Source of the DNA: Streptomyces tendae
GTDB taxonomy: Bacteria > Actinomycetota > Actinomycetes > Streptomycetales > Streptomycetaceae
NCBI RefSeq assembly: GCF_014650435.1
Contig: NZ_BMUY01000007.1
Coordinates: 186,001 to 250,000, forward strand
Direction of reading: 5' to 3'
Length of the DNA: 64,000 nt
Part shown: positions 1 through 64,000 of the stretch, one piece after another
Numbering within the stretch: position 1 is the stretch's first letter
How the letters are laid out: each line of letters opens with the position of its first letter
Made by a program: the position numbers and the translations under genes
The notes under the pieces: model-generated
The model's database searches: none
Seen by the model: the letters and a program-made list of their open reading frames with translations, nothing else
What the model was told of the DNA's origin: nothing

Positions 1-1
1 A

Positions 2-3000
2 CCGACCGGTCCGGTGGAGACGGCCGTGGCGGCCGCGTGGGCCGACCTGCTCGGCGTGGCCGAAGTGGGCCGCGAGAGCAGCTTCTTCCTGCTCGGCGGC
101 GACTCGCTCGTCGCGACCCGCATGATCGGACGGCTGCGCGCCGCGGGCTTCCCCGGCGCCCGCGTGGCCGACCTCTTCGCCCGCCCCGTCCTCCGGCGCT
201 TCTGCGAGACGCTGCGGCCCGCCACGGCCGTCGCCGACGAGACGTCAGCGGCCTCCGCGCCCCTCCTCGTACCCGATCCGGAGCACGCGCACGAGCCGTT
301 CCCGCTGACCGACGTCCAAGCCGCCTACCACACCGGCCGCGACCCCAGGTTCACCCTGGGCGGCGTAGGCACCTGGCACTACACCGAGTTCGACGGCACC
401 GACGTCGACCTGGACCGGCTGGAGCGCGCCTGGAACACCCTCGTGCGACGGCACGGCATGCTCCGCGCGGTCGTCGAGGACGGGCACCAGCGTGTGCTGC
501 CCGAGGTACCGCCGGTGCGCCTACCGGTGGAGGACGCCCGCACCGGCGGCGCGGCCGAGGCCCTGGCAGGTCTGCGGGCCCGTCTGTCCCAGCAGGTCCG
601 CGACCCCGCCCGGTGGCCGCTCTTCGCCGTCGAGGCGGTGCGCTACCACGCGGACGAGGACACCGACGGGAAGGACGCCGAGGAACGGACCCGGATCGGC
701 ATCGGCCTGGACTACCTCGTCCTCGACGCGCTTTCCATCACCACGCTCTATGCCGAACTGAACGCCCTCTACGCCGACCCCCAACACCAACTGCCGCCCG
801 TGGGCGTGTCGTTCCGCGACTACCTGACCCGTCTCCCGGCGGACCCGGAGTCCACCGCGCGGGCCCGCGCCCACTGGCGGGCCCGGCTGCCGGAACTGCC
901 GCCCCCGCCCGCCCTGCCCCTCGACCGGGACCCGGCGACGCTCGACGTGCCCGTCTTCACCCGGCGCAGGCTGAGCCTGCCGGCCGGGGACTGGCAGGCC
1001 GTCAAGCGGGACGCGGCACGGCACGGCCTGACCCCGTCCACCGTCCTGCTCGCCCTGTACGGGGAGGTCCTGGCGGCCTGGAGCGGGTCCGACGCCGTGA
1101 CCGTCACCCTCACCCTCTTCAACCGGCGTGACGTACACCCCCACATCCACCGCGTGCTGGGCGACTTCACCTCCCTGTCCCTCGCCGGCTACCGGCGCGA
1201 GGGAGCCGACTGGCCGGCGGCGGCAGCCGCGCTGCAACGACGGCAGGCCGAGGACCTCGACCACGCAGACGTGCCGATCGACTGGCTGCTGCGGGAGTTC
1301 GGCCGGCGCACGGGCACGGTGGACGCCGCCGCACCCGTGGTGTTCACCAGCGCCATCGGCGTCGGCGACGCGACGCTGGCCGGAGGGGGCACCGGGTTGC
1401 CCGCGAAGGTCCACGGCATCTCCCAGTCCCCGCAGGTCTGCCTGGACAACCAGGTCACCGAGGAGTCCGGGAACCTGGTCGTCACCTGGGACGCCGTCGA
1501 GGAACTCTTCGCCGAGGGCGTGCTGGACGCGATGTTCCGCGCGTACGAGCGGCTGCTGCGGCACCTCGTGGCCGGTGACTGGCAGACCCCGCTGCCCGAC
1601 CTGGTGCCCGCCTCCCACCACGAACGCAGGGCCGCCGCGGCCCGCGAGGCCGCCCTGGAACCGGTGGCGCCGCGACCGCTGCACCAGATGTTCTTCGCTC
1701 ACGCCACGGCCGCCCCCGACCGCACCGCCCTCGTCACCACGGCGGGGGAGGAGGTGACCTACGGCACCCTCGCCGCGCAGGCGCTGCGCATCGCCGCCGC
1801 GCTCGGTGACGCGGGCACGCGGCCGGGCGACCTGGTCGCGGTCACCCTCCCCAAGGGCCCGGAACAGATCGCAGCCGTCCTCGGCGTCCTCGCGGCCGGC
1901 GCCGCCTACGTCCCCCTGAGTCTCGAGCAGCCCGCCGTACGGCTGGAGCGGGTGCACGCCACGGCCGGCTTCGACGTCGTCCTGGGAAGCTGGCCCGCGC
2001 CGGAGGGCACCGGCCCCCGCACCCTCTCCTTCGCGGACACACAGGGCGGCGAGCCGCCGACCACACCGGTCGAGACGACTCCCGAGTCGCTCGCCTACGT
2101 GATCTTCACATCGGGCTCCACGGGCGAACCCAAGGGCGTCGAGATCACCCACGCCGCGGCCTGGAACACGATCGCGGACATCAACGCCCGACACCGGGTG
2201 TCCGGCGACGACCGCGTCTTCGCCCTGTCGGCACTGGACTTCGACCTCTCCGTGTACGACGTCTTCGGCCTGCTCGCCGCGGGCGGCTCCCTCCTGCTGC
2301 CCACCGAGGACCAGCGCCGCGAACCGGCCCGCTGGCCGCGCCTGCTGGAACGCTACGGCGTCACCCTGTGGAACACCGTCCCGGCCCTGCTCGACCTGCT
2401 GCTCGACGCCGACGAACAGGACGTCCGGGAAGGCGGCTCCGGGCGGGCAGGCAGCGACAGGAGAGAGCAGCGGAGGCTCGCGGGGCTGCGGACCGCGCTG
2501 GTCTCCGGCGACTGGATCGGCCTCGATCTGCCCGCCCGGCTGCGGGCCAGGACCGCGCGGCCCTGCGTCTTCGTCGCGATGGGCGGCGCCACCGAGGCCG
2601 CCATCTGGTCCAACACCCTGACCGTCGACGAGCCCGACCCCCGGTGGGTCTCCATTCCCTACGGGCGCCCCCTGACCGGGCAGCGGTACCGCGTCGTCGA
2701 CCGGGACGGCCGGGACTGCCCCGACTGGGTGCCCGGCGAACTGTGGATCGGCGGTGCCGGACTGGCCCGCGGCTACCTGGCCGACCCGGCACGGACCGCC
2801 GAGAAGTTCGTCGAGCGGGACGGCCGGCGCTGGTACCGGACCGGAGACCTGGGCCGGTTCCGCGGCGACGGACTGCTGGAGTTCCTCGGCCGGCTCGACG
2901 GCCAGCTGAAGATCGCCGGCCACCGCATCGAGGCGGGCGAGGTCGAAACAGCCCTGGAGGCGCATCCGGCCGTCGCCCGGGCCGCCGTCGTGGCCGTGGG

Positions 3001-3520
3001 GGAGCGCACCGCCCGGCGTCTGGTCGCGTTCGCCGTCCCGCACGAGCCGCCGCCCGCCGAGGGCACCGAGCCGGTCGAGGACCCCGGACTCACCGAGGAC
3101 CTCTTCGGCCTGCTGGCCGAGCGGGTACCCGTCTACGCCGTACCGTCCCGCATCCTGTTCCTGCCCGCTCTGCCACTGACCGGCAACGGCAAGGTCGACC
3201 GGGCCGCACTGACCGGTCTCGCCGGACCGGAGCCGCTGCCGGCCACGGCCGAGCCGCCACGGGGCGAGACCGAGACCGCCCTGGCCGCGCTCTGGCACGA
3301 GTACCTGCCCGCCACCGCGCCGGACCGAGACGCCAACTTCTTCACCGCGGGCGGCGACAGCCTCACCGCGCTGCGCCTGCTCACCGCGATCGAGCGCCGC
3401 TTCGGGGTCACCGTGCCCGCCCGCCGCTTCTTCGCCGCACCGACCGTCGCCGCGCTCGCCGCGGACATCACCCGCACACACGCGGCCCACGGGACCGCCT
3501 ACGAGACCGGAGAGCTGTGA
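2..3520 (+). CDS. NRPS, partial (carrier - cyclization - adenylation - carrier)
   Basis: This is the 3' part of a nonribosomal peptide synthetase gene; the reading frame is already open at the left edge, so the start is missing. The visible order, counting residues from the first in-frame GTG at 14, is: a carrier domain with LGGDSL (Ser 31); a heterocyclization domain with the DxxxxD motif DYLVLD at 233-238 in place of the condensation HHxxxDG; an adenylation domain with its P-loop near 696; and a second carrier domain with GGDSL (Ser 1116). The adenylation pocket residues that can be read (D, L, Y, N, then V-S, M, I-W) resemble the cysteine code of pyochelin and yersiniabactin synthetases. 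Inferred role: condense and cyclize cysteine onto an aryl-loaded carrier. The aryl-AMP ligase is presumably upstream of the window. Confidence 0.93.
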   Translation, partial: PTGPVETAVAAAWADLLGVAEVGRESSFFLLGGDSLVATRMIGRLRAAGFPGARVADLFARPVLRRFCETLRPATAVADETSAASAPLLVPDPEHAHEPFPLTDVQAAYHTGRDPRFTLGGVGTWHYTEFDGTDVDLDRLERAWNTLVRRHGMLRAVVEDGHQRVLPEVPPVRLPVEDARTGGAAEALAGLRARLSQQVRDPARWPLFAVEAVRYHADEDTDGKDAEERTRIGIGLDYLVLDALSITTLYAELNALYADPQHQLPPVGVSFRDYLTRLPADPESTARARAHWRARLPELPPPPALPLDRDPATLDVPVFTRRRLSLPAGDWQAVKRDAARHGLTPSTVLLALYGEVLAAWSGSDAVTVTLTLFNRRDVHPHIHRVLGDFTSLSLAGYRREGADWPAAAAALQRRQAEDLDHADVPIDWLLREFGRRTGTVDAAAPVVFTSAIGVGDATLAGGGTGLPAKVHGISQSPQVCLDNQVTEESGNLVVTWDAVEELFAEGVLDAMFRAYERLLRHLVAGDWQTPLPDLVPASHHERRAAAAREAALEPVAPRPLHQMFFAHATAAPDRTALVTTAGEEVTYGTLAAQALRIAAALGDAGTRPGDLVAVTLPKGPEQIAAVLGVLAAGAAYVPLSLEQPAVRLERVHATAGFDVVLGSWPAPEGTGPRTLSFADTQGGEPPTTPVETTPESLAYVIFTSGSTGEPKGVEITHAAAWNTIADINARHRVSGDDRVFALSALDFDLSVYDVFGLLAAGGSLLLPTEDQRREPARWPRLLERYGVTLWNTVPALLDLLLDADEQDVREGGSGRAGSDRREQRRLAGLRTALVSGDWIGLDLPARLRARTARPCVFVAMGGATEAAIWSNTLTVDEPDPRWVSIPYGRPLTGQRYRVVDRDGRDCPDWVPGELWIGGAGLARGYLADPARTAEKFVERDGRRWYRTGDLGRFRGDGLLEFLGRLDGQLKIAGHRIEAGEVETALEAHPAVARAAVVAVGERTARRLVAFAVPHEPPPAEGTEPVEDPGLTEDLFGLLAERVPVYAVPSRILFLPALPLTGNGKVDRAALTGLAGPEPLPATAEPPRGETETALAALWHEYLPATAPDRDANFFTAGGDSLTALRLLTAIERRFGVTVPARRFFAAPTVAALAADITRTHAAHGTAYETGEL

Positions 3521-6500
3521 ACATCGCTGAACTGCTGGCCCGATACGCCGACGACGGCGTGACGCTGTGGGCCCAGGACGGACAACTGCGCTTCCGGGCC
3601 CCGCAGGGCAGGCTCACCGACACGCACCGAGCCGAACTGCGCACGCACAAGGAAGCCATCCTGCGCCACCTGGAGGCGGCGCAGCCCGCGCTGCGGGCCG
3701 ACCCCGACAACCGTCACGAACCGTTCCCGCTCACGGACATCCAGGCCGCCTACCTCATCGGCCGCACCGACGCCTACGCCTACGGGGGCGTCGGCTGCCA
3801 CGCCTACGTGGAGCTGGAATACCCCGACCTGGACGTGGACCGCGTGACATCCGTGTGGCGGGAGCTGGTCCAGCGGCACGACATGCTCCGCGCCGTCGTC
3901 CACCACGACGGCTACCAGCGGATCCTGCCCGACGTACCCGCGCCGACGGTCGGCACCGACGACCTGACCGCGCTGGAGGCCCCCACCGCCGACGCCCGGG
4001 TCGCGCGCACCCGGGCCCGGCTGTCCACCCGCGAGACACCCACCGACCAGTGGCCCCTCTTCGAGGTGCACGTGACCCGGACCGCCGAACGGGCCGTGCT
4101 CCACCTCGCCTTCGACATGCTCGTCGTCGACCACGCGAGCCTGCGCCTGCTGCTCGCCGAGTTCCGGCGCGCCTACGACGGCACCGCCCTCTCCGACGCC
4201 CCGCGCATCACCTTCCGCGACTATGTCCTGGCCCGCCGCGCCCTGGCCGGCACCGACGGCCACGCCCGCGACCGCGGGTACTGGACCGAACGCCTCGACA
4301 CCCTGCCGCCCGCCCCCGAACTGCCCCTCGCCGAAGCCTGGGAGGCCGCCGTGACGGCCCCGGACGAAGGCGGCCGCATCCCTGCCCCCGACGACCCGGC
4401 GACCTTCCGACGGCTGGAGGTCCTGCTGCCCGCGGCCGACCGGGACCGGCTCACCGAACGGGCCGCACGGCGCGGGCTCACCGTGTCGGCAGCCCTGCTC
4501 ACCGCCTACGCCGAGACCGTCGGCGCCTGGTCGCGGACCAGCCGCTTCACCCTCAACGTGCCCACCGTCGACCGGCCCGCCCTGCACGACGACATCGACC
4601 GCCTCGTAGGCGACTTCACCTCGCTCGAACTCCTCGCCGTCGACCTCGGTGCCCCGGCCGGTTTCGCCGAGCGGACCGGGGCCGTGGCGGAACAGCTCCT
4701 CGAAGACCTGGCACACCCGCTGTTCACCGGCTCGGAGGTGCTCGCCGAACTCTCCCGCAGGGCCGGCGCCCCGGTCCTCATGCCGGTCGTCTTCACCAGC
4801 GCCCTGGGCTCCGGCGCCACCGCCGAGGGCGTGCCCCCCGAGGTGACGTACGCCGTGACCGGGACGCCCCAGGTGTGGCTCGACTGCCAGGTCATGCACC
4901 GCGGCGACGCGCTGAGCCTGTCCTGGGACGTCCGGGACGGCGCGCTCGCCCACGGCGTGGCAGACGCCATGTTCGAGGCGTACACCGCACTCGTACGGTC
5001 GCTGTCGGCCGCGGGAGCGGCCGGTGAGGACGCCTGGGACGCACCGGTCCGCATCACCCTGCCCGCGGCGCAGGCGGCGCGCCGAGATGCTGTCAACGCC
5101 ACCGAGGGCCCGCTGCCGGACGCCCTGCTCCACGAACCCGTGCTCGCCCGGGCGCGCACCACACCGGACGCCGTCGCGGTCCGCACCCCCGAACGGGCCC
5201 TCTCCTACCGGCAGCTGGTGGCCCGCGCGACCGGTGTCGCACAGACGCTGACGGCGGCCGGACTGCGCCCCGGGGAACCCGTGGCCATCTGGACGGACAA
5301 GGGCTGGGAACAGGTCGTCGCCGTCCTCGGCACCCTCATGGCGGGCGGCGCCTACCTGCCCGTCGACACCGCCCAGCCGCCCGCCCGCCGCGACACGATC
5401 ATCGCGGACGCGGGCGTCCGCACCGTCCTCACCCAGTCCTGGCTGGCCGAGCTCGAAGACCTCCCGGCAACGGTGTCCGCCGTCGCCGTGGACCGCGTCG
5501 AGGAAACCGCCGCGGACGGTACGGCGGTCACCGCCCGCCGGGATCCGGACGACCTCGCCTACGTCATCTACACCTCAGGTTCCACCGGCACGCCCAAGGG
5601 CGTGATGATCAGCCACCGGGCCGCCCTCAACACCGTCGAGGACGTCAACCGCCGCTACTCCGTGACGGCGGACGACCGCGTCCTCGGCATCGCGGGGCTC
5701 GGCTTCGACCTGTCCGTCTACGACCTGTTCGGACCGCTCGCCGTCGGCGCCACCCTCGTCCTGCCCCGGGCCGACCGGCGCGGCGACCCCTCCCACTGGG
5801 CCGAACTGGTCCGCGACTACGGCGTCACCGTGTGGAACTCCGTGCCGGGCCAGCTCCACATGCTGTGCGACTGGCTCCGCTCCGAGCCCCCCACCGACGA
5901 CGGCGCCCTGCGACTCGCGCTGATATCGGGCGACTGGATACCGGTCGCGCTGCCCGACCAGGCCCGTGCGCTCCTGCCGGGCCTGGAGATCATCTCCCTC
6001 GGCGGAGCCACCGAGGGCTCCATCTGGTCCATCGCCCACCCGATCGGCGAGGTGGACACCGCCCGACCGAGCATCCCCTACGGCACACCCCTGACCAACC
6101 AGACCTTCGCCGTGCTCGACCGGAACCTGCGACCGCGCCCCGAATGGGTGCCCGGCGAGCTGTACATCGGCGGCGCAGGAGTGGCCCTCGGCTACTTCGG
6201 CGACGCCGAACGCACGGCGGAGCGGTTCCTCACCGACCCCGCCACCGGAGAACGGCTCTACCGCACGGGCGACCTCGGCCGGTACCTGCCCGACGGAACC
6301 ATCGAGTTCCTGGGCCGGGAGGACGCCCAGATCAAGCTCCGCGGCTACCGGGTCGAACTCGCCGAGGTGGAGGCCGCCGTGCAGGCCCACCCGGCCGTCG
6401 CGGCCGGCGCCGTGGTCGTCGACGACTCGGCGGCAGGAGGGCGACGCCTGGCCGCCTTCGTGGAGACGGCACGCAAGGACGGCGCACCGGAACACGGCGC

Positions 6501-9090
6501 GGGCGGAACGGCAGGCCGGGACGGCCGCGGGCCCGCCGCGGCGAGCCGCGAACAGGCCCGCGCCGCGGCGGCCGACGCCGTGCGCGAAGCCTCCGCGGCC
6601 GTCGACGCGGGACGGCTCACGGACTTCCTGGCCGCGCTCGACGACGTGGCCCTCGCCGAGATGACCCGGGTCCTGACCGCCACCGGGGTGTTCGACGGGG
6701 GAGCGGTACGCACGGCGGAGGAAGTGGGCACGGCCTTGCGGGCCACGCCCAGGCACCGGCACATCGTGCGCCGCTGGCTGCGGGCGCTCGCCGCCCGGGA
6801 CCGGCTCACCCACCGCGACACCGACGACACCTACAGCGGCCTCGTGCCCGTCTCCGCGCCCGAGGCGGAGCGCGCCCGACGGCTGGCCGCCGAGCTGGAG
6901 CACGAGATCGGCTGGAGCACCGAACTGCTCGCCGTCATGCGCACCTGCGCCGAGCGGCTGTCCGAGCTGGTCTCCGGGGAGGTGGGTATCCGCGACCTGC
7001 TCTTCCCCGGCGCCGCGACGGACGCCGCGGACGCCGCCTACCGGGACAACCTCGCCATCCGGCACCTCAACCGGGCGGTGGTCGCCGCGCTGCGCGAGAT
7101 CGCCGCGAACCACACCGGTGAGGAGCGGCTGCGCGTGCTGGAGGTCGGCGGCGGCGTCGGCGGCACCACCGGCGAACTGGTGCCCGTCCTCGCCGAGTAC
7201 GGCGTCGACTACCTGTTCACGGACCCCTCGGCGTTCTTCCTGAACGAAGCCCGCGAGCGCTTCGCCGACCACACGTGGGTGGGCTACCAGCGCTTCGACG
7301 TCGACGAGGACCCGCGGGCCCAGCAGCTGGTGCCCAACACCTTCGACGTCGTGGTCTGCGCCAACACGCTGCACGCCGCCGCCGACGCGGACGCCGCCGT
7401 GGGCAGGCTCCGGGAACTGCTGGTGCCGGGCGGGCAGCTCGTGTTCGTGGAGAACACCCGCGACGAGAACCTCCCACTGCTCGTCTCCATGGAGTTCCTG
7501 GAGGTCACCGGGCGCGCCTGGACCGATGTACGCGAGCACACCGGGCAGTCCTTCCTCACCCACACCCAGTGGCGCGAACTCCTCGACGGACACGGGGCGT
7601 CCGAGGTCGTCTCGCTCCCCGACGCCCGGGACGCCCTGGCAGCCACCGGGCAGGAGGTGTTCCTCGCCACGATGAAGGACGACCGCCACCACGTTCCGGT
7701 GGGAGAGCTGGCCCGTACGGCGGCCACCCGACTCCCGGAGTACATGCTCCCCACCGTGTGGCAGGTCGTCGACACCCTGCCCCGCACGGCCAACGGCAAG
7801 ACCGACCGCGCACGCCTGAAGTCCTGGCTGCCCCGGGAGAGCGCACCGGTCGTCGTGGCCGAGCAGCCGAAGGACGAGCTGGAGAGCGCCCTGGCCGGCC
7901 TGTGGACCGAACTCCTCGCGGTCGACGGCGTCACCCGCAACGACGACTTCTTCGACCTCGGCGGCGACTCGCTCCTGGTCGCCCGAATGGTGGGACGGCT
8001 GCGCGAACGCGTCCCGCAGGCGGCGGACCTGGAGTGGGAGGTCGTCCTGCGCCACATGCTGCGCCGCCCCACGGTCGCGGGCCTCGCGGGGTTCCTGCGC
8101 GGCATCGCCGGCGCGCAGGACGCGCCCGCGCCCGGGACCGTACGCACGGACCCGGTGATCCACCTGCACGGCTCCCGCTCGCAGGACGAGCCGACCACCG
8201 TGCTGGTGCACGCCGGAACCGCGACGATCATGCCGTACCGGGCGCTGATCACCGAGATCAGGCGTCGCTCGCCGGGCCTCGCCGAAGTCGTCGGCGTGGA
8301 GGTGCCCGACCTGGGCGCCTTCCTCGACGCACCGCCCGACGGACTGATCGAGCAGATGGCGGCCGACTACGCACGAGCCCTGACGGCTGACGGCCGCGGC
8401 CGCTTCCACGTCGTCGGCTACTGCCTGGGCGGCCTGATCGCCACGGAGGTGGCCCGCAACCTCGCCGAGTCCGGGGCCGAGGTGGAGAGCCTCACCGTCA
8501 TCAGCAGCCACAGCCCTCGCTTCCGCCTCGACGACGAACTCCTCGCCGAGTACTCCTTCGCCGTCATGATGGGCATCGACCCGGCCGAACTCGGCTTCCC
8601 GGACGACCAGTACCGGGTGGCCGCGGCCGCCGACGCCGTCCTGGCCGCCAGCCCGGGTGTCCTGCCGGACGGCGGACTCGCCGCGCTGCCCCGGGAGTTC
8701 GAGGATGTCGCGAGCTGCTTCCGGCGACTCGCCGACGTCCCCCGGGCCACCCGCATCGCCCGCATGTGCGAGGCCGTGCCGGCGTCGGCCGGTACCTACG
8801 AACCCGACCACATGACACGGCTCTTCCTCGCCTTCCGCCAGAGCGTCTTCGCCATCACCCGCTACGACGCCGAGCCCTACGCGGGCGACATCACCTTCCT
8901 GCGCCACGACGGTGCCTACCCCTTCCCCGGCAGCAAGGACGCCGTCACCACCTACTGGGAGGAACTGACCCTTGGGGACCTGGACATCGTCGACATCGGC
9001 GGAGACCACTACAGCTGCCTGTCCGTCGAACACGCGCCCGGGATCCTCAAGACCCTCGGCGAACTGACCCAGGGAGCGATCACCCGATGA
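3517..9090 (+). CDS. NRPS with TubC dock, Cy, A with embedded methyltransferase, PCP and thioesterase
   Basis: Complete 1857-residue terminal synthetase, with a GTG start overlapping the preceding stop as GTGA. Domains: TubC-type N-terminal docking domain (about 2-50); heterocyclization domain with DMLVVD at 200-205; adenylation domain with YVIYTSGSTG at 682-691 and pocket residues DLYNISLIW, the classical cysteine code of PchE/PchF/HMWP2; a methyltransferase-fold insertion between the adenylation core motifs (SAM loop LEVGGGVGGTT near 1208-1218); carrier domain (Ser 1485); and a C-terminal thioesterase. The thioesterase nucleophile elbow reads GYCLGG, placing Cys 1636 where serine is usual. 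The embedded domain could N-methylate a thiazolidine as in PchF, or act as the epimerase variant seen in PchE; the intact glycine-rich loop favours methylation. It should release the finished siderophore. Confidence 0.95.
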   Translation: MNIAELLARYADDGVTLWAQDGQLRFRAPQGRLTDTHRAELRTHKEAILRHLEAAQPALRADPDNRHEPFPLTDIQAAYLIGRTDAYAYGGVGCHAYVELEYPDLDVDRVTSVWRELVQRHDMLRAVVHHDGYQRILPDVPAPTVGTDDLTALEAPTADARVARTRARLSTRETPTDQWPLFEVHVTRTAERAVLHLAFDMLVVDHASLRLLLAEFRRAYDGTALSDAPRITFRDYVLARRALAGTDGHARDRGYWTERLDTLPPAPELPLAEAWEAAVTAPDEGGRIPAPDDPATFRRLEVLLPAADRDRLTERAARRGLTVSAALLTAYAETVGAWSRTSRFTLNVPTVDRPALHDDIDRLVGDFTSLELLAVDLGAPAGFAERTGAVAEQLLEDLAHPLFTGSEVLAELSRRAGAPVLMPVVFTSALGSGATAEGVPPEVTYAVTGTPQVWLDCQVMHRGDALSLSWDVRDGALAHGVADAMFEAYTALVRSLSAAGAAGEDAWDAPVRITLPAAQAARRDAVNATEGPLPDALLHEPVLARARTTPDAVAVRTPERALSYRQLVARATGVAQTLTAAGLRPGEPVAIWTDKGWEQVVAVLGTLMAGGAYLPVDTAQPPARRDTIIADAGVRTVLTQSWLAELEDLPATVSAVAVDRVEETAADGTAVTARRDPDDLAYVIYTSGSTGTPKGVMISHRAALNTVEDVNRRYSVTADDRVLGIAGLGFDLSVYDLFGPLAVGATLVLPRADRRGDPSHWAELVRDYGVTVWNSVPGQLHMLCDWLRSEPPTDDGALRLALISGDWIPVALPDQARALLPGLEIISLGGATEGSIWSIAHPIGEVDTARPSIPYGTPLTNQTFAVLDRNLRPRPEWVPGELYIGGAGVALGYFGDAERTAERFLTDPATGERLYRTGDLGRYLPDGTIEFLGREDAQIKLRGYRVELAEVEAAVQAHPAVAAGAVVVDDSAAGGRRLAAFVETARKDGAPEHGAGGTAGRDGRGPAAASREQARAAAADAVREASAAVDAGRLTDFLAALDDVALAEMTRVLTATGVFDGGAVRTAEEVGTALRATPRHRHIVRRWLRALAARDRLTHRDTDDTYSGLVPVSAPEAERARRLAAELEHEIGWSTELLAVMRTCAERLSELVSGEVGIRDLLFPGAATDAADAAYRDNLAIRHLNRAVVAALREIAANHTGEERLRVLEVGGGVGGTTGELVPVLAEYGVDYLFTDPSAFFLNEARERFADHTWVGYQRFDVDEDPRAQQLVPNTFDVVVCANTLHAAADADAAVGRLRELLVPGGQLVFVENTRDENLPLLVSMEFLEVTGRAWTDVREHTGQSFLTHTQWRELLDGHGASEVVSLPDARDALAATGQEVFLATMKDDRHHVPVGELARTAATRLPEYMLPTVWQVVDTLPRTANGKTDRARLKSWLPRESAPVVVAEQPKDELESALAGLWTELLAVDGVTRNDDFFDLGGDSLLVARMVGRLRERVPQAADLEWEVVLRHMLRRPTVAGLAGFLRGIAGAQDAPAPGTVRTDPVIHLHGSRSQDEPTTVLVHAGTATIMPYRALITEIRRRSPGLAEVVGVEVPDLGAFLDAPPDGLIEQMAADYARALTADGRGRFHVVGYCLGGLIATEVARNLAESGAEVESLTVISSHSPRFRLDDELLAEYSFAVMMGIDPAELGFPDDQYRVAAAADAVLAASPGVLPDGGLAALPREFEDVASCFRRLADVPRATRIARMCEAVPASAGTYEPDHMTRLFLAFRQSVFAITRYDAEPYAGDITFLRHDGAYPFPGSKDAVTTYWEELTLGDLDIVDIGGDHYSCLSVEHAPGILKTLGELTQGAITR

Positions 9091-10238
9091 CCAAGCCCGT
9101 GATCGGAGTCCTCGGCGCATCCGGGGCGGTCGGCCGGGCCGCCGTACGGGAACTGCGCGCGCTCGGGCACACCGGACTGCGCCTGGGCGGCCGGACCGCG
9201 TCGGCCCTGCGCGCGGTCGCCCAGGAGGACCCCACCGGCCACGACGAGACGGTGTGGGCGGACGCCACCGCACCGGACGGTCTGCGGGCCCTCACCGAGG
9301 GCTGCGACATCGTCCTCAACTGCGCGGGCCCCACCTACCGGCTGCGTGCCACGGTCGCCTTGGCCGCACTCGCCGCCGGGGCGGACTGCGTCGACGTCGC
9401 CGGGGACGACCCGGCCGCCGAGGACCTCCTGGAGGCGGGCGACCCGGCCCGCCACGGCCGTACGGTCGTCCTGTCGGCCGGAGCCCTGCCGGGCCTGTCC
9501 AGCCTCCTGCCCCGCTGGCTGGCCGGGCAGGGGCTGGACAGCGTCTCCGCGCTGACCGCGCACTGCGGCGGCCTGGAGACCTGCTCGCCGACCGTGGCGC
9601 ACGACCTCATGCTCTCCCTCACCTCCGGAGGAGCGGACGGCGCGGCCTACGGCGAGGCCCTCGCCGCCGTCCGCGGCGGCCGGCGCGTCCCGCGCGCCCT
9701 GCGCACCGCCGAGGACACCGAACACCACGCCTTCCCCGGCCGGGTGGCGCTCCAGCCCTACCTCAGCGGGGAGAGCGAACGCCTCGCCACCGTCCTCGGC
9801 CTCGACAGGCTCGACTGGTACAACGTCCACCCCGGCCCCGCCGTACGCGCCCTGCTCAACGTGCTGCCGGGCCGCCTCGCCGCCGGGGACGACCCGGCGG
9901 AGCTGGCGGACCGGCTGTTCCTCGCCGCCGACCTCGACCTGGCCGGGCGGGAGCCCTACTACGTCATGGACTTCGAGCTGTCGGGCACCGCGTCCGGACG
10001 GCCGGCCACGGCGGGACTGACCCTGCGCGCGGCCAGCAGCTACCGGCTCACCGCGGCCGTCGGAGCGCTCGCGGTGGACGCCGTACTGCGGGAACGGGTG
10101 CCCGCGGGAGTGCACTTCGCCCGCGACGTGCTGGACCCCGGCACCGTGGTGCGCCACCTGCGCGACCGCGGCGCCGCGGACCTCCGGCCCACCGGTGCGG
10201 CGGCCGGCGCCGACCACGTGGAAGAGGGCGTGCTGTGA
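9087..10238 (+). CDS. Saccharopine dehydrogenase-like NAD(P)-binding protein
   Basis: 383-residue protein whose ATG overlaps the NRPS stop (ATGA), so it is probably translationally coupled. The N-terminus holds a Rossmann dinucleotide loop, GASGAVGR, at about residues 9-16. The middle resembles saccharopine-dehydrogenase-like proteins (NCAGP, then GADCVDVAGD). No membrane segment or export signal is visible. Proteins of this type sit at the same place in coelibactin-type clusters, but I know of no proven step. A reductase or dehydrogenase acting on the heterocyclic intermediate is inferred from context only. The thiazoline reductase role is better filled by the next gene, so this one may act on a second ring or on a released intermediate. 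Confidence 0.85.
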   Translation: MTKPVIGVLGASGAVGRAAVRELRALGHTGLRLGGRTASALRAVAQEDPTGHDETVWADATAPDGLRALTEGCDIVLNCAGPTYRLRATVALAALAAGADCVDVAGDDPAAEDLLEAGDPARHGRTVVLSAGALPGLSSLLPRWLAGQGLDSVSALTAHCGGLETCSPTVAHDLMLSLTSGGADGAAYGEALAAVRGGRRVPRALRTAEDTEHHAFPGRVALQPYLSGESERLATVLGLDRLDWYNVHPGPAVRALLNVLPGRLAAGDDPAELADRLFLAADLDLAGREPYYVMDFELSGTASGRPATAGLTLRAASSYRLTAAVGALAVDAVLRERVPAGVHFARDVLDPGTVVRHLRDRGAADLRPTGAAAGADHVEEGVL

Positions 10239-12196
10239 CCGACACCTCCGCCCCCTTCCGGGTGCTGGTCTGCGGCACCAACTTCGGCCGCTTCTACGCC
10301 GAGGCCGCACACCGCCGCCCCGGATACGCGCCGGCCGGCATCCTGAGCCGGGGTTCGGCCGCCTCCCGGGCGTACGCGGAGCGCCTCGGCGTCCCCCACT
10401 ACACCGACACCGACGACCTCCCGGCCGACATCGACGCCGCCTGCGTGGCGGTGAGTTCCGCCATCTCGGGCGGCGGGGGCACCGAGCTGGCCAGGGCGCT
10501 CATGGACCGGGGCATCCACGTCCTCCAGGAACACCCCGTCCACCTCACCGAGTTGACCGAAAACCTCACCCACGCACGCCGCCGGGGCGTGCAGTACCGC
10601 CTCAACACCCACTACCCGCACGTCGCCCCGGTCCGCGGCTTCATCGACGCCGCCCGCCGGCTCGTCGCACAACAGCGACCGCTCTTCGTGGACGCCGCCA
10701 CCCCGATCCACCTGATGCACCCCCTGGTGGACATCCTCGGCCGCGCGATGGGCACCCTGCGCCCCTGGCGCTTCGCGGACCCCGCGCCGCTGCCCGCCGC
10801 TGTCGGACCGCAGCCGTTCCGCTCCCTGCACGGCATGCTGGCGGGCGTCCCCCTCACCCTGCGCGTGCACCATCAGCTCGACCCGTCCGACCGGGACAAC
10901 CACGCCCTGCACTGGCACCGGATCTCGCTCGGCACGGAGGGCGGAGTGCTCACCCTGGCCGACACCCACGGCCCCGTGCTGTGGAGCCCCCGGCTGCACG
11001 TCGGACGTGACACCGACCGGCGCTTCGTCCTCGACGGACCCGGCACCGGCCGCCTGGGCCTGGGCACCACCGCCGTCGTCGGCACCACGGGCACCTTCCG
11101 GACCGTCTTCACCGACCTGTGGCCGGAAGCGGTCGGCAGCGCTCTCGACGGGCTCCGCGAGGCCGTCGAGCAGGGCGGCGACGCCCTGCGCACGGGCCAG
11201 TACGACCTGGCCGTGTGCCGCATCTGGACCGACCTCGCCGCACGGCTCGGACCACCCGAGATCGTCCGTCCGGCCACCCCGCGGCCCCTCGCGCTCAGCG
11301 ACGTCTTCCCCGCTCCGGAGCAGGCTCGCGCCGACACGGCCCGCGTCGACACGGCAAGCACCGACGCGCACCGCTCCGACGACACGGACCGCACCCGCGG
11401 CCCGGGTAGTGCCTCGCCCTACACCCCGTCGGCCGAGTTCTTCGACCTCGTCGCCGCCGAGCACACCGCGACCGCGAGCGCGCCCGCCGTCGCCGCGCTG
11501 CTCGCCGACGCCGACCTGAGCACCGGACCGGTGGTCGACATCGGCGCCGGTACCGGCCTGGTGACCGAGGCCGTCGCCCGTGCCCGGCCGGACGCCGAGA
11601 TCCTCGCCTGCGAACCTGCGGTCGGCATGCGCGCCGTGCTCACCAGCAGGGTGTTCAGCGACCCGGACCTGCGCTCCCGCGTCACCGTCACCGCCGACGC
11701 CGCGCCCGACCTGGACCTCCCGGAACGGGTCAGCGTCGTCCTGCTGTGCGGCGTCCTCGGCCACCTCGACGCCGCCGGCCGGGCCCGGCTGTGGCGGCGA
11801 CTGAACCGACGGCTGGCCCCCGGTGGGCTCGTGGTCGTCGAACTCATGCAGTTCGAGGAGCCGTTGACCCTCCCCGACACCAGGCTCGCCACCGCCACCG
11901 CCGGACGGCACCGCTACGAGTGGTCGTTCGGCGCAGCGCCCGACGAGACGGAGGACGGCGTGATGCGCCTGCACTCCACCTGGCGCGTCTACCGAGAGGA
12001 CGCCACCGAGGCGGAGCGCGAGGTGCACGACTCCTACCGGTGGGAGCCCTTCGGGCTGAAGGACGTGGTCGCCGAATCCGGGATGACCGCCCGCACCCTG
12101 CCCACCCGCCCCGGAGCACCCCCGCTGGCCGTACTCACCCGCGCACCGGACGCACCGGACACCCCTGCCCCCGCCACCACTCCCACCCACGGCTGA
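10235..12196 (+). CDS. Thiazolinyl imide reductase fused to SAM methyltransferase
   Basis: 653-residue two-domain protein; the GTG start overlaps the previous stop. Residues about 1-350 are an Irp3/PchG-type thiazolinyl imide reductase: an N-terminal CGTNFGRFY nucleotide-binding loop, VSSAISGGGG, the EHPVH segment and NTHYPHVAPVR are all recognisable. This enzyme reduces a carrier-bound thiazoline to thiazolidine with NADPH. After a low-complexity linker rich in D, T and A (about 360-392), a class I methyltransferase begins at about 396 with a SAM loop VDIGAGTG near 434-441. The second half is clearly related to the free-standing methyltransferase at 14345-15073, including a shared TSRV segment. 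In yersiniabactin and pyochelin systems the reductase is a separate protein, so the fusion is notable. Confidence 0.92.
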   Translation: MTDTSAPFRVLVCGTNFGRFYAEAAHRRPGYAPAGILSRGSAASRAYAERLGVPHYTDTDDLPADIDAACVAVSSAISGGGGTELARALMDRGIHVLQEHPVHLTELTENLTHARRRGVQYRLNTHYPHVAPVRGFIDAARRLVAQQRPLFVDAATPIHLMHPLVDILGRAMGTLRPWRFADPAPLPAAVGPQPFRSLHGMLAGVPLTLRVHHQLDPSDRDNHALHWHRISLGTEGGVLTLADTHGPVLWSPRLHVGRDTDRRFVLDGPGTGRLGLGTTAVVGTTGTFRTVFTDLWPEAVGSALDGLREAVEQGGDALRTGQYDLAVCRIWTDLAARLGPPEIVRPATPRPLALSDVFPAPEQARADTARVDTASTDAHRSDDTDRTRGPGSASPYTPSAEFFDLVAAEHTATASAPAVAALLADADLSTGPVVDIGAGTGLVTEAVARARPDAEILACEPAVGMRAVLTSRVFSDPDLRSRVTVTADAAPDLDLPERVSVVLLCGVLGHLDAAGRARLWRRLNRRLAPGGLVVVELMQFEEPLTLPDTRLATATAGRHRYEWSFGAAPDETEDGVMRLHSTWRVYREDATEAEREVHDSYRWEPFGLKDVVAESGMTARTLPTRPGAPPLAVLTRAPDAPDTPAPATTPTHG

Positions 12197-12205
12197 GGAA
12201 CACCG

Positions 12206-13441
12206 ATGACATCCCCCGAATCCCCGACGGCGTCCGACACCCCGGGCACCGTCCCGCCCCGCGACTTCCCGATCCGGCGCGGCTGCCCCTTCGCCGCGCC
12301 CGCCGAGTACGCCGCGCTGCGCACCGACGACCCGGTCGCCCGCGTCACCCTGCCGACCCGGCGGGAGGCATGGGTGGTGACCCGCTACGACGACGTGCGG
12401 GAACTGCTCTCAGACCCGCGCGCCAGCGCCGACATCCGCCGCCCGGACTTCCCCGCTCTCGGCGAGGGCGAGCAGGAGGCCGGGGCCAGGTTCCGCCCCT
12501 TCATCCGCACCGACGCCCCCGAGCACACCCGCTACCGGCGCATGCTGCTGCCGGCGTTCACCGTGCGCCGGGTCCGCGCGATGCGGCCCGCCGTACAGGC
12601 GCGGGTGGACGAGATCCTGGACGGCATGCTGGACGCCGGCGGCCCGGTGGACTTCGTCACCGCCTACGCCAACGCCGTCTCCACGTCGGTGATCTGCGAA
12701 CTGCTCGGCATCCCGCGGCACGACCTGGAGTTCTTCCGGGACGTCACGAGGATCTCCGGCTCCCGCAACAGCACCGCCGAGCAGGTCTCCGAAGCCCTCG
12801 GCGGCCTCTTCGGCCTGCTCGCCGGGCTGGTCGCCGAGCGCCGGGAGGAACCCCGCGACGACCTGATCTCGAAGCTCGTCACCGACCACCTGGTCCCCGG
12901 CAACGTGACCACGGACCAGCTGCTGTCCACCCTCGGCATCACCATCAACGCCGGCCGCGAGACCACCACCAGCATGATCGCCCTGAGCACCCTGCTGCTC
13001 CTGGACCGGCCCGAGCTGCTGGCGGAACTGCGCAAGGACCCCGCCTTGATGCCCGCGGCCGTCGACGAACTCCTGCGCGTCCTGTCCGTCGCCGACTCCA
13101 TTCCGCTGCGCGTCGCCGCCGAGGACATCGAGCTGTCGGGCCGTACCGTCCCCGCCGACGACGGCGTCATAGCGCTCCTCGCCGGTGCCAACCACGACCC
13201 CGAGCAGTTCGACGATCCCGAGCGGGTCGACTTCCACCGCACGGACAACCATCACGTGGCCTTCGGCTACGGAGTGCACCAGTGCATCGGTCAGCACCTG
13301 GCGCGGCTGGAGCTGGAGGTCGCGCTGGAAACGCTGGTCCGCCGCGTCCCCACGCTGCGCCTCGCGGGGGAGCGGGACCGGGTCGTCGTCAAGCACGACT
13401 CGGCCACCTTCGGCCTCGAAGAGCTGATGGTGACCTGGTGA
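12206..13441 (+). CDS. Cytochrome P450 (CYP105N1-like)
   Basis: 411-residue soluble bacterial P450 starting at an ATG nine bases after the previous stop with a GAGGAA-type ribosome site. Key motifs: I-helix AGRETT at 249-254, K-helix ELLR at 288-291, and the haem loop FGYGVHQCIG with Cys 360 as the expected axial ligand. Length and motifs fit the CYP105 group. S. coelicolor carries a P450 (SCO7686, CYP105N1) in its coelibactin cluster, flanked like this one by a reductase and a thioesterase. The inferred role is oxidation of the siderophore or of an intermediate; the exact position cannot be read from sequence. Confidence 0.95.
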   Translation: MTSPESPTASDTPGTVPPRDFPIRRGCPFAAPAEYAALRTDDPVARVTLPTRREAWVVTRYDDVRELLSDPRASADIRRPDFPALGEGEQEAGARFRPFIRTDAPEHTRYRRMLLPAFTVRRVRAMRPAVQARVDEILDGMLDAGGPVDFVTAYANAVSTSVICELLGIPRHDLEFFRDVTRISGSRNSTAEQVSEALGGLFGLLAGLVAERREEPRDDLISKLVTDHLVPGNVTTDQLLSTLGITINAGRETTTSMIALSTLLLLDRPELLAELRKDPALMPAAVDELLRVLSVADSIPLRVAAEDIELSGRTVPADDGVIALLAGANHDPEQFDDPERVDFHRTDNHHVAFGYGVHQCIGQHLARLELEVALETLVRRVPTLRLAGERDRVVVKHDSATFGLEELMVTW

Positions 13442-14271
13442 CCGCCGCCTTCCCGCCGAACTTCTCCGCCCGCGCCGCACGGACCGACAGCCCCTGGATC
13501 AGGCGCTGGAACGAGGGTTCCGCAGCCCGGCTCACGCTGCTCTGCCTGCCGCACGCCGGTGGCAGCGCGGGCTTCTACCGGCCCTGGGCGGCGCTGATGC
13601 CGGCCGAGGTGGAACTCGTCGGCATCCAGTACCCGGGCCGCGAGGACCGCTTCGACGACCCGGTGAGCGCGGACATGGGCGAGCTGGTGACCGCGCTGGC
13701 GGACGCCGTCCTGCCGCTGCTCGACCGGCCGTACGCCCTCTTCGGGCACAGCATGGGCTCCGCCGTGGCCTGGGAACTGGCCCACGAACTGGACCGCCGG
13801 GGCGTCCCCGGCCCGCGTCGCCTCTTCGCGTCGGGCCGGGCCGCACCCGGCACGGCGGTGACCGGGCAGCTCCACCGCCAGGACGACGACGTCCTGTGCG
13901 CGGAACTGGCCCGGCTCGGCGGCACCAGCCGTGAGGTCCTCGACGACCCGGGGCTGCGCTCCCTCGTCCTCACCGCCGTCCGCCACGACTACCGGATCAT
14001 CGAGACCCACCGGCCCCGGGCGCGGCCGCCGCTGTCCTGCCCGATCCACGTGCTGACCGGCGACACCGACCCGGAACTCGGCGAGGAACGCAGCCGCGAC
14101 CGGGCCGGCGGCTGGGCGGGCCTGACCACCGCCCGCACCGAGGTCCGGGTCTTCTCCGGGGACCACTTCTACCTCACCCCGCGACGCCGGGAGGTGGTCG
14201 CCACCGTCCTGCGCAGGCTCGACCCCTCGCTGACCACGGACGGCCGGCGCACCTGGCCGAGCACCCCGTGA
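13438..14271 (+). CDS. Type II thioesterase
   Basis: 277-residue alpha/beta hydrolase of the NRPS-associated type II thioesterase family. The chosen GTG at 13438 overlaps the P450 stop (GTGA). Motifs: LLCLPHAGGS near the N-terminus; nucleophile elbow GHSMGS with Ser 105; an acidic residue in TGDTDPE; and catalytic His 243 in GDHFY. Such editing thioesterases remove mis-primed acyl groups from carrier domains and are found in yersiniabactin (YbtT), pyochelin (PchC) and coelibactin clusters. It is a free-standing protein, distinct from the releasing thioesterase fused to the second synthetase. Confidence 0.95.
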   Translation: MTAAFPPNFSARAARTDSPWIRRWNEGSAARLTLLCLPHAGGSAGFYRPWAALMPAEVELVGIQYPGREDRFDDPVSADMGELVTALADAVLPLLDRPYALFGHSMGSAVAWELAHELDRRGVPGPRRLFASGRAAPGTAVTGQLHRQDDDVLCAELARLGGTSREVLDDPGLRSLVLTAVRHDYRIIETHRPRARPPLSCPIHVLTGDTDPELGEERSRDRAGGWAGLTTARTEVRVFSGDHFYLTPRRREVVATVLRRLDPSLTTDGRRTWPSTP

Positions 14272-14344
14272 GCGCCCGCCGTCCGGCCACCCCCGACCCG
14301 TCCGTCCCACCCACCCCTTCGGCAGCACCCGCCAGGAGACCGTC

Positions 14345-15073
14345 GTGATCGACTACTACTCGACCTCGGCCGAGTTCTACGAACTGGTCGCCACCCGGCA
14401 CACCGCCAGCAGCGGCCCCCCGCTCACCCGCGTCCTCACGGGTCTGGACGTCTCGCACGGCCCGGTCCTGGAGATCGGCGCGGGCACCGGACGCGTGACC
14501 GAGGTGATCGCCGCCGCACTCCCCGAGGCGGAGATCATCGCCGCCGAACCGTCGGCCACCATGCGGGCCATGCTCACCTCCCGGGTCGCCCGCGACCCGG
14601 ACCTGCGGCGCCGGGTGACGGTGGCCGACGGCGCCGCCCAGGACCTCGTGCTGCCCGAACGGCTCAGTGCCGTCGTCATCTTCGGCGTGGCCGGTCATCT
14701 GACCGTCCCCGAGCGCGTGGCGCTGTGGAAGCGGCTCGCGGCCCGGCTGCCGGAGGGGGCGCCCATCGTGGTGGAACTGATGGGCGTCTCCTCGCCCCGC
14801 GTCATCCCTCCGGTGATGTCCCTGCGGGAGACCATCGGCCGCCAGACCTACGAGTGGTGGATCGGCGGCGAACCCACCGAGGGAGACGCCATGCGGTTCA
14901 CCACGACCTGGAAGGTGCTGCGCGACGGCCGCACCGTGCGCGAGGTCGCCGACAGCTACGACTGGCACACCTTCGACGTCGCCCGCCTGGCCCGCGAGGC
15001 GGGCATGACCAGCCGCCGGATCACCGAGGCGGGCGGCCGGCCCATCCCCGAAATCGGAGTACTCGTCAAGTGA
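14345..15073 (+). CDS. Class I SAM-dependent methyltransferase
   Basis: 242-residue cytoplasmic methyltransferase with a GTG start preceded by a strong AGGAGA ribosome site. The SAM loop is LEIGAGTGRVTE at about 41-52, followed by an acidic strand end and a VEL segment. It is recognisably paralogous to the C-terminal half of the reductase fusion at 10235-12196: both begin with a Y-x-x-SAEF motif, share A-M-L/V-TSRV, and end with a DSYxW motif. The likely substrate is the salicyl-thiazoline scaffold (O-, N- or C-methylation), but which atom is methylated cannot be decided here. A 73-base gap separates it from the thioesterase, the largest gap inside the cluster. Confidence 0.9.
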   Translation: MIDYYSTSAEFYELVATRHTASSGPPLTRVLTGLDVSHGPVLEIGAGTGRVTEVIAAALPEAEIIAAEPSATMRAMLTSRVARDPDLRRRVTVADGAAQDLVLPERLSAVVIFGVAGHLTVPERVALWKRLAARLPEGAPIVVELMGVSSPRVIPPVMSLRETIGRQTYEWWIGGEPTEGDAMRFTTTWKVLRDGRTVREVADSYDWHTFDVARLAREAGMTSRRITEAGGRPIPEIGVLVK

Positions 15074-16890
15074 AGTCACAACCGTCCGAGACCGGCCGGG
15101 ACCCGGTGTCCCGGACCCCGGCAGCCCCCGGCGCGGGCACCGGGGCACGTCCGCGCCCCCTGCGTGAGCTGACCGGGCCCGTCCGCGGCCGACTGGCCGT
15201 CGCCGTCGGCCTCCAGAGCGTCGCGGCCCTCGCCGGGGTGGTGCCGTTCATCGCCGTCTCCGAGATCGCCGACCGACTCACCGCGGACGCACCCGCCGAC
15301 GGTGACACCCTGTGGCCGCTGGTCGCGCTGGCCTGCGCGGCGGGGCTCCTCGCCCTGGCGTGCGGCACGGCGGCCGGCGCCCTGGCCCACCTCGCCGACA
15401 ACGACCTCCAGCTCGCCCTGCGCCGCCGGCTCGCCCGGCACATCGGGCGGCTGCCGCTCGGCCGGCTCACCGAGCGGGGGACCGGCGAGGTGAAGCAGGC
15501 GGTGCAGGACGACGTGAGCGCGCTGCACACGCTGTTCGCCCACACCCTGCTCGACATCGTCGCCGTGCTCACCGCACCGCTCCTGGCCCTGGCCTACCTG
15601 TTCACCGTCGACCTGCGCCTGGGCCTGGTCAGCGTCGTGCCGTTGCTGCTCGGCGTGTACCTGTTCAGCCGGGCCATGGCGGGCGCGGCGGCACAGATGG
15701 CCGAGTTCGGAGCCGCGGTGGGGCGGATCTCCGCCGCCGCCGTGGAATTCGCCTCCGGCATCGCCGTCTTCAAGAGCTTCGGGCGCGGCCGCAAGGCGCA
15801 CGAGCGGTTCGTCGACGCCACCGAGGGCTTCGCCGACTTCTTCTCCCGCTGGGTCCGCACCACCCTGGTCAGTTCCACCGCCGCCGTGCTGGTGGTCGCC
15901 CCGGCCGTGGTCCTGCTGCTCCTGACCGTGCTGGGCACCGTGTTCGTGACCCAGGGCTGGCTGACCGGCGCCGAACTCGTCCCCTTCCTCCTCCTGGGCC
16001 CCGCCGTGGCCGCCCCCATGGGCGTCGTCGGCCCGCGCATCCAGCAGATCCGGGCCGGTCAGGCCGCCGCCGTCCGCATCACCGAGCTGCTGCACGCCCC
16101 GACCCTCCCCGAGCCCGCCACCCCCGTCCTGCCCGACGGCCACCACGTCCGCCTGCGCGGGGTGTCCTTCTCCTACGACGGGCGGACCGACGTCCTGCAC
16201 GACGTCGACCTCGACCTCGCGCCCGGCACGGTCACCGCGCTGGTCGGACCCTCCGGCTCGGGCAAGTCGACCCTGGCGTCGCTGCTGCCCCGCTTCCACG
16301 ACGTCACCGCCGGCACGGTGACCCTCGGCGGCGCCGACCTGCGCGACATCCCCGCGACCGAGCTGTACCGCCGGGTCGGCTTCGTCCTCCAGGACGTACG
16401 GCTGCTGCGGGCGAGCGTCGGAGACAACATCCGCCTGGGCCGCCCCGAGGCCACCGACGAGGAGGTCGAGCGGTGCGCCCGCGCCGCCCGCATCCACGAC
16501 CGGATCACGGCCCTGCCCGACGGCTACGCGACCGAACTCGGCACGGCCGTCACCCTGTCCGGCGGCGAGGCACAGCGCCTCTCCATCGCGCGGGCCCTGC
16601 TCGCCGACGCCCCGGTGCTCGTCCTCGACGAGGCGACCGCGTACGCCGATCCGCACTCCGAGGCACTGATCCAGGACGCGCTGTCCGCGCTCGCGGCGGG
16701 TCGCACCCTGCTCGTCATCGCCCACCGCCTGTCGACCGTCCGCTCCGCCGACCGGATCGTGGTGCTGGAGGACGGGCGCGTCACCGAACAGGGCCGCCAC
16801 GACGACCTGCTGGCCGCCGGCGGCCGCTACGCCACGCTGTGGAACGCCCAGCGGAGCGCGGACGACATCCGAGAAGGAAGTGCACGATGA
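15070..16890 (+). CDS. ABC half-transporter (permease-ATPase), YbtP/IrtA-like
   Basis: 606-residue fused transporter subunit; its GTG overlaps the methyltransferase stop. An N-terminal exporter-fold membrane domain with six predicted helices occupies about residues 40-330. The ATPase domain has Walker A GPSGSGKST near 393-401, signature LSGGEAQR near 496, and Walker B VLVLDEAT. It pairs with the next gene to form a heterodimer. YbtP/YbtQ of yersiniabactin and IrtA/IrtB of mycobactin show that this exporter-like architecture can import metal-siderophore complexes. Uptake of the cluster product is therefore the first guess, with export the alternative. The switch residue after the Walker B reads YADPH rather than the usual ALDxx. 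Confidence 0.93.
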   Translation: MKSQPSETGRDPVSRTPAAPGAGTGARPRPLRELTGPVRGRLAVAVGLQSVAALAGVVPFIAVSEIADRLTADAPADGDTLWPLVALACAAGLLALACGTAAGALAHLADNDLQLALRRRLARHIGRLPLGRLTERGTGEVKQAVQDDVSALHTLFAHTLLDIVAVLTAPLLALAYLFTVDLRLGLVSVVPLLLGVYLFSRAMAGAAAQMAEFGAAVGRISAAAVEFASGIAVFKSFGRGRKAHERFVDATEGFADFFSRWVRTTLVSSTAAVLVVAPAVVLLLLTVLGTVFVTQGWLTGAELVPFLLLGPAVAAPMGVVGPRIQQIRAGQAAAVRITELLHAPTLPEPATPVLPDGHHVRLRGVSFSYDGRTDVLHDVDLDLAPGTVTALVGPSGSGKSTLASLLPRFHDVTAGTVTLGGADLRDIPATELYRRVGFVLQDVRLLRASVGDNIRLGRPEATDEEVERCARAARIHDRITALPDGYATELGTAVTLSGGEAQRLSIARALLADAPVLVLDEATAYADPHSEALIQDALSALAAGRTLLVIAHRLSTVRSADRIVVLEDGRVTEQGRHDDLLAAGGRYATLWNAQRSADDIREGSAR

Positions 16891-18653
16891 TCCGTCAGCT
16901 CTACGGTGTCCTCGGGCCGGAGGGCTCCCGCCCGCTGAACCGGCTGCTCGTCCTCCAGTGCGGCGCGGCCGTCCTGCAAGGCGTGGCCTTCGCCCTCCTG
17001 GTGCCCGTACTGCGGGCCCTGCTCGGCCCCCGTCCCGACGACGTGTGGCCCTGGCTGACGGCGTTCGCCGCCTGTGCGCTCGCACACGCCCTCCTCCAGG
17101 GCGCTGCCATCGCCGGCGGGTTCACGGTCGGGTCCCGGCTCTCCCGGGTGCTGCACCGCCGTATGGCGGACCAGGCCCTGCGCCTGCCCCTGGGCTGGTT
17201 CACCACAGGACGCACCGCCGAGTTCAGCAGGCTGGCCGGACAGAACGTCATCCAGGTGATGAGCACACCGGCCCACTTGCTGCGCCCCTTCATCAGCTCC
17301 CTGCTCACCCCGGCGACCCTGGTGATCGCCACCTTCTTCTTCGACGTCCGCACCGCCCTGGTGCTGCTGGTCTGCGCGCCCGTCCTGTTCGCCGTCCAGG
17401 CGGGGAGCAGCGCCGTCATGCGCCGGCTCGACCTCGGCCGTGACGCCGCGATCGCCGAGTCCGCCGACCGGGTCCTCGAGTACGCACGCAACCAGCCGGT
17501 ACTGAGGGCCTTCGGCCGGACCGCCGAAGGCCATGGGGCGCTGGACGACGCCCTGGTGGCCGAGGCGCGCGCGGACCGCCGGCTCATCGCGCGCGGGCTG
17601 CCCGGACTGGTCTCCTTCTCCTTCGCCACCCGGCTCGTGTTCGCCCTGCTGCTCGCCCTCGGGGTGTCCTGGCAGCTCGACGGCTCGCTCACGGTGCCCA
17701 CCCTGCTGTCGCTCCTCGTGCTGCTGGTCCGCCTGATCGACAGTGTGTCGTCCGCCGCCGAGGCCGGCGCCGGGATGCGCATCGCCCGCAACACCCTGGA
17801 ACGCCTCGGCGCGGTCCTCGACGAACCGCCGTTCCCCCAGCCCGCCGAGCCGAAGACGCCGCGCGACGGGAGCGTGGAGTTCACCGGGGTCGGCTTCCGA
17901 TACACCGAGGGCGGTGGCGATCCGGTGGACGCTGCGGCCGCACGCCCGGTCCTGAACGACGTGACCTTCCGCCTGCCCGAGCGCAGCATGACGGCGCTGG
18001 TCGGCCCGTCCGGCGCGGGCAAGACCACGGTCGCCGCTCTGCTCGCCCGCTTCCGGGACACCACCGAGGGCACCGTCCGCATCGGCGGCGTCGACGTGCG
18101 CGAGATCGCCGCCGACGACCTGACCGCCCATGTCTCCCTCGTCTTCCAGGACGTCTACCTCTTCGACGGCACGATCGAGGAGAACGTCCGGATCGCCGCC
18201 CCCGACGCGGACGCCGGAGCACTGGCCGAGGCCGCGGCGCTCTCCGGCCTCGACCGCGTGATCGAGGAGCTGCCGGACGGCTGGGCCACGAAGGTGGGGG
18301 AGGGCGGCGCACGTCTCTCCGGCGGTCAGCGCCAGCGCGTGTCCATCGCCCGTGCGCTCCTCAAGGACGCCCCGATCCTCGTCCTCGACGAGGCCACCGC
18401 CGCCCTCGACCAGGAGAACGAGGCGTTGTTCGCAACTGCCGTCCGGGCCCTGGCGGACCGCAAGACCCTCCTGGTCGTCGCGCACCGGCTGAGCACCGTC
18501 GTGCGCGCCGACCAGATCCTCGTCCTGGAGGACGGCCGGATCACCGAACGGGGCACGCACGACGACCTGGTGGCGGCGGGCGGCACGTACGCCTCCTTCT
18601 GGGAACGGCGTGCGCGGGCCCACGGGTGGCGGCTGGCGGCGGCACCGTCATGA
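16887..18653 (+). CDS. ABC half-transporter (permease-ATPase), YbtQ/IrtB-like
   Basis: 588-residue partner of the preceding half-transporter; its ATG overlaps that gene's stop. Membrane helices lie within about 25-300, including a very hydrophobic pair near 240-285. The ATPase has Walker A GPSGAGKTT near 374-382, signature LSGGQRQR near 477, Walker B ILVLDEAT with a canonical ALD loop, and a switch histidine in AHRLST. Both half-transporters keep intact catalytic motifs, except for the unusual D-loop of the first, so ATP hydrolysis may be asymmetric. Role: membrane transport of the siderophore made by the cluster, by analogy with YbtPQ and IrtAB. Confidence 0.93.
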   Translation: MIRQLYGVLGPEGSRPLNRLLVLQCGAAVLQGVAFALLVPVLRALLGPRPDDVWPWLTAFAACALAHALLQGAAIAGGFTVGSRLSRVLHRRMADQALRLPLGWFTTGRTAEFSRLAGQNVIQVMSTPAHLLRPFISSLLTPATLVIATFFFDVRTALVLLVCAPVLFAVQAGSSAVMRRLDLGRDAAIAESADRVLEYARNQPVLRAFGRTAEGHGALDDALVAEARADRRLIARGLPGLVSFSFATRLVFALLLALGVSWQLDGSLTVPTLLSLLVLLVRLIDSVSSAAEAGAGMRIARNTLERLGAVLDEPPFPQPAEPKTPRDGSVEFTGVGFRYTEGGGDPVDAAAARPVLNDVTFRLPERSMTALVGPSGAGKTTVAALLARFRDTTEGTVRIGGVDVREIAADDLTAHVSLVFQDVYLFDGTIEENVRIAAPDADAGALAEAAALSGLDRVIEELPDGWATKVGEGGARLSGGQRQRVSIARALLKDAPILVLDEATAALDQENEALFATAVRALADRKTLLVVAHRLSTVVRADQILVLEDGRITERGTHDDLVAAGGTYASFWERRARAHGWRLAAAPS

Positions 18654-18712
18654 CGGCTCATCCGAAACCCACGACCACCTCCGACCGAACGGCAGAAGGA
18701 AGGCACGACACG

Positions 18713-20140
18713 ATGAGCACCGGATCGCGGAACACCTGGGAGGCATGGGCGAGGTCCGTCCCGCCGCTCGCGTGCGAGAGCACCCGGGAGCCCTGCCTCG
18801 ACCCCATGACCACCGCCACCCGCCTCGCCCGGGCCGGACTCGCGGGCCAGTACGTGGTGTACGAGGCGGACGGCGGAGTCTGGCACTTCGCGGCCGGCTC
18901 CGACGTGAGTGTCACCGCGGACACCGGCGGCATCACCGCGCGCGCCGCCGGGCGCACCTGGACCTCGCGGACCGACGGGAGGCCACTGGCGGCGTTCGCC
19001 GACGCCCTGTCCGCCCTGCGTGACGAGGACGACGAGGGGAGCAGGGGCGAGGAGAACGCCGGAGGGCGCCACTTCTACGGCTGGGCGGCCTTCGAACTCG
19101 CCCACCTCCTTCACGCGGACCCCGCGTCGGCCGGGGACCGGCCCCTGCTGCACGCGATGGTCCCGTCCGTCGAGGTCACCCTCGGCGGCGACTCGACGGT
19201 GGTCCGCGCGGTGGACGAGGCATGGGCACGCAAGGTCGCCGACCTGCTCGCGGAGCCCGCGGCCGGGCAGTCCTCCACCCGCGACGAACCCGTGCGGGAG
19301 GGCACCGAGGGCATCATCGCGGCCGGCAGTGCCGCCTACGGTAAGGCGGTCGCGCGTACGGTCGGGGACATCCGCGCCGGGCTGCTGGAGAAGGCCGTGG
19401 TCTCCCGGAAGGTCCCGCTGCCCGCCGAGCGCCACCCGGACTTCCCCGCCACCTATCTCGCGGGCCGCCGGGCCAACACACCGGCACGGTCCTACTTGCT
19501 GGACCTCGGCGGTTACCGGGCCGCCGGCTTCAGCCCCGAGACGGTCCTCGAGGTCGGGGGCGACGGGCGCGTCAGCACCCAGCCGCTCGCGGGCACCCGC
19601 GCCCTGGGCGCCGACCCGGCGGAGAACGAGCGCCGGCGCGCGGAACTGCTCAGCGACCCCAAGGAGATACACGAGCACGCCGTGTCCGTACGTCTGGCCT
19701 GGGACGAGATGGCGGCCGTGTGCAGTCCCGGTTCCGTCGTGGTCGAGGAGTACATGGCGGTCCGTCCACGCGGCTCGGTGCAGCACCTCGCCTCACGGGT
19801 GACGGGCCGGCTCCGGCCGGACACCGGGCCCTGGGACGCCTTCGCCTCCCTCTTTCCGGCGATCACCGCCACCGGGGTCTCCAAACGCGCCGCACTTCAG
19901 ACGCTGGCCCGCCACGAGGACGGGCCGCGCGGCCTGTACGGCGGCGCGGTGTTCCGGGGGAGCACCGGCGGCGCCCTGGACGCCGCGCTCGTCCTGCGCA
20001 CGCTGATCGGCACGGGGGACGAGGCGTGGCTACGGGCGGGCGCCGGGGTCACCGCCCAGTCCAGCCCGGAACGGGAGATCGAGGAGACCTGCGAGAAACT
20101 GCGCAGCGTCGCCCCGTATCTGCGGTTCTCCGCGGACTGA
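18713..20140 (+). CDS. Salicylate synthase (MbtI/Irp9/YbtS family)
   Basis: 475-residue chorismate-utilising enzyme that converts chorismate through isochorismate to salicylate plus pyruvate, supplying the aryl starter. The C-terminal two thirds carries the family hallmarks: KAVVSRKV, the SPETV segment, QPLAGTRALG, a KEIHEH motif contributing metal ligands, LFPAITATGVSK, and a GLYGGAVF segment near the end. An upstream in-frame ATG at 18650 overlaps the transporter stop and would add 21 residues. I prefer 18713 because AGAAGGAAGG lies about nine bases before it and the extra residues look unstructured. It closes the siderophore operon. Confidence 0.94.
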   Translation: MSTGSRNTWEAWARSVPPLACESTREPCLDPMTTATRLARAGLAGQYVVYEADGGVWHFAAGSDVSVTADTGGITARAAGRTWTSRTDGRPLAAFADALSALRDEDDEGSRGEENAGGRHFYGWAAFELAHLLHADPASAGDRPLLHAMVPSVEVTLGGDSTVVRAVDEAWARKVADLLAEPAAGQSSTRDEPVREGTEGIIAAGSAAYGKAVARTVGDIRAGLLEKAVVSRKVPLPAERHPDFPATYLAGRRANTPARSYLLDLGGYRAAGFSPETVLEVGGDGRVSTQPLAGTRALGADPAENERRRAELLSDPKEIHEHAVSVRLAWDEMAAVCSPGSVVVEEYMAVRPRGSVQHLASRVTGRLRPDTGPWDAFASLFPAITATGVSKRAALQTLARHEDGPRGLYGGAVFRGSTGGALDAALVLRTLIGTGDEAWLRAGAGVTAQSSPEREIEETCEKLRSVAPYLRFSAD

Positions 20141-20179
20141 AGCCGTGCGACCGGCGGACCGCTCGTGCCCGATCACGCG

Positions 20180-20404
20180 TCAGACCTTGACGCGGTGCAG
20201 TTCGATCTCCGGATTGACGAAGAGGTGCACGAAACCGCAACGCAGACAGATCAGCCCCGTCGCCCTCTCGTCGGCCCAGGCCAGGTTGAACAACTCCCCG
20301 CCCGTGCTGTTGAGTTTCACCCCCCGCTCGCGGAACAGGTCGTTCTTGCAGACCTGACACGTGATCGACATCTCGCCCAGCGAGGCCCGTACCGCCTTGG
20401 CCAT
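20180..20404 (-). CDS. Small zinc-ribbon protein
   Basis: 74-residue protein with two CxxC knuckles (Cys 16/19 and Cys 53/56) spaced like a single-metal zinc ribbon. A purine-rich ribosome site (GGGAG) precedes the ATG. The region between the knuckles is polar and predicted soluble; no helix-turn-helix is evident. It converges on the salicylate synthase gene with only 39 bases between stops. I do not recognise a specific function. It may be a stand-alone zinc-ribbon nucleic-acid-binding protein. Its position beside a coelibactin-type cluster, which is zinc-regulated in S. coelicolor, makes a zinc link worth noting, but this is inference. Confidence 0.75.
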   Translation of the reverse strand: MAKAVRASLGEMSITCQVCKNDLFRERGVKLNSTGGELFNLAWADERATGLICLRCGFVHLFVNPEIELHRVKV

Positions 20405-20500
20405 GGCATCTCCCTTTCCGGGCCCGGCGCGGCGGCCGAGCCGACGCATTCCGCCACTCGTGCTCCGCCCATCTTCGGTCATCGCCGAGTGAACCCCTGC

Positions 20501-20530
20501 GCCGGTGCCGGTGCCGGTGCCGGCGCCGGT
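20501..20530. repeat. Hexanucleotide tandem repeat (GCCGGT)5
   Basis: Five head-to-tail copies of GCCGGT (the fourth reads GCCGGC) lie immediately after the stop codon of the VOC gene on the minus strand. Slippage in such a tract would change only the 3' untranslated region. No coding role is apparent. Confidence 0.85.
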
Positions 20531-20910
20531 CAGGGCCAGGACGTCGCCTGCTCGCGGAAGACGTCGGGGTCGCTCTCCACCGGCAGGACGCACAGCAGGT
20601 GTCCGCCGGGTGCCCGCAGTACACGGCACTCCTGCCATTGCGAGACCTCCTGGGCACCCAGGGCGATCAGGCGGGCCGTCTCCGCCGCCACGTCGTCGGT
20701 CTCGAAGTCCAGGTGGATGCGAGGGGCGTCGTCGACCGCCTGAACGGCCGTGACCAGCCCCGGAATCGCGTGGTGCAGGCTGGTGAACTGCGGTGCGGGC
20801 GCGAAGGGGCCGGCGGTGGCTCCGAGGGCTGCCGCCCAGAACTGCGCCGCCCGGGCGGCTGTGGCCGTAGGGGCGTCGATGATCACGGCGTACACACGGC
20901 TCCGGTGCAT
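20530..20910 (-). CDS. VOC (glyoxalase-like) family protein
   Basis: 126-residue protein of the vicinal-oxygen-chelate superfamily. The pattern is typical: an N-terminal beta strand RVYAVIIDAP, a helix containing AAQFWAAALG, and a C-terminal half with IHLDFETDD and APGGHLLCVLP, the position where metal-binding His/Glu residues occur in the family. The ATG follows a GAGAGG ribosome site. The substrate is unknown; such proteins include dioxygenases, glyoxalases and antibiotic-binding proteins. A second VOC gene lies just upstream on the same strand but is of a different subgroup. Confidence 0.82.
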   Translation of the reverse strand: MHRSRVYAVIIDAPTATAARAAQFWAAALGATAGPFAPAPQFTSLHHAIPGLVTAVQAVDDAPRIHLDFETDDVAAETARLIALGAQEVSQWQECRVLRAPGGHLLCVLPVESDPDVFREQATSWP

Positions 20911-21011
20911 GGGGGGACACCTCTCCCGATGGCGTCGCGGTCGAGTGATGCGGTCGTCCGACCTCGCGCCATCGTACGAGTGACCGGCGGCGGTGGGTGC
21001 CGTTCCGCCGG

Positions 21012-21380
21012 TCAGGTGCGGTCGTGGAGGGTGATGTGGTAGCCGTCGGGGTCGGCGAAGGTGAACGTCCGGCCGAACGGGCCGTCGATCGGTGCGGAGA
21101 CGATGGTGTGACCGTCGGCGACGAGGGCGTCGTGGATGGCCTGGACGTCGGTGGCGTGGAGCCAGATCGCGGCACCGATGCCGGGCTGGGCGACGGAGGC
21201 GAGATCGGTGCCGGGCACGACCTCGCGGAGGGCGAACGCGATCGGCTTCGTCTCGAAGACCACGGCGTGCGGCGGCCCGGCCTGCGAGCGGACGAGGCCG
21301 AGGTACTGCTCGTAGAACGCCTGTGAAGCGTCGAGGTCGCGGGCCTGGAGGGAGAGGAAGTCGGGGCCGGTGGCGGGCAT
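21012..21380 (-). CDS. VOC family protein under divergent MarR control
   Basis: 122-residue glyoxalase-like protein. The chosen ATG at 21380 has AAGGAG six bases upstream; longer in-frame starts would run through the operator region. Features: FLSLQARDLDASQAFYEQYLGL at the start, and TFTFADPDGYHITLHD at the end, where the terminal acidic and His positions match VOC metal sites. It is divergently transcribed from a MarR gene across a 60-base spacer containing two copies of a TGTCAG palindrome, so it is very likely a target of that regulator. The natural substrate is not predictable. Confidence 0.85.
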   Translation of the reverse strand: MPATGPDFLSLQARDLDASQAFYEQYLGLVRSQAGPPHAVVFETKPIAFALREVVPGTDLASVAQPGIGAAIWLHATDVQAIHDALVADGHTIVSAPIDGPFGRTFTFADPDGYHITLHDRT

Positions 21381-21400
21381 GGTGGTGCTCCTTCTCTTCA

Positions 21401-21442
21401 TGTCAGCTTTCTGACACGCAGCGTATGTCAGAATACTGACAT
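21401..21442. promoter_or_regulatory. Twin-palindrome operator of the MarR/VOC divergon
   Basis: Two perfect inverted repeats TGTCAG-N4-CTGACA occupy 21401-21416 and 21426-21441. The second extends to an 18-base perfect palindrome at 21425-21442 that runs into the marR start codon. Centre-to-centre spacing is 25 bases. Palindromes of this size are typical MarR-family sites, and the placement allows joint control of both divergent genes. Confidence 0.85.
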
Positions 21443-21902
21443 GAGTCAAAAGGGTGCCGGCATCGACCTGGACAAATCACTGGGCTACCTGCTGAAAGAG
21501 GCTTCGAGTGCCCTGCGCACAGCCATGGAGGAGGTGTTGCGGCCACTCGGCATGAGCGTGACGCACTACTCCTGCCTCGAGTTGCTGGCCCAGCGGCCGG
21601 GCCTGTCGAACTCCGAGCTGGCGCGCGGCGCGTTCGTGACCCGCCAGACGATGAACGTGCTGCTCCAGACCCTGGAACGCGAGGGCTACGTGACCAGGCC
21701 CGCGGAGGCGGCCGTCGGGAAGGTCCTTCCCGCGCGGCTCACGCCGAGCGGCCGCCGGAGCCTGGAGAAGGCGACCGTGGCGGTCCGGTCCGTCGAGGTC
21801 AGGATGCTGGCCGGGATGACCGAGGCGGAGCAGGCGCACGCGTTCCGCAGTCTGCAGAGCATGATCGGTTCCCTGCGCGAGCGCGACGAGGATGCCTCCT
21901 AG
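21441..21902 (+). CDS. MarR family transcriptional regulator
   Basis: 153-residue winged-helix regulator. It shows a DNA-binding core at about residues 45-105 (HYSCLELLAQ, SNSELARGAFVTRQTMNVLLQTLEREGYVTR) and a wing ending in LTPSGRRSLEKA, with flanking dimerisation helices. The ATG at 21441 begins inside the second operator palindrome, so the protein probably represses its own gene and the divergent VOC gene. The ligand is unknown. A leaderless or very short 5' leader is likely because no ribosome site fits between the palindromes and the start. Confidence 0.92.
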   Translation: MSQKGAGIDLDKSLGYLLKEASSALRTAMEEVLRPLGMSVTHYSCLELLAQRPGLSNSELARGAFVTRQTMNVLLQTLEREGYVTRPAEAAVGKVLPARLTPSGRRSLEKATVAVRSVEVRMLAGMTEAEQAHAFRSLQSMIGSLRERDEDAS

Positions 21903-21948
21903 CCCGCGCCTCGGCCCATCCGAACGCCGCGCCCGGCCGGAGTGCGGA

Positions 21949-22266
21949 TCAGGCCAGCGGCTCGTGATTGGCCCAGACGGCCCGGTACGGGTGGCGGGCC
22001 TGCCAGCGCCTGATGAGGTCGACGGCCCCGGGCATGGTGAAGGTCGCGTTCAGGGCGTCGAGGTCGGTCAGGCGCAGTTGCACGACGGCGCTGGCGACGG
22101 CCACCGGGGCGTGGTCGTCGCCCGGGACGCGGATGTGGTGCCGGGTCGCGACCGACTCGACCAGACCCGAACCCGTCACGAGCTCCTCGAACTCCTTGAG
22201 GTACTGGTCCAGCTCACTCGCGGGAATCGGATTGTCGAACGCTACGATCATGGTGTGGTGAATCAT
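21949..22266 (-). CDS. Hypothetical protein, Dabb-like ferredoxin fold
   Basis: About 105 residues, starting at MIHHTMIVAF; a second ATG at 22251 would give a protein five residues shorter. The opening strand MIVAFDNPIP followed by a helix (ASELDQYLKEFEELV), and a later pair AVVQLRLTDLDALNATF, resemble dimeric alpha/beta-barrel (Dabb/stress-responsive) proteins, though I cannot assign it firmly. It diverges from a LysR gene starting 95 bases away, which may regulate it. Longer in-frame starts overlap the LysR gene and were not chosen. Confidence 0.6.
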   Translation of the reverse strand: MIHHTMIVAFDNPIPASELDQYLKEFEELVTGSGLVESVATRHHIRVPGDDHAPVAVASAVVQLRLTDLDALNATFTMPGAVDLIRRWQARHPYRAVWANHEPLA

Positions 22267-22360
22267 GCCTTTAGGGAACAGGCATCTTTCCCGCCCGTCC
22301 AAGATCCATCCGATCTCGTTCCATGCCTCATGGGAATGGATCGGGCGGTAGCCTTGCGGC

Positions 22361-23227
22361 ATGGCCGAGCTGGAGACCCGCGAGCTGGAGTACTTCGTCG
22401 CCGTGGCGGAGGAGTTGCACTTCGGGCGCGCCGCGGCCGCCCTGGCGATCGCGCAGCCGGCCCTGTCCAAAGCGATCCGGCGCCTGGAATCCCGGCTCGG
22501 AGTGCGGCTGCTGGAGCGCTCGAGCAGACACGTCGCCCTCACTCCCGCCGGTGACGCGCTCCTGCGCCACGGCCGGCACGCGCTCAACGCCGTCGGCGCG
22601 GCTGCCGAGAGGGCCCGCCGGGCCGGTGATCACCAGGGTCGCCTGCGCCTGGTGATCAAACCCGGGGGTGACGCGAACCTCCTGTCCGGCATCCTGGCCG
22701 CTTACGCCGACCGTCCCGACGCCCGCCAGGTGGACATCCTGTTCGGCGGAGCCACCGACCGCGCCGACCACGTACGCGACGGCCGCGCCGATGTCGCCCT
22801 GCTCTACGCGCCGTTCGACGACTTGACCGGCCTGGACCACGAGACCCTGATGGTCGAGGGACGGGTCGCGATCCTGCCGCCGGACCACCGGCTCGCCGCC
22901 CGCTCGGAGGTCACTCTCGCCGACCTCGCCCAGGAGACGCTGCCCCGCTGGAAAGGCGTGCGCTGGACCGGAGCGCCCGAGGCCGGGCAGGGGCCCGAGG
23001 TCACGGACGCGGCCGAGGTCCTGCACATGATCAGACTGGGCCGCACCGTCGCACTCCTGCCCCGCTCACTCGCCCGGCCCATGCACCCCGACCTCGTCTA
23101 CCGGCCGGTGACCGACGCCCCCGACAGCGAACTCGTCCTGGCATGGTCGCAGGACGACCGCCGCCACCTGGTCGCCTCCTTCGTCGCCGCCGCCGCGGAG
23201 GCGAGCGCACGATCGGCGGGGGCGTGA
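22361..23227 (+). CDS. LysR family transcriptional regulator
   Basis: 288-residue regulator with an N-terminal winged HTH (ELEYFVAVAEELHFGRAA, then QPALSKAIRRLE) typical of LysR proteins. A co-inducer-binding domain follows from about residue 90 (GRLRLVIKPGG). The C-terminal half is somewhat short for the family. Its start lies 95 bases from that of the divergent Dabb-like gene, the usual arrangement for a LysR regulator and its target. The effector is unknown. Confidence 0.92.
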   Translation: MAELETRELEYFVAVAEELHFGRAAAALAIAQPALSKAIRRLESRLGVRLLERSSRHVALTPAGDALLRHGRHALNAVGAAAERARRAGDHQGRLRLVIKPGGDANLLSGILAAYADRPDARQVDILFGGATDRADHVRDGRADVALLYAPFDDLTGLDHETLMVEGRVAILPPDHRLAARSEVTLADLAQETLPRWKGVRWTGAPEAGQGPEVTDAAEVLHMIRLGRTVALLPRSLARPMHPDLVYRPVTDAPDSELVLAWSQDDRRHLVASFVAAAAEASARSAGA

Positions 23228-23321
23228 ACGCCCGCTCCGACGCACGCGGCCGTGAACGGATGCCTGAGCGACGGCCTGTTGACCCGCACCTCGGCCAGTG
23301 ACGGGCGGCCGGCCCTGCGCG

Positions 23322-24350
23322 TCAGTCCAGCGTCTGCGTCAGTTCGCTCCGGCTCGGTGTGTGAACGACGCGGCCGTACGCTCCGTTGACGATCGGCATG
23401 TAGGGCGGGACGTGCCCGCACTCGACGTCGGCGATGATCGGGACGTCGAGAGACCCGAGTGCGTCGAGGACGGCCTCGTGCTGGCTGAGGGAACGGTTGC
23501 CGGGTGCGTTGGTCCGGCCGACGAGGATCGCGTTGGCCCGGTCGAAGAACCCGGCGAGCCTCAGGCCGTGCAGGTTGCGGCAGATCGTGAACGCATCGTC
23601 GCCGGCTGCCTCCACGTACACCAGCAGCCCGTCCGGTGACTCGTCGCGAGCGAAAGCCGTGACATCGAGGTAGGCCGTCCCCGCGAGATTGCACAGGGTT
23701 TCCGTGCAGCCGCCGATCAGCCTTCCCTCGGCCTCCACGTCACCGCTCCCGTCGAGCCGCGTCCAGGCGCCCGCCGAGTCGAGCGTGTACTCGCGTACGT
23801 CCGGGCGGGCGGCGAAGTCGTCGAAGCCGGTGGTCCGGTGGCGACCGGGAGGTGTCTGGGTGAACCGGTGACCCGGGGGTGCCGCGACGACGTCGAGCCA
23901 CGATCGCAGTCCTTCAGGCACTCGGTAGGGCGTGTCCATGAGGTTGTTGCCGTGAACGGTCGCCGTCCCCGTGAGCAGAGTCATCGGCGTGATCAGGGTC
24001 GAGATGTCGGAGAACCCGACGAACCAGGTCGGCTCTGCTTCCCGAAGCCTGTCCCAGTCGAGCAGAGGTAGCAGGTCGATCGCGGTCTCGCCGCCCCACG
24101 GCGGCACGATGGCCTTGATGGTCGTATCGGTCAGCATCGACATCAGCTCGCTCGCCCGGTCGGCGGCGGAGGCGCTGACGTGCCCGGAACCGTCCATGCA
24201 CCGGCCGACGACGACCTCGTACCCGCGGTCCTGGACCTCACGGACGGCGACGTCGAGTCGCTCACGCAGTTCCTTCGGGACCCCGCTGGACGGAGAGGTG
24301 ACACCAACACGGTCGCCGGGACGCAGGGGAGACGGGTATCGAACAGCCAT
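23322..24350 (-). CDS. S66 family peptidase (LD-carboxypeptidase / MccF-like)
   Basis: 342-residue cytoplasmic serine peptidase. The N-terminus LRPGDRVGVTSPSSG is diagnostic. The nucleophile elbow is GFSD with Ser 114. A Glu in the GGCTETL stretch and His 313 in DVECGHVPP complete the expected Ser-Glu-His triad. Family members either cleave L,D bonds in recycled murein tetrapeptides or, as MccF, hydrolyse microcin C-type antibiotics. The long loop rich in Asp and Gly around residues 200-215 and the complete C-terminal domain look more MccF-like. No signal peptide is present. It stands alone, with no obvious operon partner. Confidence 0.9.
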   Translation of the reverse strand: MAVRYPSPLRPGDRVGVTSPSSGVPKELRERLDVAVREVQDRGYEVVVGRCMDGSGHVSASAADRASELMSMLTDTTIKAIVPPWGGETAIDLLPLLDWDRLREAEPTWFVGFSDISTLITPMTLLTGTATVHGNNLMDTPYRVPEGLRSWLDVVAAPPGHRFTQTPPGRHRTTGFDDFAARPDVREYTLDSAGAWTRLDGSGDVEAEGRLIGGCTETLCNLAGTAYLDVTAFARDESPDGLLVYVEAAGDDAFTICRNLHGLRLAGFFDRANAILVGRTNAPGNRSLSQHEAVLDALGSLDVPIIADVECGHVPPYMPIVNGAYGRVVHTPSRSELTQTLD

Positions 24351-24498
24351 GCGCCGGATTTTGGCACAGTGACGCGATGCTCCTGAAGGCCGGCCTCCTC
24401 GACCCGCACCCGCCGCGCCGGCCCGTCATCGCCGGGACCGTTCGGACGCGTAGGGTCGGCTCGACCGGGGTGCGACCAGGGACGGGGAGGGGCAGGAG

Positions 24499-25008
24499 AT
24501 GGCCCGGACGGGTACGACGGCCGTGCTGGCGCTGTTGCCGGACGCCGAGCCGCTGTTGCGGTCGGCCGCCGAGGTGGACGCACTGGCGGTGCGACCGGGT
24601 GTGCCCGCACATGCCGCGCTGCTCTATCCCTGGCTGCCCGCCGACGAGGTGGACGGGTCCGACGTGGACCGGCTGCGGGTCGCCCTACCGGTCGGCCCGG
24701 TCCCCGTCAGGTTGACCGCGGTCGAGCGAATCGGCGGGTTCGTCGGTGTCCCGGTGCCCGAACTGGGCCGGACAGCCGACGCCGTCCGCACAGCGTTCCC
24801 GGATCAGGTCCCTTACGGCGGCCGGTTCGGTCCCCGCCCGCCGGTGCACCTCACCGTGGCCCTGGACGTCGCCCCGCAGGCCGCCGCCGAGATCGCCCGC
24901 CGTACCGCCGCCGCCCTGCCGATCACCACGGAGGTCACCGCCCTGCACGTGGTCGGCCTGACCGACACGGGTTGGCACAGCCTCGCCGAACTGCCGCTCA
25001 GCCGCTAG
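24499..25008 (+). CDS. 2'-5' RNA ligase family (2H phosphoesterase) protein
   Basis: 169-residue protein with the two short histidine motifs of 2H phosphoesterases: HAALLY at about residues 38-43 and HLTV at about 117-120. The motifs are separated by about 75 residues as in the family. The first motif lacks the usual H-x-T/S form, so activity is uncertain. The ATG follows GGGGAGGGGCAGGAG. No neighbour suggests a substrate; members act on cyclic phosphates of RNA or nucleotides. Confidence 0.75.
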   Translation: MARTGTTAVLALLPDAEPLLRSAAEVDALAVRPGVPAHAALLYPWLPADEVDGSDVDRLRVALPVGPVPVRLTAVERIGGFVGVPVPELGRTADAVRTAFPDQVPYGGRFGPRPPVHLTVALDVAPQAAAEIARRTAAALPITTEVTALHVVGLTDTGWHSLAELPLSR

Positions 25009-25301
25009 TTCTTCCTACCGGGTCAGGTCGCGGCCGTGACAGCTTGGCGGGGTGCGCATGTCGGCTTCGCCCGGCTGTCTGCTGCCCGCGCCCGTATACC
25101 GCACCACCCGCCACCAGGCGGTCCGTATCCATGACTTCAGCCTGATTTCGTCCACGACACAGCGATCCGGCCAACCTCCTCCCGGTTCCCGCCTTCTGGA
25201 CAACCGGGCATCCGACCGCTCCCTCTCACAGCGCGGGCACAGCATGTGCCCGCCTGCTTCCTTCCCACCGCACCCCCCAGCACCTGAAGGACGAGGGATC
25301 G

Positions 25302-27059
25302 ATGACCAGAACGCGCACCACCCGGCTGCGACGTCCACTGCTCGCGGGCACCACGGCCGTCGCCGCCATGGCCGTGACCGCCGGACTCGTGGCCGCGACC
25401 GCGGAGCCGGCGAAGGCGGCGACCGGGCCCAAGCTGAGCCTCATCGCCGCGACCAACTCGCTCACGCTCACCTCCTGGAAGGAGGACCCGGGCGTCTACC
25501 TCGACCTCGGCACCTACCTCACCGCAGAGGGCAGGCCGCTGGAGCTCAAGGTGACCCGCAAGTCCTACAAGGACCCGGTGACCATCACCCAGACCGTGTA
25601 CGAGGGCGGCAAGGCCAAGGCCAAGACGCTGCCCAAGGGAACGGTGAAGGACTTCTCCGGACTGCCCGGCTTCGCGGAGGTCACGGTCACCGACAAGGCG
25701 GGCAAGAAGGTCCTCAGCCGGACCGAGGACTTCTGCCCCAACAACGCCAGCGGCCGGGTACGCCCGGACGCACCCGCCACCTCCAAGTATCCGGAGAGCT
25801 GCCCCACCAACCCGTTCACCCTCGGTTCGGTCTGGGGCGTGGAGAAGGGCTGGGCGGCCAACACCTACGCGGGTTCCTACACGGAGCCGGCCGCCCTGGC
25901 GCCCGGGACCTACACCGCCAAGGTCTCGGTCGCCAAGAAGTACCGCGACCTGTTCGGCATCGAGAACAAGCCCGCCACCGTCAAGGTGACCGTGGTGGAA
26001 CGGAGTTGGGAGGACGACCAGGGTGCCGTCGGATCGGCCGCGTCCAGGTCCGCGACGGCCGGTGAACACGCCGGTCACCAAGCAGCCCACCAGGCCCCGG
26101 CCGCACACGCGGGCCACGGGCCGGGACACGCCCCGACTCCCGCCCAGGCGGCGGCGCCGGCCACGAGCGGAGCGGGCCCCTCGTACAACGTGGGCCACGG
26201 ACCGCTCAAGGCGGCGCCGCCCGCCCTGCCCTGGGCGCTGAAGAAGGAGCAGGCCGCGCGTTCCCTGCCGGTCGGCGACAAGGGCGGCCAGACCGACGGC
26301 TCGCGCAAGGCCCCGGCGCTCCAGCCACTGGCGAAGCGACCGGCAGGCAAGCCCGCCGTACCGGACGTCCCCAAGCCCGACCTGCGCTCGCTGCCGGCCT
26401 ACGGCATCGTCGTCACCGACGGGGAGAAGGACATCCCCGGCAAGGACTACCTGGCCTTCAGCGCCAACGTGTGGAACGCCGGTCCGGCGCAACTGGTGGT
26501 GGACGGCTTCCGGTCGCCCGGCAAGGCCAAGATGGACGCCTACCAGTACTTCTACGACGCCAAGGGCAAGCAGGTCGGCTACACCCCGACCGGCACCATG
26601 GAGTGGGACCCGCGGCCGGGTCACATGCACTGGCACTTCACCGACTTCGCCAGCTACCGGCTGCTGAAGGCGGACAAGAAGGAGGCCGTGCGCAGCGGCA
26701 AGGAGGCCTTCTGCCTGGCCAACACCGACGCGATCGACTACACGGTGAAGAACGCCAACTGGCACCCGTACAACACCGATCTGGCCACCGCCTGCGGCGA
26801 GGAGAACTCCATCTCCGTCCGCGAGGTGCTCGACGTCGGTTCGGGCGACACGTACTCGCAGGACCTGCCGGGCCAGTCCTTCGACATCACGGACGTGCCC
26901 AACGGCACGTACTACATCCAGGTACTGGCCAACCCCGAGAAGCGGCTCAAGGAGACCAGCCTCGACAACAACAGCGCGCTGCGGAAGATCGTGCTCGGCG
27001 GCAAGCCCGACGCCCGGACCGTGACCGTCCCGGCGCACGACCTGGTGAACGCGAACTGA
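25302..27059 (+). CDS. Secreted lysyl-oxidase-like copper protein
   Basis: 585-residue exported protein. A Tat/Sec-type signal with an RLRRPLLAG start and a hydrophobic core runs to about residue 41. A beta-rich N-terminal domain (about 45-235) is followed by a His/Ala/Pro-rich low-complexity linker (about 255-370) and a C-terminal lysyl-oxidase domain (about 375-585). The copper motif HMHWHF at 441-446 matches the HxHxH core of lysyl oxidases. Animal lysyl oxidases oxidise peptidyl lysine; bacterial relatives are poorly studied, and the quinone-forming residues cannot be assigned by eye. The histidine-rich linker may also bind metal. Transcription ends at a strong shared hairpin. Confidence 0.87.
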   Translation: MTRTRTTRLRRPLLAGTTAVAAMAVTAGLVAATAEPAKAATGPKLSLIAATNSLTLTSWKEDPGVYLDLGTYLTAEGRPLELKVTRKSYKDPVTITQTVYEGGKAKAKTLPKGTVKDFSGLPGFAEVTVTDKAGKKVLSRTEDFCPNNASGRVRPDAPATSKYPESCPTNPFTLGSVWGVEKGWAANTYAGSYTEPAALAPGTYTAKVSVAKKYRDLFGIENKPATVKVTVVERSWEDDQGAVGSAASRSATAGEHAGHQAAHQAPAAHAGHGPGHAPTPAQAAAPATSGAGPSYNVGHGPLKAAPPALPWALKKEQAARSLPVGDKGGQTDGSRKAPALQPLAKRPAGKPAVPDVPKPDLRSLPAYGIVVTDGEKDIPGKDYLAFSANVWNAGPAQLVVDGFRSPGKAKMDAYQYFYDAKGKQVGYTPTGTMEWDPRPGHMHWHFTDFASYRLLKADKKEAVRSGKEAFCLANTDAIDYTVKNANWHPYNTDLATACGEENSISVREVLDVGSGDTYSQDLPGQSFDITDVPNGTYYIQVLANPEKRLKETSLDNNSALRKIVLGGKPDARTVTVPAHDLVNAN

Positions 27060-27095
27060 CCTGACCCCGCGGGGGCGTCAGCGCCCCGCTGCGAA

Positions 27096-27128
27096 GAGCC
27101 GACGGCCGCCCACGGTGGCCGTCGGCTC
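27096..27128. terminator. Bidirectional terminator hairpin
   Basis: GAGCCGACGGCC (27096-27107) pairs perfectly over 12 bases with GGCCGTCGGCTC (27117-27128) around a nine-base loop. It sits between the converging lysyl-oxidase-like and RpiR-type genes and should terminate both. Confidence 0.85.
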
Positions 27129-27135
27129 CTCCATG

Positions 27136-28032
27136 TCACCGGTGGGGCGGTACCAACCGATCCCGCAGAGCCGTCAGTTGGTGCGAGTGCTCGACGGCGC
27201 GCGTCTCGTCCAGGGTGGTCAGCGCCAGCAGCAGGGCATCGGCGACCAGGAGGCCGGTCAGGGACTCGTTGGTGTTGCCGGTGGGAGTGTGCGGCGCGGT
27301 GAGCACGGCGTCGACGCGGTCGCCGAAAGGCTCGCCGAGTTCGTCGGTGATCAGGACGATGGCGGCCCCCACCGCTCGCGCCCGCTCCACCAGCACGGTC
27401 AGTTCGTGCAGGTGCCGGGCGGGCTGGAAGATGACCACCGCGTCGCCCTGGGACACGGGCAGCAGATCGTCGGCGAAGGCGAATCCGGTGGCTCCGCTGA
27501 ACCGGGAGCGCCGCCCCAGCCGGCCCAGGGACAGGGTGAGGTGTCGGGCCCCGACCTCGCACGCGGCGACGCCGTAACAGAGGACCTCGCGGGCCGAGAC
27601 CAGTGCTTCGACGGCCCGTTCGAAGGACTTCGTACTGGTCAGCCGCCTGGCCTGCTCGATGCGTTCCTGAGCCTCGTCGAACACGTCGCCCCAGATGCTC
27701 TCCAGGTCCTGGCCCACGTGGGAGATGCGCTGCTTGAGGCGGACCTCGGGCGCCTGTGAAGCGGTGAAGTCCGCGGCGAGTTCCCTTTTGAGCGCCGGGA
27801 GTCCGGCGTAACCCAGGTGCTGCAGGGTGCGGACGACGGTGGCGTTGCTGGTGCCGCTGGCGGTGCCCAACTGCTGGGCGCTGGCGAACATGATCTGCTC
27901 CGCGGGTGCACTCGCGAGGTACTGGGCCACGGTGCGCTCGGACGTGGAGAGTTCCCCCCACAGATCTCGGATCGCGGTCCGCAGCCGGGCCAACCCGCCC
28001 GGACCCACACTGCCGGCCTCTGGAACGTCCAT
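27136..28032 (-). CDS. RpiR/MurR family transcriptional regulator (HTH + SIS)
   Basis: 298-residue regulator. The N-terminal HTH_6 domain (about 15-90) contains TSERTVAQYLASAP and GTSNATVVRTLQHLGYAG. A sugar-isomerase (SIS) domain follows at about 130-275 (LCYGVAACEVGARHL, VVIFQPARH). The chosen ATG at 28032 has an AGAGG site; a longer in-frame start exists at 28086. SIS domains usually bind phosphosugars or sugar-acid derivatives. The gene diverges from the C45 acyltransferase/importer operon, making that operon its likely target. Confidence 0.9.
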   Translation of the reverse strand: MDVPEAGSVGPGGLARLRTAIRDLWGELSTSERTVAQYLASAPAEQIMFASAQQLGTASGTSNATVVRTLQHLGYAGLPALKRELAADFTASQAPEVRLKQRISHVGQDLESIWGDVFDEAQERIEQARRLTSTKSFERAVEALVSAREVLCYGVAACEVGARHLTLSLGRLGRRSRFSGATGFAFADDLLPVSQGDAVVIFQPARHLHELTVLVERARAVGAAIVLITDELGEPFGDRVDAVLTAPHTPTGNTNESLTGLLVADALLLALTTLDETRAVEHSHQLTALRDRLVPPHR

Positions 28033-28080
28033 TACGCCTCTTGACTTCCTCGGTTTCGTGGTTACGCTCTGAGCAACTTG

Positions 28081-28104
28081 TTCCAATGATGTTCATCTTT
28101 GGAA
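28081..28104. promoter_or_regulatory. Inverted repeat in the RpiR / C45-opp intergenic region
   Basis: TTCCAA (28081-28086) and TTGGAA (28099-28104) form an inverted repeat with a 12-base spacer. It sits 39 bases upstream of the C45 gene start and about 50 bases upstream of the RpiR start. Position and symmetry suit an operator for the divergent regulator. Confidence 0.55.
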
Positions 28105-28143
28105 TGGATGTTACAACACCACTGCCCCCCGAGGAGCCCTGTC

Positions 28144-29289
28144 ATGCACCACGCCCTCCTGCCGGTCATAGAGATCTCCGGAACGCCGGAGGAACGCGGA
28201 CGGCAGTACGGCGAAGCGGTGCGCTCCCGCATCGGTGAGGCCATCGCCTACTACACCGAAGCCTTCGGGGAGGCGTCCGGCCTGACCTGGGACCAGGTCA
28301 CGGCCCGCGCCCAGCTCTGGCTGCAGCCGGTGCGCGAGCACGCACCCGAGCTGGTCGAGGAGATGCGGGGAATAGCCGACGGAGCAGGTGTGGGCCTGCT
28401 CGACGTACTGGCGCTCAACGCGCGCGGCGAGGTCATCTACGACTCCACCTTCAGCCGGCTGCTGCCCGAGGACGAGGAGGCCGCCGAGGGCTGCACCTCC
28501 TTCGCCGCCCACGGACCGGCGAGCGGCGACGGCCATGTGTGGGCCGGGCAGAACTGGGACTGGCGGGCCGCGGTGGCCGGCACCGTCGTGATGCTGCGCG
28601 TCGTCCAGCCCCCGAAGCCGACCCTCGTCATGCAGGTGGAGGCAGGACAGATCGGCCGCCAGGGCGCCAACTCGGCCGGCATCGCGCTCAACGCCAACGG
28701 ACTGGGCGGACGCTTCGACGACACCGTCGGACTGCCGCAGACGGTGATCCGCCGCAGCGTCCTTGACCAGTCCAACATCAGTGACGCCCTGCGCATGCTG
28801 AGCCGGACCCGGGCCCACATCGCCGGGAACGCGCTGCTCACCTGCCGGGAGGGCTTCGCCATCGACGTGGAGACCACCCCGGCCGGACACCGCTGGATGT
28901 ATCCCACCGACGGCCTGCTGGTGCACGGCAACCACTACCAGGCAGGCATCCCCGCCGCTCTCGCCGCCGACTACCGACCGCTGGCCGCCGACTCCCTGGT
29001 CCGTGTCCCCCGCGCCGAGCAGGGGCTGCGGCGGCTGCGGGACTCCACGGGTCCCGACGAGTCCCGCAAGACCATCCAGCAGGCCATGTCGGACCACCTC
29101 GGCTTCCCCGAGTCCCTGTGCACCCACCCCGACCCGCGCAGGTCGCCCGTACGGCAGTGGCAGACACTCGTCTCCTCCTGCGTCGACCTGACCTCCGGCG
29201 ACTACCACGTCACCGCCGGCACCCCCTGCGACCGCGACTACCAGCACCTGCCCTGGAACCTCTACGACGGCCCCCACGCCCCCCGATAG
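28144..29289 (+). CDS. C45 family autoproteolytic acyltransferase/hydrolase
   Basis: 381-residue protein related to acyl-CoA:6-aminopenicillanic-acid acyltransferase (peptidase family C45, Ntn-hydrolase fold). The expected cleavage site precedes Cys 117 in EGCTSF, where the new N-terminal cysteine acts as nucleophile. The segment WAGQNWDWR after it matches the substrate-binding strand of the family. The start at 28144 is preceded by GAGGAG. No signal peptide is seen, so it is likely cytoplasmic. It leads an operon with a complete oligopeptide-type importer, so it probably hydrolyses or transfers an acyl group on an imported N-acyl amino acid or peptide. The substrate is inferred, not visible. 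Confidence 0.88.
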   Translation: MHHALLPVIEISGTPEERGRQYGEAVRSRIGEAIAYYTEAFGEASGLTWDQVTARAQLWLQPVREHAPELVEEMRGIADGAGVGLLDVLALNARGEVIYDSTFSRLLPEDEEAAEGCTSFAAHGPASGDGHVWAGQNWDWRAAVAGTVVMLRVVQPPKPTLVMQVEAGQIGRQGANSAGIALNANGLGGRFDDTVGLPQTVIRRSVLDQSNISDALRMLSRTRAHIAGNALLTCREGFAIDVETTPAGHRWMYPTDGLLVHGNHYQAGIPAALAADYRPLAADSLVRVPRAEQGLRRLRDSTGPDESRKTIQQAMSDHLGFPESLCTHPDPRRSPVRQWQTLVSSCVDLTSGDYHVTAGTPCDRDYQHLPWNLYDGPHAPR

Positions 29290-29405
29290 ACCGGATCGAC
29301 GGCCCCACGCCCCCCCGTTGGACCGGATCGAAGGGCACCAGGCGCCCCACCCCCCCGCAGAAACGAGCAGTCTCCGCACCACCCTTCCCGCTCAGGAGCC
29401 ACCGT

Positions 29406-31046
29406 ATGAAGTTGAAGACCTCGATCGCCGCCCTCGGGCTGGCGGGCATGACGGTTCTCGCCACCGCCTGCAGCGGTGCCGACACCGGCCGGACCGGGGG
29501 CACGTCCCGTGACGTGACCCAGCTGGAGCTCACCCCGACCACGGCCGCGGCAACCGGTGCGGTGGACAGCGTCGACTGGCTGCTGGAGGACGAGCCCGAC
29601 TCCCTGGACCTCGACACCCAGGGCGGCAGCGCGGGCCGCACGGTGCTCACCAACGTGTGCGAGCGCCTGTACCAGTTGCAGCCCGACATGACCGTGCGGC
29701 CCTGGCTCGTCGTCAAGGCCGACCGGCCGGACGACAGGACCCTGGTCCTGACCGTGCGCGACGGCGTCACCTTCCACGACGGCTCCGCCATGACCGCCGA
29801 CGACGTGCTGTTCAGCCTGCGCCGGCACGCGGACCCGGACATGTCCGAGGCCGACGAGTTCGAGAACGTGACGTCGATGAAGAAGACCGGCGCCCACGAG
29901 ATCACCGTCCGCTTCAAGGAACCCGACGCCCTGTTCACCAAGGCGCTCGCCGGTGACGCCGGACTCGTCTACCAGCAGAAACGAGTACAGGAACAGGGGA
30001 AGGACTTCGGCACGCCGGGCCGGCCCGACGCGTGCAGCGGTCCCTACCGGCTCGCCTCCTGGAAGTCGGGCGACTCCGTCACCCTGGAGCGCTACGACGG
30101 CTACTGGGGCGACAGGCCACTGACCCGCAAGGTCGTCTTCCGCTGGGCCGAGGACAGCGCCATGGTCAACGCCCTGCGCACCGGAGCCGCCGACGGCGCC
30201 TACACCGACTCCGTCGGCACGGCCGCCGCCCTCGACGGCAAGAAGGGCATCGACCTGCACTTCGGGCCCAGCACCGCGACCCTCGACCTCATCCCCACCG
30301 AGCGCGGCGGACTGGCCGACCCCGACATCCGCAAGGCCCTCTCCCTGAGCCTCGACCGCACCGGCATAGCCAAGTCCGGCTACGGCGGCCTGGCCCAGCC
30401 CTGGGCCACTCCCGTCGGCTCCGGCGCCTGGGGCTACGAGAAGTCCGCCTTCTCCGCCGCCCAGGAGAACCTGACCGGCGCCCCCGCCTCGCCCACCTCC
30501 GCCGACATCGCCAAGGCCAAGAAGCTCGTCCAGAACGCCGAGCACAGGCCCGACGGACCGATCGTCATCGGCACCGACAGCACACAGGGACGCCTCGTCA
30601 TCGCCAACGGCGTACGCGCCGCGCTCCAGCAGATCGGCCTCAAGGCACAGATCAAGACCGTGCCCTCCGCCGAGTACGGCGAGTTCTACGGCGACAAGTC
30701 CGCCCGCGCCGACATCGACGTCCTGGTCGCCGACTGGTACATCTCCAAGAGCGACCCCGTCGGCTTCTACGACAACGGAGTCTCCGACGACTCCAACAAC
30801 TGGGTCGGATTCCACAGCGCCGCCTACGACGCGAAGGTCGAACAGGCCAAGCGCACGCTGGACGACGCCGAGCGCGCCGAGCTGGTCGTCGACATCCAGC
30901 GCCGGTTCACCGACGCCGCCGTCTGGATCCCCGTGGCACAGACCCCCACCGCCCTGGCCCTCAGCGACAAGCTCACCGGCCCGCCGGCCTCGATGGCCTA
31001 CCTCTACCACCCGTGGGCCGCGTCGCTCGGCGCCAAGAAGGGCTGA
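29406..31046 (+). CDS. Oligopeptide-type ABC transporter substrate-binding lipoprotein
   Basis: 546-residue SBP_bac_5 family lipoprotein. Signal peptide with lipobox LATAC, Cys 22 lipidated. Typical landmarks follow: DEPDSLDL, RDGVTFHDGSAMTADDVLFSL, SGPYRLASWKSGDSV, and a C-terminal AVWIPV. It should capture a peptide or similar solute outside the membrane and deliver it to the two permeases encoded next. The 116-base gap after the C45 gene holds two copies of GACCGGATCGA (29289-29299, 29321-29331) and C-rich tracts, but no clear terminator. Confidence 0.94.
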   Translation: MKLKTSIAALGLAGMTVLATACSGADTGRTGGTSRDVTQLELTPTTAAATGAVDSVDWLLEDEPDSLDLDTQGGSAGRTVLTNVCERLYQLQPDMTVRPWLVVKADRPDDRTLVLTVRDGVTFHDGSAMTADDVLFSLRRHADPDMSEADEFENVTSMKKTGAHEITVRFKEPDALFTKALAGDAGLVYQQKRVQEQGKDFGTPGRPDACSGPYRLASWKSGDSVTLERYDGYWGDRPLTRKVVFRWAEDSAMVNALRTGAADGAYTDSVGTAAALDGKKGIDLHFGPSTATLDLIPTERGGLADPDIRKALSLSLDRTGIAKSGYGGLAQPWATPVGSGAWGYEKSAFSAAQENLTGAPASPTSADIAKAKKLVQNAEHRPDGPIVIGTDSTQGRLVIANGVRAALQQIGLKAQIKTVPSAEYGEFYGDKSARADIDVLVADWYISKSDPVGFYDNGVSDDSNNWVGFHSAAYDAKVEQAKRTLDDAERAELVVDIQRRFTDAAVWIPVAQTPTALALSDKLTGPPASMAYLYHPWAASLGAKKG

Positions 31047-31050
31047 GCAC

Positions 31051-32004
31051 ATGATCGTCCGTATCGGCAGACGACTCGCCGGCCTCCTCGCCACCCTCCT
31101 CGCGTCGTCGTTCGTCATCTTCGCCGCGATCTACGCCGCCCCCGGCGACCCCGCGGTCTTCCTGGCGGGCGGCCGCGACACCCTCACCCCCGAGCGCCTG
31201 GCCGCCGTACGCGAGCAGTACCACCTGGACGAGCCCCTGGTCGTACAGTACGGCCGGTGGCTGTGGGACTGCCTCCACCTGGACCTGGGACGCTCCTTCC
31301 AGTACGGCGACGAAGTCGCCGACCTGCTTGCCGCCCGCTTCCCCACCACCCTGGAACTCGTCGCCTACGCCACCGTCCTCTTCGTGGTCCTGGGCGTCGG
31401 CGCCGGTGCGCTCGCCGCGCTCAACCGGGGCCGCTGGATCGACTCGGCCGTCGTCGGCGCCACCACCCTCGCCGCGTCCGTGCCCTCCTTCGTCGGCGGC
31501 ATCGCCCTGGTCGCACTGTTCGGCGTGCAGCTGGGCTGGTTCCCCGTCACCGGCAGCGGAGAAGGACTCGCCGGCACCCTGCACCACCTCACCCTGCCCG
31601 CCGTCGCCATGGCCCTGGGCGCGCTGGCGGTCGTCAGCCGGGTCACCCGGCAGGCCGTCGTCGACGCCGACGGAGCCGACCACGTCGCCGTGGCCCGCTC
31701 CTCGGGCCTGCCCGAGCGCGAGGTCGTCCGACGCCATGTGCTGCGCAACGCGCTCGGTCCGATCGTCACCATGTGCGGTCTGGTCACCGCCGGCATGCTC
31801 GCCGGCACCGTGGCCATCGAGACCGTCTTCGGCCTCAGCGGCATCGGCTCCCTGCTCGTCGGCGCCATCAACAGCCACGACTTCCCCGTCGCCCAGGCAG
31901 TCCTCCTGCTCATGGTCACCTGCTACGTCGTGGTCACCACGCTCGTGGACCTCGCCCACCCGCTGCTCGACCCGCGCCTGAAGTCCGCAAGGAGCGCCGC
32001 ATGA
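31051..32004 (+). CDS. Oligopeptide-type ABC transporter permease (DppB-like)
   Basis: 317-residue integral membrane protein of the OppB/DppB class with six predicted helices. The N-terminal helix leads into the YAAPGDPA motif typical of this subunit, and the cytoplasmic EAA loop appears near residues 205-235 (DHVAVARSSGLPEREVVRRHVLRNALGP). It begins four bases after the binding-protein stop and overlaps the next permease. It forms the inner-membrane channel of the importer. Confidence 0.94.
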   Translation: MIVRIGRRLAGLLATLLASSFVIFAAIYAAPGDPAVFLAGGRDTLTPERLAAVREQYHLDEPLVVQYGRWLWDCLHLDLGRSFQYGDEVADLLAARFPTTLELVAYATVLFVVLGVGAGALAALNRGRWIDSAVVGATTLAASVPSFVGGIALVALFGVQLGWFPVTGSGEGLAGTLHHLTLPAVAMALGALAVVSRVTRQAVVDADGADHVAVARSSGLPEREVVRRHVLRNALGPIVTMCGLVTAGMLAGTVAIETVFGLSGIGSLLVGAINSHDFPVAQAVLLLMVTCYVVVTTLVDLAHPLLDPRLKSARSAA

Positions 32005-32858
32005 GTGCCGTACCCGCCGACGCCCCCGCACCGGCCCGGACCGTACGGCGGGCCCGGCGCCCGGTCGCCGCGCTCGTCGCCATCGGCTTCCTCGCCCTGG
32101 TCGTCCTCGCCGCGGTCCTCGCCCCGCTGCTCGCGCCGTACGCCCCCGACACCGTCGACCTCTCGTCCTCCCTGGTCGGCACCGGCGGCGAGCACCTGCT
32201 CGGCACCGACGCCTCCGGCCAGGACCTGCTCTCCCGCGTGCTGTACGGCGCGCGCACCAGTCTCGTCGCCCCCGTGCTGCTGCTGGCGCTCGCCGGCGTC
32301 ATCGGGGTGAGCCTGGGCACCCTGGCCGCCTGGCGGGGCGGCTGGGTCGACGCCTTCGTCTCCCGGCTGACCGACGTGATGTACGCCTTCCCCGGGCTGC
32401 TGTTCGTCGTACTGATCATCGCCGTCTTCGGCACCGGCATGACCACCTCGGTACTCGGCCTCGGCCTCGCCTTCGCGCCCACCATCGCCAAGTACACCCG
32501 AAGCGTGGCCCTGGCCGAGCGTGCCAAGCCCTACGTCGACGCCTACCGGGTGCAGGGCATGGGCGGCGCACGGATCTGCGTACGCCACCTCGTGCCCAAC
32601 CTCGCCCGGTCGATCGCCGGGTACCTGGTGGTCCTCTTCGGCGAGGCGCTGATGAGCCTGGCCACCCTCAGCTACCTCGGATTCGGCACCCAGCCGCCCA
32701 GCTCCGACTGGGGACTGATGGTGCAGGAGGGACAGTCGGCCATCGTGCAGGGCGCCCTGCTGCCCGCGCTGGTGCCCGGCACCGCCATCGCCGCCGTCGT
32801 CGTGGCCTTCAACGTCGCCGGGGTGCACCTCGCCGACCGGCTCGGAACCAGGAGGTAG
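32001..32858 (+). CDS. Oligopeptide-type ABC transporter permease (DppC-like)
   Basis: 285-residue second permease; its ATG overlaps the preceding stop (ATGA). N-terminal helix at about 25-48, then the LGTDASGQDLLSRVLYGARTS motif that defines OppC/DppC subunits. An EAA-type loop (VDAYRVQGMGGARICVRHLVPN) is followed by LSYLGFGTQPPSSDWG near the C-terminus. It completes the heterodimeric channel with the DppB-like subunit. Confidence 0.94.
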   Translation: MSAVPADAPAPARTVRRARRPVAALVAIGFLALVVLAAVLAPLLAPYAPDTVDLSSSLVGTGGEHLLGTDASGQDLLSRVLYGARTSLVAPVLLLALAGVIGVSLGTLAAWRGGWVDAFVSRLTDVMYAFPGLLFVVLIIAVFGTGMTTSVLGLGLAFAPTIAKYTRSVALAERAKPYVDAYRVQGMGGARICVRHLVPNLARSIAGYLVVLFGEALMSLATLSYLGFGTQPPSSDWGLMVQEGQSAIVQGALLPALVPGTAIAAVVVAFNVAGVHLADRLGTRR

Positions 32859-32865
32859 CCACCCC

Positions 32866-33855
32866 GTGCTGCTCGACATCGACCGACTCACCGTCCACCT
32901 GCCCGGCACCGCCCGGCCCCTGCTCGCCGACGTGTCCCTGCGCGTCGCCGCGGGCGAAATCGTCGGCCTCGTCGGCGAATCCGGCTCCGGCAAGTCCACC
33001 ACCGCCAAGGCCGTGCTGCGCGTCCTGCCCGACGACGCCGCGGCGCACGGGCGGGTGACGGTCGCCGGAACCGACGTGCTGACCATGACCGGCACCGCGC
33101 TGCGCGAGCACCGGGCCCGGCGCGTGGCGATGATCCACCAGAACCCGCGCTCGGCCCTCAACCCCGTCCACCGTGTCGGCGACTTCCTCGTCGAACGCCT
33201 CGTGCACACCGGCGACCACGACCGCCGCACCGCCCGCGACCGCGCCGTCGAACTCCTCGACAGCGTCGGCCTGAACGATCCGGCCAGCCGCCTGCGCCAG
33301 TACCCGCACGAGATGTCCGGCGGCATGCTCCAGCGCGTCGTGATCGCCGGCGCACTGGCCGCCGACCCCGACCTGATCCTGGCCGACGAGTCCACCAGCG
33401 CCCTGGACGTCACCACCCAGGCGGAGATCCTCGCCCTGCTGCGCGACCTGGGACGCCGACGGGAGACGGGCATGCTGTTCATCACCCACGACCTGCACCT
33501 GGCCGCCGCCTACTGCGACCGCGTGTACGTCATGTACGCGGGCCGCATCGTGGAACACCGGTCGGGCCACACCCTGTTCGACCACGCCCGCCACCCCTAC
33601 ACCCGCGGACTGCTCGACTGCTCACCCGAACTCGGCGTGTCCCGCCCCCTGCGGCCCATCCCCGGCAGGCCCCCGTCCCTCGCGGACGGATCCGACGGCT
33701 GTCCGTTCGCCGCGCGGTGCCCGCAGGCGGAGCCCGCCTGCGAGGCGTGGGCCCCGCAGGCGACCGAACTTCCCGACGGCGGCGAGGCCGCCTGCCGCCG
33801 ACTGCCCGAGGCCGCGGCGGCCACCGCCGGAGCGACTGCGAAGGACATCCCGTGA
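32866..33855 (+). CDS. Oligopeptide-type ABC transporter ATPase (DppD-like)
   Basis: 329-residue ATPase with a GTG start. Walker A GESGSGKST, Q-loop MIHQNP, signature MSGGMLQR, Walker B LILADES, and switch His in ITHD. The C-terminal oligopeptide-transporter extension has the cysteine-rich CPFAARCPQAEPAC motif that carries an iron-sulfur cluster in some homologues. It energises import together with the next gene, whose GTG overlaps its stop. Confidence 0.94.
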   Translation: MLLDIDRLTVHLPGTARPLLADVSLRVAAGEIVGLVGESGSGKSTTAKAVLRVLPDDAAAHGRVTVAGTDVLTMTGTALREHRARRVAMIHQNPRSALNPVHRVGDFLVERLVHTGDHDRRTARDRAVELLDSVGLNDPASRLRQYPHEMSGGMLQRVVIAGALAADPDLILADESTSALDVTTQAEILALLRDLGRRRETGMLFITHDLHLAAAYCDRVYVMYAGRIVEHRSGHTLFDHARHPYTRGLLDCSPELGVSRPLRPIPGRPPSLADGSDGCPFAARCPQAEPACEAWAPQATELPDGGEAACRRLPEAAAATAGATAKDIP

Positions 33856-34745
33856 CCACTGCGCAAACCCGGCCCACAGCCCCGCCGCTGCTCGTCGCCG
33901 ACGGGCTGCGCAAGACCTATCAACTCCCCGGCGGGGGCAGTCTGGTCGCCGCGCACGACGTGTCGTTCACCCTGCCGACGGGCGGGTCGGTGGGCATCGT
34001 CGGCGAGTCGGGCTCCGGCAAGACGACCGTCGCCCGCATGCTCGTCGGACTCGTCAGGCCCGACGCGGGAACGATCTCCGTCGACGGACGGGACCGGATG
34101 GCGGGCCGACGCCGCGGCCGCGGTGAACGGCTTGCCCGGGCTCGGGAGATCCAGATGGTCTTCCAGGACCCCTACCTCTCACTCGACCCCCGTCTGACCG
34201 CGCGCCAGTGCCTGGCTACCTCGCTGAGCCTGCACGCCGCGAGTGACGCGCACGAACGGATCGGGGAACTCCTGGACCGGGTCGGCCTCGGCTCCCGCGA
34301 GGCCGCCGCCCGCCCGCACGAGATGTCCGGCGGGCAGCAGCAGCGGCTGGCCATCGCACGGGCCCTGGCGGTGAACCCGCGGGTCCTCGTCCTGGACGAG
34401 GCGGTGGCCGCACTGGACGTGTCGATCCAGTCGCAGATCCTGCGACTGCTCGTCGACATCCGGCAGGACACCGGTCTCGCCCTCGTCTTCATCAGCCACG
34501 ACCTCGCCGTGGTCCAGCACGTCACCGACGAGACCGTGGTGATGCGGCGCGGCACCGTCGTCGAACAGGGCCCCACGCAGCGACTGCTGACCGCGCCCGA
34601 GGACGCGTACACCCGGGCACTGCTGGCCTCGGTTCCCCGCCGCGGCTGGGATCCGGCAGCCGCGGTACGGGACCGCGCGGCAGCGGTACGGGACCGCGCG
34701 GCAGCCTCGGCGGGCGGTCAGCCCTCCGCCAAGGTGCAGGACTGA
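33852..34745 (+). CDS. Oligopeptide-type ABC transporter ATPase (DppF-like)
   Basis: 297-residue second ATPase of the importer, start GTG overlapping the preceding stop. Walker A GESGSGKTT, signature MSGGQQQR, Walker B VLVLDEA, D-loop ALDVS, switch His in ISHD. It lacks the C-terminal cysteine motif of its partner. Instead it ends in a short Ala/Arg tail encoded by two tandem copies of a 21-base repeat, which looks like recent slippage duplication. Confidence 0.93.
   Translation: MTTAQTRPTAPPLLVADGLRKTYQLPGGGSLVAAHDVSFTLPTGGSVGIVGESGSGKTTVARMLVGLVRPDAGTISVDGRDRMAGRRRGRGERLARAREIQMVFQDPYLSLDPRLTARQCLATSLSLHAASDAHERIGELLDRVGLGSREAAARPHEMSGGQQQRLAIARALAVNPRVLVLDEAVAALDVSIQSQILRLLVDIRQDTGLALVFISHDLAVVQHVTDETVVMRRGTVVEQGPTQRLLTAPEDAYTRALLASVPRRGWDPAAAVRDRAAAVRDRAAASAGGQPSAKVQD
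34662..34703 (+). repeat. Two tandem 21-base repeats inside the DppF-like gene
   Basis: Identical 21-base units at 34662-34682 and 34683-34703 encode two copies of AVRDRAA near the C-terminus of the ATPase. The repeat is in frame, so copy-number change would only lengthen a dispensable-looking tail. Confidence 0.9.
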
Positions 34746-34829
34746 GAGGAGTCGACGCACTCCGCGCTCACGGAAACCGCAGGGCAGGCTCACGGAACAG
34801 GCGAACAGCTGACCCGGCCGGTCTTGGCC

Positions 34830-35426
34830 TCAGCGGGCGATCGACACGGCGAAGGGCGCGAATCCGCCGGAGCGGATCACATGCGGTACGAACAGCACCG
34901 CGGCCTCGGCGGCCCGAGCGCTCTCGATCCCGCCGAGGTCCGTGACCCATTCGGGCTGCCAGCCCAGGTCTCCCAGGAGCTCGCGCACGACCTGCTTGGC
35001 CTGCGCACTCTCGCCGGACAGGAAGGCCGTCGGCTTCTGCGCGAGTGAGCCCGGCGCGGTCATCACCGGGTAGAGCATCGTGTTGAGCGTCTTGACGACG
35101 TGGGTGCCGGGCAGCGCTTCCTGCAGTTGCTCCGCGAGGCTCGACCCGGGAAAGAGCAGCTCGGCGGGCAGCCCGTCCGGTCCGTCGACGGTGGCGTTGG
35201 CAAGGTCCACCAGGATCTTTCCCCGCAGCTCCTCGCGCAGGGCGGTCAGTCGCTGCAGTGAGCTGTCGCCGGGCGTGGCGTTGATGACGACGCGTGCCTC
35301 CCGGGCGCTGTCGGCCGCCGCGCCGGGTGCGCGCCCCGCGACGCTCACCTCGTGCCCGGCGCGGGTCAGGGCCGCGGCCAGGTTGCCGCCGACACGGCCG
35401 TTTCCGAGAACCGCGATTCGGTCCAT
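34830..35426 (-). CDS. NADP/F420-type oxidoreductase (NADPH-dependent reductase family)
   Basis: 198-residue protein with an N-terminal Rossmann loop GNGRVGGNLA at residues 8-17 directly after the start, and the HVVKTLNTM segment characteristic of NADP oxidoreductase, coenzyme F420-dependent family proteins. The chosen ATG at 35426 begins at MDRIAVLGNG, which matches the usual family start. Such proteins move hydride between NADP and F420 or act as stand-alone reductases. It is encoded 56 bases downstream of the inositol-phosphatase-like gene on the same strand, so the two may be cotranscribed. Confidence 0.87.
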   Translation of the reverse strand: MDRIAVLGNGRVGGNLAAALTRAGHEVSVAGRAPGAAADSAREARVVINATPGDSSLQRLTALREELRGKILVDLANATVDGPDGLPAELLFPGSSLAEQLQEALPGTHVVKTLNTMLYPVMTAPGSLAQKPTAFLSGESAQAKQVVRELLGDLGWQPEWVTDLGGIESARAAEAAVLFVPHVIRSGGFAPFAVSIAR

Positions 35427-35482
35427 GGTGATCTGGTCCCTTCTTCGTGCTGGTGATGTTGCGCGGTGATGTTCCGCGACGG

Positions 35483-36274
35483 TCAACGGGTCAGAGCGGC
35501 GACGGCGGCAGCGTGCACTCCCGGAGCGGAGGCCAGGAAGCCCTCGCTCTCCGGAGTCCACGCGCGCCCTTCGGCGTCGGTGACCCGGCCTCCGGCCTCC
35601 GACACGAGAAGTGCCCCGGGGAGCAGGTCCGCGCGAGCCCCTGCGAACTGCCAGAAGGCGTCGATCCGTCCGGCGGCCACGGACACCAGATGCAGGGTCG
35701 CCGGCACGGACGTGCGCACCACGAGCGCGTCGAGCAGCATCGCCGTGACCGAGGAACCGATGCGCCGCACGATGCTCGCGTCCTCGTCCGGTCTGGCCTG
35801 GCTGGTGGCCACCAGAGCGAGGCCGAGGTCCGTCGTCTCCGAGACCCGCAGAGCCCGGCCGTCCAGATGGGCACCGCCACCGGCGAGCGCCGTGTAGGTC
35901 TCACCGGTCAACGGCAGGTGAATCGCGGTGAGCACCGGGCGGTTCTCGCGCACGAGAGTGGCGGTGACGGCCCACTCCGGCAGGCCGTGCAGGTGGTTGA
36001 CGTTGCCTTCGGCCGGATCCACCAGCCACCACTCACCGGGAGGCAGCGCACCACCCTGCAACTCGTCCTCCACCCAGCGGGCGTCGGGGCGGAGGAGCGT
36101 GAGACTGGGCCGCAACACTTCGAGCACCGCTTCGTCGTTCGCGGCGAGAGCCCGCATCAGTTCCTCACGGCTCTCGTGGCGAGCCACGTCGCCGAACCGC
36201 TCCCGCAGGACCGAACCCGCCGCACGAACGGCGTCGGCGGTCCGTGCGAGCACTTCGACATAGGTCGACGACAT
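35483..36274 (-). CDS. Inositol monophosphatase family protein with altered metal motif
   Basis: 263-residue protein with the IMPase fold order; the start at 36274 has a GGAGA site. The expected catalytic signature DPxDGTxNF appears here as DPAEGNVNH (86-94), replacing the second aspartate with Glu and the threonine with Asn. The first metal motif reads WVEDELQ. The C-terminal part retains RADLLPGALLVSEAGG, which resembles the usual WDxAAGxLLVxEAGG but lacks the WD aspartate. These changes suggest altered or lost phosphatase activity. It diverges from a LysR gene 122 bases away. Confidence 0.83.
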   Translation of the reverse strand: MSSTYVEVLARTADAVRAAGSVLRERFGDVARHESREELMRALAANDEAVLEVLRPSLTLLRPDARWVEDELQGGALPPGEWWLVDPAEGNVNHLHGLPEWAVTATLVRENRPVLTAIHLPLTGETYTALAGGGAHLDGRALRVSETTDLGLALVATSQARPDEDASIVRRIGSSVTAMLLDALVVRTSVPATLHLVSVAAGRIDAFWQFAGARADLLPGALLVSEAGGRVTDAEGRAWTPESEGFLASAPGVHAAAVAALTR

Positions 36275-36396
36275 GACTGTCTCCGTCCAAGAAGGGGTCA
36301 GGGGTTGTGGGGGGAGCTTCGTTGCCGTTCTCTCCCCGCTCCTCGACCGTATGAGGCCGGTCAATTAACAGCAAGTGCATGTAAGGAACGCCTAAC

Positions 36397-37311
36397 ATGA
36401 CTCCCATGCAATTGGATCTGAACCTGCTGACAGCGCTCGACGCGCTCCTCGAGGAGGGCAGCGTGGCCGGAGCGGCAGCGCGGCTCCACGTGACCGCCCC
36501 CGCGATGAGCCGCAGCCTCGGCCGGATCCGGCGCACGACGGGAGACCAGATCCTGGTCCGCACCGGCCGCGTGATGACCCCGACGCCCTATGCGGTCGCC
36601 GTCCGGGAACAGGTGCACGACCTGCTCCTCCAGGCCCGGACCGTGCTGGCGCCCAGCCGCGAACTCGACCTCGCCTCCTTGGACCGCACCTTCACGCTCC
36701 GGTGGCACGATTCCCTGGTCACGCTCGGCGGGTCCACGCTCCTGTCCGCCGTCCGCAGCCAGGCACCGGGAGTGAGGCTGCGCTTCATCGCGGAATCGAG
36801 CGTGGACACGCCCGAGTTGCGTCGCGCCCAGGTCGACCTGGAGGCCAACGCGGGCCGTCCGGCGGCGCCGGACATCCGGACCGAGCAGGTGACGGAGAGC
36901 CGGCACGTGATCGTCGTACGGGAAGGGCACCCGCTGACGCGGGCCGGCACGGTCACCGCCGCGCAGTACGCCGCGGCCGAGCACATCACCGTCTCGCGGC
37001 GCGGCAATCTCGGCAACGCCCTCGACGACGCCTTCGCCGAACTCGGCCTCACCCGGCACGTGGTGGCGGCGGCACCCACCGAGGCGGCCGCGTTCGCGTT
37101 CGCACGCGACTCCGACTTTCTGCTCACCGTTCCGGACATCACGATGCGCCCGGCAGCCACGGCTTTCGGTCTGACCGTCCTGCGACTGCCGATCGAACTG
37201 CCGCCGGCCCCGGTCCACCTGTCATGGCACCAGCGCTACGACAGCGATCCCGCGCACCTGTGGCTGCGCGACCTGGCACGCGCCGCGCTCCGCGGCCGAA
37301 GCGGCGGGTGA
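36397..37311 (+). CDS. LysR family transcriptional regulator
   Basis: 304-residue regulator. The N-terminal HTH (DLNLLTALDALLEEGSVAGAA, TAPAMSRSLGRIR) is followed by an effector-binding domain; the protein resembles the NodD/LinR-type subset in opening with a QLDLNLL segment. An internal ATG nine bases later is an equally plausible start. It is divergent from the IMPase-like/reductase pair and is the natural candidate to regulate it. The effector is unknown. Confidence 0.92.
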   Translation: MTPMQLDLNLLTALDALLEEGSVAGAAARLHVTAPAMSRSLGRIRRTTGDQILVRTGRVMTPTPYAVAVREQVHDLLLQARTVLAPSRELDLASLDRTFTLRWHDSLVTLGGSTLLSAVRSQAPGVRLRFIAESSVDTPELRRAQVDLEANAGRPAAPDIRTEQVTESRHVIVVREGHPLTRAGTVTAAQYAAAEHITVSRRGNLGNALDDAFAELGLTRHVVAAAPTEAAAFAFARDSDFLLTVPDITMRPAATAFGLTVLRLPIELPPAPVHLSWHQRYDSDPAHLWLRDLARAALRGRSGG

Positions 37312-37509
37312 GAACAGGGGGATCACCGGGGAGATGGGCCGTCCGGTTCACTCATCGGCCATGCATCCGTCGTCGGCGGGTTGCCGGGGTGTTGCGCGTC
37401 CTCCGCCCGCGTTCTCGATCATGTGACGTCGTCCCAGTGGTGGGCGCGGTCGCGATCCGACGCCGGACGCATGTCGGTCCCGCCCGCTCCCTGACGAAGG
37501 AGACAGCCC

Positions 37510-38820
37510 GTGCACGCGTTCTCAAGACGCCGCTCCCGTGTCGTCGCGGCGACGGCGACCCTGGTGTTCACCGCAGCCGTCGCGGCCGTACCCTCGGCGG
37601 ACGCCGCGGCACCCGCCGCACCGCCCGAGGTCGTTCCCCGGGCCGAGACCGCCGCGCTGTTCGACGACGACGAGGGCGGGAACGCGAACGCCGACGACCC
37701 GGCGATCTGGCGCGACTCCACGGACCCGGACGCCAGCCTGGTCATCGCCACGGCCAAGGAGGGCGGCCTGCGGGTCTACGACCTCGACGCCCGGCAGGTG
37801 CAGTCGGTCCCCGCGCCGGCGGCGCCCGGAGCGGACGACGCCCCCGGCCGCTTCAACAACGTCGACCTGGTGCACGGGGCGACCTCGGGCCCCGGCGCCA
37901 CGGACCTGGCGGTCGTCAGCGACCGTGGCAGCGACAAGCTGCGCGTCTACCGCGTCGACGGCGACCGGCCGGACGCCCCGCTCACCGATGTCACGGACGC
38001 CTCGGCGCCGTGGATCTTCTCCGACTCGCAGGACGAGGTCAACGAGGAGAGCACCGCCTACGGTCTGGCCACGTACACCGACTCCGCGACCGGCAGGTCC
38101 TACGCACTCGTCAGCCAGAACGCGACCACCCGTATCGCGCTGCTGGAGCTGACCACGACGCGCCGGGGCACGGTGTCGTACCGGAAGGTCCGCACCCTGA
38201 GCCTGCCGGCCGCCTTCACGATGCCCGACGGCACGAAGTGGTCCCCCTGCGGCGCCCCAGGCGAGGGCCCGCAGGTCGAGGGCATGGTCGTCGACCCGGA
38301 GACGGGCACGCTCTTCGCCGGGCAGGAGGACGTGGGCATCTGGCGCCTGCCGGCCGACCTCAAGGGCGCCCCCGTCCTTCAGGACAAGGTCCGCGAGTAC
38401 GGCGTGCCGGCCACGTTCGACGAGGCGTCCGACGAGTGTGTGGCGGGTGACGACCCCGGCTTCGGCGGTGCCCGGGTCTCGGCGGACGTCGAGGGCCTGA
38501 CCCTGCTGAAGCAGGATGACGGGGACGGCTACCTGCTCGCCTCCAGCCAGGGCGACGACACCTTCGTCGCCTACGACCGTGAACGGTCCGACGACTACGA
38601 GTACGAGGGTGGCTTCAGGGTTAGCGCCGCGTCCGAGTCGCTGGACGGCTCCGAGGAGTGCGACGGCGCGGACGTACTCGCCGAGCCCCTCGGCAGCAGG
38701 TACCCGAACGGCCTGCTCGTCGTCCAGGACGGTCACACGGCCCCGGAGGACGGCGACCGGGAGGCCACCGGCTTCAAGTTCGTCGACCTCGCCGACGTCC
38801 TGGAGGCGCTGGACGACTGA
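37510..38820 (+). CDS. Secreted phytase (beta-propeller type)
   Basis: 436-residue exported protein; GTG start after a strong GAAGGAG site. A Tat/Sec-like signal with SRRRSR and a hydrophobic stretch ends near residue 33 (ADAAAPA). The mature part matches 3-phytases of the beta-propeller class: NADDPAIWRD, KEGGLRVYDL, GRFNNVDLV, ADVEGLTLL and the GYLLASSQGDDTFVAYDR blade. Acidic residues in these strands bind calcium. It should release phosphate from phytate outside the cell. I did not find a convincing PHO box upstream. Confidence 0.93.
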   Translation: MHAFSRRRSRVVAATATLVFTAAVAAVPSADAAAPAAPPEVVPRAETAALFDDDEGGNANADDPAIWRDSTDPDASLVIATAKEGGLRVYDLDARQVQSVPAPAAPGADDAPGRFNNVDLVHGATSGPGATDLAVVSDRGSDKLRVYRVDGDRPDAPLTDVTDASAPWIFSDSQDEVNEESTAYGLATYTDSATGRSYALVSQNATTRIALLELTTTRRGTVSYRKVRTLSLPAAFTMPDGTKWSPCGAPGEGPQVEGMVVDPETGTLFAGQEDVGIWRLPADLKGAPVLQDKVREYGVPATFDEASDECVAGDDPGFGGARVSADVEGLTLLKQDDGDGYLLASSQGDDTFVAYDRERSDDYEYEGGFRVSAASESLDGSEECDGADVLAEPLGSRYPNGLLVVQDGHTAPEDGDREATGFKFVDLADVLEALDD

Positions 38821-38906
38821 CAGCCTCCGTGACGGCCCGAGCCGGCGCCGGAGCCGCCCGCGCGGGCGCCTTTGCGAGCGCAGGGTCCGGGGAACCGTCC
38901 GCTCGC

Positions 38907-38942
38907 CTCACCTCGCGGCGCGCGAGCCCGCCGTGAGGTGAG
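38907..38942. terminator. Convergent terminator hairpin
   Basis: CTCACCTC (38907-38914) pairs perfectly with GAGGTGAG (38935-38942), with further partial GC pairing inside the 20-base interval. It lies between the converging phytase and LacI genes, 87 bases after the phytase stop. Confidence 0.7.
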
Positions 38943-38972
38943 CCGTGCGATCGCCTTCAGGACCGGCGGGGT

Positions 38973-39983
38973 TCACGCCGAGGTGCGCCGCACCACCTGA
39001 TGTGTGAGCACGACCTCCCGCGCGGGTCCCTCGTCCCCGTCGAGCCGGTCGATGAGCAGCCGCGCCGCCGAACGGCCGATCTCCCGTGCCGGGTTGACGA
39101 CCGTCGTCAGCGCGGGGGAGACCATCGACGCCGCGTCGATGTCGTCGTACCCGGTGACGGCCAGCCGTCCCGGAACGTCGAGGCCCCGCTCGCGCGCCAC
39201 GTCCAGCGCCCCGATCGCGATCAGGTCGTTGGCACACACCACGGCGTCCGGCGGCTCGGCGGTGTCGAGGAGGCGGGCCGCCCCGGCACGCCCGCCCTCC
39301 CGTGTGAAGCCGGTCCACACGGCCAGGTCCTCCGGCACGGCCCGCCCCGCCTCGGCGAGCGCCTGCCGGTACCCCTCGTAGCGCTCGCCGCCCGGTTCGA
39401 CGCCCGCCTCGCCGCCGATGAACCCGATCCGCCGGTAGCCGCGCTCGCCCACGAGGTACCGGACCAGGCCCCGCATGCCCTCGGTCTCGGCGCCGCGCAC
39501 CACATCGCCGGGACCGTCGGCGATCCGCGTGCCGAGGCGGACCAGGCGGGCTCCGGAACCGGCGATCAGGTCGAGGTCCGCGCGCTGCGCGCCGAACCGC
39601 CCGAGCACGATCCCGTCGAGTCGCCGCGCGGTCAACTGCCCCAGCACTGCAGGGAGTTGCGGGCCGTCCGTCATGGGTGCCTCGCACACCACGGTCAGCA
39701 GGCCGCGGGCGTACGCGACGGCCTGGATGCCGGCGGCCAGCTCGGTGTTGAACGGGTTGGTGATGTCCGGGACGACCAGCCCGACGGTGTCGGTGCGCTG
39801 GGTGCGCAGGCCGCGCGCCGACGGGTCGGCCTGGTAGCCGAGGCGGCGCACCGCATCCTCGACCCGGGCGCGGGTGGCGGCCGACACCGGGCGGCGGCCA
39901 CTGATCACATGCGACACCGTCGTCACGCTGACTCCGGCGGCGGCCGCCACGTCCACGATCTTGACGCGGCCCGAGCCGTGCAC
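38973..39983 (-). CDS. LacI family transcriptional regulator
   Basis: 336-residue repressor. The N-terminal HTH (KIVDVAAAAGVSVTTVSHVISGRRPVS) includes the hinge-helix region, followed by a periplasmic-binding-protein-like sensor domain (VGLVVPDITNPF, GFIGGE, GYDDID). It is divergent from the sugar-type ABC operon; two CAAAACG-containing palindromes lie between. It should repress that operon and release DNA when a sugar or nucleoside ligand is imported. Confidence 0.94.
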   Translation of the reverse strand: MHGSGRVKIVDVAAAAGVSVTTVSHVISGRRPVSAATRARVEDAVRRLGYQADPSARGLRTQRTDTVGLVVPDITNPFNTELAAGIQAVAYARGLLTVVCEAPMTDGPQLPAVLGQLTARRLDGIVLGRFGAQRADLDLIAGSGARLVRLGTRIADGPGDVVRGAETEGMRGLVRYLVGERGYRRIGFIGGEAGVEPGGERYEGYRQALAEAGRAVPEDLAVWTGFTREGGRAGAARLLDTAEPPDAVVCANDLIAIGALDVARERGLDVPGRLAVTGYDDIDAASMVSPALTTVVNPAREIGRSAARLLIDRLDGDEGPAREVVLTHQVVRRTSA

Positions 39984-40048
39984 ATCCGCCTCCCGGTCGT
40001 CGGTGGCGCCCGTGCGGCGCCATGGTCGGTGTCACCCTACCCAAAACG

Positions 40049-40148
40049 CAAAACGTTTTGTATCGTCCTCGCCATCAAGGTGTCGCGCAATGCCGTGCAT
40101 CCGCTCCTGTCTGCCCTCTTCTCGTCATCTGTCATGCAAAACGATTTG
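40049..40148. promoter_or_regulatory. Two LacI-type operator palindromes
   Basis: CAAAACGTTTTG at 40049-40060 is a perfect 12-base palindrome centred on CG, the hallmark of LacI-family sites. A near copy, CAAAACGATTTG, lies at 40137-40148, 59 bases before the binding-protein start. The centres are 88 bases apart. The sites are conspicuously AT-rich against their surroundings and flank the presumed divergent promoters. Confidence 0.82.
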
Positions 40149-40206
40149 GATACGTGATGGCCATAGCTCCCCTTCCCGGGGCTCCACGCGATGCAGAGTG
40201 GTCGCC

Positions 40207-41523
40207 ATGAACCGCTCACCGGGCGCCGCGCGTCCGCTCAGCCGCAGAACGCTGCTCGCCGCGGCCCTCGCCGCCACCGCGTCGGGCGCGGCCCTGACGG
40301 GGTGCACCTCCGACGCGTCCGGCGACCCCGGCCGGACCGTGCGGTTCCTCGGCCCCGAGACCCCGGAGACGTTCCGGCCCGTCATCCGGGGCTTCGAGAA
40401 GGCACACCCGGGGCTGCGGGTCGCGTACACCGCCGTGCCGCCCGCACAGCTCAACGACGTCCTCCAGCTGCGGCTGTCCGCGAAGGACTCGGCCATCGAC
40501 GTGTACTGCGTCGACCAGCCGCGCGTCCCCGCGCTCAGTGCCCGCGGCTTCCTCACCGACCTGAGCGGCGTCGGCCGGCGGGCCCGCGCGGCCGTCACGA
40601 CGGAGCAGTACGAGATCAGCTCCTGGGACGGCACCCTGCGCTCGCTCCCGGTGTGGACCTCCACCCAGTACCTCTTCTACAACGCCGACCTGCTGAAGCG
40701 GGCGGGCGTCGGCGTCCCGTCCGAGGACCCCGCCGAGCGCTGGACCTGGCAGCGGATCCTCGACGCCGGGCGCCGTGCCATGAAGCGGGCGGGCAGCGAG
40801 TACGCCCTGATCCTGGAGCAGACGGACGCGTACTACGGCCTGCAGCCGCTGGTCGAGTCCCTCGGCGGCGGCTCGGGCGTCACCGGCGAGGACATGCTCT
40901 CGCCCGCCGTCACGACGGACGGCTGGGTGCGGGCGATGCGCTGGTACCACGACCTGTTCGCGGACGGCCTCTCGCCGCGCGGCGTCACCTCGTTCCAGCT
41001 CGCCTCCTTCTTCACCTCGGGCAAGGTGCCGTTCTTCGTCGGCGGCCCGTGGAACCTGGGCTCCTTCGCCGGGCTGAAGGAGTTCGCCTGGGGCACGGCG
41101 CCGCAGCCGTACTTCGAGGGCGGCCGCCCGGTGACCCCGACCGACTCCTGGTCCTGGGGCATCAACCCGTACAGCGGCCGACAGGAGGAGGGCCTGAAGT
41201 TCATGGAGTACGCCTCGCTGACCACCGCGGGCAGCCTGGCCACGGTGGCCGCGTCCCCGCTGATCCCGGCCAACCGCGCCGCCTTCGACGCGTACGCGGC
41301 GCGCCTGGACAGGCAGGCCACGAAGTCCACCGAGGGAGTCGCCGCGATCATGCGGCACGAGCTGGAGCACACGGCCGTCAGCCGCCCGCGCTCCGTCGGC
41401 TACACCCAGTTCGAGACCGTCCTGGCCTCCGCCTTCTCCGACATCCGCAACGGATCGCCCGCCGAGCCCCGGCTCGCCAAGGCGTCGGACGAACTGGTGC
41501 GCACCTGGGAGCGACTGCGATGA
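40207..41523 (+). CDS. Sugar-type ABC transporter substrate-binding lipoprotein
   Basis: 438-residue family 1 extracellular binding protein. The signal region has a twin-arginine-like SRRTLL and a lipobox ending at Cys 33 (ALTGC), so it is an exported lipoprotein. Landmarks: GFEKAHPGLRVAYT, SLPVWTSTQYLFYNADLLKRAG, TSGKVPFFVGGPWNL. It precedes two permeases and a nucleoside hydrolase, so the ligand may be a nucleoside or ribosyl compound rather than a plain sugar; this is inferred from context. Confidence 0.93.
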   Translation: MNRSPGAARPLSRRTLLAAALAATASGAALTGCTSDASGDPGRTVRFLGPETPETFRPVIRGFEKAHPGLRVAYTAVPPAQLNDVLQLRLSAKDSAIDVYCVDQPRVPALSARGFLTDLSGVGRRARAAVTTEQYEISSWDGTLRSLPVWTSTQYLFYNADLLKRAGVGVPSEDPAERWTWQRILDAGRRAMKRAGSEYALILEQTDAYYGLQPLVESLGGGSGVTGEDMLSPAVTTDGWVRAMRWYHDLFADGLSPRGVTSFQLASFFTSGKVPFFVGGPWNLGSFAGLKEFAWGTAPQPYFEGGRPVTPTDSWSWGINPYSGRQEEGLKFMEYASLTTAGSLATVAASPLIPANRAAFDAYAARLDRQATKSTEGVAAIMRHELEHTAVSRPRSVGYTQFETVLASAFSDIRNGSPAEPRLAKASDELVRTWERLR

Positions 41524-42455
41524 CGAGTACCACCCGGCCCCCGGACACCCCCGGCCGGCCCACCGGCCCCAGGTCCGCCGTGCGCCGCCGCACCCGCTCC
41601 CAGGCCCGCACCGCGCTCGCCTTCCTGGCCCCGGCGCTGCTCGCGCTGCTCGTCCTGCGGCTGCTGCCCGCCGGGCTCGCGGTCGTCGACAGCCTGCGCC
41701 ACCACAGCCTCGTCGACGGCGTCACCCGCTTCGTCGGCCTCGACAACTACGGCGACCTCTTCGGCGACCCGCAGTTCTGGCAGAGCGTGCGCGTCACCTT
41801 GCTCTTCAGTGTGATCGTCAACCCGCTCCAGGTGCTGTGCGCGCTCGGCCTCGCCGTCCTGTTCAACCGGCGCTTCAAGGGCGCCCGCTTCTGGCGCTCA
41901 CTCGTCTTCGCGCCGATCGCCGTGCCGCCCGCGGTCTCCGCCGTGATCTTCGGCATCCTCTACCGCCCCGAGGGCCCGCTCAACGCGCTCCTGGGCGTCT
42001 TCGGCCTGCCCTCCCAGCCGTTCCTCACCAGCCCCACGCAGGCGCTGTACGCGCTGATCGTGCTGATGAGCTGGGTCGGCGTCGGCTATTGGATGACGTT
42101 CCTGATCGCGGGCCTCCAGGACATCCCGCAGGAGACGTACGACGCCGCCGCCATGGACGGCGCGAACGCCTGGCAGCGCTTCGTGCACGTCACGCTGCCG
42201 CTGCTGCGCCGCCCGCTCGCCTTCGTCCTCGTCGCCGACACCGTCTCCAACTTCCTGGTCTTCGCACCGGTCCAACTGCTCACCGGCGGCGGCCCCGAGG
42301 GCTCCACCAACCTGCTCATGTACGACGTCTTCCGCCGGGCCTACAGCGTCGGCGACATCCACTACGCCCAGGCCGAGGTGGTGCTGCTGGTGGCACTCAC
42401 CCTGGCCGTCGTCGCCGTCCAGTACCGGCTGATGCAGGGCAAGGGGGAGGAGTAG
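41520..42455 (+). CDS. Sugar-type ABC transporter permease (MalF/UgpA class)
   Basis: 311-residue permease; its ATG overlaps the binding-protein stop. Six predicted membrane helices follow a charged N-terminus. The EAA loop appears as ETYDAAAMDGANAWQRFVHV, a textbook CUT1 permease motif. It forms the channel with the following permease. Confidence 0.94.
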   Translation: MTSTTRPPDTPGRPTGPRSAVRRRTRSQARTALAFLAPALLALLVLRLLPAGLAVVDSLRHHSLVDGVTRFVGLDNYGDLFGDPQFWQSVRVTLLFSVIVNPLQVLCALGLAVLFNRRFKGARFWRSLVFAPIAVPPAVSAVIFGILYRPEGPLNALLGVFGLPSQPFLTSPTQALYALIVLMSWVGVGYWMTFLIAGLQDIPQETYDAAAMDGANAWQRFVHVTLPLLRRPLAFVLVADTVSNFLVFAPVQLLTGGGPEGSTNLLMYDVFRRAYSVGDIHYAQAEVVLLVALTLAVVAVQYRLMQGKGEE

Positions 42456-42457
42456 CC

Positions 42458-43318
42458 ATGACGACGCCTCACCGCTCCACGGTCCGGGGCCGCCCGTCCC
42501 CGGCCCGGCACATGCCGGCGATCGTCGCCGTCGTCATCGGCGTGCTGTTCGCGCTGCCGCTGCTGTGGGTCCTCGCGGGCTCACTGCGCCCCGGCTCCCA
42601 GGTCCTCGACAGCCTCGACGAGCTGTCCTGGCGCTCCCTGATTCCCACCGACGCGACGCTGCACAACTACGTCACCCTGTTCCAGGGCGACTTCGGGCGC
42701 GCCGTGCTCAACTCGGTGCTGGTCGCGGCCGTTACCGTCGCGCTCGGCCTGCTGGTCTCGGCGAGCGCCGCGTTCGGCCTGTCGGTCTTCGAGTTCCGGG
42801 GACGCGGCCTGGTCTTCGCCGTGATCCTGCTCAGCTTCATGATCCCGTTCGACGCGATCGCGATTCCGCTGTCGTCCCTGTTCCGCGACTGGAACCTGCA
42901 GAACACGTACGCGGGCCTGATCCTGCCGGGCATCGGCAACGGCCTGGCCATCTTCCTGCTGCGCCAGTTCTTCCTCGCCGTACCCAGGGAACTCGTCGAG
43001 GCCGCCCGCATCGACGGCCTCAGCTGGTGGGGCGTGTTCACCCGGATCCACCTGCCGCTGTCGCGCCCGGCGCTGATCGGGGCGGGCCTGACCCTCTTCA
43101 CCTTCCAGTGGCAGTCGTACATGTGGCCCCTGCTGATCGGCACCGAACCCTCCAAGCAGCTCGGCCCCATCGCGCTCGGCACGCTCCAGGGCCAGATGGT
43201 CGTCGACTACGGGCAGGTCTTCGCGGCCGCCGTCGTCCTCACCGTCATCCCGCTGGTCGTCCTGCTGCGACTGCAGCGCCACTTCACCCAGTCCATCGCG
43301 AACAGCGGCCTCAAGTAG
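42458..43318 (+). CDS. Sugar-type ABC transporter permease (MalG/UgpE class)
   Basis: 286-residue permease starting two bases after the preceding stop, with a GGGGGAGGAG ribosome site. EAA loop: ELVEAARIDGLSWWGVFTRI. Six hydrophobic segments. No ATPase gene follows. In Streptomyces many sugar-type importers share the general ATPase MsiK encoded elsewhere, which is the likely arrangement here. Confidence 0.94.
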   Translation: MTTPHRSTVRGRPSPARHMPAIVAVVIGVLFALPLLWVLAGSLRPGSQVLDSLDELSWRSLIPTDATLHNYVTLFQGDFGRAVLNSVLVAAVTVALGLLVSASAAFGLSVFEFRGRGLVFAVILLSFMIPFDAIAIPLSSLFRDWNLQNTYAGLILPGIGNGLAIFLLRQFFLAVPRELVEAARIDGLSWWGVFTRIHLPLSRPALIGAGLTLFTFQWQSYMWPLLIGTEPSKQLGPIALGTLQGQMVVDYGQVFAAAVVLTVIPLVVLLRLQRHFTQSIANSGLK

Positions 43319-43352
43319 CGGCCCGTAGCGGCCCGAGTAAGGACCCCCACGC

Positions 43353-44249
43353 ATGACCACCCCACTCCACCGCGTCCTCCTCGACACCGACATCGGCAGC
43401 GACGTCGACGACGCACTCGCCCTCGGCGTGCTGCTCGGCTCGCCCGCCGACGTCCGCGTCGAGGCCGTCACCACCGTCTACGGCGACACCCTGCTGCGCG
43501 CCCGCCTCGCCCACCGCCTCGCCGCGCTCGCCGGACACGAACTGACCGTGGTGCCGGGCGCCGAGGACACCCTCTCCGGCAAGGAGGTGTGGTGGGCCGG
43601 ACACGAGGGCGCCGCCTTCACCGACCTGGAGACGGAGCCCGTGCACGACGACGTGCCCGCCGACCGCTTCCTCGCCGAGGCCGTCCTCGCTCGCCCCGGC
43701 GGGCTCGACGTCATGGGCATCGCCCCGCAGGCCAACCTGGCCCGCGCCATCGCCGGCGCGCCCGGCTTCGCCGAAGCCGTCCGCACGCTCTACCTCATGG
43801 GCGGCCACTTCGGGCCGGACGCCGGGCCCGAGCACAACATCGTCAGTGACATCACCGCCGCCCGTGCCGTCTTCGCCGCCGGCATCCCCACCGTGATCAC
43901 CGGCATCGAGACCACCCGGCGGGTCCGTATCGGCCGCGACGGCATCGAACGCATCCGCGCCGCCGGCCCCTACGGCGTCGCGCTCGCCCGCGAGATCGAT
44001 GCCTGGACCGGCTTCACCGGCGAAGGCTGGAGCGTCCCGCACGACCCGATCACCGCCCTGTCGATGCTCCGCCCCGACCTCTACCGGACCGAGCCCGGCA
44101 CGGTCACCGTCGACGACGAGGGTGTCACCACCTTCCACCGCGATCCGTCGGGCCACGTGCGCCTCGTCGTCGACGCCGACCTGGACCAGGTGGCCGAGGA
44201 GATCGTCGCCCGCATCGAGCGGGCGGGAACCACTGCCACCCCCTCGTAG
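43353..44249 (+). CDS. Nucleoside hydrolase (IUNH family)
   Basis: 298-residue inosine-uridine-preferring nucleoside hydrolase. The N-terminal metal motif DTDIGSDVDDA (11-21) is the family signature. The segment MGGHFGPDAGPEHNIVSD holds further calcium and substrate contacts, and HDPITAL carries the conserved His and Asp near the C-terminus. It hydrolyses the N-glycosidic bond of ribonucleosides. Its place at the end of the ABC operon suggests uptake and breakdown of nucleosides under LacI-type control. Confidence 0.94.
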   Translation: MTTPLHRVLLDTDIGSDVDDALALGVLLGSPADVRVEAVTTVYGDTLLRARLAHRLAALAGHELTVVPGAEDTLSGKEVWWAGHEGAAFTDLETEPVHDDVPADRFLAEAVLARPGGLDVMGIAPQANLARAIAGAPGFAEAVRTLYLMGGHFGPDAGPEHNIVSDITAARAVFAAGIPTVITGIETTRRVRIGRDGIERIRAAGPYGVALAREIDAWTGFTGEGWSVPHDPITALSMLRPDLYRTEPGTVTVDDEGVTTFHRDPSGHVRLVVDADLDQVAEEIVARIERAGTTATPS

Positions 44250-44291
44250 ACGGTCGGCCACCTGACGACCGCCGTGGGCGCTGCCCGCCGC

Positions 44292-45245
44292 CTACCGAAA
44301 GCCGAGGTACGGGTCGCCGGTGCCGACCAGCTCGGCGCTGACGGCCCACAGGCGGGCAGCGACAGCCGGATCGGCCATGTGGGACGGGACGGGCTCACGC
44401 CTCGGGAGGCCGCGCAGGCCGAAGACCCGCGGACCCCACAGCTGCCCTCCGAGCACCTCCGGGTCGAGGACGGCCCGGACGACGGGCCACGCTCCGGCGT
44501 CCTTGCCCTGCACCAGGACGCCGGCGGGCACGGCGCGCAGCCGTTCGCCGGGGGTCGTCACGCACACCGGCGGGCGGGACGGGGTGAGGGAGTCCAGCGC
44601 GCCGCCGGGGTGAGCCACCACGCTGAGCACCGTGCTGCCGACGGCACGCAGGCGGCGGTCGAGTTCGAAGCCGAAGCACATCTGTGCCAGTTTCGATCGG
44701 CCGTAGGTGCGCTTGGGCCGGTAGTCCCGGGCCGACTGCGGGTCGTCCAGGTCCAGGCGCTCGGACCGCGCCGCGAAGCTTCCCACCGTCACGACGCGGC
44801 CCGCCGGCGCCGCGGACAGCAGGGGTGCCAGCCACTTGGTCAGCGCGAAGTGGCCCAGGTGGTTGGTGCCGAACATCAGCTCGTGGCCGTCCCCGGTCTC
44901 CCGGCGCGGCGGGTCGTCGAGCGCGACCCCCGCGTTGTGCACCACCGCGTCGAGACGATCGAGGTCCAGCCTGTCCACGGCGGTCCTGAGGGACGCCAGG
45001 TCGGCGAGGTCCAGTGGGAGGTGCCGCACCTGCGCGCCGGGGACGCGTGCGCGGATCGAGGCCATGGCGGCGCCGGCCTTCGCGCCGTCCCGGCTGCCCA
45101 GTACGACGACGGCGCCGGTGGCGGCGAGCTGCTCCGCGGCAAAGTAGCCGATACCGGCGTTGCCCCCGGTGACCAGGAAGCTCCTGCCCTGGGCAGACGG
45201 CAGGCGGTGCACGTCCCACGACCGGCTCCGGGATGCGGAAGACAC
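44292..45245 (-). CDS. Short-chain dehydrogenase/reductase (retinol/protochlorophyllide-reductase-like)
   Basis: 317-residue SDR. The chosen GTG at 45245 follows AAGGAG by nine bases; a longer in-frame start exists upstream. The nucleotide loop TGGNAGIG (26-33), NNAG-equivalent HNAGV, and catalytic YGRSK are present, as is the FGTNHLGHF segment typical of retinol-dehydrogenase-like SDRs. It follows the six-cysteine peptide cassette on the same strand but is separated from the exporter gene by 162 bases. That gap contains five helically phased TGTCGG repeats, implying its own promoter. The substrate is unknown. Confidence 0.9.
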   Translation of the reverse strand: MSSASRSRSWDVHRLPSAQGRSFLVTGGNAGIGYFAAEQLAATGAVVVLGSRDGAKAGAAMASIRARVPGAQVRHLPLDLADLASLRTAVDRLDLDRLDAVVHNAGVALDDPPRRETGDGHELMFGTNHLGHFALTKWLAPLLSAAPAGRVVTVGSFAARSERLDLDDPQSARDYRPKRTYGRSKLAQMCFGFELDRRLRAVGSTVLSVVAHPGGALDSLTPSRPPVCVTTPGERLRAVPAGVLVQGKDAGAWPVVRAVLDPEVLGGQLWGPRVFGLRGLPRREPVPSHMADPAVAARLWAVSAELVGTGDPYLGFR

Positions 45246-45319
45246 GATGACAGACTCCTTGTGCTCAGGGGGAAGCGTGCTCAGTGGGAGCACCGACCCG
45301 CCCAAGGTCGCAGCCTGCG

Positions 45320-45370
45320 CCGACAGATCTCCGACAAGAGCGCCGACATGGCGCCGACAGATCTCCGACA
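45320..45370 (-). promoter_or_regulatory. Five phased TGTCGG direct repeats upstream of the SDR gene
   Basis: Read on the minus strand, TGTCGG occurs five times, with plus-strand copies CCGACA at 45320, 45331, 45343, 45354 and 45365. The intervals are 11, 12, 11 and 11 bases, about one helical turn each, so all copies face the same side of the DNA. The array includes two exact 20-base copies (45317-45336, 45351-45370). It lies 75-125 bases upstream of the SDR start. Such phased direct repeats are typical of cooperative activators, for example SARP proteins. Confidence 0.75.
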
Positions 45371-45407
45371 GGTCACCTCACCACGGACCCACCACCACAC
45401 TCAGCCC

Positions 45408-47270
45408 TTAGGGCTGATACCCGTCGGCCTGGACGGTGAAGAGCCGGGCGTACGTACCGGCCTGGTCGAGCAGTTCGGCGTGGGAGCCCTCCTCGCTGAC
45501 CCGGCCGTCGGCCAGGACGACGATCCGGTCCGCGTCCCTGACCGCACCGAGCCGGTGGGAGATCAGCAGACTGGTGCGGCCCGCCCGGTATCGCCCCAGC
45601 CGCAGGTGGATGTCGTACTCGGCCTCCGCGTCCAGACCCGAGCTGGGCTCGTCCAGGATGAGCAGGTCCGGATTCCTGCGCAGGAACGCCCGGGCGAGGG
45701 CGAGGCGCTGCCACTGTCCACCGGAGAGCAGTGCCCCGGCGTCGTCGTCGCCGTCGGCGGCGAAGACACGGCTCAGCATGGTGTCGTAGCGGTGCGGCAA
45801 CTTCGCCAGCACGTCGTGCACGCCGGCCTCCCGCGCGGCGGTGCTGAGCCTCGCCGGATCGTCGAGCGCCCGCACGTCGCCGACGGCGATGTTCTCGCCG
45901 GCGGTGAGGTCGTAGTTCATGTAGTCCTGGAACACCGCGCCGAGCCGACGGCGCAGCTCCCGCACAGGTACGCGGCGGATGTCGACCCCGTCCCACAGGA
46001 TTTCGCCCTGAGTCGGGTCGTAGAACCGGCACAGCAGTTTGACCAGTGTGCTCTTCCCGGCACCGTTGTGCCCGACCAGGGCGACGGACACGCCACGCGG
46101 GATGAACAGGGTCACGCCGCGCAGTACCCAGGGCTGGTCGTCGCCGTACCGGAACCAGACGTCCCGCAGCTCTATGCCCCGGCTCAGCGCGGGGAGCCGG
46201 TCGAGGAGGACATCGTCGGCCGGCGGTCCGAGATCCGGCCCGGCCTCCAGAACCGCCACGTAGTGGTTCAGCAGCAGCAGTTGGTGGTGCCCGTCGGCGA
46301 GGGAGCCGACGAGACCGGACAACGCGCCCTGCACACCCACGACAGCGGCCACGAACAGGGAGACGTCACCGGCCGTCAACTCTCCCCGTCTCGCGGCGAG
46401 CACCGCCCAGACCAGTCCGCCCCCGGAAACCAGTGCGCCGAGCAGTGCGAGACCCGACTGGGTGACCAGCTCCCTGCTCTCCACCAGCCGTCGTTCGACG
46501 TCCGCCGTGCGCCGTTCACCGAGCATCCGGCCCTTGAAGAAGTCACCGGCCGCGAAGAGCCGGATCTCCTTGGCCGCGTCCAGACTCGACAGCAGGGACT
46601 GGTAGAAGAACTCCCTGCGCTGCGCCGAACTGATGCGCCAGGCGCTCTTCGCGCGACGTCGGGACAGCCGCAACTCGGCCACCAGCGCGGGTACGGCCGC
46701 CGCGGCGACGAGCGCGGTCATCACCGGGCTGATGACGAACAGCGCGACGACGAACCCGATGACGCCCAGGGCCCCACCGGCGATCCTCAGCCCGGTCTCC
46801 ACGACATGGCCGACGGTCTGGCTTCCCGCGGACTGCGCCATCCGCAACCGGTCCTGGAAGCGCGGGTCCTCGAACCTGGCGAGACCGGCGAAGGAGTTGA
46901 CGACCGTGAAGAGCCGGTCCACCGCACGCATGCCCGCCGCCCGATTGAGCCGTGCCCCCAGGTACTGGCTGAGGTGCGGCAGCAGCGCCGCCACCAGTCC
47001 CAGCAGGCCGAGCCCCAGGGCCGGCCCGAGCAGAGCCGCCTGGCTCGCACCGGTCAGCCGGTCCAGGAGGAGCCGGGTGAGCCAGGCCACCCCCACGGGG
47101 ACCACCGCGACGGCGACGGCGACGGCGACGAGGCCCGTCACGTGTGCGGGCGCCGACCGCCAGGCGAGCGAGAGCGCACTGCGGGCGGCGGCGAACGCCT
47201 CGCGCGGCGCGAGCTGCTCCTTCCCGCCGCCCCTGCGGCGCCCCGGCTCCTGCCTCGTGTTCTTGGTCAT
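45408..47270 (-). CDS. ABC exporter (fused permease-ATPase) of the six-Cys peptide cassette
   Basis: 620-residue exporter-type transporter. The start overlaps the thioredoxin gene's stop (ATGA). A membrane domain with about six helices spans 40-340. The ATPase has Walker A GHNGAGKST, Q-loop VFQDYMNYDLT, signature LSGGQWQR, Walker B LLILDEPS and switch His ISHR. It lacks an N-terminal C39 peptidase domain, so any leader removal must be done by another enzyme, plausibly the S26 peptidase of the same operon. Likely cargo: the small cysteine-rich peptide encoded at the start of the cassette. Confidence 0.92.
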   Translation of the reverse strand: MTKNTRQEPGRRRGGGKEQLAPREAFAAARSALSLAWRSAPAHVTGLVAVAVAVAVVPVGVAWLTRLLLDRLTGASQAALLGPALGLGLLGLVAALLPHLSQYLGARLNRAAGMRAVDRLFTVVNSFAGLARFEDPRFQDRLRMAQSAGSQTVGHVVETGLRIAGGALGVIGFVVALFVISPVMTALVAAAAVPALVAELRLSRRRAKSAWRISSAQRREFFYQSLLSSLDAAKEIRLFAAGDFFKGRMLGERRTADVERRLVESRELVTQSGLALLGALVSGGGLVWAVLAARRGELTAGDVSLFVAAVVGVQGALSGLVGSLADGHHQLLLLNHYVAVLEAGPDLGPPADDVLLDRLPALSRGIELRDVWFRYGDDQPWVLRGVTLFIPRGVSVALVGHNGAGKSTLVKLLCRFYDPTQGEILWDGVDIRRVPVRELRRRLGAVFQDYMNYDLTAGENIAVGDVRALDDPARLSTAAREAGVHDVLAKLPHRYDTMLSRVFAADGDDDAGALLSGGQWQRLALARAFLRRNPDLLILDEPSSGLDAEAEYDIHLRLGRYRAGRTSLLISHRLGAVRDADRIVVLADGRVSEEGSHAELLDQAGTYARLFTVQADGYQP

Positions 47271-47821
47271 GCACCGGCCTTCGTGGGGTGCGGTACGCGG
47301 AGCAGGGCCCGGCCGCTGGCCGCGATCCGGCCGTCGGGGCCCATGCGGACGCCGGTGGGCATGCCCTGGATGCTGAACGCCCGGCTCAGTTCGCCCTCGA
47401 GGCGGGTCACGGCGACCGTGGCCACAGGGGACAGCGCGGCGACGAAGGCATCGGGTCGCTCTCCGCCGTCCTCGTTCTGCACCACGACGGCCAGGACCTG
47501 ACCCGGCCCCGCCCTGCGGCCCAACTCCACCACGCCGGGGAGCAGTTCCTCGCACGGGAGGCAGCCCGGGGACAGGAAGGCCACGAGCATCCCTTCGTGC
47601 AGGCTGTCACGGGTCAGCCGCCGGCCCTCCGTGTCGCGTACGGAGAAGCGGCCCACGGGCTCCCCGACGGCGAGGCCCGAGCCCTGGAACGGGTCGCCCT
47701 TGGTGGCGGGCGTGGTCTCGCGCCGCTGGGTGCGCAGCCGTCGGACGATCCCGATCGTCAGCGTCAGGTTGACGATGCTCAGCAGGCCGAACAGCGTTAC
47801 GACGGCGGTCAGGTACGCCAT
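47267..47821 (-). CDS. Membrane-anchored thioredoxin-like protein (MauD/TlpA-like)
   Basis: 184-residue protein with one N-terminal membrane helix (about 3-28) and a TlpA/MauD-type thioredoxin domain. The redox motif is SPGCLPCEEL with Cys 87 and Cys 90. VGRFSVRDTEGRRLT before it matches the family's entry strand, and a cis-proline-like GMPTGV lies near the end. It should work on the outer face of the membrane, forming or reshuffling disulfides. It is followed by the exporter gene and overlaps the S26 peptidase gene by 13 bases, consistent with one operon. Confidence 0.9.
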   Translation of the reverse strand: MAYLTAVVTLFGLLSIVNLTLTIGIVRRLRTQRRETTPATKGDPFQGSGLAVGEPVGRFSVRDTEGRRLTRDSLHEGMLVAFLSPGCLPCEELLPGVVELGRRAGPGQVLAVVVQNEDGGERPDAFVAALSPVATVAVTRLEGELSRAFSIQGMPTGVRMGPDGRIAASGRALLRVPHPTKAGA

Positions 47822-48345
47822 GGTGGATCGGTCCTTCCGGGGACGGCCCGGCCGCCGTGGCCGGGTGACGAACGGGAACGGCTGTTGCCGGACGCGGTGT
47901 GCGGGAGCCTGCGGACGACGACGCCCAGCAGCTGGCCGGAGGTGAAGTAGCCGCACTGACGGGAGTCCAGGCTCCGCAGGGGGTTGTCTCCGAGCAGCAC
48001 CATCCGCCCCGCCGGTACCCGCTCCTCGGTCAACGCCCGCAGCGCGGGGCCTGCGTCCTTCGGTACCCGGTCCCCGGGGACGGCCACGGCACGTTTGATC
48101 AGCCACATGGGCAGGGGGAGATGGTCCCAGCGCTCGCCGGAGGGCGGCCCGGACACGACGAGCCGGCCACTGCGGACCGCGGCGAGCCGGGCGCGGCGGA
48201 CCACGACCCGGTCGCCGTCGGCCAGAGTGGGAGACATGCTCTCGCCTTCCACGGTGACGACGACGTACCGGTGGCGGGCCAGGGCCACCGCACCGGCCAC
48301 CGCGCATCCGGCGCCGAGCGCCGTGAGAGCGGCGAGGCGCGTCAT
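47809..48345 (-). CDS. S26 family signal peptidase
   Basis: 178-residue type I signal-peptidase-like protein. A single N-terminal membrane helix (about 4-22) is followed by box B GESMSPTL with nucleophile Ser 37, and by box D with general base Lys 84 in IKRAVAVPGD. GDNPLRSLDSRQCGYF near 120 corresponds to the conserved GDN..SxDSR box E. Members cleave after small residues such as A-x-A outside the membrane. The six-Cys peptide has KASASAA just before its first cysteine, a suitable site. A dedicated processing role is inferred from the operon. Confidence 0.92.
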   Translation of the reverse strand: MTRLAALTALGAGCAVAGAVALARHRYVVVTVEGESMSPTLADGDRVVVRRARLAAVRSGRLVVSGPPSGERWDHLPLPMWLIKRAVAVPGDRVPKDAGPALRALTEERVPAGRMVLLGDNPLRSLDSRQCGYFTSGQLLGVVVRRLPHTASGNSRSRSSPGHGGRAVPGRTDPPWRT

Positions 48346-48884
48346 GCCCGCGCCTCCTCGGCGTCCACCGGGCCGAACAGGTGCGCCAGGTCGTCGAGGA
48401 CCACCGTGAACAGCGCGAGCAGGACTCCGACGCCGGCAGCCAGGAGCAGCCCGGCCGACGAGCCGGCCGCCGCCTCCGTGAGCGACCGCCCCACCAGTCC
48501 GGTGAGGGCCACGCAGACCAGCAGCACATTGCGCACGACGTGCCGGGGAGCGACGGGTTCCGAACCGCCGAAGCAGTGGCAGGCGGCGTGTTCCTCGCGC
48601 CGCAGCACACCGGCCAGGGCCAGCGCGAACCCCACGAGCAGGCATGCGGCACCCGCGAAGCCGACAGCCACGGACGCGGGGACCACGAGTGCCACCGCCA
48701 CGGCTGCCTCGGCGGCGATCACGAGGGGCGCCGCGGCCTTCGTCCTGCGCCTCAACGGCGGGGCGAGCTGCGCCACCGAGAGCCGGAAGGCACGGTACGC
48801 GGTCGGGGAGCGGAGCTTGCCTGTGACCGAGCACAGGAAGACGAGGACGAGCAGGACCTGGCTGCTGACGATCACGTAGTTCAT
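48342..48884 (-). CDS. MauE/DoxX-like redox-associated membrane protein
   Basis: 180-residue polytopic membrane protein with four predicted helices (about 4-20, 52-75, 77-95, 120-165). It carries a CHCFGG motif (Cys 102, Cys 104) in a loop, typical of MauE-type proteins. In methylamine dehydrogenase maturation, MauE and MauD are needed for correct disulfides in a small cysteine-rich subunit. Its stop overlaps the S26 peptidase start (ATGA). Together with the thioredoxin it probably forms a membrane redox relay acting on the six-Cys peptide. Confidence 0.85.
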   Translation of the reverse strand: MNYVIVSSQVLLVLVFLCSVTGKLRSPTAYRAFRLSVAQLAPPLRRRTKAAAPLVIAAEAAVAVALVVPASVAVGFAGAACLLVGFALALAGVLRREEHAACHCFGGSEPVAPRHVVRNVLLVCVALTGLVGRSLTEAAAGSSAGLLLAAGVGVLLALFTVVLDDLAHLFGPVDAEEARA

Positions 48885-49019
48885 CGGAGCGGAAACCCTC
48901 CCGCCGGCGCGGCGCCGGGTGCTGAAGACCGGTCGTCGGACACCGGCTCCGTCCCGGCGGTGGCCGGGACGGAGCCGGTGGTGTGGCAGTTGCGGCGATA
49001 CGCGGTGGGCGACGCCCCG

Positions 49020-49211
49020 CTACATGCGGCAGCCGCAGTAGCCGACCCGCTGGAGGTCCTCGCACGTCTCGTACCACATCAGCGTGGTGGTGCGCCCCTC
49101 GCAGCTTCGGTAGATGCACTCGCTCTGCCAGCAGTCGGCCGCCGACGCACTCGCCTTCGGGGCCACCTTGTCGAGCAGACGATCCGAGATCGTCCGCAGT
49201 TGTACGAGCAT
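49020..49211 (-). CDS. Six-cysteine small peptide, candidate exported precursor
   Basis: 63-residue peptide preceded by a strong GGAGGAGAGG ribosome site. The N-terminal 26 residues look like a leader: an amphipathic MLVQLRTISDRLLDKVAPK, then the small-residue stretch ASASAA. The core carries all six cysteines (27, 32, 37, 50, 59, 61) with aromatic and polar residues between and ends CGCRM. There is no classical hydrophobic signal peptide, so export through the ABC protein is more likely than through Sec. It is the first gene of a same-strand set for a MauE-like protein, S26 peptidase, thioredoxin and exporter. No lanthionine or radical-SAM enzyme is encoded nearby, so disulfide bonding is the simplest modification. 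Bioactivity is unknown. Confidence 0.8.
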   Translation of the reverse strand: MLVQLRTISDRLLDKVAPKASASAADCWQSECIYRSCEGRTTTLMWYETCEDLQRVGYCGCRM

Positions 49212-49370
49212 GCCTCTCCTCCGGTTCCTTCGCGGTTCTCGTGGGATCGCCCGGATCGGCACCGGTCCGTGCACGGCGCGGTGCCGGTCGGTGCGCGGAC
49301 CCTGTTCGGTCTCGCCGGCCGGGCTGAACCGAGCTTGTGGCACGGAGCGGATCCCGGCAACGGCACGTTC

Positions 49371-49467
49371 TGTCTCGGACAATCCGTTCCTTGTCCGGAC
49401 TGGTCACAGGCGTGTCCGGAAGCTGTCCGGAACGGGCCGCGGAGGACCGGAATCAGCGTTGTCCGGG
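49371..49467 (+). promoter_or_regulatory. TGTCCGGA repeats between the six-Cys peptide and its divergent regulator
   Basis: TGTCCGGA occurs at 49392-49399, 49413-49420 and 49424-49431, with TGTCCGGG at 49460-49467 and an imperfect palindrome TGTCTCGGACA at 49371-49381. Two copies are exactly 11 bases apart and another is 21 bases away. All lie in the 283-base divergent gap, nearer the regulator start. They resemble the TGTCGG array in front of the SDR gene. Confidence 0.65.
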
Positions 49468-49494
49468 TGTGGCGGGACGGCTCACGATGTCCGC

Positions 49495-50424
49495 ATGGCG
49501 AATGTGGGGGAGTTGCAGCCGCAGCAGGTCGGTGATGCAAGGGAGTTCGCGACCGCCATGCGGCAGCTCAAGGAACGCTCGGGACTGACCTACCGTCAGC
49601 TGGAGGAGAGCGCCGCCGAACGCGGGGAGGCGCTGGCCCGCAGCACGCTGGCGGACGTCCTCGCCGGGAAGGCCACACCACGTCCGGAACTGGTGGCCGC
49701 CTTCGTACGAGCCTGCGGGGACGGACTACGGATACGGGAATGGCTGGAGGCCCGGGAAAGGGCCGTCGGCAGCGGGACCGCCCAGGCTCAAGGCGAGGTG
49801 CGCAGACAGGGCCGGCGCACGGGGCGTGGACCGGGGAAGCGCCGGGCGCCCGCGCTCCTGCTGGCGCTCGCCCTGCTGTCCTGCGTGGCCGTGACCGCCT
49901 GGGGCGTCGGCTTCTTCGGAGAACCGGGCGGTTCCGGCAAGGACGGAGGAGACGCTTCCGCGGCCTCCCGCAACAGGGCCGTCCTGCCGCAGGGACCCGT
50001 GCAGATCCGCCCGGTCCTGTCCGCCGGTCTGTGTCTGACCGACGGTAAGGCCGAGGGGTACGACTCCCTGGTGGCCGTGCAGCGCCCGTGCGGTGACGTC
50101 GCACCCCAGCAGACCGAGCTGGTACCCGCGGGGGACGGCACGCTCCGCGTGCAGTGGTACCACCCCGACCACGGCAAGGGCTGCTTGAAAGCGGTGACCG
50201 TTCGCACCGGTGCCGCCCTGCTGGAGCCCTGGGACGACTGCGGGAAGACGAGCAGGTTCCGTATCGAGCCGTCGGATTCCGGCGGCCGCGATCAGTATGT
50301 GCTCCGTGTGACCGACGGTGGCTGTGTGGGCATCAGCGGGTCGAGGAGATCCGCCGGGGCCCCGGCGGTGACGCAGCCCTGCGACGGCAGCGGAAACCAG
50401 ATCTTCACCATCGCGCCCGCGTGA
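49495..50424 (+). CDS. Membrane-anchored HTH regulator with ricin-type sensor domain
   Basis: 309-residue protein combining three parts. The N-terminal XRE-type helix-turn-helix (about 15-75) contains LTYRQLEESAAERGEALARS and TLADVLAGK. One membrane helix runs at about 118-141. The exported C-terminal domain of about 165 residues has spaced Cys residues and repeated segments (CLTDG, GKGCLKAV, GGCVGISG...QPCDG) typical of a beta-trefoil/ricin-like lectin fold. The topology suggests an outside signal relayed to DNA. It diverges from the six-Cys peptide gene across a gap with repeated TGTCCGGA sites, so it is a probable regulator of that cassette. Confidence 0.85.
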   Translation: MANVGELQPQQVGDAREFATAMRQLKERSGLTYRQLEESAAERGEALARSTLADVLAGKATPRPELVAAFVRACGDGLRIREWLEARERAVGSGTAQAQGEVRRQGRRTGRGPGKRRAPALLLALALLSCVAVTAWGVGFFGEPGGSGKDGGDASAASRNRAVLPQGPVQIRPVLSAGLCLTDGKAEGYDSLVAVQRPCGDVAPQQTELVPAGDGTLRVQWYHPDHGKGCLKAVTVRTGAALLEPWDDCGKTSRFRIEPSDSGGRDQYVLRVTDGGCVGISGSRRSAGAPAVTQPCDGSGNQIFTIAPA

Positions 50425-50520
50425 GCCGCATGACGACACAGGAACCGCCACGCCGGCGAGTGGACCCGACTCTCAGGTGCCACAGGGACATGGATTGCGG
50501 GGCCGGGCGCGGGCGGCCGC

Positions 50521-50937
50521 TCAGGAACGTGGTGCGGCGGTGCCGGTGCCGCCCCGGGAGCGGTGGGTGCGGATCGCTTCGTGGTGGTCCGCGGCCCAGC
50601 CGATGAGCTGCCTGACGATCCCGTGCAGGCCGCGGCCGAGAGGGGCGAGGGCGTACTCCACACGCGGCGGAACCTCGGCGTAGGCGGTACGCGTGACCAG
50701 ACCGTCCTCGACGAGCTGGCGCAGCGTGTGGGTGAGCATGCGCTGGGAGATGCCGGGGATCTGGCGCTGCAGGTCGGTGTAGCGCAGCGGGCCGTTCTCC
50801 AGGACGGCGATGATCAGCATGCTCCACTTGTCGCCGACGCGGTCAAGCACCTGCCGGACGAAGGCCATGTGCTCGGCGGGAATGCTCGCACACGGCCCGG
50901 CCGCGGCCGCCATCTCCCCATCGGTCCCGTCCGGCAT
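50521..50937 (-). CDS. HxlR family transcriptional regulator
   Basis: 138-residue winged-helix regulator. The core DRVGDKWSMLIIAVLENGPLRYTDLQ...GISQRMLTHTLRQLVEDGLV is diagnostic for HxlR proteins. The start at 50937 is spaced nine bases from GGAGAGG; the ATG nine bases further upstream abuts that site. A Cys at residue 16 precedes the HTH, and redox-sensing cysteines are known in this family. It diverges from the azoreductase gene, its probable target. Confidence 0.9.
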   Translation of the reverse strand: MPDGTDGEMAAAAGPCASIPAEHMAFVRQVLDRVGDKWSMLIIAVLENGPLRYTDLQRQIPGISQRMLTHTLRQLVEDGLVTRTAYAEVPPRVEYALAPLGRGLHGIVRQLIGWAADHHEAIRTHRSRGGTGTAAPRS

Positions 50938-51193
50938 GGCGCCCATTCCTCTCCGTCGCGCACACCCGTGTGCCTTTTGTAACGCCTTCCATACTGCCGC
51001 ATCATGGCGCTACGAACAAAAAGTAGGAATTGGAGTTCAGGCCGTGAAAGTAGCGATCTGCCCCACGGACCACGCACCGGGCCGTGCCGCCGAAGGGTGC
51101 ACCGTCCCCGCCCACCTCTGACCGTCACCCCACCCAAGTCACCCCATACCAGTCACCCCGCACACCCACCTCTCCTCGAAAGGTCCCACCGAC

Positions 51194-51835
51194 ATGTCGT
51201 ACCTGCTGCACGTCGACTCCTCCTCGCTCGGCGAGGCATCCGTCTCCCGTCAGGTCGCCCAGTCCTTCCGCGACCGCTGGCCGGGGCCGGTCGTCCACCG
51301 GGACCTCGCGGCCGCACCGGTGCCGCACCTGACGGCGGCGGGCGTCACCGCCCGCGACACCGTTCCGGCCCGGCACACCCCCGAGCAGGCCAAGGCCCAG
51401 GCACTGCAGGACGAGCTGATCGAGGAGTTCCTCGGCGCCGGCGCGTACCTGTTCACGGTGCCGATGTACAACCTGTCCATGCCGTCGGCGTTCAAGGCGT
51501 GGCTCGACCAGATCCTCGTCACGGACCGGACCTTCAGCCACACCGGCGCCTCCCCGGCCGCGGGCCGGCCCGCCCTGCTGATATCCGCCCGCGGCGGCAG
51601 CTACGCGCCCGGCGCCCCAAGGGAGGGCCTGGACTACCTGGTCCCCACGCTGGAAACCGTCCTGGGCCACGAGGACCTGCTCGGCCTGGACGTCACCACC
51701 GTGACTCCCGAGCTGACCATGGCTCCCCACGTACCGGCGCTCGCCTCCCTCCTCCCGCTGCACGAGGCGTCCATGACGGCCGCCCACGACCACGCCCGCG
51801 CTCTCGCCACGAGCTTCGCCGCCCGCGCGGCCTGA
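51194..51835 (+). CDS. azoR: FMN-dependent NADH-azoreductase
   Basis: 213-residue flavodoxin-fold reductase. DSSSLGEASVSRQVA at the N-terminus binds the FMN phosphate, VPMYNLSMPSAFKAWLDQI is the family signature, and SARGGSY contributes to the flavin site. AzoR-type enzymes reduce quinones and azo compounds with NADH. The gene is divergent from an HxlR regulator, the same arrangement as quinone/electrophile-responsive HxlR systems. The 256-base gap contains no further gene I can support. Confidence 0.92.
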   Translation: MSYLLHVDSSSLGEASVSRQVAQSFRDRWPGPVVHRDLAAAPVPHLTAAGVTARDTVPARHTPEQAKAQALQDELIEEFLGAGAYLFTVPMYNLSMPSAFKAWLDQILVTDRTFSHTGASPAAGRPALLISARGGSYAPGAPREGLDYLVPTLETVLGHEDLLGLDVTTVTPELTMAPHVPALASLLPLHEASMTAAHDHARALATSFAARAA

Positions 51836-51855
51836 ACGTGCCGTCTGCCGGAGTG

Positions 51856-53118
51856 TCACACCGCGTTGACGGCGTGCCGCACGACCGCGTCGAACAGGTA
51901 GCCCTGGGTGTTGTGGACGGTGGCGTCCGGCTGGGTCCGCCCCGTGGTGTCGGTCGCCCGGGCCAGCAACGTGCACGGGCCGGGCGACGGCGGACGCCAG
52001 GGGGTCGACCAGCGCACCCAGCCGTCGCGCCGGGGCGCGTCGTGGAGCCGGGCGGCTCTCCAGCGGGAGCCGCCGTCGGTGCTCACGTCCACCCGCACGA
52101 CACCGCCCGCCCCCGACCAGGACCGCCCGGTGAGCCGGTGGGTCACGCCCGCCGTCAGGTTCGCCCGTGCGTCCAGCTCCCAGGCGCTCTTGATCGTCTG
52201 CCGGGTGAGCGGGGCGCTGCCGCCGCCCGGGTGCGCGTCGCCGAACAGGCGGTAGAAGTCGGTGTTCCACGGTGAGTACAGCGGTCGGGCGGACACCTGG
52301 ATGTCGCCGACCCACTTGATGGAGGCGATGCCGATCCACGAGGGCACGAGGAGCCGCACGGGGTGCCCGTGGTCGGGTGGCAGCGGTGCGCCGTTCATCT
52401 CGTAGGCGAGCAGTACGTCGTCCAGCGCCTTGGACAGCGGCAGCGGGCGGCGGACCCGGCCGAGGTTCGTGCCGTCGGCGGTGACGTAGTCGTCGTCGAG
52501 GCCCCGGGGCAGGACGTCCACGGCCCGTCGGCCGAGCCCCGCGCGTCGCAGGACGTCCGCCAGACGTACCCCCCGCCAGCGGGCGACACCGATCGCGCCG
52601 AGGGTCCAGGCGGTGCCGCCGACCTCCTGGCCCTGCTGGCTGGTGAAGTAGCCGCGTCCGTTGCCCGCGCACTCCACGAACGCGCTGTGCGTGACGGACG
52701 GCAACTTCTTCAGGTCGGCGAGGGAGAAGTCCACGGCGCGGTGCCGTTCGAGGCCGTCGCCCCAGACGGTGAGCCTCCAGTCGCCCGCCGAGAGGACGGG
52801 TGTCGCGGTGTGGTTGCGGACGAAGAAGCGGTCGTTGGGGGTGTGGTAGCCGGTGTGCGCCAGGGAGGCGAACCGTGTCTCGGCGTTGGTGCCCCGCACC
52901 GTGAACAGGTCCTCGGGCAGGGGTTTGACGATGCCGGGGGCAGTGCCGGTGGCGGCGGCCGCCGGTGAGCCGGGCGACGCCACGGATGCGGCGCCGGCGA
53001 GTCCGGCCGCGGCGAACAGCCGGAGCATGTCACGCCTGGTGACACCGTCGGCCCGGGCTTCTCCGGAGAGCCACTGCCGCAGTCTGCGTCGGTCGTAGGC
53101 GGATTCGGGGGTATGCAT
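51856..53118 (-). CDS. Exported sulfite-oxidase-like molybdopterin enzyme
   Basis: 420-residue protein of the sulfite oxidase family. A Tat signal TRRDMLRLF (27-35) with a hydrophobic core ends near residue 56. The oxidoreductase molybdopterin-binding domain contains the Mo-ligating Cys 150 in FVECAGNGR. The C-terminal dimerisation domain is of Mo-cofactor type (WSGAGGVVRVDVSTDGG). The start at 53118 follows AAAGG. It probably oxidises sulfite or a related S-oxide outside the membrane. A short SRRH-type leader ORF lies 163 bases upstream, suggesting sulfur-linked control. Confidence 0.92.
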   Translation of the reverse strand: MHTPESAYDRRRLRQWLSGEARADGVTRRDMLRLFAAAGLAGAASVASPGSPAAAATGTAPGIVKPLPEDLFTVRGTNAETRFASLAHTGYHTPNDRFFVRNHTATPVLSAGDWRLTVWGDGLERHRAVDFSLADLKKLPSVTHSAFVECAGNGRGYFTSQQGQEVGGTAWTLGAIGVARWRGVRLADVLRRAGLGRRAVDVLPRGLDDDYVTADGTNLGRVRRPLPLSKALDDVLLAYEMNGAPLPPDHGHPVRLLVPSWIGIASIKWVGDIQVSARPLYSPWNTDFYRLFGDAHPGGGSAPLTRQTIKSAWELDARANLTAGVTHRLTGRSWSGAGGVVRVDVSTDGGSRWRAARLHDAPRRDGWVRWSTPWRPPSPGPCTLLARATDTTGRTQPDATVHNTQGYLFDAVVRHAVNAV

Positions 53119-53139
53119 CAGGTTCTGCCTTTCGCAGGC

Positions 53140-53210
53140 GGGCACGGGTCGTGCCCCGTGCGGACGGGGGAGAGGGAGGCGCGGCCGTCCCGGCGGGACG
53201 AAGGGACGGC
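53140..53210 (-). promoter_or_regulatory. Competing hairpins in the sulfite-oxidase leader
   Basis: Two pairs of mutually exclusive stems occur between the leader ORF and the enzyme start. GTCCC at 53187-53191 can pair with GGGAC at 53195-53199 or at 53203-53207, the latter extending to an eight-base stem 53184-53210. GGCAC/GTGCC and GCACGGG/CCCGTGC compete within 53140-53161. Such alternatives suit attenuation, but GC-rich DNA yields hairpins easily. Confidence 0.4.
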
Positions 53211-53280
53211 GGCGGCACCGGCCGTGGACGCGGCGACACGCCCCCGGCCGGGCCCGGGGACGACGCTTACGCGGTGAGGA

Positions 53281-53349
53281 TCAACAACAGCAGAACGGCA
53301 TGAGCACGCGGGACCGCGGGGCTGCGGGGTGGCGTCGGCTGAGGATCAC
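53281..53349 (-). CDS. Leader-peptide ORF (SRRH...CCC) upstream of the sulfite oxidase
   Basis: 22-codon ORF with a GTG start and TGA stop. Residues 4-7 read SRRH and the last three are CCC (PFCCC). Streptomyces genomes contain a class of short leader peptides with an SRRH motif and C-terminal cysteine upstream of sulfur-metabolism operons, which this matches. A TACGAT hexamer (minus strand, 53361-53356) ends six bases before the GTG, so translation may be leaderless. The -35 region is weak. Ribosome stalling at the cysteine codons could control the downstream enzyme. Confidence 0.6.
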   Translation of the reverse strand: MILSRRHPAAPRSRVLMPFCCC

Positions 53350-53453
53350 GACGCCATCGTACGGAGGCGACGCGTTCTCGGGAAGAAGTCGGCAAGTCCC
53401 GTGCTCCACAAGGGCGGTGACACCCGACCCGAGGCCCCGTGCCGTCCGCCGCT

Positions 53454-53482
53454 TTGACATCCCTCGCAAGTTCGTTCATATT
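53454..53482 (+). promoter_or_regulatory. Sigma70-type promoter for a leaderless transcript
   Basis: TTGACA at 53454-53459, a 17-base spacer, and CATATT at 53477-53482. The ATG of the leader ORF starts seven bases after the -10 hexamer, where transcription itself would be expected to start. The mRNA would thus begin at, or within a base or two of, its first codon. Confidence 0.7.
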
Positions 53483-53488
53483 CCTCTC

Positions 53489-53581
53489 ATGTCGTCCGAC
53501 CACGCCACCGCACGCGCCGCCATCGAGCTGGCGCTGATCGGCGTGACCCCGCTCTGCGTGGCCGACATTCTCTGTCGCTGA
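53489..53581 (+). CDS. Leader-peptide ORF (...LCVADILCR) upstream of the second peptide importer
   Basis: 30-codon ORF beginning at ATG 53489 with no room for a ribosome site, matching a leaderless transcript from the promoter just upstream. The peptide is hydrophobic in its second half and ends PLCVADILCR. The terminal Cys-Arg and a second cysteine eight residues before the end resemble Streptomyces leader peptides that end in LCR. The 193 bases between its stop and the binding-protein start contain a GGCAC/GTGCC hairpin (53635-53652). A cysteine-sensing attenuation role is inferred. Confidence 0.65.
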   Translation: MSSDHATARAAIELALIGVTPLCVADILCR

Positions 53582-53774
53582 CGTCCGCCTTCGGCGCGTA
53601 CGTCGCGTTCCACGACCCTCACGACCCTCCTCCGGGCACCCTTCGCCGTGCCTCGGGGCGGTCGACGTCCGGTGGCCGCCGTGCCCGCGCCGGGGTGATC
53701 CCGTCGCCAGCCGTTCCCCGCGCCATACAGCCGTCCCGAATCCGGAGACGGCCCGTCCGAGAGGTCGTCCTCCC

Positions 53775-55499
53775 ATGCGTCACCCGTCCCGCAGAACGCG
53801 CCGTGTCACCACCGCGTTGACCGTCAGCCTGATCGTGACGGCCGGTGCGGCCGCCTGCGGACCGGAGGACAACGATGCCAAGGCCGGCGGCGCCGACGCC
53901 GAACCCCACAAGGGCGGCACCCTCACGGTTCTGAACTCCGATCCGCAGCAGGACTTCGACCCGGCACGCCTCTACACCTCGGGCGGCGGCAACGTCCCCT
54001 CCCTCGTCTTCCGCACCCTGACGACCCGCAACCGGGAGGACGGTGCCAAGGGCGCCGAGGTCGTCCCCGACCTGGCCACCGACACCGGCCGTCCGAACAA
54101 GGACGCCACCGTGTGGACGTACACCCTCAAGGAGGGGCTCGCGTACGAGGACGGCACGAAGATCACGTCCGCGGACATCAAGTACGGCATCGAACGATCC
54201 TTCGCCGCCGAACTGTCGGGCGGCGCCCCCTACCTGCGGGACTGGCTCGTCGGCGGCGCCGACTACCAGGGGCCCTACAAGGACAAGGGCAAGGGGCTCG
54301 ACTCGATCGAGACGCCGGACGAGCGCACCATCGTCTTCCACCTGAACAAGCCCGAGGGCGAGTTCCCCTACCTGGCCACGCAGACCCAGTTCACTCCGGT
54401 GCCCAAGGCCGCCGACAAGGGCACGAAGTACGAGGAGCACCCCGTCTCCTCCGGGCCGTACAAGGTCGTCGAGAACCAGAACGACGGTGAGCGGCTGATC
54501 CTGGAGCGCAACGAGCACTGGTCGGCGAAGACAGACGAGGAGCGCAAGGCGTACCCGGACCGCATCGACGTCCGCTCCGGTCTCGACTCCTCGGTCATCA
54601 ACCAGCGGCTGTCCGCCTCCCAGGGCTCCGACGCCGCCGCCGTCACCACCGACACCAACCTGGGACCGGCCGAACTCGCCAAGGTCACCGGCGACAAGGA
54701 CCTCGCGAGCCGGGTGGGCACCGGCCACTTCGGCTACACCAACTACATCGCCTTCAACCCGAAGGTGAAACCCTTCGACAACCCCAAGGTGCGACAGGCG
54801 ATCGCGTACGCGGTGGACCGCACCTCCGTGGTCAACGCCGCCGGGGGTTCCTCCCTGGCGGAGCCCGCCACCACCTACCTGCCGAACCAGAAGTCCTTCG
54901 GCCACACGGCTTACGACCACTTCCCGGCCGGCGCGTCGGGCAACGCGGCGAAGGCCAGGGAACTGCTGAAGCAGGCGGGTTACGCGAACGGACTGACCGT
55001 CACGCTGACCCACTCCAACGCCAAGGACTTCGAGACCGGTCCGGAGATCGCCACCGCCGTCCAGGACGCCCTGAAGAAGGCGGGGATCACGGTGAAGCTG
55101 GACGGCCTGGAGGACAACGACTACAGCGACACCATCCAGGACGTGAAGAGCGAACCCGGGTTCTTCCTGGCGCACTGGGGCGCCGACTGGCCCTCCGGAG
55201 GCCCCTTCCTGGCGCCGATCTTCGACGGCCGGCAGATCGTCGAGGACGGCGCCAACTTCAACACCGGCCAGCTGAACGACAAGTCGGTCAACGAGGAGAT
55301 CGACGCCATCAACAAGCTCACCGACCTCGACGCGGCGGCGAAGCGCTGGGGTGCCCTCGACAAGCGGATCGGTGAGCAGGCGCTGACGGTCCCGCTCTTC
55401 CACCCCGTCTACAAGCGTCTGTACGGCAAGGACGTCAAGAACGTCGTGATCAGCGACTGGACCGGTGTGCTGGACGTGTCCCAGGTCGCGGTGGACTAG
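53775..55499 (+). CDS. Oligopeptide-type ABC transporter substrate-binding lipoprotein (second system)
   Basis: 574-residue SBP_bac_5 lipoprotein. The signal segment ends at a lipobox with Cys 28 (GAAAC). Landmarks include DPQQDFDPARLYT, DLATDTGRPNKDATVWTYTL, EGLAYEDGTKITSADIKYGIERSF and SSGPYKVVEN. It is lysine- and asparagine-rich compared with the first system's binding protein, so the two are not recent duplicates. The short leader ORF upstream suggests the ligand may be sulfur-containing, such as a cysteine or glutathione peptide; that is inference. Confidence 0.94.
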   Translation: MRHPSRRTRRVTTALTVSLIVTAGAAACGPEDNDAKAGGADAEPHKGGTLTVLNSDPQQDFDPARLYTSGGGNVPSLVFRTLTTRNREDGAKGAEVVPDLATDTGRPNKDATVWTYTLKEGLAYEDGTKITSADIKYGIERSFAAELSGGAPYLRDWLVGGADYQGPYKDKGKGLDSIETPDERTIVFHLNKPEGEFPYLATQTQFTPVPKAADKGTKYEEHPVSSGPYKVVENQNDGERLILERNEHWSAKTDEERKAYPDRIDVRSGLDSSVINQRLSASQGSDAAAVTTDTNLGPAELAKVTGDKDLASRVGTGHFGYTNYIAFNPKVKPFDNPKVRQAIAYAVDRTSVVNAAGGSSLAEPATTYLPNQKSFGHTAYDHFPAGASGNAAKARELLKQAGYANGLTVTLTHSNAKDFETGPEIATAVQDALKKAGITVKLDGLEDNDYSDTIQDVKSEPGFFLAHWGADWPSGGPFLAPIFDGRQIVEDGANFNTGQLNDKSVNEEIDAINKLTDLDAAAKRWGALDKRIGEQALTVPLFHPVYKRLYGKDVKNVVISDWTGVLDVSQVAVD

Positions 55500-55518
55500 G
55501 CCCGGGGAAAGCACGTCC

Positions 55519-56517
55519 ATGAGTGAGGCCCGCGCGGCCGCCGAGGGCGCGAGGGCGGGCACCGGCACGGTGCTCGCCCCCGCCTCGGGGGCCCGACAGT
55601 TCTGGCGGCGGCTGCGCGTGCAGCGAGCCGCCCTCGTCGCGGCGATCGTCGTCGCGCTGCTCGTCCTGCTCGCGCTCACCGCGCCCCTGCTCACCGCAGT
55701 GGAGGGGCAGGACCCCACGACCTACCACCCCGAACTCGTCGACTCGGCACGCGGCGGTGTGCCCGTCGGCACGTTCGGCGGCATGAGCGCCGACCACTGG
55801 CTGGGCGTGGAACCCCAGACGGGGCGCGACCTGTTCGCCCGCCTCGTGTACGGCGCCCGGGTCTCGCTCGGGGTGGCTCTGGCGGCAACGGTGGTGGAGG
55901 TCGCCGTCGGACTCGTCATGGGGGTCGCGGCCGGGCTCGGCAACCGGTGGGTGGACCAGGCATTGAGCCGGTTCACCGACGTGGTGGTGGCGCTGCCGCT
56001 GATGGTGATGTCCCTCGCGCTGCTCGCGATCGTGCCCAGTGACTTCCCGCGCCCCGTGCTGGTCGCGAGCGTGATCGGGCTGATCGGCTGGGGGTCCGTC
56101 GCCAAGATCGTGCGGGCCCAGACCCTGACGCTCAAGCAGCTCGACCACGTCGCGGCGGCCCGGCTCAGCGGTTGGGGCCCGTGGCGCATCGCGCGCCGCG
56201 AGTTGCTGCCCGCCCTGGCCGCGCCGGTCATCACGTACGCCGCGCTGCTCTTCCCGGTGAACATCAGCGCCGAGGCCGCGCTGAGCTTCCTCGGTGCCGG
56301 AGTGAAGCCGCCGACGCCGTCCTGGGGGCAGATGCTCACCTCCGCGAACGTCTGGTACCAGGCGGCACCGCAGTACCTGCTGCTGCCGGCCGGGCTGCTG
56401 TTCGTCACCGTCCTCGCGCTGACCGTCCTCGGCGACGGGGTGCGCAGGGCCCTCGACCCACGCGCGGCCTCCCGGCTGTCCGTGGGCACCGGCCGCCGGA
56501 AGGAGACACGGGCATGA
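55519..56517 (+). CDS. Oligopeptide-type ABC transporter permease (DppC-like, second system)
   Basis: 332-residue permease starting 20 bases after the binding-protein stop. It has the DppC-class motif LGVEPQTGRDLFARLVYGARVS and an EAA-type loop (LDHVAAARLSGWGPWRIARREL), with LSFLGAGVKPPTPSWG toward the C-terminus. In this operon the DppC-like gene precedes the DppB-like gene, the reverse of the first importer. Confidence 0.93.
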   Translation: MSEARAAAEGARAGTGTVLAPASGARQFWRRLRVQRAALVAAIVVALLVLLALTAPLLTAVEGQDPTTYHPELVDSARGGVPVGTFGGMSADHWLGVEPQTGRDLFARLVYGARVSLGVALAATVVEVAVGLVMGVAAGLGNRWVDQALSRFTDVVVALPLMVMSLALLAIVPSDFPRPVLVASVIGLIGWGSVAKIVRAQTLTLKQLDHVAAARLSGWGPWRIARRELLPALAAPVITYAALLFPVNISAEAALSFLGAGVKPPTPSWGQMLTSANVWYQAAPQYLLLPAGLLFVTVLALTVLGDGVRRALDPRAASRLSVGTGRRKETRA

Positions 56518-57521
56518 ACGCCCTGCACGGCTTCGCCGGCTTCGCCCTGCGCCGCACGCTCGGAGCGGTGGTCACCCTGCTCGCCATCTCGGTGATCGTG
56601 TACGTGGTCTTCTACGCCGCCCCCGGCGACGTCGCCCAGATCACCTGCGGGCCGCGCTGCTCGCCCGCGCAGGTCCACCAGGTGGCGGAACAACTGCGCC
56701 TGGACGACCCGCTGTACGTCCGCTACCTGCACTTCCTCCAGGGTGTCGTCGTCGGCCACGACTACTCCACCGGTACCTCGGTGGAGCACTGCTCCGCGCC
56801 GTGCCTCGGCATGTCGTACCAGAGCGACCAGCAGGTCACACAGCTGATCCTGGCCAAGCTGCCGGTCACCGGCTCCCTCGCGCTCGGCGCCATGGTGCTG
56901 TGGCTGCTGTTCGGCGTCGGCACCGGAGTGCTCGCCGCGTGGCGACGCGGGCGGCTGGACGAGCGCATCCTGACGGGCATCACCCTGGCCGGCTGGGCGA
57001 CGCCGGTGTTCGTCGTCGGGCTGCTGCTGATGGTCGTGATCTGCGGGCAGTTGCAGCTGCTGCCGTTCCCGCAGTACGTCCCGTTCACCGAGGACCCGGA
57101 GCAGTGGGCGTGGAACCTGCTGCTGCCCTGGCTGTCGCTGGCCCTGATCGAAGCCGCCAAGTACGCGCGCCTGACCCGGTCGGCCATGCTGGAGACCCTG
57201 GCCGAGGACCATGTGCGCACCTTCCGCGCCTACGGTGTCGGGGAGCGCGCCATCGTCGGACGGCACGCCCTTCGCGGTGCCGTCGGACCGCTGATCGCGC
57301 TGAACGCCAACGACCTGGGTTCGCTCTTCGGCGGGGCGGTGCTCACCGAATCACTGTTCGGGCTGCCCGGGATCGGCCGTGAGCTGGTGCATGCGGTGAA
57401 CGTCGTCGACCTGCCGGTCGTCGTCGGCATGGTCGTGCTGACCGGCTTCTTCGTAGTTCTCGCCAACGCCGTCGCGGACGTGCTGTACGCGGTGGCCGAC
57501 CGAAGGACGGTGCTGTCGTGA
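56514..57521 (+). CDS. Oligopeptide-type ABC transporter permease (DppB-like, second system)
   Basis: 335-residue permease; its ATG overlaps the preceding stop. The N-terminal helix leads to YAAPGDVA, the DppB hallmark. The first external loop is longer than usual and carries four cysteines (TCGPRCSP and EHCSAPCLG), which could form two disulfides outside the membrane; the first importer's equivalent has none of these. The EAA loop is EDHVRTFRAYGVGERAIVGRH. Confidence 0.93.
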   Translation: MNALHGFAGFALRRTLGAVVTLLAISVIVYVVFYAAPGDVAQITCGPRCSPAQVHQVAEQLRLDDPLYVRYLHFLQGVVVGHDYSTGTSVEHCSAPCLGMSYQSDQQVTQLILAKLPVTGSLALGAMVLWLLFGVGTGVLAAWRRGRLDERILTGITLAGWATPVFVVGLLLMVVICGQLQLLPFPQYVPFTEDPEQWAWNLLLPWLSLALIEAAKYARLTRSAMLETLAEDHVRTFRAYGVGERAIVGRHALRGAVGPLIALNANDLGSLFGGAVLTESLFGLPGIGRELVHAVNVVDLPVVVGMVVLTGFFVVLANAVADVLYAVADRRTVLS

Positions 57522-59143
57522 GTACGGCCGAGAGTCTGGTCCAAGTCACCGGCCTGTCGGTCGCGTTCGGCCCCGTGCGCGCGGTGGACGCGCTGTCCTT
57601 CCGGCTGGAGCGGGGAGCGGCGCTGGCACTGGTCGGGGAGTCCGGCTCCGGCAAGTCCACCGTGGCGTCCGCCCTGTTGGGGCTGCACCGGGGCACCGGT
57701 GCGGTCGTGGACGGCACGGTCCGGGTGGCCGGGGTCGACGTCGGCAGTGCCTCCGACGCGGAACTGCGGCGGCTGCGCGGCGGCACGGCGGCGATGGTCT
57801 TCCAGGACCCGCTGTCGTCCCTGGACCCCTACTACGCCGTCGGCGACCAGATAGCCGAGGTGTACCGCGTGCACCACAGGGCGTCCCGGCGGGCGGCACG
57901 GGCGCGCGCCGTCCAGGTGCTGGACCGGGTGGGCATCCCCGACGCGGTACGGCGTTCACGCTCGCGCCCGCACGAGTTCAGCGGCGGCATGCGCCAGCGT
58001 GCCCTCATCGCGATGGCCCTGGCCTGCGAACCGGAGCTGCTCGTCGCCGACGAGCCCACCACCGCCCTCGACGTGACCGTGCAGGCCCAGATCCTCGACC
58101 TGCTGCACACACTGCGCCAGGAGACGGGCATGGGACTGCTGCTCGTCACCCACGACGTGGGCGTCGCCGCCGGGAGCGTCGACGACATCCTGGTCATGCG
58201 GAACGGAGTCGAGGTCGAACACGGCCCCGTCGCCACCGTCCTGGGATCCCCGGCCCGGACGTACACGCGGCGGCTGCTGAAGTCGGTGCCCCGGGTGGAC
58301 GTACCGCGCCCCGCGCACCCGGCCGACGCGGAGCACGAGCCGGCGTCCGCAGGGGTGGCGCTGGAAGCCGTCGGACTGCGCCGTGTCTTCGGACGCGGTG
58401 CGAGGGCGTTCGCCGCGGTCGACGACGTGTCGCTTCAGGTGCGGCGCGGGGAGGCACTGGGCATCGTCGGCGAGAGCGGCAGCGGCAAGACCACGCTCGG
58501 CCGGATGCTGGTGGGCCTCCTCGCCCCCTCGGCCGGGCAGGTCCGCCGCGAGGGCGTCGCCGTCAACGGCGTGCGTCCGGACGTCCAGATGGTGTTCCAG
58601 GACCCGGTGTCCTCCCTCAACCCCCGGCGCAGCGTGGGCGAGTCGGTGGCCGACCCGCTGCGGGCCCGGGGGGAGCGGGATCCGGCGGTGCGCACCCGTG
58701 TCGCGGAGCTGCTGGAGCGGGTCGGTCTCGAACCCGCCCACCACGGCCGCTACCCGCACGAGTTCAGCGGAGGCCAGCGGCAACGCATCGGCATCGCGCG
58801 GGCGCTGGCGGCCGACCCGCGCGTCCTGGTCTGCGACGAGCCGGTCTCCGCTCTCGACGTGACCACGCAGGCCCAGGTCGTCGAGCTGCTGGACGAGCTG
58901 CGGCGCGAACTGGGCCTCGCCCTGGTGTTCATCGCCCACGACCTGGCCGTCGTGCGCCGGGTCAGCGACCGGCTGGCGGTGATGCGGCGGGGCCGGGTGG
59001 TGGAGTACGGGCAGGCGAACGAGGTCTACGAGTCGCCGCGGGAGGCGTACACCCGGCACCTGCTCGCCGCCGTACCCGCACTCGACCCGGACCTCGCCGC
59101 CGTGCGCCGTGCGGAGCGCATGGAGCAGCGGTCTCTCGGTTGA
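57518..59143 (+). CDS. Dual ABC ATPase (DppD-DppF fusion)
   Basis: 541-residue protein with two complete nucleotide-binding domains, GTG start overlapping the preceding permease. First domain: Walker A GESGSGKST near 38-46, signature FSGGMRQR, Walker B LLVADEPT. Second domain: Walker A GESGSGKTT near 318-326, signature FSGGQRQR, Walker B VLVCDEPV. The fusion supplies both ATPases of the importer in one chain, unlike the separate genes of the first system. The cysteine-rich extension of DppD proteins is absent. Confidence 0.94.
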   Translation: MSTAESLVQVTGLSVAFGPVRAVDALSFRLERGAALALVGESGSGKSTVASALLGLHRGTGAVVDGTVRVAGVDVGSASDAELRRLRGGTAAMVFQDPLSSLDPYYAVGDQIAEVYRVHHRASRRAARARAVQVLDRVGIPDAVRRSRSRPHEFSGGMRQRALIAMALACEPELLVADEPTTALDVTVQAQILDLLHTLRQETGMGLLLVTHDVGVAAGSVDDILVMRNGVEVEHGPVATVLGSPARTYTRRLLKSVPRVDVPRPAHPADAEHEPASAGVALEAVGLRRVFGRGARAFAAVDDVSLQVRRGEALGIVGESGSGKTTLGRMLVGLLAPSAGQVRREGVAVNGVRPDVQMVFQDPVSSLNPRRSVGESVADPLRARGERDPAVRTRVAELLERVGLEPAHHGRYPHEFSGGQRQRIGIARALAADPRVLVCDEPVSALDVTTQAQVVELLDELRRELGLALVFIAHDLAVVRRVSDRLAVMRRGRVVEYGQANEVYESPREAYTRHLLAAVPALDPDLAAVRRAERMEQRSLG

Positions 59144-59540
59144 CCTGCGAGACCTTCACCGTCACCCGGCCGAGGAACTCGCCGATGGACTCGTCGGCAT
59201 GGTCGGAGCGTCCCGTGGTGAGGCGAGCCCCGGGATGTGACGGCGAGAGATCCGGAGCGCGATCGGCCGACGGGAGAACGTGCCGCTGCTGGTGTCGCTC
59301 GTCGGCACGCACGGCTTCGACGTCCCGCACCGGGTGCTTGCCACGGCACCGTACCCGGCGCCGTGGTGATCGAAGACCCGTGGGCCAACGGGGCGGTGGG
59401 GGACACCTGGGTCGATACCCACCTGCTGCCCGTTCCCGAAGCGTCGCTCGACACGATGGCCACGCTCTCGCCGGACCGCTTCCGCGGCGCCGTGACCATG
59501 CGTCCCGCGTAGGGGGCGGGCAGCCCGCACGGCCTGCTTG
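59144..59540 (+). pseudogene. Gene-poor 397-base stretch, possible decayed gene
   Basis: No intact gene is convincing here. Several short plus-strand segments look protein-like but lie in different frames with stops between them: one ending GEASPGM, one containing ENVPLLVSLVGTHGFDVPHRVL, and one ending AVVIEDPWANGAVGDTWVDT followed by about 30 more residues to a TAG at 59510-59512. The pattern suggests a small gene broken by frameshifts after the importer operon. The family is not recognised. Confidence 0.35.
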
Positions 59541-60503
59541 TTACCGCTGCATCATCTCCTGCTCCCACCAGCCGCGCGTGTCGACGTCCGTGGCATCCGC
59601 CAGCGCCTCCAGTTCCGCGATCTCCTCGTCTGCCAGCTCGATGCCGCGAGCCCGGACCACCGCGTCGACGTAGGCCGCCTTCGTGACCCCGATGATCGGG
59701 GTGGTCCCCTTGGCGATGGCCCAGGCGACGGCAACCTCCGCGGCGGACACGCCTCGGTCCTTGCCGATCACCTCCATCCGGTCCGTCAGCGCCCGCAGCC
59801 GGGGCAGGACGCCGTTGTACACGTCAGCCCGGCTGCTTCCCGCCGGCAACGGATTCGCCGGGCTGTACCTGCCGGTCAGCGCTCCCTGCTCGAGGACCAT
59901 GTAGGAGAAGAACCGCACACCGTGCTCGCGGCAGTGGTCGAGGATGCCCGCCCGGTCGGAAGCCCGGTACAGGAGGCTGTAGTGGTTCTGGACGGCCTCC
60001 ACGCGGAAGCCGGCCTCGCCGAGGATCCGATCGGCGAGAGCGATCTCCTCCAGGTTGTGGTTCGAGACGCCGACATGCTGGATCCTGCCGCTCTCGAGCA
60101 GCGGGATCAGATGCGGCGTCCACCGCGCCACGTCGGCAGGATTGTGGATCCAGAAGAGATCCACATAGTCCGTACGCAGTCGGTCGAGGCTCTGCTCCAG
60201 CATGTCCGCGACCGGATCGTCGCCGTCGCCCGCGAGTTGCGGGGTGAACTTCGTCGACAGCTGGTACTCGCTGCGGTGACAGCCCGACAGCGCCTGGGCG
60301 AGGACGCTCTCCGAGCGGCCCATGCCGTACGCCACGGCGGTGTCCCACAAGGTGAACCCGTTCGCCTGCGCCCTCTCGACGACCTCCCTCAGTCCGGACT
60401 CGCTCAGTCGACTGCCGAAGTAGCCGTCGCCCGCCTCGCCGCTGTCTCCCCAGGCCCATGTGCCCAACGCCACCGCCGGCACCGTCAGCGCCCTGCTCGT
60501 CAT
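59541..60503 (-). CDS. Aldo/keto reductase
   Basis: 320-residue AKR. The chosen ATG at 60503 begins at MTSRALTVPAVALGTWAWG. The catalytic tetrad positions are visible: Asp 54 and Tyr 59 in DTAVAYG, Lys 85 in STKF, and His in DLFWIHNP. The NADPH-binding end holds GVSNHN and, near the C-terminus, PIIGVTKAAYVDAV. It diverges from an HTH regulator that starts 138 bases away and may control it. Substrate unknown; relatives reduce a wide range of aldehydes and ketones. Confidence 0.92.
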   Translation of the reverse strand: MTSRALTVPAVALGTWAWGDSGEAGDGYFGSRLSESGLREVVERAQANGFTLWDTAVAYGMGRSESVLAQALSGCHRSEYQLSTKFTPQLAGDGDDPVADMLEQSLDRLRTDYVDLFWIHNPADVARWTPHLIPLLESGRIQHVGVSNHNLEEIALADRILGEAGFRVEAVQNHYSLLYRASDRAGILDHCREHGVRFFSYMVLEQGALTGRYSPANPLPAGSSRADVYNGVLPRLRALTDRMEVIGKDRGVSAAEVAVAWAIAKGTTPIIGVTKAAYVDAVVRARGIELADEEIAELEALADATDVDTRGWWEQEMMQR

Positions 60504-60641
60504 GTCTCGGCTCCGTTGTTCGTTCTCAGGATCGTGTCGCACCGTTCGAACCCCAGGAGACCGCGCCCGCCGCGGACCGGAGAAGGTCGCGTTCATGGGG
60601 GTACAACCTCAACCCCCTTCGCTCTGTGACCGGCGCTTACC

Positions 60642-61544
60642 ATGAATTCCATGGACCAGCAGCCCGGAACCCGCGGCGAGATCCGGGACTTCCTCGCCGG
60701 CCGACGAGCCAGGATCACCCCGGCACAGGCCGGACTGCCGACCAGCGCCCGTCGCCGGGTCCCCGGGCTGCGGCGCGAGGAGGTCGCCGTCCTCGCCGGT
60801 GTGAGCACGGAGTGGTACACGCGGCTGGAGAAGGGTCACATCGCCGGCGTGTCCGAGGGCGTCCTCGACGCGGTCGCCCGTGCCCTGCGACTGGACGACG
60901 ACGAACGCGCCTACCTGTTCGAGCTGGCCCGGTCGTCGCGGCACGCGAGTCGCACACCGTCGCGTCGCAGGGACGTCGAGGTCCCGGACCGAATCCAGTG
61001 GCTGCTCGACTCCATGACGACGTCCTCGGCGTTCGTACGCAACGGCCGCACGGACATCGTCGCCCACAACCCCCTGGCCCGAGCCCTGCTCGCGCCGCTG
61101 TTCGACAGCGCCACAACCGACGGACGCGGCCGCCCCAACATCGCCCGCTACATCTTCCTCGACCCGGCCGCGCCCGACTTCTTCGTCGACTGGGACGCCG
61201 CCGGCAACGCCACCGCCGCCCTGCTGCGCGCCGAGGCCGGGCGCGAACCCCGCGACCGGGCACTGCGCGAACTCGTCGGCGAGCTGTCCACCCTCAGCCC
61301 GGAGTTTCGCGGCCAATGGGCCACGCACGACGTCCTGATGCGCCACGACGGCGTCAAACGGCTCCAGCACCCCGACGCCGGCCACCTGGAACTGACCTTC
61401 CAGTCCCTCGACCTGCCCCTGCCGGGCCGGGCCGTGCACGACCTGATCATCTACACCGCCGAACCCGGCACCGCGTCCGAGGAACGGCTCAGGCTCCTCG
61501 CGAGCCGGGACTCGACGACGGCGTGTGCGCGTAGCGGCCGATGA
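60642..61544 (+). CDS. XRE family regulator with MmyB-like ligand domain
   Basis: 300-residue protein. The N-terminal segment GEIRDFLAGRRARITPAQAGLP...RRVPGLRREEVAVLAGVSTEWYTRLEKG is the standard opening of Streptomyces XRE regulators that carry the MmyB-like C-terminal domain. That domain starts near residue 110 (IQWLLDSMTTSSAFVRNGRTDIVAHNPLARAL) and ends with a beta-rich stretch (LELTFQSLDLPLPG). An in-frame ATG nine bases later is possible. Related proteins often control a divergent oxidoreductase, matching the aldo/keto reductase here. Its last 56 bases overlap the convergent hydrolase gene. Confidence 0.92.
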   Translation: MNSMDQQPGTRGEIRDFLAGRRARITPAQAGLPTSARRRVPGLRREEVAVLAGVSTEWYTRLEKGHIAGVSEGVLDAVARALRLDDDERAYLFELARSSRHASRTPSRRRDVEVPDRIQWLLDSMTTSSAFVRNGRTDIVAHNPLARALLAPLFDSATTDGRGRPNIARYIFLDPAAPDFFVDWDAAGNATAALLRAEAGREPRDRALRELVGELSTLSPEFRGQWATHDVLMRHDGVKRLQHPDAGHLELTFQSLDLPLPGRAVHDLIIYTAEPGTASEERLRLLASRDSTTACARSGR

Positions 61545-62292
61545 ACTCGCGGATCTCCCCGGCGACGAGTTCGGGGGACTCGTACGGTGCGAGGTGCCCC
61601 GCGTCCGACAGGTAGACCAGCCTGCCCCCGGGCATCGCGCGGACGTCGGCGATCAGCTTGTCCCGCGGGGCGATGGTGTCCCGGCCGCCGATGACGTAGC
61701 ACGCCGGCACGGCCATCCCGGACAGTTCCTCGAACATGCTCGTGTAAGCGCCGCCACCACTTCCGAGCCAACTGCGCCAGAACTGCTCCGTGACACCACT
61801 GGTCATGGTGCGCACGACGTCGGTCGTCCGGCTCGGGTCCAGCGACATGACTCCGACGGCCTCAGTGATGGCCTCGACGTCACGGAAGGACGAGTGGAAT
61901 CTCTCGATGACCGGATCGCCCGCCTCGGTACCGCCCGCGTTCCACGGCATGACCGCCATGACGGCGAACACCTGGCCGGGCCGGTCGAGAGCGATCCGCA
62001 CGCCGAGCGCGCCACCGAAGGAGAGACCGACGAGGGCGAAGCGTTCGAGGCCCAGCTCGTCGCAGGCGTCGGTCACCGTTGCGGCGATCCGGGTGAGGCT
62101 CGATCCGTCGGCAGGCGCATGGAAGGAGCCGGCGTGGCCCGGCAGGTCCATGAGAATGAGACGGTAGCCGTCGAGCAGGGGTGCCGTCTCGGACCAGCAC
62201 TGGAGCGAGCACCCGAGTCCGGGCAACAGGACGATCGAGTTCGGCCCGCTTCCCCGCACCTCGTAGTGGACACCGTTGTTCGTCTTCGGCAT
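61489..62292 (-). CDS. Alpha/beta hydrolase
   Basis: 267-residue hydrolase; start at 62292 follows a GGGAGGG site. The oxyanion region is LLPGLGCSLQCW, the nucleophile elbow GLSFGG carries Ser 91, the acid is probably Asp in GGRDTIAP, and the base is His in DAGHLAP near the C-terminus. It lies 85 bases downstream of an aromatic monooxygenase gene on the same strand, so a role in ring-cleavage product hydrolysis is possible but unproven. Its 3' end overlaps that of the convergent XRE gene. Confidence 0.9.
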   Translation of the reverse strand: MPKTNNGVHYEVRGSGPNSIVLLPGLGCSLQCWSETAPLLDGYRLILMDLPGHAGSFHAPADGSSLTRIAATVTDACDELGLERFALVGLSFGGALGVRIALDRPGQVFAVMAVMPWNAGGTEAGDPVIERFHSSFRDVEAITEAVGVMSLDPSRTTDVVRTMTSGVTEQFWRSWLGSGGGAYTSMFEELSGMAVPACYVIGGRDTIAPRDKLIADVRAMPGGRLVYLSDAGHLAPYESPELVAGEIREFIGRYAHTPSSSPGSRGA

Positions 62293-62377
62293 GAGATCCC
62301 TCCCGTGTGTCACGTAACCGGTGTTGTCGTCGCTGTCCGTGCCGTCGTCGCCCGCCGCGCGAGCGGGTGTCACGCCG

Positions 62378-63931
62378 CTACACCAGCGACAGGCTCGCGC
62401 GAAGTGAGGCGAGCAGATCCACCACCTCAAAGAGGTCGGTGGCCGTGCCGAAGACATAGAAGTCCGGGCGGACCAGCACGGCCACGACGCCGGCCGCCTT
62501 GAGCCAGTCACTCAGCGCTTCCCCGTCTTCCTGGACCCCCGCGGCACCCACGACGACTGACCGCAGCCCGATCGCTCGCTCGAGGTCCGCCACGGCCGCG
62601 GTCGTCGCCTCGTCCGGTTCGACCACGCTGAACAGGGTGAACCCGCGGCCGAGTACGTCGTCCGACCGCTCGGTCTTCCCGCTGCCCGTCCGCAGAAGGG
62701 GCTGTACGGCCAAGTGACCGGCCAGCGGTTGCCCGGCTCGGAAGCCCGCGCCGACCGGCGGCGCGAACGGCGCCGGAAGCTCGGTCGCCGACCGCATCTC
62801 CTCCCGACGCCGCGCCGCACGGACCGGATCGGTCTCGCAGACGACGGTCCCGACCCGCACCGACTCCTCGATGTAGTCAATGACCTGCGGCCTTCTGGAG
62901 AGCGTGTACAGGTCCAGCAGCTCCGGGTCAGCGGCCCCGGTCAGCACGAGGTCGAGCATCCAGCCGAGGGTCGCGGCGTCCCGGACGCCGGAGCTCATGC
63001 CCTGTCCGAGAAACGGCGGCATGACATGAGCGGCGTCACCGGCCAGCAGAACCGACCGGTGGCGGAACGTGGCGGCCACCACGGAACGGAACTGGTAGAC
63101 GGTCTGCCGGATCAGCTCACCCTCCTGCGGGCCGATCCAGGGCCTGAGCAACTCCCAGACGCGTTCCGGCTTCACCATCTCGGTCGGATCGTCGCCCTCG
63201 ACGAGCATGAACTCCCAGCGGAAGTACCGCTGAGCAACCCGGCCCATGTGATTCGGCCTCGCCGGGTCGAGGACCTGGCCGGTGTCCGGGATGTCCGGGA
63301 CCGGGGCGCCAGGACGGGGCCGCACGTCCACGACCAGCCAGTCGCCCCGGAAACCGAGATCCTTCGTCGGAATGCCGCAGAGCGTGCGCACCCTGCTGTT
63401 GGCGCCGTCCGCCCCGACCACATGGCGGGCGGTGACGACGCCGCCGTCCGCCAACGTCACCACCACGTGGTCGGTCCCTTGACGCAGATCGACCAACTCC
63501 GCACCGAAACGAACGTCCACCGTTGACGCGCCGCGGACCGCCGCGTCCAGGGCGTCCTCCAGTTCCGGCTGGTAGAAGTGGTACGACGCGTCCCAGCCGG
63601 AGGGTGCGGCCCCCTCCCTCGGCAGGCGAGAGATCACGCTCCCGTCGCGATCGAGGAACTCGTACACACGCGCCGGTTCCGCAATGCGCCGTACGTCGTC
63701 GGCAATGCCCAAGGACTGGAAGACGCGCATGATTTCGTGATCGAAGTGCCCGGCTCGTGGCGTCTCGTAGCGGCCCACTCGCCGTTCGCAGACCAGTACC
63801 CGGTGACCCGCTGTCCCCAGCAGAGCAGCCAGGGTCTGACCGACCGGGCCGTACCCGATGACGAGGACGTCCGCGTCCACGGCATCCGGTGCGGTCGTCG
63901 TCGTGGTGCGGAATTCATCGGCAAGCTTCAT
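62378..63931 (-). CDS. FAD-dependent aromatic monooxygenase (MhpA/PheA class)
   Basis: 517-residue flavoprotein. The FAD dinucleotide loop GYGPVG lies at 26-31, the DG motif in GADGANSR mid-chain, and the second FAD motif in LLAGDAAHVMPPFLGQGMSSG. A C-terminal thioredoxin-like domain (from about 400) is typical of the phenol hydroxylase / 3-(3-hydroxyphenyl)propionate hydroxylase group. ATG 63931 is preceded by GAAGGG; an in-frame TTG nine bases upstream is less likely. Together with the hydrolase it suggests part of an aromatic catabolic or polyketide-tailoring pathway continuing beyond the right edge. Confidence 0.92.
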   Translation of the reverse strand: MKLADEFRTTTTTAPDAVDADVLVIGYGPVGQTLAALLGTAGHRVLVCERRVGRYETPRAGHFDHEIMRVFQSLGIADDVRRIAEPARVYEFLDRDGSVISRLPREGAAPSGWDASYHFYQPELEDALDAAVRGASTVDVRFGAELVDLRQGTDHVVVTLADGGVVTARHVVGADGANSRVRTLCGIPTKDLGFRGDWLVVDVRPRPGAPVPDIPDTGQVLDPARPNHMGRVAQRYFRWEFMLVEGDDPTEMVKPERVWELLRPWIGPQEGELIRQTVYQFRSVVAATFRHRSVLLAGDAAHVMPPFLGQGMSSGVRDAATLGWMLDLVLTGAADPELLDLYTLSRRPQVIDYIEESVRVGTVVCETDPVRAARRREEMRSATELPAPFAPPVGAGFRAGQPLAGHLAVQPLLRTGSGKTERSDDVLGRGFTLFSVVEPDEATTAAVADLERAIGLRSVVVGAAGVQEDGEALSDWLKAAGVVAVLVRPDFYVFGTATDLFEVVDLLASLRASLSLV

Positions 63932-63981
63932 GTGTCCCAACCCTTCGCTTACACCGGAGCGTGTGCACGCCGGAGACCACC

Positions 63982-64000
63982 TCAGGCGGCGTCGATGTCC
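63982..64000 (-). CDS. Possible C-terminal codons of a gene cut by the right edge
   Basis: On the minus strand the last bases read DIDAA followed by TGA at 63984-63982. This could be the end of another gene just upstream of the monooxygenase, but five codons are too few for any assignment. Confidence 0.25.

What the first reader, a model, noticed from the sequence alone, without database searches (positions are those of the whole stretch)
45317..45370. Five TGTCGG repeats on one face of the helix before the SDR gene
CCGACA occurs at 45320, 45331, 45343, 45354 and 45365, intervals 11, 12, 11, 11. Two 20-base blocks are identical. Regular one-turn spacing of a hexamer is very unlikely by chance and is the pattern of cooperative activator binding. 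It sits in the only long gap inside the cassette.
Basis: seen in the sequence. Interest (0 to 1): 0.66.

Follow-up and report, generated by a model that had tools for sequence, protein, structure and literature searches.

The report
Five-copy SARP-type activator operator array
Five evenly spaced copies of a short DNA word sit where an activator protein would have to bind to switch on a detoxification-type enzyme gene, and the same arrangement precedes a drug pump and other detox-type genes in many Streptomyces genomes.

Summary
In detail: five TGTCGG copies at 45370..45320 on the - strand, spaced 11, 11, 12, 11 in transcription order; 60 simulated windows gave no chain longer than 3. The array is a promoter element that travels with the SDR gene, not with the peptide cassette beside it. 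Of 37 SDR orthologs from the genus, 35 have at least two phased copies, the last one 10 bp before a NANNNT -10. The same design precedes a leaderless DrrA-type pump gene next to a large SARP regulator: a phased pair (at most 2 mismatches in 12) in 97 of 97 such loci. It also precedes FAD monooxygenases and other detox-type genes. In the window the two nearest copies fall at -40..-30 and -29..-19, the register of the repeats bound by AfsR in its cryo-EM complex, if +1 is 45296 (inferred). Best reading: a five-site operator of a SARP-family activator, most likely the pump-linked SARP (own genome C19:60330). No binding is shown. Main rival: PafBC, whose box and spacing are the same, but whose own-genome sites read here are mostly single-box, with TANNNT and no TG. 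The neighbouring HTH-ricin protein is unlikely to be the binder.

The parts
45365..45370 (-). TGTCGG copy 1 (most upstream, starts about -74)
45354..45359 (-). TGTCGG copy 2 (about -63)
   Evidence: in several close relatives two copies 11 bp apart form an upstream pair
45343..45348 (-). TGTCGG copy 3 (about -52); an extra copy in the gap that separates the two pairs of several close relatives
45331..45336 (-). TGTCGG copy 4 (its 11-mer at about -40..-30)
45320..45325 (-). TGTCGG copy 5, promoter-proximal box (its 11-mer at about -29..-19)
45304..45312 (-). Predicted extended -10: TG at 45312-45311, C, then GACCTT at 45309..45304; 10 bp between copy 5 and the hexamer
   Evidence: TG and NANNNT conserved in the pump promoter logo
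45296..45296 (-). Predicted transcription start (+1), transferred from the leaderless pump promoters; not measured
   Evidence: inference
45277..45293 (-). Dyad GTGCTC-N5-GAGCAC in the predicted SDR 5' leader, also seen in several close relatives
44292..45245 (-). SDR oxidoreductase, GTG start, AAGGAG at 45260..45255; the gene the promoter points at
45401..45417 (.). Perfect 7-bp inverted repeat around the stop codon of the upstream ABC gene; possible terminator that separates it from the SDR promoter
   Evidence: read by eye
45408..47267 (-). ABC exporter of the peptide cassette, upstream of the array; absent from the collinear locus L091, which has the array

Best explanation
The array is a five-site operator that forms the upstream part of the SDR promoter. 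Shown here: phased TGTCGG direct repeats end 10 bp before an extended -10 (TG-N-GACCTT), occupying the place of a -35 box, and this layout is conserved with the SDR gene in most orthologs read, in different neighbourhoods. The same layout stands before a leaderless DrrA-type pump gene next to one large SARP regulator, and before FAD monooxygenases and other detox-type genes. Inferred: SARP protomers bind side by side, one per 11-bp repeat; the two nearest copies recruit RNA polymerase with HrdB in place of a -35 contact (sigma adaptation, as for AfsR), and the three upstream copies add cooperative occupancy. Inferred with less certainty: the activator is the pump-linked SARP (own genome C19:60330), whose NTPase/TPR part would sense a toxic small molecule or a phosphorylation signal, making the SDR part of a chemical-defence regulon.
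For: SDR orthologs: 35 of 37 have box-N10-NANNNT with at least 2 phased copies. Pump beside SARP: 97 of 98 SARP loci hold it (the miss is a 4.2-kb contig); 97 of 97 pump promoters have an 11-bp pair with at most 2 mismatches in 12, 85 exact; 95 distinct sequences. Under a stricter copy rule 96 of 97 have two or more. Random 75-bp segments of the same loci, pump promoters not excluded: 29 of 3880. The 18 loci came from genomes without the strict pattern. Strict pattern in 246 genomes: 141 hits against 1 for the reversed pattern, 81 of them 4-6.5 kb from a listed SARP. Geometry: with +1 at the pump ATG the repeats lie at -40..-30 and -29..-19, the afs-box frame (PMC10936776, passages and section 7). 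The AfsR-contacted T-38 and T-27 correspond to the third base of TGTCGG, and the contacting Arg92 is kept. The SARP is homologous to AfsR (E 4.3e-32); its recognition helix is nearly invariant in 114 loci and differs from AfsR at four positions.
Against: No binding or expression data. The proximal box equals the PafBC-type box at the same distance from the -10. Arrays survive in some genomes without a detected close SARP: G145 has pump and array while the SARP is missing from its usual place; the SDRs of G112 and G224 keep three phased copies (assemblies 91% and 88% complete); G157 also matches. The SARP's own upstream region in this genome holds one lone TGTCGG, no phased array. The third spacing in the window is 12 bp. 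Array-SARP co-occurrence (114 of 218 against 5 of 28 genomes, p=0.0005) is partly built in, because most arrays lie beside the SARP. Broader patterns in the own genome are not above control (5 against 6; 2 against 1). None of the 11 BTAD matches of the genome lies in the window.
Confidence: 0.7

Rival explanations
1. PafBC, the WYL-domain DNA-damage activator, uses the copy nearest the -10 as its -26 box, and the other copies are accessory or relics.
For: The pump consensus box TTGTCGGTGG and its distance to the -10 equal the PafBC-type pattern TGTCRGTG-N8-TANNNT (pattern recalled), which has 51 matches in this genome against 0 for the reversed pattern. Streptomyces encode PafBC homologs (PMC9380542, passages). 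Some arrays persist without the SARP.
Against: The 30 of 51 PafBC-type sites read are mostly single-box (tandem copy in 2 of 30), have A at box position 5 in 20 of 30 and TG at positions 13-14 in 0 of 30. Pump promoters: two or more copies in 96 of 97, TG in 88 of 97, A at position 5 in 2 of 95, T at the first -10 base in 0 of 95 (the anchoring rule favours G at position 5 somewhat). In the PafBC complex PafB's HTH engages the -26 motif while PafC's contacts sigma (PMC11804915, passages), so phased copies have no evident role there.
Confidence: 0.13
2. Another SARP, AfsR or another OmpR-type direct-repeat binder encoded elsewhere reads the array; the pump-linked SARP is only a neighbour.
For: The genome has 11 BTAD matches. 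Arrays persist in G145, G112 and G224 without a detected close relative of the pump-linked SARP. The operator geometry is common to the SARP family.
Against: The one other array with the promoter layout found in this genome lies beside this SARP. The pump-array link holds in 97 of 97 SARP loci. The AfsR repeat CGTT(T/C)ATCGNN (PMC10972967, passages) is a different sequence.
Confidence: 0.13
3. The array is a recent tandem duplication without function.
For: Two identical 20-base blocks 34 bp apart suggest a duplication in this lineage.
Against: Hexamer phase and distance to the -10 are kept in 35 of 37 orthologs while linkers differ. The duplication probably only enlarged an existing operator.
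Confidence: 0.02
4. The HTH-ricin neighbour or another cassette regulator binds the array.
For: Proximity within the window only.
Against: A relative was found in 1 of 26 SDR regions; L091 has the array and SDR without it. No TGTCGG lies between the peptide gene and this regulator gene.
Confidence: 0.02

Closest known systems
afs box / AfsR (large SARP, S. coelicolor)
   Same: Two 11-bp direct repeats ending just before a weak -10, same register (-40..-30, -29..-19); regulator with ODB-BTA DNA-binding part plus NTPase and TPR parts (PMC10936776, passages and section 7)
   Different: Repeat word TGTCGGYGGNN against CGTT(T/C)ATCGNN (PMC10972967, passages); 3-5 copies in 93 of 97 pump promoters; AfsR residues R87, T88, Y89, S91 replaced by Q, A, L, G by my alignment; fails the AfsR equivalog cut-off
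PimR / SARP-LAL heptamer operators
   Same: Heptamers every 11 bp, cooperative binding, two or more needed, three repeats in the main operator (PMC5930380, passages)
   Different: Heptamer CGGCAAG; the operator described is that of pimM in an antibiotic cluster; does not overlap the -35
DnrI control of drrAB/drrC
   Same: A SARP bound at a DrrA-type pump gene (only the title of Prija et al. 2017 seen, in the reference list of PMC10972967)
   Different: DnrI is a small SARP inside an antibiotic cluster (recalled); here a large SARP found in most genomes of the sample (218 of 246 at E<=1e-50, paralogs possibly included)
PafBC -26 promoters
   Same: Box TTGTCGGTGG and its distance to the -10; sigma adaptation
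   Different: Mostly single box, TANNNT -10, no TG in the 30 own-genome sites read

Membership tests
SARP-type operator | Direct repeats at 11 or 22 bp | tested here: met
   Window gaps 11, 11, 12, 11 in transcription order; orthologs mostly 11 and 20-22, some 30-32 and a few others
SARP-type operator | 3' repeat adjoining the -10 (8 bp rule; -29..-19 in the AfsR frame) | tested here: met
   Proximal TGTCGG 10 bp from GACCTT, so 8 bp if the box is taken as 8 bp; the frame depends on an inferred +1
SARP-type operator | Bound by a SARP and needed for activation | not testable with these tools
   No assay available
SARP regulator family (C19 protein) | OmpR-type DNA-binding domain plus BTAD | tested here: met
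   PF00486 29.9 bits (cut-off 26.2), PF03704 140.9 (22.1)
AfsR | NCBIfam AfsR equivalog NF053617 | tested here: not met
   173 bits against 1430
PafBC-dependent promoter | Box TGTCRGTG 8 bp from the -10 | tested here: inconclusive
   Window TGTCGGCG: one base off, spacing right; the pump consensus meets it
PafBC-dependent promoter | TANNNT -10 | tested here: not met
   GACCTT in the window; T at the first -10 base in 0 of 95 pump promoters
DrrA drug-pump ATPases (pump gene) | TIGR01188 cut-off | tested here: met
   402.2 against 312.45 bits
Tet(X) tetracycline monooxygenase (L147 target) | NF033111 cut-off | tested here: not met
   129 against 750 bits; related to TetX-type flavoproteins only, best PDB match AbsH3

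The most novel reading that the evidence does not exclude
An uncharacterised large SARP, found in most of the Streptomyces genomes sampled, is a STAND-type small-molecule sensor running a chemical-defence regulon: its own DrrA-type pump plus a changing set of enzymes (SDR, TetX-like and aromatic monooxygenases, SnoaL-like proteins, hydrolases) that move between genomic sites with a portable 2-5-copy TGTCGG promoter. Because the proximal box is also a PafBC box, some of these promoters could also take a DNA-damage input.
Probability: 0.45. Interest if true: 0.75.

Novelty: new variant of a known kind. Interest (0 to 1): 0.6.

Why it matters
SARPs are known mainly as switches of antibiotic gene clusters. 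A widely shared SARP operator in front of a drug pump and several detox-type enzymes would give Streptomyces a common chemical-defence regulon, tie an orphan AfsR-like regulator to a DNA word and a gene list, and offer a predictor of resistance-type genes: search for phased TGTCGG before an extended -10. It also suggests that two sigma-adaptation activators, SARP and PafBC, may read nearly the same box at the same place.

Tried and rejected
Rejected: a dispersed repeat (most arrays with the promoter layout precede a few gene families, and linkers diverge); the HTH-ricin neighbour as binder; array as part of the peptide cassette; autoregulation of the SARP through an array (none upstream of its gene in this genome; the extra pairs at 3-8 kb in the 80 loci all proved to be pump promoters of loci with short flanks). 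PafBC was first my preferred reading and became a rival.

Weak or negative: three-copy pattern in the own genome not above its reversed control (one of its loci, C7:152096, was only glanced at); two-copy-plus-(-10) pattern 2 against 1 control. The loose three-copy pattern matched 195 of 246 genomes but many listed matches are simple repeats, so I drew nothing from that count. Paper searches for TGTCGG with Streptomyces and direct repeat (11 papers, one read in passages), SCO2259 (name recalled by me, zero papers), SARP with pump, monooxygenase and regulon (2 papers, listing only), TGTCGGTGG (270 papers hold the letters, 20 listed, none on this operator by title), and large SARP with efflux and resistance (3 papers, listing only) showed no account of this operator. 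Only open-access PMC papers are held.

Limits: the strict pattern was designed after seeing the first promoters, so its -10 part is partly circular. One search's SARP list was cut off, so 81 of 141 is a lower bound. Targets other than the pump, SDR and three scanned proteins were named by BLAST to these or by eye. L213 and L264 were dropped from the logo because the box lay too near the segment edge.

Full report
Observation. On the coding strand of the SDR gene they read TGTCGGAGATC TGTCGGCGCCA TGTCGGCGCTCT TGTCGGAGATC TGTCGGCGCAGGC TG C GACCTT. TGTCGG as such is not enriched in the window (66 against 65.7 expected), but no other hexamer chain at 10-12 bp spacing exceeds 3, and 60 Markov simulations never exceeded 3.

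Where it sits. The array lies between the stop codon of an ABC exporter (ends 45408) and the GTG start of an SDR (45245), both on the - strand. The exporter closes a cassette (Cys-rich 63-aa peptide, MauE, a protein that looks signal-peptidase-like but has no Pfam hit, and a thioredoxin/MauD-like protein with weak hits). The SDR is not bound to it. Of 246 genus genomes 58 have an SDR match at E<=1e-60, a few of them partial or only 46% identical. In the 13 regions first read the neighbours mostly differ (L096 and L097 share theirs). L091 shows the window's own neighbourhood with array and SDR but without the cassette ABC, MauE and HTH-ricin genes.

Conservation with the SDR. In SDR orthologs from 37 genomes, 35 show a box (at most one mismatch, ending GG), 10 bp, then NANNNT, with at least two copies at 10-12 or 20-22 bp; the two that fail this rule (L013, L027) still carry TGTCGG copies. 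TG of an extended -10 is present in 26 of 35. Several close relatives have two pairs (11 bp within a pair, 20 between); the window has an additional copy in that gap. Some truncated or frameshifted SDR genes still carry the array (L156, L157, L167, L172).

The same promoter elsewhere. A second array in the own genome (C19:55393) ends 10 bp before CATCGT, which ends seven bases before the ATG of a leaderless ABC ATPase. It passes the DrrA subfamily cut-off, and a 1246-aa regulator with OmpR-type DNA-binding, BTAD, NTPase and weak TPR matches is encoded convergently behind it. Of the first 20 non-SDR matches with 11-bp spacing, 16 are this pump with at least part of the SARP. The strict pattern gave 141 hits in 119 of 246 genomes, with 1 reversed-pattern hit; 81 lie 4-6.5 kb from a listed SARP start (the target gene was checked directly only for those fetched). 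I assigned the other 60: 17 pump, 16 SDR, 8 TetX-like monooxygenase, 8 aromatic-hydroxylase-type monooxygenase (one scanned by Pfam, the rest by eye), 2 SnoaL/DUF4440-like (one scanned, 24.5 bits, just under the cut-off of 25.2), 1 alpha/beta hydrolase and 1 SGNH hydrolase (by eye), 3 unassigned, 4 without a convincing gene.

Sample chosen by the SARP. Starting from the SARP protein instead (the best 80 of 563 relatives) and from 18 SARP loci in genomes that lacked the strict pattern, the pump is present in 97 of 98 loci, and all 97 pump promoters carry a phased pair with at most two mismatches in 12 (85 exact; 95 distinct sequences). Under the copy rule, 96 of 97 have two or more copies and 93 have three to five. 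Random segments of the same loci score 29 of 3880. The logo of 95 promoters shows boxes at 0, -11 and -22, TG at +13/+14 and NANNNT at +16..+21, with the ATG usually at +29.

Which protein. With +1 at the pump's A of ATG the two nearest repeats are -29..-19 and -40..-30, as in the afsS promoter complex, where SARP protomers bind side by side and hold sigma region 4 (PMC10936776, passages and section 7). The AfsR-contacted T-38/T-27 fall on the third base of TGTCGG. By my alignment Trp74, Pro79, Arg92 and Arg94 are kept, Lys95 is Arg, and four helix positions differ from AfsR but are nearly invariant in 114 loci (some loci are the same strain). So the C19 protein is a SARP but not AfsR, and a changed repeat word is what one would expect. 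None of this shows binding.

PafBC as the serious rival. TGTCRGTG-N8-TANNNT has 51 matches in the own genome and none reversed, so a PafBC-type regulon seems to exist here; the proximal box of the pump consensus equals that box. But the 30 sites read are mostly single (tandem copy in 2), have TG in 0 of 30 and A at position 5 in 20 of 30, whereas pump promoters are tandem, have TG in 88 of 97, A at position 5 in 2 of 95, and T at the first -10 base in 0 of 95. In the PafBC complex PafB's HTH engages the -26 motif while PafC's contacts sigma (PMC11804915, passages).

Results against my reading. SARP-array co-occurrence is 114 of 218 against 5 of 28 genomes (p=0.0005). It is partly due to physical linkage. 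A relaxed search found fragments or diverged relatives (59% or more identical) in six of the 28, and a C-terminal piece in a seventh (G102). That leaves 21, three of which (G047, G105, G120) hold 50-52% relatives that I counted as paralogs; of the 21, G145 and G157 have strict arrays. G145 keeps pump and array while the SARP is missing from between pump and the usual next gene; the SDRs of G112 and G224 keep three phased copies. Loss may be recent, assemblies are incomplete, or another SARP may serve.

Verdict. A conserved activator operator at the SDR promoter: about 0.9. SARP-family binder: about 0.8. The pump-linked SARP in particular: about 0.7. The inducing signal is unknown; a toxic aromatic compound is a guess from the gene list.

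Noticed in passing
window 49023-49211 (-) to 45408: A 63-aa Cys-rich peptide gene heads a MauE / signal-peptidase-like / thioredoxin-like (MauD) / ABC exporter cassette: looks like an oxidatively folded, exported peptide. The cassette ABC, MauE and HTH-ricin genes are missing from the collinear locus L091; a diverged copy (46% ABC identity) with a related HTH regulator lies beside the SDR in L092.
   Followed up: partly
own genome, 51 places, 30 read as L056-L085: TGTCRGTG-N8-TANNNT PafBC-type promoters, 51 against 0 in the reversed control, although PMC9380542 (passages) says an initial search suggested that the M. smegmatis PafBC motif is not conserved in S. venezuelae.
   Followed up: partly
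window 45277-45293: Dyad GTGCTC-N5-GAGCAC in the predicted SDR leader, shared with several close SDR relatives: possible second operator or hairpin.
   Followed up: no
window 45401-45417: Perfect 7-bp inverted repeat around the stop codon of the cassette ABC gene, possible terminator without a T run.
   Followed up: no
L169, L181, L193: Array promoters without a target gene that I could name downstream.
   Followed up: partly
L161, L169, L180, L181: These array promoters share a TATC-containing word upstream and a CACCTTTCGAG stretch at the -10, yet precede different genes, as if promoters were swapped between genes.
   Followed up: no
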